Below, piece by piece: positions 1 to 20,777 of a DNA stretch of 20,777 bases. The position numbers were made by a program, and so were the translations under genes. Location: the IMG/VR virus record IMGVR_UViG_3300043773_000085, positions 1-20,777 of that record, one strand, 5' to 3'. The notes under the pieces were generated by a model. That model saw nothing but the letters and a program-made list of their open reading frames with translations, had not been told where the DNA came from and ran no database searches. Numbering within the stretch: the first letter of the stretch is position 1; each line of letters starts with the position of its first letter. The stretch is from a virus.

Positions 1-1249
1 GCAAATCGTCGTTAGCGCTAGATGTGTCAACAATTACAGGTGTTGTGGTAATGCTTGCGCTAATTGCGCCAGTCTCAGCATCAAGCTGAAGTGAATGCTG
101 GGCGGTACGCTTTAAATCGTTTGTGCTTGTAGGCAAAGCCCGCCATGATCGAAGCCACTTTTGCACCGAGCCAGCGTCCGAGAACACGTTCAGGTCAAAC
201 GCGTAAATGTTACCAAGTTCATGGTCGCCCACAACAATTTCGTTGCTAAACGACATTTGGCAGTTTGAACGGTGGCGGGTAAAGCTGCCATTGATGAACG
301 CGGCCCGTTCGTGCCAAAGTGATGTGGCAACGTCAAAAACCCATGTGCTGTTGGCCGAAGGAAAAATTAAGACATAAAACGAATGACCGTCTTGCTGGTA
401 AGTGTAGGCAATAGCATCGCTCATGTTGGCGTATTGCTGAATTTGCCATTCAACTGCATGAGTAGAGATGCGCTGCGCAGTGTATCCGTTGGCGCGGTAA
501 ACAATACCTTTTCCACGGGCGTCAGCACCCAACCAAAAAATGCCGTTGTCTAATTTGGCAACAGAAAACGCGGCAATACAGCCTATTTCGTTAAATGCGC
601 CTTGAACGGGGCTAAGTGGAAAATCAAGACCGCCTGAGTTGTACCAAACTTCAACGGTGTTAGTGCCAAACAACCAAGCTTCGCGGTGATCCACAAGAAT
701 CGACACCAAGCCGTCAGGAGAGCCTTCAGCGCTTGCAAATTCAAGCGGGTCGATGGATGTACCGTCTAGCAAACTTGTGACCCATAAACGCTGGCTATTG
801 GGTTCGTTGAACACAAAATAACCGTCCAAATAACCCACAGTGACGGCGCCGGGGAAATCAGGATCGTCAATCTGCTTAAATTCAAGCGTCAAGCTGTTGT
901 AAATAAAGCTAGGGCCATTGCAAGCAATGAACAGCTGCGTCCCGTTGTCCGACATGCTGACAGGGCCAGCAGAGCCTGAAACAGTGCCGATGGCAGAAGC
1001 ACCCCAAATTGAAGTAATTTTGTACAGCGTTTCACCAGAAACAGCGTACCCATACCCACCAAACTGCCACAGGCCGCGAATGGGGCCGTCGCCCATGTTA
1101 GCAAGAAGGCGCAATCCGGGGGCGCGGTTTAAAAACCCCGGCTCTTTACCGCCTTCGGGTATGGCCTCGGGAAACAAATTGACCATGCGGCTGTCTGCCG
1201 CATTGACGCTGCGGGCTACATACGATGACCCAAGGATCGGCGTTTTCAT
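1..1249 (-). CDS. P22 gp10-like packaged-DNA stabilisation / tail hub protein (3' end outside window)
   Basis: The frame is open from the ATG at 1249 to the window edge (416 codons), so the C-terminus is missing. The product resembles the P22 gp10 family, which in P22 (about 470 aa) joins the gp4 adaptor to the tail needle and keeps packaged DNA inside the head. Visible signs are the N-terminal stretch with RMVNLFPEAI, the core SILVDHREAWLFGTNTVEVW and repeated short beta-strand blocks of the kind seen in beta-propeller proteins. The start overlaps the stop of the upstream adaptor gene as TGATG, and no separate Shine-Dalgarno is seen, so translation is probably coupled. The order adaptor then gp10 matches P22. 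The family call rests on recognised sequence and on synteny. Confidence 0.88.
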   Translation of the reverse strand, partial: MKTPILGSSYVARSVNAADSRMVNLFPEAIPEGGKEPGFLNRAPGLRLLANMGDGPIRGLWQFGGYGYAVSGETLYKITSIWGASAIGTVSGSAGPVSMSDNGTQLFIACNGPSFIYNSLTLEFKQIDDPDFPGAVTVGYLDGYFVFNEPNSQRLWVTSLLDGTSIDPLEFASAEGSPDGLVSILVDHREAWLFGTNTVEVWYNSGGLDFPLSPVQGAFNEIGCIAAFSVAKLDNGIFWLGADARGKGIVYRANGYTAQRISTHAVEWQIQQYANMSDAIAYTYQQDGHSFYVLIFPSANSTWVFDVATSLWHERAAFINGSFTRHRSNCQMSFSNEIVVGDHELGNIYAFDLNVFSDAGSVQKWLRSWRALPTSTNDLKRTAQHSLQLDAETGAISASITTTPVIVDTSSANDDL

Positions 1250-1965
1250 CAGTAGTTGCCAGCGTATATGTTAAAGCGTTGACGATTTGACACAATTGCG
1301 TACGGCATTGACATCACGTCATCTGGGTTGTTGATGCGCTTCAAGTTGCGCTTGCTTGTCATAGCGATGCGCTTTACTTGCTCACTTGGCTCAATGCCAA
1401 ACTCGGGCGCAATTTCCATTGCCAAGTTATAAGTAAACGCTCGCAAATAGCCTGGCGGAAACAACATTTGCGTTGCCAACGTAGCAGGTTGAGTTAGTTT
1501 TTCAACAGAAATAAAGTGCCATTCCAAGTCCCGCGTAGGTTGCGGGTATACCGTCATGGTAAAATTGGGGTATGTGTTATTGACAAAAATAACTTGCGGG
1601 TATGTGGACGTTACGGTCTTAACCGCAATGCCGTCATACTGTTGCTGATTGATAAACTTAATGCCAAAAGACACGTTTGTGCCTGGATCACGGTAATAAG
1701 TTGCATCGTCTAGCAACACTGGGCGCAGGCCCACAAAGTTGCCAGTTGGGCCAAGCGTTCGTGTAATCTGGCCCGCAGGCCAAGTAAACATTTGATCTTG
1801 TGTGGCAAACACCGAAAGTCGCTCGGTATTCCACGAATCAATCATTTGATCGAGCGCCGTCAAGGCGTCGGTTGACATATCCGCCGTAGGTGTTTCACCT
1901 TCAGCCAGTACACCTAGCAAACGCAATGCTCGGTTAATTTGATCGCCAGCGGTGTACGTTGCCAT
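1249..1965 (-). CDS. P22 gp4-like head-to-tail adaptor
   Basis: A 238-aa protein resembling the P22 tail accessory factor gp4, the ring that binds the portal and starts the tail after packaging. P22 gp4 is about 166 aa, so this one is longer. The N-terminus (GDQINRALRLLGVLAEGETP) and the following ALDQMIDSWNTERL helix are typical of this adaptor group. The C-terminal half has a helical FPPGYLRAFTYNLAMEIAPE segment. The start has AAGG eight bases upstream. Its stop overlaps the start of the gp10-like gene. Both the sequence and its place between coat and gp10 support the call. Confidence 0.88.
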   Translation of the reverse strand: MATYTAGDQINRALRLLGVLAEGETPTADMSTDALTALDQMIDSWNTERLSVFATQDQMFTWPAGQITRTLGPTGNFVGLRPVLLDDATYYRDPGTNVSFGIKFINQQQYDGIAVKTVTSTYPQVIFVNNTYPNFTMTVYPQPTRDLEWHFISVEKLTQPATLATQMLFPPGYLRAFTYNLAMEIAPEFGIEPSEQVKRIAMTSKRNLKRINNPDDVMSMPYAIVSNRQRFNIYAGNY

Positions 1966-1967
1966 AC

Positions 1968-2153
1968 TTAGACCTTTTCAATAATCACTTTTCTACGGCG
2001 CTTAACTTCCAGCACGTTTACAGGAGCCGCTTCAGGTTCAAAAGGCGTATCTAGATTGTAGCGTGCCCAGCCATTTTTTTCATCAGCAACAGCCTCAAGT
2101 TCCATTGTGGCCACTTTAGCGCCATGAATTGGATGTTTGAGATAAATGTTCAT
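1968..2153 (-). CDS. Small conserved phage protein, function unknown
   Basis: A 61-aa protein with the pattern HPIHGAKVA, then an acidic helix, then EKNGWARY, and a basic end (KRRRKVIIEKV). Short proteins with an HP-HG start and a K-GW core occur near structural genes of many phages, from memory, but I know of no role. It ends two bases before the adaptor start, so the two are likely co-translated. The ATG has no clear Shine-Dalgarno, and a terminator-like hairpin lies just upstream, so it may depend on read-through or on a promoter I cannot see. Confidence 0.7.
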   Translation of the reverse strand: MNIYLKHPIHGAKVATMELEAVADEKNGWARYNLDTPFEPEAAPVNVLEVKRRRKVIIEKV

Positions 2154-2158
2154 GGTAG

Positions 2159-2181
2159 AAAGGGGGTGATTAGCCCCCTTT
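2159..2181 (-). terminator. Terminator-like hairpin after the 150-aa structural gene
   Basis: AAAGGGGG (2159-2166) pairs perfectly with CCCCCTTT (2174-2181) around a 7-base loop. On the minus strand the stem ends in TTT followed by CT. It starts just past the stop of the upstream gene (TAA at 2187-2185). The U-run is short, so termination may be partial. The symmetric stem could also work from the plus strand. Confidence 0.6.
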
Positions 2182-2184
2182 TGG

Positions 2185-2637
2185 TTAGGATGCTACTAAT
2201 GGAACAGAATACCACTGAGTAGTAGAAGACGCTACCAACAATGAACTGGTAAGGTTTGTAATGCTATACGCACCGTTAGCCGCAACCGCATTGATTGCCC
2301 CGCCAGTGGCGGGATAAATATTCAACGCGCCAGCAGCGGTGTTTTTAACAATAATTACCATACCAGCTACCGCTGTAGGCAAAATTACGCCTTTAGTACC
2401 ATCTGCCGCCGAAACGACATTGATACCCTCAGCTAGTGCAGCAGCATTGCCTTGAGTACTGCCCGCCGCCGCAACAGCAGCAACAGGAAGGCGAATAGCG
2501 CCGGTTGACGTGCCGGTTACGGTCGTAGCGGTTATGGTTGTAGCGGTCACTGTTTGCAACGCTGACGCGCCGGTTACGGTTACGCTTTCAAATTCAGGGT
2601 CGCTAAACGCGACGCCTACAGCTTTTGTATTTGGCAT
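2185..2637 (-). CDS. Probable structural protein with shared N-terminal leader
   Basis: A 150-aa protein. The chosen start (ATG at 2637, MPNTKAVGVAFSDPEF) has AAGGAAAC just upstream. A longer frame begins at 2673 but runs through a terminator hairpin, so it is rejected. The body is rich in T, V, A and G with short VTATT-like repeats and then predicted beta strands, which suits a virion surface or decoration protein. The first 16 residues nearly match those of the protein at 13550-13951, though the bodies differ. It lies between a putative decoration gene and the 61-aa gene, with a hairpin on either side. A structural role is inference; no specific family is recognised. Confidence 0.72.
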   Translation of the reverse strand: MPNTKAVGVAFSDPEFESVTVTGASALQTVTATTITATTVTGTSTGAIRLPVAAVAAAGSTQGNAAALAEGINVVSAADGTKGVILPTAVAGMVIIVKNTAAGALNIYPATGGAINAVAANGAYSITNLTSSLLVASSTTQWYSVPLVAS

Positions 2638-2649
2638 GATGTTTCCTTT

Positions 2650-2672
2650 AAAAATGAGGGCCAAAGCCCCCA
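2650..2672 (-). terminator. Intrinsic terminator between the 142-aa and 150-aa genes
   Basis: Read on the minus strand, TGGGGGC, a TTTG loop and GCCCTCA form a seven-pair stem with one G-T wobble (2655-2672), followed at once by TTTTT (2654-2650). This is a good factor-independent terminator, placed after the stop at 2682 and just before the ribosome binding site of the next gene. Confidence 0.75.
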
Positions 2673-2681
2673 CTTAAGTTT

Positions 2682-3110
2682 TTAAGCCACGCGATAGATT
2701 GAGTACGCTGCATCACCTGTTTTGCGGAAACGAAACGTGCCAGATGTGTTGCTGGTTTTAGTCAGCGAATCTTGCACCGTGTCGTTACCAACAAGGGTGT
2801 TACCCGTGCCAGCGGTAAAAACTACATCATTTGCTGCATTGTCACCAATATTGATAAATGAGCAGTCAAATGTTGAGCCAACTTTAAGGCTAGTAAATGC
2901 AGCGTCAAGCAATGCGCCTGTTGGGAACACATAGGCTCCCGCGTCTGTGCCGCCTGAGTCCATGGTACACACACCAGCAGCTAAATTTTCTGCGGTGATA
3001 GTAACAGCCGCGCCAGTTAACGCGACAGGTGCACTAGTGTTAGAAAAACTGATTTCGCCGAGATTGCCGTCACCAACTTGGTAACCGCTTGCGCCATTAG
3101 GTAAAGCCAT
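2682..3110 (-). CDS. Probable capsid decoration or head-associated protein
   Basis: A 142-aa protein directly downstream of the coat gene. The start has AAGGA upstream (AAGGAAATTATC then ATG). The sequence is small-residue rich, with VALTGAAVTITAENLAAG, a central DAAFTSLKVGSTFDCSFINIGDNAANDVVFTAG... block and a C-terminal RFRKTGDAAYSIYRVA. The repeated pattern of turn and hydrophobic strand fits a beta-sandwich surface protein. A gene right after coat often encodes a decoration or stabilising protein. The function is inferred from position and composition. Flanking terminators suggest it has its own transcript level. Confidence 0.72.
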   Translation of the reverse strand: MALPNGASGYQVGDGNLGEISFSNTSAPVALTGAAVTITAENLAAGVCTMDSGGTDAGAYVFPTGALLDAAFTSLKVGSTFDCSFINIGDNAANDVVFTAGTGNTLVGNDTVQDSLTKTSNTSGTFRFRKTGDAAYSIYRVA

Positions 3111-3137
3111 GATAATTTCCTTAAAAAGATGTTAAGA

Positions 3138-3156
3138 CGAAAGGGGCCGAAGCCCC
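3138..3156 (-). terminator. Hairpin with UUCG tetraloop after the coat gene
   Basis: On the minus strand GGGGC-TTCG-GCCCC forms a five-pair GC stem closed by the very stable C(UUCG)G loop (3143-3156), followed by TTTCGTCTT. It lies just past the coat stop (TAA at 3166-3164). The U-run is interrupted, so it may terminate partly, or protect the coat mRNA 3' end. Confidence 0.7.
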
Positions 3157-3163
3157 GTTCAGA

Positions 3164-4375
3164 TTAGCCCCACATGCGGCAAGCCATTTGTGGGCGGATT
3201 GTGCTGAAACCGTACAAAACGTCAATACGGCAAGGCATCCGGTCATTGTTAATATCGTACTGGCGAACCACACGCAAACTAATACCGTTGTGAACAGCGC
3301 GGGCAGCCATGTCAACACCTTGGGGCAACAACAAGTCAGCAGTTGCAAACGTGATGGCATCCTTGTGATAGATCAAGTTTTGAGCGTACTGAGTAGAAGC
3401 AGCGCCCACAAAGGTCACAGTACCGCCAGTTGCAGGCAACACGTCCACAGTAGCCAACGCATGTGCGGCGGAGTACATAGGAGCAACAGTTACAGTCCAA
3501 GTACCAGATGAGGCCGTAACGGTAGTCAAAGCCACAAATTGGAACAAAGAGCCTGTAGATTCACGAGTCTGTGGGTTAACAGCATTGCAACCGCTGACAG
3601 TGAACACGTCACCAGCATTGATTGTTGTTGACACAGAACCTTGCTCCAACAGAATGGTCGATGAACCTTCGGCAGTCACGCCAGGGGTTTTAACCAGTGT
3701 AGTTGAGGTGGTGAGGCGTGAGCCAGTTGTGTGTTGCTTGATAGACTGAGACATGTTGACTTCTTCAAAGCCCAACACGCCAGTGCCCATCATGCCGTTT
3801 TTAAACTGCTTGCTGATAGTGTCGGTAGGGTTAAACAAACCCTTCATGCCTTCAACCAAACCAGCGTTAGCGGCTGGGTTGACGGTGGCATAACGTGGAG
3901 ACATGCTGGCAGCGTTTTCGTTCAACTTTTGCTGGGCTTGCAACAGCACCAAAGAAGTTGAAGGCGTAGTGCCAGGTGTACCAACGGTGTTACCAATGGT
4001 TTTGTACGCATTGGCAACGTCAGCGTCAATGCTAGAGGCCAACTGGCTGATACGTGGCTTTAGGACACGTTCTGCAAAGTCGTCCAACTGCATGGTCAAT
4101 TCAGCGGATGTGAAGTTAACACCAATGTGCTTTTGGTTTGCCACAGTCAAAGTGGTGAACTGTTCGTTGTCGTCCTGAACTTGCAGGGCGGCGCCGTCAG
4201 TAACCAAAGCGCGGTCGGGCAAACGAATACGCAATGTAGAGCCAATTTTGGCACCTTCAACAGCAAAAGAATCGTCATACTGGCGGTTCACGTTGCGTGT
4301 CAAAACGAGGTTGTTTTCCAAGATCTCCAACGCTTTGCGTGTGATCATGTCAATCGTCAGAATACTATTAGACAT
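3164..4375 (-). CDS. P22-type major capsid (coat) protein
   Basis: A 403-aa coat protein of the P22 gp5 family (P22 coat is about 430 aa), the HK97-fold shell subunit. Typical features are the start (MSNSILTIDMITRKALEILE), the NNLVLTRNVNRQYDDSFA stretch, IGSTLRIRLPDRA, and the spine-helix-like region around FTSAELTMQLDDFAERVLKP. The C-terminal part ends DVLYGFSTIRPQMACRMWG. The start has a strong AAAGGA six bases upstream. The scaffold gene is immediately upstream and the decoration-like gene downstream, in normal P22-like order. A stable hairpin follows the stop. Confidence in the family is high. Confidence 0.93.
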   Translation of the reverse strand: MSNSILTIDMITRKALEILENNLVLTRNVNRQYDDSFAVEGAKIGSTLRIRLPDRALVTDGAALQVQDDNEQFTTLTVANQKHIGVNFTSAELTMQLDDFAERVLKPRISQLASSIDADVANAYKTIGNTVGTPGTTPSTSLVLLQAQQKLNENAASMSPRYATVNPAANAGLVEGMKGLFNPTDTISKQFKNGMMGTGVLGFEEVNMSQSIKQHTTGSRLTTSTTLVKTPGVTAEGSSTILLEQGSVSTTINAGDVFTVSGCNAVNPQTRESTGSLFQFVALTTVTASSGTWTVTVAPMYSAAHALATVDVLPATGGTVTFVGAASTQYAQNLIYHKDAITFATADLLLPQGVDMAARAVHNGISLRVVRQYDINNDRMPCRIDVLYGFSTIRPQMACRMWG

Positions 4376-4396
4376 TTAAAGTCCTTTCAAAAAAAT

Positions 4397-5182
4397 TTAG
4401 CGAAGTCGCTGCGCTTCTGCTTTGCGAATCTGGCGATTGCGTTCGGCTTCGATCCATTCCGAGGTAGACATGGTTTTGATTGACCGAGGGTCAGTCGTAT
4501 CATGGCTCGGGCTTCCCGAAGACCGCGCAGTCACCGGACTAATTGGCGTTGGCGCAGATGTTGTTTTCTTCACCGGAGGATTATCAGCCAATTTGACTTC
4601 AATCTTTCCGATTTCGCGTGCCTGCATCAAAGGCGGCAAACGGGCGATGCGATCAGCCTCTTTTGGGTTTGTCCCTAGCCAATAAGCTAGATCAGGCCCA
4701 ATATCAGAATACTGAATTGTCTCCGCCATTACGTCTGTGATTCGCAGCTTGGGGTTGTACACAACGTCTTCAAAATCGTCGTATTTGTCCCGTGCTTTTT
4801 CTTCACGTTCGCTGTAGGCTTCTACAATTACAGCTTGCTCTTTTTGACGATCCCGTTGAGCTAACAATTCTTCGGCTTTTTTAAATGCCAGTGCTTCCGC
4901 ATAGGCATCAGGGCTTTCAAAATTGTCAATCGACGGAACTGTTGTTGGAGCAACTGGCACGGCTTGCCGTGCGGCTTGTTCACGTTCCCATTTGCGTTGT
5001 TCTCTTGCGAGGCGCTTGCCAATAGCAGCATCGAGTTCGTCTTGCGTAAATGTTTTTAACGCAGATTGATCGGGCTGGTTCTCAGCTACTTCCGGCGAAG
5101 GTACAGCAGTGTCAGGTGTGGCCGTCACACTTTGCGCTGGCGCGGAGTCAACTTCCGCTAGGTTTTGGACTTCTTCAGTCAT
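4397..5182 (-). CDS. Capsid scaffolding protein
   Basis: A 261-aa acidic, low-complexity protein immediately upstream of coat, as expected of a P22 gp8-like scaffold that guides procapsid assembly and then leaves. The N-terminus is acidic and proline-rich. Residues about 45-120 are highly charged (KRLAREQRKWEREQAARQA and KKAEELLAQRDRQKEQAVIV) with a likely coiled coil. The end is basic (EWIEAERNRQIRKAEAQRLR), which fits the short helical coat-binding end known in P22 scaffold. Sequence similarity in scaffolds is weak, so the call rests on composition, size and position. The leader carries two tandem hairpins. Confidence 0.85.
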   Translation of the reverse strand: MTEEVQNLAEVDSAPAQSVTATPDTAVPSPEVAENQPDQSALKTFTQDELDAAIGKRLAREQRKWEREQAARQAVPVAPTTVPSIDNFESPDAYAEALAFKKAEELLAQRDRQKEQAVIVEAYSEREEKARDKYDDFEDVVYNPKLRITDVMAETIQYSDIGPDLAYWLGTNPKEADRIARLPPLMQAREIGKIEVKLADNPPVKKTTSAPTPISPVTARSSGSPSHDTTDPRSIKTMSTSEWIEAERNRQIRKAEAQRLR

Positions 5183-5187
5183 TCTTT

Positions 5188-5219
5188 AACTCTTTAGAGT
5201 TCCCGGTGAACCTCACCGG
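5188..5219. promoter_or_regulatory. Two tandem hairpins in the scaffold leader
   Basis: AACTCT-TT-AGAGTT (5188-5201) and CCGGTGA-ACC-TCACCGG (5203-5219) are two perfect inverted repeats filling the gap between the fibre-like gene end (5226) and the scaffold start (5182). On the minus strand the GC hairpin comes first, then the weaker one at the ribosome-binding position. Neither has a U-run. They could be an mRNA processing site, a translation-control structure or a protein site. Confidence 0.5.
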
Positions 5220-5225
5220 TAAGGT

Positions 5226-5705
5226 TTAAAGCATTCGCGTAAGCACACGTTGACCAGCGGTAAGGCCAGTAGCAAACGTAATACTTGTTGTGCTGGTTTC
5301 AGTATAGTCTACGTTGAACTCTTTGACTAGTCCATCGACAATTACCATTAAAAATCCACCAAGCCCGTATTCAGGCACAGTAAACACAGTTTGCGTTGCG
5401 GTTGCAACAGTGACTGGGTTTTGAGCGCTTTGAGCGCTGTTGATTCCGTTGGCAGTCCAAATCAAATTGTCGCTTGAATCTTTAAGCGTCAATGAATATT
5501 GAGAAGGGCCAAACCACACGTTTGCTTCACCCCGCGAGTCCAAAATTACAGGGTTTGCGTTGGTAAAGTTTGCCGTGCTGTCGGTGTAAGTAGCCAAAGG
5601 CGTTGAGGTTCCGCTGGCGTACGTGAACAGTTTTCCGCCGACAAGAGGTACTCCTGCCGCAGTAAAAAACTGCATTTTTGGTGAAGGGCTAAGTGTTGCG
5701 GTCAT
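5226..5705 (-). CDS. Tail fibre / spike head-binding-like protein
   Basis: A 159-aa protein whose first 75 residues match a motif common at the N-terminus of phage fibres and spikes: PKMQFFTAAGVPLVGGKLFT, then a short gap, then TPLATYTDSTANFTNANPVI and LDSRGEANVWF. In such proteins this part anchors the fibre to the virion. The rest (VPEYGLGGFLMVIVDGLVKE... to LTAGQRVLTRML) looks like a second small beta domain. It is much shorter than a full tailspike, so it may be an adaptor carrying a separate fibre, or a small appendage. It follows the tail-assembly-like gene by two bases. Confidence 0.8.
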   Translation of the reverse strand: MTATLSPSPKMQFFTAAGVPLVGGKLFTYASGTSTPLATYTDSTANFTNANPVILDSRGEANVWFGPSQYSLTLKDSSDNLIWTANGINSAQSAQNPVTVATATQTVFTVPEYGLGGFLMVIVDGLVKEFNVDYTETSTTSITFATGLTAGQRVLTRML

Positions 5706-5707
5706 AG

Positions 5708-6124
5708 TTAAGGGGCCACAGGCCAGTCAATAGTCCAAGGAAAGCCAGTTTGCAATGTAATGTCACGCAAACTTTGACGATAAGTTGCCCAAGCTGCTTT
5801 GTCAACTGGCGCGTCTGCAAGTTGTGTCCAGTCTGATGCTGACAACGCTCGGTTGCGGTTGTCACGCATAGCTTGCGTATGTGCAGCGTCAACAGCTGCT
5901 TTAGACTCGTTGCCCATTTCAACCACGCTGTGCTTGGTGTACCACTTGCCGTCAATCTGCTCAACGCCGTCGCGGTACGCGTGTTGGTAGCGGGTTGTTT
6001 GCGCTTGCGGGCCTTCAAAAACCACATCGTATAGGCCATCTAGTGGCCCGCTGGTGTTGGGGTACAAGTCTCGCAAATCTTTTTGCAACACAACCGCACC
6101 TGTTTCTTTGATTCTGATTTGCAT
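5708..6124 (-). CDS. Tail fibre assembly / chaperone-like protein
   Basis: A 138-aa protein. The C-terminal 55 residues (RDNRNRALSASDWTQLADAP, VDKAAWATYRQSLRDI, then FPWTIDWP) are the recognisable end of XkdW/DUF4376-like and tail-fibre-assembly proteins, found next to fibre genes in many phages. The N-terminal part (IRIKETGAVVLQKDLRDLYP) is a small strand-rich region. It sits in the fibre cluster seven bases after the 659-aa protein and two bases before the fibre-like gene. The exact role (chaperone or small tail component) is unproven. The ATG lacks a clear Shine-Dalgarno. Confidence 0.78.
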   Translation of the reverse strand: MQIRIKETGAVVLQKDLRDLYPNTSGPLDGLYDVVFEGPQAQTTRYQHAYRDGVEQIDGKWYTKHSVVEMGNESKAAVDAAHTQAMRDNRNRALSASDWTQLADAPVDKAAWATYRQSLRDITLQTGFPWTIDWPVAP

Positions 6125-6131
6125 AATGTGT

Positions 6132-8111
6132 TTACGCTATGGCCAAGAAAATGTACGTTCCGCCGTTGGCGTTGATGGCCGCAGGGGCGGTGCTTGTCAA
6201 TTCAAAACCTGCGGCGTAAGCGTCAACGTAATCAGTTGATGTTACTTCGGCAGCATTGCTGTTAAACAGCAGGTATGGATCGTTGCCAGCTATGATGCCT
6301 CGGGAAGTATCCCAAACATACCAATCGCCCGTTGAGTCTGTGCGCTTGATAAGCACAAATCTTGCGCCAGTATTAAAGTTGCAGTTAATTTGCTGAGTTG
6401 TAGCTGTGCCTGTGTATGAGCCAACCTTGGACACGCCAAGGCAAGAGGCAAACAGGTAGGCTACGTAAGTTCCCGCGCTGGCATTTGTTGTGGTGCTTGT
6501 CCCAATGCTAAAAACAGAAGCTGTTGGCGTTGTGCTATTCCAACGAGTTGCGCCTGTGGCTGCTGCGGCTGTGCTGTTTAAAACAAGGTATTGTGTGTTA
6601 GCAAGCGCAGAACAATACGTGTCCCAATCGGCGGTTGTATCTCTACGCTTAACAATTATTAACTCAGGCACTACGCCCAAGTTATGCGTTTGAGTTGTAT
6701 TACTTCCCGTCCCCGTATAGCAAACCTCATCAAAAAAACTGGGGGCACGGCGAAAAAAGTAGTTGATGTATGAGTAACCTGAAAGGTTTGTATCGTAGTT
6801 AAAAAACTGCCCCGGATCTAGCCCTTGACCAATGACGCCGTTTTGTCTGTTAAAGAAATAACCAACCGCACCAGGGTTGGGTTCACCGTTTGAAGAAATT
6901 GTGTACAACGCCGTATAGTTGCGCAGTCGGTCAAAGTCAACAAAGCCGCCAACAGCGCCTGAACCCGCTGATCCGCCAGCACCGCCTGACCTGTTCATAG
7001 TCAGTACCATGTCTGTTGTCATGGCAATATTAGGTGTAATTATTGGTGCGCTAGTGTCATCCCCTGTGCGCGTAAGAGTGCCAAACACAGTCGTGCCCAA
7101 TCCAGGAATTTGCATTGGGCCACGGCGGATGGCGATGTAGATGTAGGTAGAAGCGCTAGTGTTTACTTCGCTACTTGTAGATGTAATTTGAAAGCCTGTT
7201 GCTAATGGTCTACCATATTCAACAGACGATTCAGCATTTGCCAAATTTGCTTGCAACGGAGAATCAGCTGTAACAACAACCATACCACGCATGATGTCCA
7301 TAATTTGCCAATTGTCTGTGCCCGTAGTATTTTTAATCATTACCCATTGAGGTTCGTAGCCAAGCGTGACAACAGGGCCAGTAGCAGAACCATTACCTGT
7401 ATAAGACCCACACGAAATCACATTTTCTGTAGAAAGTTGGCCAAAGCCACTTGCGTTGTGGGCAAATAGGTAGGCTACGTATGTGCCTCCAGAAGCGTTG
7501 ACACTTGCGTCAGTGCCTACGCTAAACACCGTGCTTGTTGGAGTTGTGCTGTTCCAGCGTGTAGCCCCTGTTGCTACTGCGGCTGTAGAATTAAGCACCA
7601 TGTATTGAGTATTTGCCAAACTGCGATGGTAAACCTGCCAATCTGCTGTTGTATCTGTGCGTTTGACAATAATGCAACCAGGCACTGAATCAAGACTGTG
7701 GGCAATGGTTGTGTTTGAACCCGTACCCGTATAAGTCACAACATCAAAGAACTTTGGCTGCTCTCGAAATGTCCATGAAACGTAAGTGGCCGCAGATGTG
7801 TTGTAGTCAGCATCAGCACCAATCGTAAATCCAGTTGCTGCAAATGCAGTTAGCCCTGTGCTTTCGGTCGCTTCTGCAGCGGTTGTTTCTGAAGCAAGCG
7901 ATTTTGTAGCCCCTCGCGTTGTATCAGTTAAACGATGGCCAGTTGCGCCTGAACGGCCTTTTATCCAAACCATCCCGCCATCACCCGCCAAATCAATGTT
8001 ATTGGTGATAGTCTGCGCACCGCCGTTGCCCGTATACAAGTATGTGCTAAACACTTGTTCAATGTACGGGGTGCTTTGTTCTCCACTAGCAGCGGCAAAT
8101 AGTGCAAGCAT
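6132..8111 (-). CDS. Large repeat-containing fibre-like protein
   Basis: A 659-aa protein starting at the ATG at 8111, which overlaps the stop of the upstream gene as TAATG. A 20-residue longer frame inside that gene is rejected. The start reads MLALFAAASGEQSTPYIEQV. About five modules follow, each opening with YTGNG or YTGTGSNTT and a strand such as CIIVKRTDTTADWQVYHRSL; two of the modules are near-identical. The pattern is that of phage virion proteins often annotated as DUF7483 (from memory), probably trimeric beta-rich fibres or fibre tips. No enzyme motif is seen. It lies inside the fibre cassette between portal and scaffold. Confidence 0.82.
   Translation of the reverse strand: MLALFAAASGEQSTPYIEQVFSTYLYTGNGGAQTITNNIDLAGDGGMVWIKGRSGATGHRLTDTTRGATKSLASETTAAEATESTGLTAFAATGFTIGADADYNTSAATYVSWTFREQPKFFDVVTYTGTGSNTTIAHSLDSVPGCIIVKRTDTTADWQVYHRSLANTQYMVLNSTAAVATGATRWNSTTPTSTVFSVGTDASVNASGGTYVAYLFAHNASGFGQLSTENVISCGSYTGNGSATGPVVTLGYEPQWVMIKNTTGTDNWQIMDIMRGMVVVTADSPLQANLANAESSVEYGRPLATGFQITSTSSEVNTSASTYIYIAIRRGPMQIPGLGTTVFGTLTRTGDDTSAPIITPNIAMTTDMVLTMNRSGGAGGSAGSGAVGGFVDFDRLRNYTALYTISSNGEPNPGAVGYFFNRQNGVIGQGLDPGQFFNYDTNLSGYSYINYFFRRAPSFFDEVCYTGTGSNTTQTHNLGVVPELIIVKRRDTTADWDTYCSALANTQYLVLNSTAAAATGATRWNSTTPTASVFSIGTSTTTNASAGTYVAYLFASCLGVSKVGSYTGTATTQQINCNFNTGARFVLIKRTDSTGDWYVWDTSRGIIAGNDPYLLFNSNAAEVTSTDYVDAYAAGFELTSTAPAAINANGGTYIFLAIA
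6440..7757 (-). repeat. Duplicated module within the 659-aa fibre-like gene
   Basis: Bases about 7460-7757 and 6440-6738 encode nearly the same about 95-residue module: the pair includes LANTQYMVLNSTAAVATGAT versus LANTQYLVLNSTAAAATGAT, followed by RWNSTTPT and GTYVAYLFA. The DNA has diverged, so the duplication is not very recent. Weaker copies flank both. Confidence 0.8.
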
Positions 8112-8767
8112 TAGCGCACCACTTTTCCGTAAATGGTTGTACCTGCATCGCGTGTCCACAACAACACCCAATCAGTGCCAGATGTTTGCAAAGTTACGCC
8201 GTTAAGGGAAAAAGTTGTTGTGGTAGCGCCAGTTGATGTAATCCAGTTGATTGAAGGCCAAGTGATTGTGGCTGCGCCAAGGTTTACGCCTTCAATAAAC
8301 AATTCACCCAAATTGCCGCTAGGGGGCCAGTTTGTTACGGTTAACGTAACTGTGCCTGTGGGCGCCCAGCGCTGAACTGAGCCGTTGGTGTAATCTAGCG
8401 CAGAAGTCGTAGTGCTGTCGTAGTAGGTGTACCCAGTGTCTTTGAACATTGCCCTACGAAGGATCGTGTCCGTCTGGTTAACCGCACCAGTGCCTTTTGG
8501 TGTGACGTTAATGTCAATGTTGGCATCTGTGCCGTCCGCCGACAATGTATTGCCAACCAAAGTCACGCCAGCTGCCGCAACATTGGTGTCAAAAGTTGTA
8601 GACAGAACAGTTGTAGCCGTAAGAGAAGACGCCGAAACAGCTTTACCTGCGGTCAAGTTGTTGACCGACACTTGTTTGGTGGCCCCAGACTGAACAATCG
8701 GCAAAACTTCCGTACCCGCAAGCGGGGTCGTTGCCGCAGGTAACTGGGAAATTTTTAAGTCGGCCAT
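8111..8767 (-). CDS. Virion appendage (fibre-like) protein
   Basis: A 218-aa protein. The start MADLKISQLPAATTPLAGTE followed by VLPIVQSGATKQVSVNNLTA is a common N-terminal module in phage fibre and appendage proteins. The middle (NTLSADGTDANIDINVTPKG) and the C-terminal strand-rich half (VTLTVTNWPPSGNLGELFIE, then WVLLWTRDAGTTIYGKVVR) are also of a kind seen in tail fibres. AAGG lies seven bases upstream of the ATG. Its stop overlaps the start of the large fibre-like gene, suggesting co-translation and perhaps assembly together. It has no recognised enzymatic motif. Confidence 0.8.
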   Translation of the reverse strand: MADLKISQLPAATTPLAGTEVLPIVQSGATKQVSVNNLTAGKAVSASSLTATTVLSTTFDTNVAAAGVTLVGNTLSADGTDANIDINVTPKGTGAVNQTDTILRRAMFKDTGYTYYDSTTTSALDYTNGSVQRWAPTGTVTLTVTNWPPSGNLGELFIEGVNLGAATITWPSINWITSTGATTTTFSLNGVTLQTSGTDWVLLWTRDAGTTIYGKVVR

Positions 8768-8775
8768 GATTAACC

Positions 8776-9081
8776 TTACATGTAATAGCTGATGTTCAGC
8801 TTGGCGCCGCCAACCTGTTCAATGAACTTAATGTTGGTCAAGTCACCATCATACTGCAAAGGAATACCAACTGCTAAAGGCATCCCTACTGATGCGCTTG
8901 GCGAAGTTCCGTCATCACGCCAACGAACCGCTTGGCCTTCAGCAACAATCAAAGCAAACACGGGTTGAGCGTTTAATCCGTTGGGTGTTCTTTGGGGAAC
9001 TGTCAAATTGGTGGCGCTAGACAGGGTAGTGATTTGCTGATAACCCATGCAGGTCGTTACAGCTTTTAAATTCATGGACAT
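8776..9081 (-). CDS. Small conserved phage protein, probably structural
   Basis: A 101-aa protein with a core AVRWRDDGTSPSASVGMPLA, then GIPLQYDGDLTNIKFIEQVG and a C-terminal LNISYYM. I recognise this as a widespread small protein near virion genes in phages, from memory, probably a beta-rich structural component; the function is unknown. The ATG at 9081 has GGAG nine bases upstream; a second ATG six bases in is possible. It lies two bases after the 532-aa repeat protein. Confidence 0.75.
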   Translation of the reverse strand: MSMNLKAVTTCMGYQQITTLSSATNLTVPQRTPNGLNAQPVFALIVAEGQAVRWRDDGTSPSASVGMPLAVGIPLQYDGDLTNIKFIEQVGGAKLNISYYM

Positions 9082-9083
9082 GT

Positions 9084-10682
9084 TTAAAATCTCCGAGGTT
9101 GAGTAAATGAGCGCAAACGCATTGTAATTTCATTGCCAATACTTGGGGTAGTGCTAAAAAGCCACCCAGTGTTGTTGCCTGCGTCTACGTTTGTGATGGC
9201 CAAAGCATCAAAAATTGCACCGCCAGTAGCGTTGCTGTCTTGAATTGTCAAATACTCAACGGTGTTTGTCCCGCTGGCGTCAGAGATGGTGGCCTGCGAT
9301 CCAAATGTTGTTGCGTACAAATATTTAGGGTTTGTACCTGATGTGGCAAATGCTCCAACAGTGCTTGTTGTACCTGACTTGAGTTTCAACGTGCCGTTGG
9401 TCATTGTCAGTGTGCGTGTGGAACCCATAGTCAAAGCATCTTGCATTTCCCAAGTGCCACCAATTCCGTTAAACGTAACTGGAAAATCAAGAGTTTGACT
9501 TGCGGTGGTTATAGTTTGAGATGTGGTTGCGGCAAATGTCCAAACACCTGTTCCAGCCGTAACTGTCATTCCTGTAGACAGAACTAAATTACCGTAAATA
9601 ACTGGAGTTATATCAACCAAAGTTGATCCTGAAAAACCAGTAAAGTCTACTGTACCAACAACCCTAGTAACAGTACCAAGGTTAATAACATCTGCGCCTG
9701 CTGTGATATAAAAATTAGCGGCATTTGCAAAGCTACCGCCAGCACTAGTAGACCCGCCATTAAGACTGCGTTGTTGCCCCCCTATACCAATTCCAATAAC
9801 TTCAACTGTTCTTGAGCCTGTTAAGGTAAGTCCTGTTGCTGTTGCGGTTGAATAAACACTTGCATTTAATCCAATAATAACTAGTTTTCCAGTACCAAAA
9901 GCCAATACGCGAGTGTTGGTACCGCCTGAAGTAAACAGCCCAGTTGTCAGCGTATAGCCGTTTAAATCCAACGTGCCATTGGTTAGTGTGCAAGTGCGTG
10001 TAGCACCAGAAGTTAGTGCGGCTTGAAGTTGCCAAGTGCCACCTACTCCGTTAAAGGTGAATGGGCGGTCAAAGGTAACACCAGCAGTGTCAATTGTCTT
10101 TGTTCCAGATGTGGCGGCAAACGTAAGAGCGTTTGCAGTAGCGGTTGCCGACATCCCCGTAGACGCTTTAAAATTTCCATAAATAGTTGCTGGCGTTGTT
10201 CCAAGCGCCCCAGCATACCCTGTTGGGTTTGTGCCATCGGTAAAATCTAAATCTCTATATGCTGGTGCAGTACCCAAGCTAAAAGTTCCCGTACCCGCAG
10301 TAATCCTAAACGAAATACTGTTAGCTTCCGTAACTGTTCCGGGTTGAAGCGTCCTCGCTGTTGCGCTTGAGTTGGTGCAAATAATTAAAGGCGTACCACT
10401 AACCGCCATAGTCGTAGCACCAGTAAAGATCGTGCCTGTGCTGTTCAACGAGATCGTGTTTGTGCCAAAGGCAAGCGTGCCCGTAAAGCCCGTCATGGTC
10501 AGGGCTTGAATTGTTGGGCTGATATCAAGCGTGACTGTACCAGAGCCAGAGTTGGCGTCAAACGCCGCAGTGTCACCAGAACCCGGCACAGACGCGCCAG
10601 AAAGACTACCAGAAAGCAAAGACCAGTTGGTTGTGCTGTTCCAGTCACCTGTGCCGCCTGTTACCCAAAATCGTGCAGCCAT
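9084..10682 (-). CDS. Beta-repeat virion surface protein
   Basis: A 532-aa protein opening with MAARFWVTGGTGDWNSTTNW and GASVPGSGDTAAFDANS, a start typical of secreted or virion beta-repeat proteins. The body is almost all T, G, A, S and N with regular short strands, as in parallel beta-helix stalks. Two long copies of a module share TFNGVGGTWQLQAALTSGAT versus TFNGIGGTWEMQDALTMGST, then TNGTL and TSGTN. AGGA lies upstream of the ATG, inside the end of the 56-aa gene. It probably forms a fibre or surface stalk; no depolymerase motif is evident. Confidence 0.78.
   Translation of the reverse strand: MAARFWVTGGTGDWNSTTNWSLLSGSLSGASVPGSGDTAAFDANSGSGTVTLDISPTIQALTMTGFTGTLAFGTNTISLNSTGTIFTGATTMAVSGTPLIICTNSSATARTLQPGTVTEANSISFRITAGTGTFSLGTAPAYRDLDFTDGTNPTGYAGALGTTPATIYGNFKASTGMSATATANALTFAATSGTKTIDTAGVTFDRPFTFNGVGGTWQLQAALTSGATRTCTLTNGTLDLNGYTLTTGLFTSGGTNTRVLAFGTGKLVIIGLNASVYSTATATGLTLTGSRTVEVIGIGIGGQQRSLNGGSTSAGGSFANAANFYITAGADVINLGTVTRVVGTVDFTGFSGSTLVDITPVIYGNLVLSTGMTVTAGTGVWTFAATTSQTITTASQTLDFPVTFNGIGGTWEMQDALTMGSTRTLTMTNGTLKLKSGTTSTVGAFATSGTNPKYLYATTFGSQATISDASGTNTVEYLTIQDSNATGGAIFDALAITNVDAGNNTGWLFSTTPSIGNEITMRLRSFTQPRRF
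9380..10185 (-). repeat. Duplicated module within the 532-aa beta-repeat gene
   Basis: Bases about 9950-10185 and 9380-9600 encode matching modules (a GN-LxxSTGM strand, a TFAAT strand, FNGxGGTW, TRT-T-TNGTL). DNA and protein have both diverged, consistent with an old tandem duplication of a beta-helix segment. Confidence 0.7.
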
Positions 10683-10684
10683 AT

Positions 10685-10855
10685 TTATTCCTCAACAGGC
10701 TCGTCAACCACAACAGGAGGGTTCTTGACAAAATCATCCCACTTGTCGTAACGGGCTTGCTTCATGGCCTCAATCTCAGCATCCGTCAGGCCGTGGTCAT
10801 CCGCCAAATGCAAGGCATCTGTAAACCCGTTAATGGTGAAGTCAATTTTTATCAT
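10685..10855 (-). CDS. Small 56-aa protein, function unknown
   Basis: ATG at 10855 overlaps the stop of the DUF5856-like gene as ATGA, and the frame ends TAA two bases before the start of the 532-aa gene. The product begins MIKIDFTINGFTDALHLADD, contains a charged helix (DAEIEAMKQARYDKWDDFV) and ends in an acidic, proline-containing tail (NPPVVVDEPVEE). The tight fit between neighbours, the ATGA coupling and normal composition support a real gene. Small proteins ending in such KWDDFV-like segments occur in phage virion clusters (from memory). The function is unknown. Confidence 0.75.
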   Translation of the reverse strand: MIKIDFTINGFTDALHLADDHGLTDAEIEAMKQARYDKWDDFVKNPPVVVDEPVEE

Positions 10856-11223
10856 GCCAAAAATTTCAGTTTGTATAAAGTGCTCAAATACAACTCAACG
10901 ATTCCATCAATCAAATTCTGAAGCGCAGAGTCAGTTTTGTCAATAAACTCATAACGCATCTGCTCAATTTCAGCCAGCGAAGCCTCAAGAAATTGAACAA
11001 TGTTAGATGTCTTTTTGGCTGATTGCCGTGAAATTGGGCCAATCAAGCCGTGACGGCCTTGGTACGCTTCAGCAAATCCATCCGCCAAATCAATGATGCC
11101 ATCATAAAACGTATTGAGCGCTGTGTGCTTGGAAAAACTGCGCGTGTTAAGGTGGACGCTGTGCGCCACATCTCTGGCCAAAAACAACGCGCCTACAAAA
11201 TCAGCGCAGGTGCACTTACTCAT
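10852..11223 (-). CDS. DUF5856-like all-helical phage protein
   Basis: A 123-aa protein (start MSKCTCADFVGALFLARDVA) that I recognise as the DUF5856 family found in many aquatic phages beside portal genes. It is nearly all helical: HLNTRSFSKHTALNTFYDGI, DLADGFAEAYQGRHGLIGPI, then two long charged helices ending LYLSTLYKLKFLA. The helix layout with H, E and D residues recalls ferritin/Dps-like four-helix bundles; a metal or DNA role is speculative. Its start overlaps the portal stop as ATGA, so it is made with the portal. Confidence 0.82.
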   Translation of the reverse strand: MSKCTCADFVGALFLARDVAHSVHLNTRSFSKHTALNTFYDGIIDLADGFAEAYQGRHGLIGPISRQSAKKTSNIVQFLEASLAEIEQMRYEFIDKTDSALQNLIDGIVELYLSTLYKLKFLA

Positions 11224-13409
11224 ACAGGCACTCCCATCATTTGTTGCGGCATACCTTCACCCATATCCGGCAGTTGCTGGGGCGACATTTGAGGCATACC
11301 AGACACCAAATCTCCCGTGTCAAGCGCGGCGGCAATCGTGCCCATCACAATGTCTTGAATTTGCTCGGGCGACATGCCAGCTTGCACCGCAGAGATACGT
11401 TGTGTCTCAGCTGCGTATGCCTTAACCATAGCCTCAAACTCTTTAATCTCGTTGGTACGGGCAATTTCCGAATTCTTGACATTATCCAACATTCCAACCA
11501 TTTGATCCATTTGCTGACCCATGGCTTGAATTTGTTGCTGTGCGGCTTGCAACTCAGGCGAGGCATCGCCGTCGCTAGTAAGTCTGGGGTCAATCGTCTT
11601 GGCAAACCGCTTGGCCATCTCTTGAGCGCCAGGCCAGTCCATGTTCTTGACAAACAAATCACCCGCAACTTTCCACAGATCAGGATTGCCTTGCAATAAT
11701 TGGCCCATTGCGTCAAGCGCCTCTTGCCGTTTGGTGGCGTAGCCTGGGCCGGTGGTCGCCACCACGTCGTACTTACCCACGCCGGGGTTGTAAATCTTAT
11801 CAATGATGATGCCATCTTGATCACGAATTTCCCGCACCGGTTCTTCTTGCTCGGGATTGATCTTGGCCATTTTTGTCACGCCATCTTCGCCAATAATTCG
11901 GGCAACGCGCTGTGTGTCATAAATCTTAGGAATTAAATCAACCAGTTGGCGGGCAATGTGCCGCACACCACGGGTTAAATTGTCACCATAATGGTACGTG
12001 CCAACATCGCCCTCGCGCTGGCGTGCCATGATGGCTTTGCCCGAACGCTCGTTGCCGCCTTGGCCAAGCGATGCGTTGTATTGCCCCGTTGTAGCCTTGA
12101 TGTCCTCAGATGCACCTGCTTTGGCCTGTAATAGACCGCTAGAGGCCATTGGAGGCTGCGCACGCTGGGGTAGTGGCAAAGCACTACCTTGACCGTCTGT
12201 AACGTCTGGATTGACCTCCAAATACGGCCAATTTGTCGTGTTTGCAGTCTTCCACTTGTCCTCATAGCCTTCAAACTGGCCGCCATAGCCAATAAACGGT
12301 GCTTTGGGCGCCAGTGCAAGCATCTCAGCCTCTTGCGACACCCAATAGTTGTACATGCGCTGGGCATCCTTGGCATTACGCACTAAGCCGCTAACGTAAA
12401 GCCTGCCATCAACCTCAAATTCATTGCCAACAATGCGAATAACAGGGATCCACTTGCCGGCCCAGTCGTTTTGCTCCAAGATCTCATAGCCGTTAATCTT
12501 GCAATAGCGCACGCGAGGGCGGTCTGCCTCGCGGGTGCGTCTTGGTTTGCCGTAAACAGCTCTCAAATCCTTGTCTTCAGGCGTGCCGTTAAAAGCCGTC
12601 GCGTTGCCGGGGTACAAATTAAGCGTCGTGCGGTCGTAGTCAATGTAGTAGTAATCAGCAATCCGAATGGTGTCCTCGTTCAACCAATTTGAAATAGACT
12701 GATCACCAACACCTAACGATTGCAGCGTTGTAATGGGCGCGGCATTAGGGTACATGCGCTCATAGTCATCGCGGGTCACATCTTCAGTCACAAAACACCA
12801 CTTGGCATCTGCGCCAGTGGGGTCTTGAATTGTTGGATCCATGTAAACCGAAAAACTGTTGCGAACACGGCCAATCTTAATGTCCTGATCAAACGTATCC
12901 TCGTCGCAATACTCAGTCAAAAGGCGGATATAACCTTCGCCATAAGCCACTTGGTTCTCGCAAGCCGTGTCGTACGCCACATCAGCGTCCGAGATGTACT
13001 CAATGTGGCGAATCATGCCGTTCAAAATTTCAGCAACCTGCAAATCAGCCTTGTCATCCACCGGAATGACCTTGGCACCAGGGCGGTTCTGCCTCATGTC
13101 ATTCGTCACCTGACGAACGTGCTGCGGCAACTTGTTAATCGTCAAGCAAGGGCGAGCGTTGATGGTCTGACCCTGCACCGCGCCGCGAGTAGCCAACACA
13201 TCCGCAGGCCACTGCCAATGATTGTCAGGCGATCCAGCATAAAACCGCAAATCGTCAATCTCGTCCTCACGGGACTCAGACAACGCAGACATCGCCAAAT
13301 CAAGCCGTGATCGTGCGGTTGCCAAAATGCTGGCATTACTTTGGTCTTTGGCCGAGCCGCCAACAGCAACTGCTGCTGCGGCTACGATGCCTGTTGGATC
13401 TTGTGCCAT
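11220..13409 (-). CDS. P22-type portal protein
   Basis: A 729-aa portal protein, the dodecameric ring at the DNA vertex (P22 gp1 is 725 aa). The start is MAQDPTGIVAAAA at 13409; a longer frame to 13454 overlaps the 45-aa gene and is rejected. Visible marks are the N-terminal ESREDEIDDLRFYAGSPDNHWQW, RPCLTINKLPQHVRQVTNDM, the YGEGYIRLLTEY and VYMDPTIQDPTGADAKWCF blocks, and SGKAIMARQREGD before the crown region. The C-terminal 130 residues are a Q- and M-rich helical tail, like the P22 portal barrel. The start has no strong Shine-Dalgarno but lies one base after the preceding stop, so coupling is likely. Confidence 0.93.
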   Translation of the reverse strand: MAQDPTGIVAAAAVAVGGSAKDQSNASILATARSRLDLAMSALSESREDEIDDLRFYAGSPDNHWQWPADVLATRGAVQGQTINARPCLTINKLPQHVRQVTNDMRQNRPGAKVIPVDDKADLQVAEILNGMIRHIEYISDADVAYDTACENQVAYGEGYIRLLTEYCDEDTFDQDIKIGRVRNSFSVYMDPTIQDPTGADAKWCFVTEDVTRDDYERMYPNAAPITTLQSLGVGDQSISNWLNEDTIRIADYYYIDYDRTTLNLYPGNATAFNGTPEDKDLRAVYGKPRRTREADRPRVRYCKINGYEILEQNDWAGKWIPVIRIVGNEFEVDGRLYVSGLVRNAKDAQRMYNYWVSQEAEMLALAPKAPFIGYGGQFEGYEDKWKTANTTNWPYLEVNPDVTDGQGSALPLPQRAQPPMASSGLLQAKAGASEDIKATTGQYNASLGQGGNERSGKAIMARQREGDVGTYHYGDNLTRGVRHIARQLVDLIPKIYDTQRVARIIGEDGVTKMAKINPEQEEPVREIRDQDGIIIDKIYNPGVGKYDVVATTGPGYATKRQEALDAMGQLLQGNPDLWKVAGDLFVKNMDWPGAQEMAKRFAKTIDPRLTSDGDASPELQAAQQQIQAMGQQMDQMVGMLDNVKNSEIARTNEIKEFEAMVKAYAAETQRISAVQAGMSPEQIQDIVMGTIAAALDTGDLVSGMPQMSPQQLPDMGEGMPQQMMGVPV

Positions 13410-13410
13410 A

Positions 13411-13548
13411 TTATTTTTTCTTCGGTGTGGCCGCGCGCTTGACAGCGTAAGCAATTGCCACGGCCTGCTTCACAGGCTTGCCAGCGGCAACTTCGGCCTT
13501 GACGTTTTTGCGAAATGCTTCAGGTGTTTTTGATTTAACAAGCGGCAT
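13411..13548 (-). CDS. Small basic 45-aa phage protein
   Basis: ATG at 13548 is one base after the stop of the 133-aa gene, and the stop is one base before the portal start. The product begins MPLVKSKTPEAFRKNVKAEV, continues AAGKPVKQAVAIAYAVKR and ends in a KKK tail. Similar 45-55-aa lysine-rich proteins next to portal genes are common in betaproteobacterial phages (from memory). The charge suggests nucleic-acid contact; the role is unknown. Confidence 0.78.
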   Translation of the reverse strand: MPLVKSKTPEAFRKNVKAEVAAGKPVKQAVAIAYAVKRAATPKKK

Positions 13549-13549
13549 T

Positions 13550-13951
13550 TTATTGACCGTGAATGACTGCAAAGTTAATTACAACAGCTTCGGATAGATT
13601 GCCGCCGCTGATATTTCGCAAAGTAATTGTGCAAGTGCCAGCGCTCATACTGCTAATCCAGCAGTTATATGCGCCCGATGTAGCACCAGAACTTACGTTC
13701 AAAATAATCACATCTTTAACGCTGATCAAGTTGTTGGTCAACGTAAAAGTTACGTTGGTTAACGTATTGAGCGTCGCACTGTCTGTTGTGATACGGCCCA
13801 TGCTTGCATTGACCGTTACTCCGGTTGATTTGCTTGTGGCTTGCGTTACAGCCCCTTGCGCGCTAGAGGCGTAGCCAAGTTCTTCACTCGCATAGCAAGT
13901 GGTAAATTCTGGGTCTAGGAATGCAACACCAGTTGCTTTGGTGTTAGACAT
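13550..13951 (-). CDS. Probable virion protein sharing a leader with the 150-aa protein
   Basis: A 133-aa protein beginning MSNTKATGVAFLDPEF, nearly the same leader as the protein at 2185-2637. The rest is a recognisable beta-rich module: VTQATSKSTGVTVNASMGRI, then LTNVTFTLTNNLISVKDVII, then RNISGGNLSEAVVINFAVI. This module recurs in small phage proteins near structural genes, from memory. A virion surface role is likely but unproven. The start overlaps the stop of the 50-aa gene as TAATG, and the stop is one base before the 45-aa gene. Confidence 0.78.
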   Translation of the reverse strand: MSNTKATGVAFLDPEFTTCYASEELGYASSAQGAVTQATSKSTGVTVNASMGRITTDSATLNTLTNVTFTLTNNLISVKDVIILNVSSGATSGAYNCWISSMSAGTCTITLRNISGGNLSEAVVINFAVIHGQ

Positions 13952-14103
13952 TATTTCTTCTTTGCTGTTTTAGCAGACTCTTTAAAATCTTTGGCCGAAG
14001 GCGCCGCCTTTGTGCCAGGCTTGTTCATCTTCTCTTTAGAACCAGCAGCAATCCGTGCTTGCTTTGCGTGAATGTTTGCATAAAGACCGGGTTTCGTAGC
14101 CAT
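13951..14103 (-). CDS. Small basic 50-aa phage protein
   Basis: ATG at 14103 follows the 86-aa gene by three bases and has GGAAG about nine bases upstream. The stop overlaps the next start as TAATG. The product is lysine- and alanine-rich (MATKPGLYANIHAKQARIAA start, then GSKEKMNKPGTKAAPSAKDF and a KKK end). Proteins of this pattern commonly accompany terminase and portal in phages (from memory). The function is unknown; the charge suggests nucleic acid binding. Confidence 0.78.
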   Translation of the reverse strand: MATKPGLYANIHAKQARIAAGSKEKMNKPGTKAAPSAKDFKESAKTAKKK

Positions 14104-14106
14104 GAT

Positions 14107-14367
14107 TTAACACTTCCATCTTTTAAGAGCCGCTTTAGCGCGTTCGCCATCTTTGGCGTTAGCAGCTACTGCGCCCATTCTTGCACAAAATGAATCCTTG
14201 CGGCCTTGCTCTGCCTTGGTCTTAGGATTAGGCGCTGGCGCTTTTAAATTAGAGCCAGTGGCGGCATTGTACTTAGCACGGCCCTTCTCGGTCAAACCCG
14301 CACCCTTAGACACCGGCAACTTCTCGCCTCGTCCAACAGAAAGTGACACATTCTTTTTAGTTGCCAT
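14107..14367 (-). CDS. DUF6321-like small basic protein
   Basis: An 86-aa protein with MATKKNVSLSVGRGEKLPVS, then GLTEKGRAKYNAATGSNLKA, then DSFCARMGAVAANAK and a final ALKRWKC. I recognise this as the family usually labelled DUF6321, found right after the large terminase in many phages. The function is unknown. It is basic, with two conserved cysteines (one in SFCARM, one at the last residue) that could bind metal. GGAG lies just upstream of the ATG, within the end of the terminase gene, whose stop abuts this start. Confidence 0.82.
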   Translation of the reverse strand: MATKKNVSLSVGRGEKLPVSKGAGLTEKGRAKYNAATGSNLKAPAPNPKTKAEQGRKDSFCARMGAVAANAKDGERAKAALKRWKC

Positions 14368-15894
14368 TTAGCTCCCCATCCAAGATGTTGCAACAGATGC
14401 GCGGTCTTGAGTCAGAACGCGAGAATTTTTGGCATTGTACTCCCTGTGCGCCACAGGAAACGCAAACGTCACACATATCGCATCCGCCGCATCAGGTGAA
14501 GCCAAGCCTCTTGCTTTCATGTCTTTTTTTGACTCCAAAAAAATCGTGCCCTTCGAATCTGGCTTGATCATAGGCGATATTAAATCAGTTTTCAAGAACC
14601 TATCTTTGGGAATTGAAGCACTTTTCAACCAATCTTTCATTTTTCCCCACATTTCAGCCCTTTTATTGCCATACATGATCGGATTTGCCGATTTATTGCC
14701 AAAGTTGACACCTTTGATTTTGTACCTTTGTTCTTTCAACCTGTCAACAATGCCCGCGCCCAGCCCACCCTCGTCAATCACTACTAAGGTGGGCTTGAAC
14801 TCCTCAATCGCCTCAATAATATGCCCCACCACCGTCATCGTGTCATCGCCCCTGTGGCGGTCAATCCTTACAATGTCCCTGCCCTGCCTAATAGCAATCA
14901 CCGTGGCATCAGCGCCAAAGCGTGCAGGGTCAACCCCAATGATAATCGGCGCCGTTTGGTCTTTGTACTTAGGCCGTACCATCGCCTCATCCACAACACT
15001 TGCCGGTATAAACTGGTCATCACCCTCAGACGGAAACATGCCATACACCTCAACGTGCGCCTGTGCGCTGTCAGGGCCATACTCATCAATGATGCCCTGG
15101 TATACCTGCTTGTCTGTGCCTTCAACCGTTCTAGCATCCACCACCTTATTCGTCCAAAAATCGCGCTTGGAGTTAAAGCACTCATAAAAGTAACCAGTGT
15201 TACGCCGCGGATTGGAGAAAGCCAACCAAAGGCGGTTAGGCGTGTTCTCGGTAAAGAAACCCGCTGTCACAGCCCAGATCGAATCATCAATACCGCTTGC
15301 CTCATCAAAAATCACCATCACACCATCGTGGTTGTGAACACCAGCGTAAGAATCTGGGTTTTCCGCTGACCAAAGTCTGCCTTCGACGGCCCAATACCTT
15401 GTGCCTTTTCTGAGGTCTTTTTCAACCAGTTCAGTGAGCCAACTGGCAGGGGCCACTTTAGTGGCCGACACCTCAAACCAGTGGCTATTGAGTGACATGG
15501 CTAGCCATTTCGTAATCTCAGCCCATGTGACCGCACGCAGCTGGGCCTCGCTGTTGGCCGAAATAATGGTGGTAGAACCTATGCGGGTGGATAACATCCA
15601 GATGGTAAGCCATGACACAAGGGCTGACTTGCCAATACCTCGGCCAGAGGACACCGCTTGGCGCAAAGTCTCAAAGTCTATGCGGCCACGCTGGCGCTTA
15701 ATGTGGGCTGCAATGTCCCGTAGGACTTCGCGTTGCCACTTGCGCGGGCCTTTGAAGTTGGCCAGTGGCGTGTTTTCCTGACCCCAAGGGAATGCAAACA
15801 ACACAAACGCCTCTGGGTCGTCCGCAATCGCCGGCGTCCACAGCGTCGCCATAAGTTCCTGCTCGTCTTCGGGTTTGTAGATCGTGGTCTGCAT
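14368..15894 (-). CDS. Large terminase (packaging ATPase-nuclease)
   Basis: A 508-aa motor protein that cuts the genome and pumps it into the procapsid. Residues count from the ATG at 15894 (MQTTIYKPEDEQ). Walker A is SGRGIGKS at 83-90, Walker B VMVIFDEA at 192-199, and a FSNPRRNTG coupling segment follows. The RNase H-like nuclease begins IIIGVDPARFGAD with Asp322, continues LVVIDEGG with Asp374, and ends in SPDAADA (Asp468, Asp471), giving the usual acidic metal site. The ORF is open to 16017, but those 41 residues come from the GC-rich block and A/T tract and look non-coding. No clear Shine-Dalgarno precedes the start; an A/U-rich leader does. Confidence 0.93.
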   Translation of the reverse strand: MQTTIYKPEDEQELMATLWTPAIADDPEAFVLFAFPWGQENTPLANFKGPRKWQREVLRDIAAHIKRQRGRIDFETLRQAVSSGRGIGKSALVSWLTIWMLSTRIGSTTIISANSEAQLRAVTWAEITKWLAMSLNSHWFEVSATKVAPASWLTELVEKDLRKGTRYWAVEGRLWSAENPDSYAGVHNHDGVMVIFDEASGIDDSIWAVTAGFFTENTPNRLWLAFSNPRRNTGYFYECFNSKRDFWTNKVVDARTVEGTDKQVYQGIIDEYGPDSAQAHVEVYGMFPSEGDDQFIPASVVDEAMVRPKYKDQTAPIIIGVDPARFGADATVIAIRQGRDIVRIDRHRGDDTMTVVGHIIEAIEEFKPTLVVIDEGGLGAGIVDRLKEQRYKIKGVNFGNKSANPIMYGNKRAEMWGKMKDWLKSASIPKDRFLKTDLISPMIKPDSKGTIFLESKKDMKARGLASPDAADAICVTFAFPVAHREYNAKNSRVLTQDRASVATSWMGS

Positions 15895-16009
15895 AGGGTG
15901 AAATGTTAATAGAAAAAAAAATTTAAAAATGTTCGTGGGGCCACCGTTCCCGCGGCCCTTTCGCGCCGGCCCTACCCCCTCCCCCTCGGCCAGCGGGTGG
16001 AATTTTGGC
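15895..16009. other. Non-coding terminase leader: A/T tract and GC-rich, G-run block
   Basis: The 15901-15930 stretch is almost pure A/T and includes nine A in a row. It is followed by a GC-rich block with two C5 runs one base apart (15975-15985) and C3 runs at 15956-15958 and 15970-15972. The minus strand could form a G-quadruplex, though one loop would be 11 bases. No coding signal is seen. It may contain part of the origin or a packaging site; neither is shown. Confidence 0.55.
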
Positions 16010-16098
16010 TTGTCCACAGGCAGTTATGCACACTTGTCCACATTTACTTGTGGATAACTTAAACTGTAATGCTTTAATGAACATAAATCTGTGGATAA
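16010..16098. other. DnaA-box cluster, candidate replication origin
   Basis: Five DnaA-box-like 9-mers lie in 89 bp: TTGTCCACA at 16010 and 16034, TTATGCACA at 16024, and the exact consensus (TTATCCACA, read as TGTGGATAA) at 16049 and 16090. Three point one way and two the other. An A/T-rich tract lies about 80-110 bp to the left and A/T-rich DNA flanks the right. DnaA normally opens origins by binding such sites, so this is a candidate phage origin using host DnaA. Alternatively the boxes could regulate the terminase transcript. Confidence 0.7.
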
Positions 16099-16109
16099 CT
16101 TAGGGTCAA
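16080..16109 (-). promoter_or_regulatory. Possible promoter for the large-terminase operon
   Basis: On the minus strand TTGACC (16109-16104) and TATGTT (16085-16080) are 18 bases apart, resembling a sigma-70 promoter reading toward the large terminase. One consensus DnaA box lies in the spacer. The -10 match is only fair. Confidence 0.35.
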
Positions 16110-16200
16110 CTTAACATAATGGTCATCGTATAAAGTAGAAACGGGAAAACCCTTGGTTTTGTTGCGTCTTTGCAACGTGACGGCGCGTGCGCGTAATTCT

Positions 16201-16225
16201 ACAAAATCTATGCGGAAAGCGCATA
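16201..16225 (-). terminator. Weak terminator after the small terminase
   Basis: TATGCG-N5-CGCATA forms a perfect six-pair hairpin (16209-16225). On the minus strand it is followed by GATTTTGT. It lies five bases past the small-terminase stop. The stem is short and the U-run modest, so termination may be partial. Confidence 0.5.
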
Positions 16226-16229
16226 ACCT

Positions 16230-16730
16230 TTACGCTTCCTTAACCTCAACATCAACAACGCTACTGTCGTCATTCAGCACACGTTGCTTTGCTTCTTTGA
16301 GTGCGTCCATCACGCTAATGCGGTTATCAGTCACGGCAACGTCAATGCGATCACCATAAACTTTGGGCTTAAGTTTAGAAGCCACCCATTTGCGGGCATC
16401 AACTTGCATCCGTTTTTGTTGCACCCAAGCGCTAGCCATAGGGCCTTCTAAACCGTCTGGCATCTCTTGGTCAGCCAGTTCAATGATTTCCTCTGCCAAA
16501 CGGTCTGCACGGCTTTCTACGGCCTTTTCGTACATGGTTCTAAACTCAGGGCTGTTTCTGAGTGTAAGCATCACCAATTGATACGACGGCATTCCTTCTG
16601 CTTTAATCGCCGTGCTTAGACTTTTACCTTCAGAAATCTGCTCACACAATATCTGCCAGCATGGATTATCAGCGCCATACACAACTGGTCTACCGCCAGG
16701 GTGCTTTTGCACCGCCAAGTTATCAGTCAC
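16230..16730 (-). CDS. Small terminase subunit
   Basis: A 166-aa DNA-recognition subunit of the packaging motor, of the type seen in Sf6-like phages. The N-terminus has HPGGRPVVYG and an HTH-like region (LCEQISEGKSLSTAIKAEGM), followed by helices SRADRLAEEIIELADQ and QQKRMQVDARKWVASKLKPK, then VYGDR, which are typical of this family. The start is GTG at 16730. It is fixed by AGGAG at 16738-16742 (seven bases upstream) and by a GTGA overlap with the stop of the 29-codon mini-ORF. A non-coding region with DnaA boxes separates it from the large subunit, whereas the two are usually adjacent. Confidence 0.9.
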   Translation of the reverse strand: MTDNLAVQKHPGGRPVVYGADNPCWQILCEQISEGKSLSTAIKAEGMPSYQLVMLTLRNSPEFRTMYEKAVESRADRLAEEIIELADQEMPDGLEGPMASAWVQQKRMQVDARKWVASKLKPKVYGDRIDVAVTDNRISVMDALKEAKQRVLNDDSSVVDVEVKEA

Positions 16731-16816
16731 TTGTAAACTCCTAAAAAAGCGAGGTACTCACACCAACGGCGCTTTCCCTCAAAGGTGCAGCAATGGCAAC
16801 TGCGCACACGCATCAT
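16727..16816 (-). CDS. 29-aa cysteine-rich mini-ORF (candidate microprotein)
   Basis: A 30-codon frame fits exactly between its neighbours. Its ATG overlaps the stop of the RusA-like gene as ATGA, with GAGG upstream, and its stop overlaps the GTG start of the small terminase as GTGA. The product starts MMRVRSCHCCTFEGKRRWCE and has four Cys and one His (C7, H8, C9, C10, C19), suggestive of a small metal-binding knuckle, with a hydrophobic end. It may instead be a translation relay that delivers ribosomes to the small-terminase GTG. No family is recognised, and chance cannot be excluded for so short a frame. Confidence 0.5.
   Translation of the reverse strand: MMRVRSCHCCTFEGKRRWCEYLAFLGVYK
16738..16742 (-). 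promoter_or_regulatory. Ribosome binding site fixing the GTG start of the small terminase
   Basis: AGGAG lies seven bases before the GTG at 16730. No ATG of this frame has comparable support, so the GTG start is preferred. Confidence 0.8.
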
Positions 16817-17160
16817 GTTATCACCTCAATCTCAACCTTGTAAACCTTTGGGCCACCAGACCTTTGGGCATACTGCCAATCAACCAAACTACTGCCATCA
16901 TCAACGCCAAGCCAGTCAGCCACACCATCCCTGACCGCCTTAAACCCAGACTGCAAGTTATCGCCATCCAAGCGCCTTGGAGCCACCCTAGTGAGCACAA
17001 TGGTCACCGGCAACACTTCCACCCCAAAAGACCGCGCAACAGCTGCTAATGCATTCTTAGTCTTTTGTCGCTGACTTTTGGTTAGCCTAGCTTTCGCAGC
17101 CCAATGCAGTCTCATGTTTGCCACTGACACAATTTTCATGTCCATCTCAACTTCTATCAT
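16813..17160 (-). CDS. RusA-like Holliday-junction resolvase family protein
   Basis: A 115-aa protein with the layout of RusA-type resolvases: VSVANMRLHWAAKARLTKSQ, a VTIVLTRVAPRRLDGDNLQS strand-turn with Asp, then GFKAVRDGVADWLGVDDGS with paired Asp near the end of the active-site helix. RusA enzymes cut four-way junctions using Asp residues at such places, so resolving replication or recombination intermediates before packaging is the likely role. Family assignment is moderate; phage homologues are often left hypothetical. GGGGG lies about six bases before the ATG at 17160; in-frame ATGs at residues 6 and 8 are alternatives. It lies just left of the repeat array. Confidence 0.72.
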   Translation of the reverse strand: MIEVEMDMKIVSVANMRLHWAAKARLTKSQRQKTKNALAAVARSFGVEVLPVTIVLTRVAPRRLDGDNLQSGFKAVRDGVADWLGVDDGSSLVDWQYAQRSGGPKVYKVEIEVIT

Positions 17161-17185
17161 TCAAACCCCCTGCCCAAAGTTCGGA

Positions 17186-17476
17186 TGTACCGAACCCCTT
17201 TATGTACCGAACCTGGGTGTCCTATAAGGACACCCGGTACGTTTCGGTACACCAAAGGTGGGGTCACCCGGTACATTTCGGTACGTTTCGGTACATATCG
17301 GTACACGGTTCGGTACATTTGCCATGTACCGATGTACCGAACTCGGTACATTTCGGTACAGTTCGGTACTTTTGACGTGTAACTAAATTACCATTTCGGT
17401 ACATTTCGGTACAAGTCAATGGTAACTTTGTTTCAAACTGGCTCACTTGGCTCCACTTTCGGTACAGTTCGGTACA
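17186..17476. repeat. Iteron-like array of TTCGGTACA (9-10 bp unit)
   Basis: There are eighteen CGGTAC cores (14 on plus, 4 on minus) in 291 bp. Eleven are exact copies of TTCGGTACA or its complement; the others differ by one or two bases. Plus copies start at 17233, 17243, 17267, 17277, 17287, 17297, 17309, 17342, 17352, 17362, 17395, 17405, 17458 and 17468, mostly exactly 10 bp apart within clusters, so sites would face one side of the helix. Minus copies are at 17186, 17203, 17325 and 17333. The array fills the gap between the primase-helicase and the RusA-like gene and extends into the primase gene end. It could be replication iterons, an operator array or a partition-like site. Confidence 0.85.
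17215..17235. promoter_or_regulatory. Perfect hairpin inside the repeat array
   Basis: GGGTGTCC (17215-17222) and GGACACCC (17228-17235) pair perfectly around the loop TATAA. No U-run follows on either strand, so it is not a standard terminator. It interrupts the repeats near the RusA-like gene and could be an origin hairpin or a protein site. Confidence 0.6.
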
Positions 17477-19481
17477 TGCCAGAGTTCTCCAAAACCATGG
17501 TTTTTTTCATCAAAGCATCTAAACATTCCTTAAATCTGCGTGAATTCAAACCATGCCCCTTGGCGCTTTCCCGCCATTGATCGTAATCAACCATGGCCGC
17601 AAACCCCTCAATCCCGTCACTGGCCCGCTTGGCTTCTATAGACACTAAAGAGTTAAGTGCAATGCGTTGGTTACCCGATAAGAGCGCCCGTTTCTGGATA
17701 TTCCCCATCAAGCCGGAGATGTCCACAGCCGTCAAATATGCACCCTTAACTGGCAACCCATGCTTGTCTTGGATGGGCAAATCAACCTGTGTGATCTGAA
17801 AGTTCTTAGGTGCAGGCATTTCTGCATCCTTCATCTTTTTGGATTCAAAGGCTATGGTTTTTGTGCCTGCATCCAACTGGCAGCGGTATTCCGCATCCAG
17901 TGCGCCCTTCAATGCCGTTGATCCCCGACTGCGATCCTTATCTGCCACACCTGAGTGGTGAACCACCAGAACGCAACACTTCCATGGCTGGCGAAGGTAA
18001 ACATCAAGGTGCTGAATGAACGCATTCATGTCCTGCGTGCTGTTCTCGTCACCCCCATGGTTTCTGGCCAAGGTGTCAATGATGATCATGCTTGGTGTTG
18101 TCCCTGCCTGCTGCGACAACTCTTTGATGGCCTCCGCCACCACTGCCGCCTCGGTTGCGTCATACAGCTGCGCCGCACGATGGCTCTTGTACAGTGGCGC
18201 ACCATCAAGGGTCTGGCCATTGCCTAATTGCCATGCCTTGAACCGCCTAGCAAGGCCATTGTGCCCCTCGCCGGCAATATAGAACACCGAGCCCTGCTTG
18301 ACCTCATGGCCATGCCATGGACGGCCAGTGGCTACACAACAAGCTATGTCGATGGAGACAAAGGACTTACCGCCGCCAGGGTCACCGAACACTTGTGCTA
18401 GGCTATCGCTCTCAATGTAGTCATCTACGATCCAGTTAATCTGGCTTAACTCCAAGCTATCAATTCTGGAAAACTCAAACGCCAGTTTGTCCCGCATGGG
18501 GCCAGCCACGCGCTCAATCTGCTCTTTGACCGCATCCAGACCTTGCAGGCAGTGCAGGTCATTGAAGTCTGTTGGTTTGTTGTCCACCATGTCAGACTCC
18601 CCAAATGATGGGTACACAATCTCCCCAAACACCAGAGCTGCCGCAGCCCTGCCCTTCGCAACACCAGGGTTGCCCTCGGTGAATTGGTCATTGTCCGCGC
18701 CAATGATAATCTTGGAGCCTGGGAACATCTCCTTCGCGCTCTTGGCTACCTTGGCCAAGTTCCCACAATCAAACGCCACCAAGACTGTGTAGTCTGTCGC
18801 CTCATGGATACTGGCGCAGGTTGCAAACCCCTCACCAATGAACACAATCTTTCTATTGCCCCTGAGTTCATAAAACCCACCCTCGATCTTGCCACCCTTC
18901 AAGAACCGCTTGTTGCCATCAGCATCAATGGTCTGGTACGAAAGAATCTCACCACCTTGGTTAATCACTGGCACAACAAGCCTGCCTGCACGATCAATCT
19001 TGATCCCATGGGCTTGAATGTGCTTCCTGACAAGGTATGGATGGTCATCACTGGCATCTGCGTACGTCCCAACCTCATCCTCTGCCCTCTCTGCTGCCAC
19101 CGCCTGACTAGCCAGCCTGTCAGCTTCCTTTTTGGCCTTGACATCTGCTACCCACTTATCATGTTCAAAGCGCTCAGTGAACGACATAGCACGGCCAGTA
19201 TCTGCCACCCATTTACTCTCAAACACTGGCTCTTTCCAACAGCCTGCAATGCCAACTGGCACTTTGCCACTGGTGTGCAAGATGTACCAACCATCCAATG
19301 CACCCTTCTTGGAAGATACATGAGCCACCCTGTGAATCTCACCATCAGCCACAATCTGGTCTTTGATCACAAGACCCGCAGCCTCACAGTGACGGCGAAA
19401 GCCTTCCTCTGGGTTGATCAGGTCTTGGCTCTCTGTTGCAACGGCAAAGCCATTGGGAAATATTGTTGTTAGGTTAGTCAT
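17433..19481 (-). CDS. Toprim-RepA-like primase-helicase
   Basis: A 682-aa replication protein. The N-terminal third has features of plasmid/phage primase-like regions (GWYILHTSGKVPVGIAGCWK around residues 65-83). A Toprim domain follows, with VFIGEGFATCASI (Glu217), VLVAFDCGN, and IIIGADNDQ (Asp263, Asp265). The C-terminal half is a RecA-type hexameric ATPase of the RepA/AAA_25 kind: Walker A GDPGGGKS at 366-373, Walker B SMIIIDTLAR near 464-473, and VVHHSG...RGSTALKGALDA at 507-530. It would unwind DNA and perhaps prime synthesis. Start ATG at 19481 overlaps the methyltransferase stop (TAATG). The last codons (MYRTVPK) come from two copies of the repeat array. Confidence 0.9.
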   Translation of the reverse strand: MTNLTTIFPNGFAVATESQDLINPEEGFRRHCEAAGLVIKDQIVADGEIHRVAHVSSKKGALDGWYILHTSGKVPVGIAGCWKEPVFESKWVADTGRAMSFTERFEHDKWVADVKAKKEADRLASQAVAAERAEDEVGTYADASDDHPYLVRKHIQAHGIKIDRAGRLVVPVINQGGEILSYQTIDADGNKRFLKGGKIEGGFYELRGNRKIVFIGEGFATCASIHEATDYTVLVAFDCGNLAKVAKSAKEMFPGSKIIIGADNDQFTEGNPGVAKGRAAAALVFGEIVYPSFGESDMVDNKPTDFNDLHCLQGLDAVKEQIERVAGPMRDKLAFEFSRIDSLELSQINWIVDDYIESDSLAQVFGDPGGGKSFVSIDIACCVATGRPWHGHEVKQGSVFYIAGEGHNGLARRFKAWQLGNGQTLDGAPLYKSHRAAQLYDATEAAVVAEAIKELSQQAGTTPSMIIIDTLARNHGGDENSTQDMNAFIQHLDVYLRQPWKCCVLVVHHSGVADKDRSRGSTALKGALDAEYRCQLDAGTKTIAFESKKMKDAEMPAPKNFQITQVDLPIQDKHGLPVKGAYLTAVDISGLMGNIQKRALLSGNQRIALNSLVSIEAKRASDGIEGFAAMVDYDQWRESAKGHGLNSRRFKECLDALMKKTMVLENSGMYRTVPKVEPSEPV

Positions 19482-20304
19482 TAGATTCTTTCACTGAGTA
19501 ATTTCCATGCTGTTGCTGCCACTTTTGGAACCTGTCCGTTGCCAATGGCTTTAAGTCTGTCCACTCTTGCGGCCACCCCATCAGCCACTCTACCCACTCT
19601 GGGTTCAACGGCCCACCAGCCTGTGCCGCTAGGGGGATCTCGTTCCTCTTGTACTCCGAGGGATTTCCACCGTCTTTGTGCATTCTGGCCACTGGTGTTG
19701 GCCATAGTCTTGGATTGTTCACTTGATCCACCAGTCTGATCTGGATGGGCTGGCCGTTCTGGCGATGATTCTGGCCCTGCTTGAGCAATCCAGATGTCCC
19801 CCCCCCCCCCGTGTCTGGCGTGCGCCACAATCCACGCTCTGTCCCTTTGATGCGGTGCGCCGACATCGACTGCTCCCATAACAGTCCATCGCGCGTCATA
19901 CCCGAGACTGGAAAGGTCTGCAAGGACTCGTCCGAGTCCTCGATGAATGAGCATTGGGCTGTTTTCCACGAATACGAATCTGGGTCTAACTTCGCTAACC
20001 ACCCGCGCCATGTGATACCACATTGAGGACTGCTCTCCGTCAAGCCCTGCGCCTCGGCCTGCAATGGAAATGTCCGTACAGGGAAAGCCGCCCGAAACAA
20101 CGTCAACAATTCCTCGCCATGGCTGTCCGTCAAAGGTTTGAACGTCATCCCAAATCGGGAAAGGCGGCAAAACTCCGTCATTTTGTCTGGCGACAAGTAC
20201 GCAAGCTGCGTAGGGTTCCCACTCGACTGCGCACACTGTTTGCCATCCAAGCAAGTGTCCCCCAAGTATTCCCCCACCAGCGCCTGCGAAAAGAGCCAAC
20301 TCAT
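19474..20304 (-). CDS. Overlapping +1-frame ORF co-extensive with the methyltransferase
   Basis: A 276-aa frame (start MSWLFSQALVGEYLGDTC) shares nearly all its DNA with the methyltransferase. Its ATG directly follows the upstream TGA and lies eight bases after GGAGG (20313-20317), a better spacing than that of the methyltransferase GTG. It stays open for 276 codons and ends 5 bases inside the next gene. Its middle (LSRFGMTFKPLTDSHGEELL, then SYSWKTAQCS and SGMTRDGLLWE) and its end (LNPEWVEWLMGWPQEWTDLK) match phage proteins that I remember as deposited separately. Either this is a true overprinted second gene or a recurrent ORF-calling artefact. No known fold is evident. Confidence 0.5.
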   Translation of the reverse strand: MSWLFSQALVGEYLGDTCLDGKQCAQSSGNPTQLAYLSPDKMTEFCRLSRFGMTFKPLTDSHGEELLTLFRAAFPVRTFPLQAEAQGLTESSPQCGITWRGWLAKLDPDSYSWKTAQCSFIEDSDESLQTFPVSGMTRDGLLWEQSMSAHRIKGTERGLWRTPDTGGGGTSGLLKQGQNHRQNGQPIQIRLVDQVNNPRLWPTPVARMHKDGGNPSEYKRNEIPLAAQAGGPLNPEWVEWLMGWPQEWTDLKPLATDRFQKWQQQHGNYSVKESND

Positions 20305-20308
20305 TCAC
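19481..20308 (-). CDS. C5 cytosine DNA methyltransferase
   Basis: A 275-aa enzyme that transfers a methyl group from AdoMet to cytosine in DNA, probably to protect phage DNA from restriction. Residues count from the GTG at 20308. Motif I is LALFAGAGG (about 4-12), motif IV GGFPCTDIS with catalytic Cys77, motif VI FVFVENSP (Glu115; usually ENV), motif VIII HQRDRAWIVA (about 153-162), and motifs IX/X near RVDRLKAIGNGQVP (about 248-261). The region between VIII and IX, where target recognition lies, is short (about 85 aa) and contains four Gly from the G13 run. GTG overlaps the upstream stop (GTGA); a longer frame to 20443 lies inside the regulator gene and is rejected. Confidence 0.9.
   Translation of the reverse strand: MNELALFAGAGGGILGGHLLGWQTVCAVEWEPYAACVLVARQNDGVLPPFPIWDDVQTFDGQPWRGIVDVVSGGFPCTDISIAGRGAGLDGEQSSMWYHMARVVSEVRPRFVFVENSPMLIHRGLGRVLADLSSLGYDARWTVMGAVDVGAPHQRDRAWIVAHARHGGGGDIWIAQAGPESSPERPAHPDQTGGSSEQSKTMANTSGQNAQRRWKSLGVQEERDPPSGTGWWAVEPRVGRVADGVAARVDRLKAIGNGQVPKVAATAWKLLSERI
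19798..19810. repeat. Homopolymer run: 13 C (13 G on the coding strand)
   Basis: Thirteen C in a row lie inside both overlapping frames, which both read four Gly there. Such runs slip during replication. At the present length both frames stay open through the run. The run could also be a sequencing length error, but the methyltransferase motifs on both sides are in one frame as written. Confidence 0.9.
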
Positions 20309-20520
20309 GTTGCCTCCACCAGTTCTGGCCAAATAGACTGCCAACTGCCTTGGCACACCATCTTGCGAGTAAGCCGCCCTTCGCTCTGCTGCTCCACTCT
20401 CACGGCCTCCCAAGCTGACATCTCTCTGCGCCCTGTCAGGCACTGGTAGAGATACTGCTCATTTATGCCAACTTTTTCTGCCAGTTGTCGGCGCTCATCT
20501 GGGGGTATTTGTGTGTTCAT
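20305..20520 (-). CDS. YdaS/Cro-like HTH regulator
   Basis: A 71-aa DNA-binding protein. MNTQIPPDERRQLAEKVGIN, then EQYLYQCLTGRREMSAWEAV, is a helix-turn-helix of the YdaS/Cro type (recognition helix around EQYLYQCLTG), and the end (CQGSWQSIWPEL) is common in this group. It probably binds the three CTAGCA-N3-TGCTAG sites just upstream and so controls its own operon and the divergent gene. ATG at 20520 is preferred over a TTG at 20529. No strong Shine-Dalgarno is visible. The stop TGA both overlaps the methyltransferase GTG and abuts the ATG of the overlapping frame. Confidence 0.82.
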   Translation of the reverse strand: MNTQIPPDERRQLAEKVGINEQYLYQCLTGRREMSAWEAVRVEQQSEGRLTRKMVCQGSWQSIWPELVEAT

Positions 20521-20532
20521 AGGACACAAAGT

Positions 20533-20642
20533 CTAGCAGATTGCTCTAGGTATGTAGCAATTTGACTATTGGAATAAACCCTTAAGGGTTTTCAGTTGAA
20601 ATATTTCTAGCAAAGTGCTTGTAACCGCTAGCAAACTGCTAG
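20533..20642. promoter_or_regulatory. Three operators, CTAGCA-N3-TGCTAG
   Basis: O3 (20628-20642) is a perfect inverted repeat CTAGCA-AAC-TGCTAG. O2 (20607-20621) is CTAGCA-AAG-TGCTTG. O1 (20533-20547) is CTAGCA-GAT-TGCTCT followed by AG. O2 and O3 start 21 bp apart, two helical turns. O1 sits just before the regulator start and could give autoregulation; O2 and O3 cover the rightward promoter. The binding partner is inferred to be the adjacent HTH protein. Confidence 0.72.
20576..20591. promoter_or_regulatory. 16-bp perfect palindrome between divergent genes
   Basis: AAACCCTTAAGGGTTT is symmetric without a spacer and lies between O1 and O2. It does not match the operators, so a second regulator or host factor could bind it. 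Confidence 0.5.
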
Positions 20643-20645
20643 AAT
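20619..20645 (+). promoter_or_regulatory. Likely rightward promoter under O2/O3
   Basis: TAGAAT (20640-20645) is a good -10, with TTGTAA at 20619-20624 as a poor, close-spaced -35 (15 bases). O2 overlaps the -35 side and O3 the spacer and -10, so binding would block transcription of the gene at 20704. Confidence 0.5.
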
Positions 20646-20651
20646 TTCTAC

Positions 20652-20675
20652 ATGCCACGAAATTGTTCATGGCAT
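20652..20675 (+). promoter_or_regulatory. Hairpin in the 5' leader of the rightward gene
   Basis: ATGCCA and TGGCAT, extended inward by GAA/TTC across one mismatch, form an imperfect nine-pair stem with a four-base loop. A small GCC-GAAA-GGC hairpin (20679-20688) follows, just before the AAGGA ribosome binding site. Confidence 0.45.
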
Positions 20676-20703
20676 CACGCCGAAAGGCCTTAAAGGAAAC
20701 AAA

Positions 20704-20777
20704 ATGACAAACGCAACACAAACTAACCGCAACGTATCAATGTATGGTTTTGCTGATATTGATTCTTACATTGAGTC
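20704..20777 (+). CDS. Start of a rightward gene, function unknown (3' end outside window)
   Basis: ATG at 20704 follows AAAGGAAACAAA, a good ribosome binding site, and the frame is open to the window edge. The 24 visible codons begin MTNATQTNRNVSMYGFADID, which I do not recognise. It is the only clear plus-strand gene. It lies downstream of an operator-covered promoter, so it is probably an early or lysogeny-linked gene set against the leftward operon. Confidence 0.7.
   Translation, partial: MTNATQTNRNVSMYGFADIDSYIE

Follow-up and report, generated by a model that had tools for sequence, protein, structure and literature searches.

M.EcoHK31I is a YGGCCR C5 methyltransferase composed of two polypeptides, and its 176-aa beta subunit is encoded within the alpha gene in a different reading frame; M.EaeI is likewise a two-polypeptide enzyme. 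One published account places motifs I-VIII and X of M.EcoHK31I on the large subunit, together with a predicted target-recognition domain (TRD), while the small subunit carries motif IX (PMC3404938). M.AquI, another two-chain C5 enzyme, is split in the variable region and carries both motif IX and motif X on its small subunit (PMC3404938). Alternative-frame proteins have also been described within phage methylase genes, and in actinophage methylases of the ShiLan type the hidden product is an HNH endonuclease, a mobile insertion in the third frame (PMC11855218).

Here we describe a locus in the virus record IMGVR_UViG_3300043773_000085, the whole 20,777 bases of which constitute the window analysed. 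With a probability of about 0.8, this locus would encode one C5-cytosine DNA methyltransferase as two subunits from the same bases, an alpha subunit (M) and a beta subunit (H). M would provide the SAM-binding and catalytic motifs I-VIII as well as motif X, while H, in the +1 frame, would provide motif IX and probably also the part that recognizes the target. Both chains would start at GTGAATG from one ribosome-binding site and assemble, presumably as a heterodimer, into an active enzyme that may mark the phage DNA against host restriction. Such an enzyme would resemble M.AquI in existing naturally as two chains, but would differ from it in having motif X on M rather than together with motif IX on the small subunit.

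Two co-extensive frames under selection

Two full-length frames are open on the same strand, with the starts and stops that an earlier, sequence-only reading of this DNA had assigned to them, and they are preceded by a start region:

19481..20308, minus strand: M (alpha), the C5-methyltransferase frame, 275 aa, GTG start at 20308
19474..20304, minus strand: H (beta), the +1 frame co-extensive with M, 276 aa, ATG start at 20304
20302..20308, minus strand: double start GTGAATG, the GTG of M followed 4 nt on by the ATG of H, sharing bases with the TGA of an upstream ORF
20313..20317, minus strand: GGAGG, the putative Shine-Dalgarno sequence, 4 nt before the GTG and 8 nt before the ATG
20305..20529, minus strand: upstream ORF of 74 codons, its stop directly abutting the ATG of H

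Since H starts 4 nt downstream of M, its second codon position falls on the wobble base of M, an earlier observation that the ORF offset confirms. In family profile searches M matched PF00145 (E 1.5e-30) and phrog_363 (E 1e-69), and H matched phrog_1008 (E 8.8e-23), a family labelled DNA methyltransferase. The upstream ORF looks similar to Cro/CI by eye.

The start region is conserved among relatives. Of 103 distinct loci with a long H, 91 have an ATG, GTG or TTG 4 nt before the H ATG, the remaining 12 having an in-frame M start further upstream, and the H N-terminus reads MSW in 94 of the 103; across loci, the modal spacing from the Shine-Dalgarno core to the H ATG is 8 nt. A single ribosome-binding site probably serves both starts, and in the window the overlap of the upstream TGA, the M GTG and the H ATG next to one GGAGG (20302-20317) suggests translational coupling of three genes.

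Several comparisons indicate that H is a real protein. The +1 stop rate in four control genes of the window was 3.5% per codon, such that 276 open codons would be expected by chance with a probability of about 5e-5. Frequent +1 stops or random residues in homologues, which the sequence-only reading had named as evidence against a hidden gene, were not found: in 59 aligned loci, the H frame continues from its ATG, without a single internal stop, until it reaches a stop codon of its own close to where M ends, and its changes are conservative. Synonymous-codon permutation of M produced 6.6 +/- 2.1 H-frame stops per gene, with no stop-free shuffle in 1,180. At M identities of 65-75%, H identity was 55%, versus 31% under the permutation null and 37% in the +1 frame of neighbouring control genes. 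The stop counts, permutation nulls and control genes rule out a chance open frame.

Because locus pairs are non-independent, the constraint and conservative-change figures are descriptive contrasts carrying no P values: differences at four-fold degenerate sites in M amounted to 0.33 versus 0.61 in controls, about half the neighbouring-gene rate; changes at M-silent sites had a mean H BLOSUM62 score of -1.34, versus -2.02 for the other possible bases, and were the more conservative in 97% of pairs; and 1.0% of these changes gave H stops, versus 7.5% for alternative bases. The same conservative-change contrast was only small in control genes (-1.99 versus -2.10). Silent-site constraint extends along most of M, being weak only at about codons 151-200 and extreme (0.06) at codons 226-250, because the motif-IX-like segment of H there overlies the M lead-in to motif X (19553-19606). 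The proposal that H can be selected without harming the enzyme, via the wobble offset, needs modification: those wobble sites are strongly constrained and H does not change freely on them.

The M and H frames were also always found together. A genome scan with the H alignment returned 80 loci, from Proteobacteria, Verrucomicrobia, Patescibacteria, Actinomycetota, Synergistaceae, Oscillospiraceae and others, and H lies in +1 on an M frame in all 92 loci of the combined set (80 genome and 12 phage). No stand-alone H was detected among these 92 loci, and the possibility that H is a stand-alone gene was rejected. When IMG/VR was scanned with H as the only query, 447 relatives were identified; the M frame was also present in 80 of the 80 kept, and in nearly all of those whose match includes the starts, M begins 4 nt upstream of H. 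So as not to depend on H-based searches only, the M profile alone was run against 299 genomes (E <= 1e-40), and 12 of 12 M matches carried H in +1. A plasmid search added eight further records annotated as cytosine methyltransferase. Comparison of the loci, including the codon alignment and constraint analysis that the sequence-only reading had proposed, showed both frames to be under protein-level selection.

An H frame that is open and conserved only because M, or the DNA or RNA sequence itself, is constrained, with no H protein made, is very improbable. Some similarity does arise from the M motifs alone, with canonical C5-MTases scoring up to 27 bits in +1 against the H profile. However, these canonical genes, selected with Pfam in other genomes, are interrupted by 5-37 stops in +1 and none contained an H, whereas dual loci score 90-400 bits, avoid stops, conserve the start and end of H, and show a conservative pattern of change at M-silent sites that is not seen in control genes. 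Similarity in +1 from M motifs alone was ruled out by the canonical controls and the conservative-change test. It is close to certain, from these sequence comparisons, that the same 830 bases encode two different proteins, and the full-length overprinted gene first suggested from the window is backed by its homologous loci, the absence of stops, silent-site constraint and conservative hidden-frame change. Outside small viruses it is unusual for two conserved proteins to overlap almost completely on the same strand, and in this case the two products seem to be parts of a single enzyme.

Annotation of these loci is uneven. Both frames are annotated in Paenibacillus phage Shelly (L091:2317-3354 and 2501-3205), most records annotate the methyltransferase only, and in Pseudomonas phage phPA-G (L084:2501-3229) the H frame alone is annotated, as hypothetical. 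The arrangement occurs in many bacterial phyla and in phages, yet records usually annotate one frame, and consequently many genes labelled 'DNA cytosine methyltransferase' may be half of a dual-coding pair; the annotated frame expressed alone could give an inactive protein.

Some individual loci depart from the common form. A 4.4-kb contig (L024; IMGVR_UViG_3300032318_001741) carries two dual-coding copies back to back, at 569-1288 (minus) and 1361-2150 (plus), which are divergent (about 47% identical in H) and may be real or an assembly chimera. A prophage copy in the E. coli PCP07014 chromosome (L288:1501-2262) bears the annotation of methyltransferase pseudogene; it contains an internal stop, and the H frame is also interrupted by a stop nearby. 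In four genome loci (L188, L194, L205 and L214) M seems to end soon after motif VIII while H is still long; these loci could be decaying or contain sequencing errors, or they could represent a variant whose motif X lies elsewhere.

Methyltransferase motifs in M and a motif-IX-like segment in H

The sequence-only reading took the methyltransferase to be complete, and in this respect it has to be corrected. Motifs I, IV (PC), VI (EN), VIII and X are conserved in the M alignment (A2), and the M profile matched HhaI with E 2.7e-30, but motif IX is absent from this alignment, a TRD was likewise not encountered in the same chain, and the matches of M to Pfam and to solved structures, C5-MTases included, end at about residue 168. 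The two conserved C-terminal segments overlie each other:

19552..19608, minus strand: motif-IX-like segment of H, LNPEWVEWLMGWPQEWTDL, in which P, W, G and W are invariant in 108 H proteins
19526..19606, minus strand: conserved segment of M, EPRVGRVADGVAARVDRL, with motif X (KAIGNGQVP), over the motif-IX-like segment of H and the residues that follow it

The C-terminal pattern of H, LNPxWVEWLMGWPxGWTD, has P235, W240, G243 and W248 as its invariant residues, and we take this block to resemble motif IX of C5-MTases. The H profile matched the beta proteins of tandem split phage methyltransferases (Eagle gp77, Heather gp36 and Wildflower gp5), which have a motif-X-like GNGV at their end, with 29-32 bits, versus 8 for the best of 900 shuffles, and in HH comparison of H with canonical MTases the alignment fell on motif IX, at a level that was not significant. 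The absence of motif IX from M, the motif-IX-like end of H, the matches to the tandem beta proteins and the motif split of M.EcoHK31I together lead to the assignment of M as the putative alpha and H as the putative beta subunit of one enzyme, a split-enzyme function that is well supported by the sequence comparisons.

H on its own, modelled from 108 sequences, folded poorly (pLDDT 60), and a fold search with this model gave no match. In the predicted structure of a natural fusion of the N-terminal half of M with the C-terminal half of H (M1-H2, contig L017), M1 was modelled with confidence as a large domain like that of HhaI (E 1.3e-14, TMq 0.54); the H2 part was mostly below 50 and had no confident docking on M1, and the model is therefore uninformative on H2 as a recognition domain.

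H might instead be a real overprinted protein with a function other than methylation, for example in anti-restriction or regulation, with M acting alone or with another partner. This would be consistent with the lack of any H match in Pfam, NCBIfam or PDB and of a confident fold, but it is quite unlikely given that H never occurs apart from M across the 92 loci, that M is without motif IX, and that the H C-terminus matches the tandem betas.

A G tract of variable length

A homopolymeric run lies within both frames of the putative two-subunit enzyme:

19798..19810, minus strand: G13 tract (C13 on the plus strand), in both frames and encoding Gly in both, just after motif VIII

The tract is present in 56 distinct related contigs at lengths of 10-17 (10 G in 2 contigs, 11 in 9, 12 in 12, 13 in 16, 14 in 12, 15 in 4 and 17 in 1). 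In most of the M/H family the tract is absent and both frames are intact. These lengths constitute a frame-changing polymorphism within a coding region, subject to homopolymer-calling error. With 10 or 13 G both subunits would be intact, with 12 or 15 G the N-terminal half of M would run into the C-terminal half of H, and with 11 or 14 G the reverse would apply. Among 49 classifiable contigs, 15 have both proteins intact, 18 join the H N-half to the M C-half and 16 join the M N-half to the H C-half, in agreement with equal thirds (P = 0.87), and in the swapped states both halves of both frames are still conserved. Close relatives differ in this respect: L062 and L131, with 99.7% identity over 3.4 kb, have different frame states, and L099 and L103 have 14 and 12 G with no substitution over 3.4 kb.

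These patterns are suggestive of a phase-variable switch acting on both subunits. A single slip would be expected to disable both at once, and since no chain or pair of chains in the swapped states would hold motifs IX and X together with I-VIII, loss of activity is the likeliest effect. We consider the chances about even that the hypermutable tract is a three-state switch, in which a slip turns both subunits off or makes chimeras (M1-H2 and H1-M2), diversifying phage DNA methylation in the population. If so, it would be an unusual phase-variation device, hitting two genes together.

Every tract locus comes from a metagenome contig, the tract forms the end of six of the 56, and homopolymer length is the weakest point of short reads; sequencing or assembly error, with a true tract that keeps both frames, is for these reasons a real alternative explanation of the length differences. 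We nevertheless regard it as rather unlikely, as the lengths are spread over 10-17 instead of one value +/-1, the frame states are equally common, and runs of at least 10 G are kept in the 56 contigs, whose 387 kb contain just a single further G/C run of at least 9. It is similarly doubtful that RNA polymerase or the ribosome slips on the Gs and so yields all frame combinations from any genome, making genomic length irrelevant: the equal state frequencies are as indifference to frame would predict, and conservation of both halves of both frames in the swapped states would also fit, but most of the family has both frames intact without any tract.

Comparison with known systems

Tandem relatives of the locus were recognized in actinophages, where annotated 'DNA methylase' gene pairs (L284:1420-2515, L285:1402-2455 and L286:1291-2242) are tandem split C5 methyltransferases with the beta gene in +1. 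In Mycobacterium phage Eagle, gp77 lies in +1 to gp78 and contains repeats of a WPTP-like type, together with LNAAFSEWMMGWEEGWV, which resembles motif IX, and GNGV, which resembles motif X. In both the Eagle gp78/gp77 and the Streptomyces phage Heather gp35/gp36 pair, alpha stops once motif VIII is complete. These pairs resemble M/H in having a beta protein in +1 that is homologous to the C-terminal half of H, but they overlap by only about 22-32 bp and carry motif X on beta, not alpha. They are likely less overprinted relatives of the M/H locus.

Other arrangements also exist. In a short-H form, H begins at about M codon 20-60 and +1 stops occur only before and after H. Genes 55/56 of Paenibacillus phage Shelly belong to the same family and include an H-type +1 gene inside the methyltransferase, annotated by the depositors ('g55 internal gene'), although this H starts about 60 codons into M and M is longer; no literature on the function of Shelly 55/56 was found. 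The tandem, short-H and full-length forms suggest stepwise overprinting, in which a frame shift after motif VIII may have split the gene, with beta then growing upstream and alpha downstream over each other. The three forms offer a testable route to extensive overprinting.

The ShiLan-type methylases share with M/H a protein hidden in an alternative frame of a phage methylase gene. H differs in being co-extensive and conserved with the enzyme and in matching no nuclease family, and an identity as a hidden HNH or homing element (PMC11855218) was rejected on its co-extension with M and the lack of a family match.

Our literature search found no work on phase-variable phage methyltransferases or on the M/H overlap as a family. 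Compared by description, M.EcoHK31I is the closest known enzyme, and on that basis a two-polypeptide enzyme with a separate motif IX is already known. Its large subunit, like M, has motifs I-VIII and X and is without motif IX. Its beta subunit is shorter, at 176 aa, whereas H spans all of M (276 versus 275 codons), and its TRD has been placed in the large subunit, whereas recognition is here proposed for H. The descriptions of M.EcoHK31I that were consulted mention no double start, no G tract and no comparably wide spread. Within the literature searched, four features appear to be new: an overlap over the full length of the genes, the breadth of its occurrence, a double start that serves both frames, and a tract of variable length.
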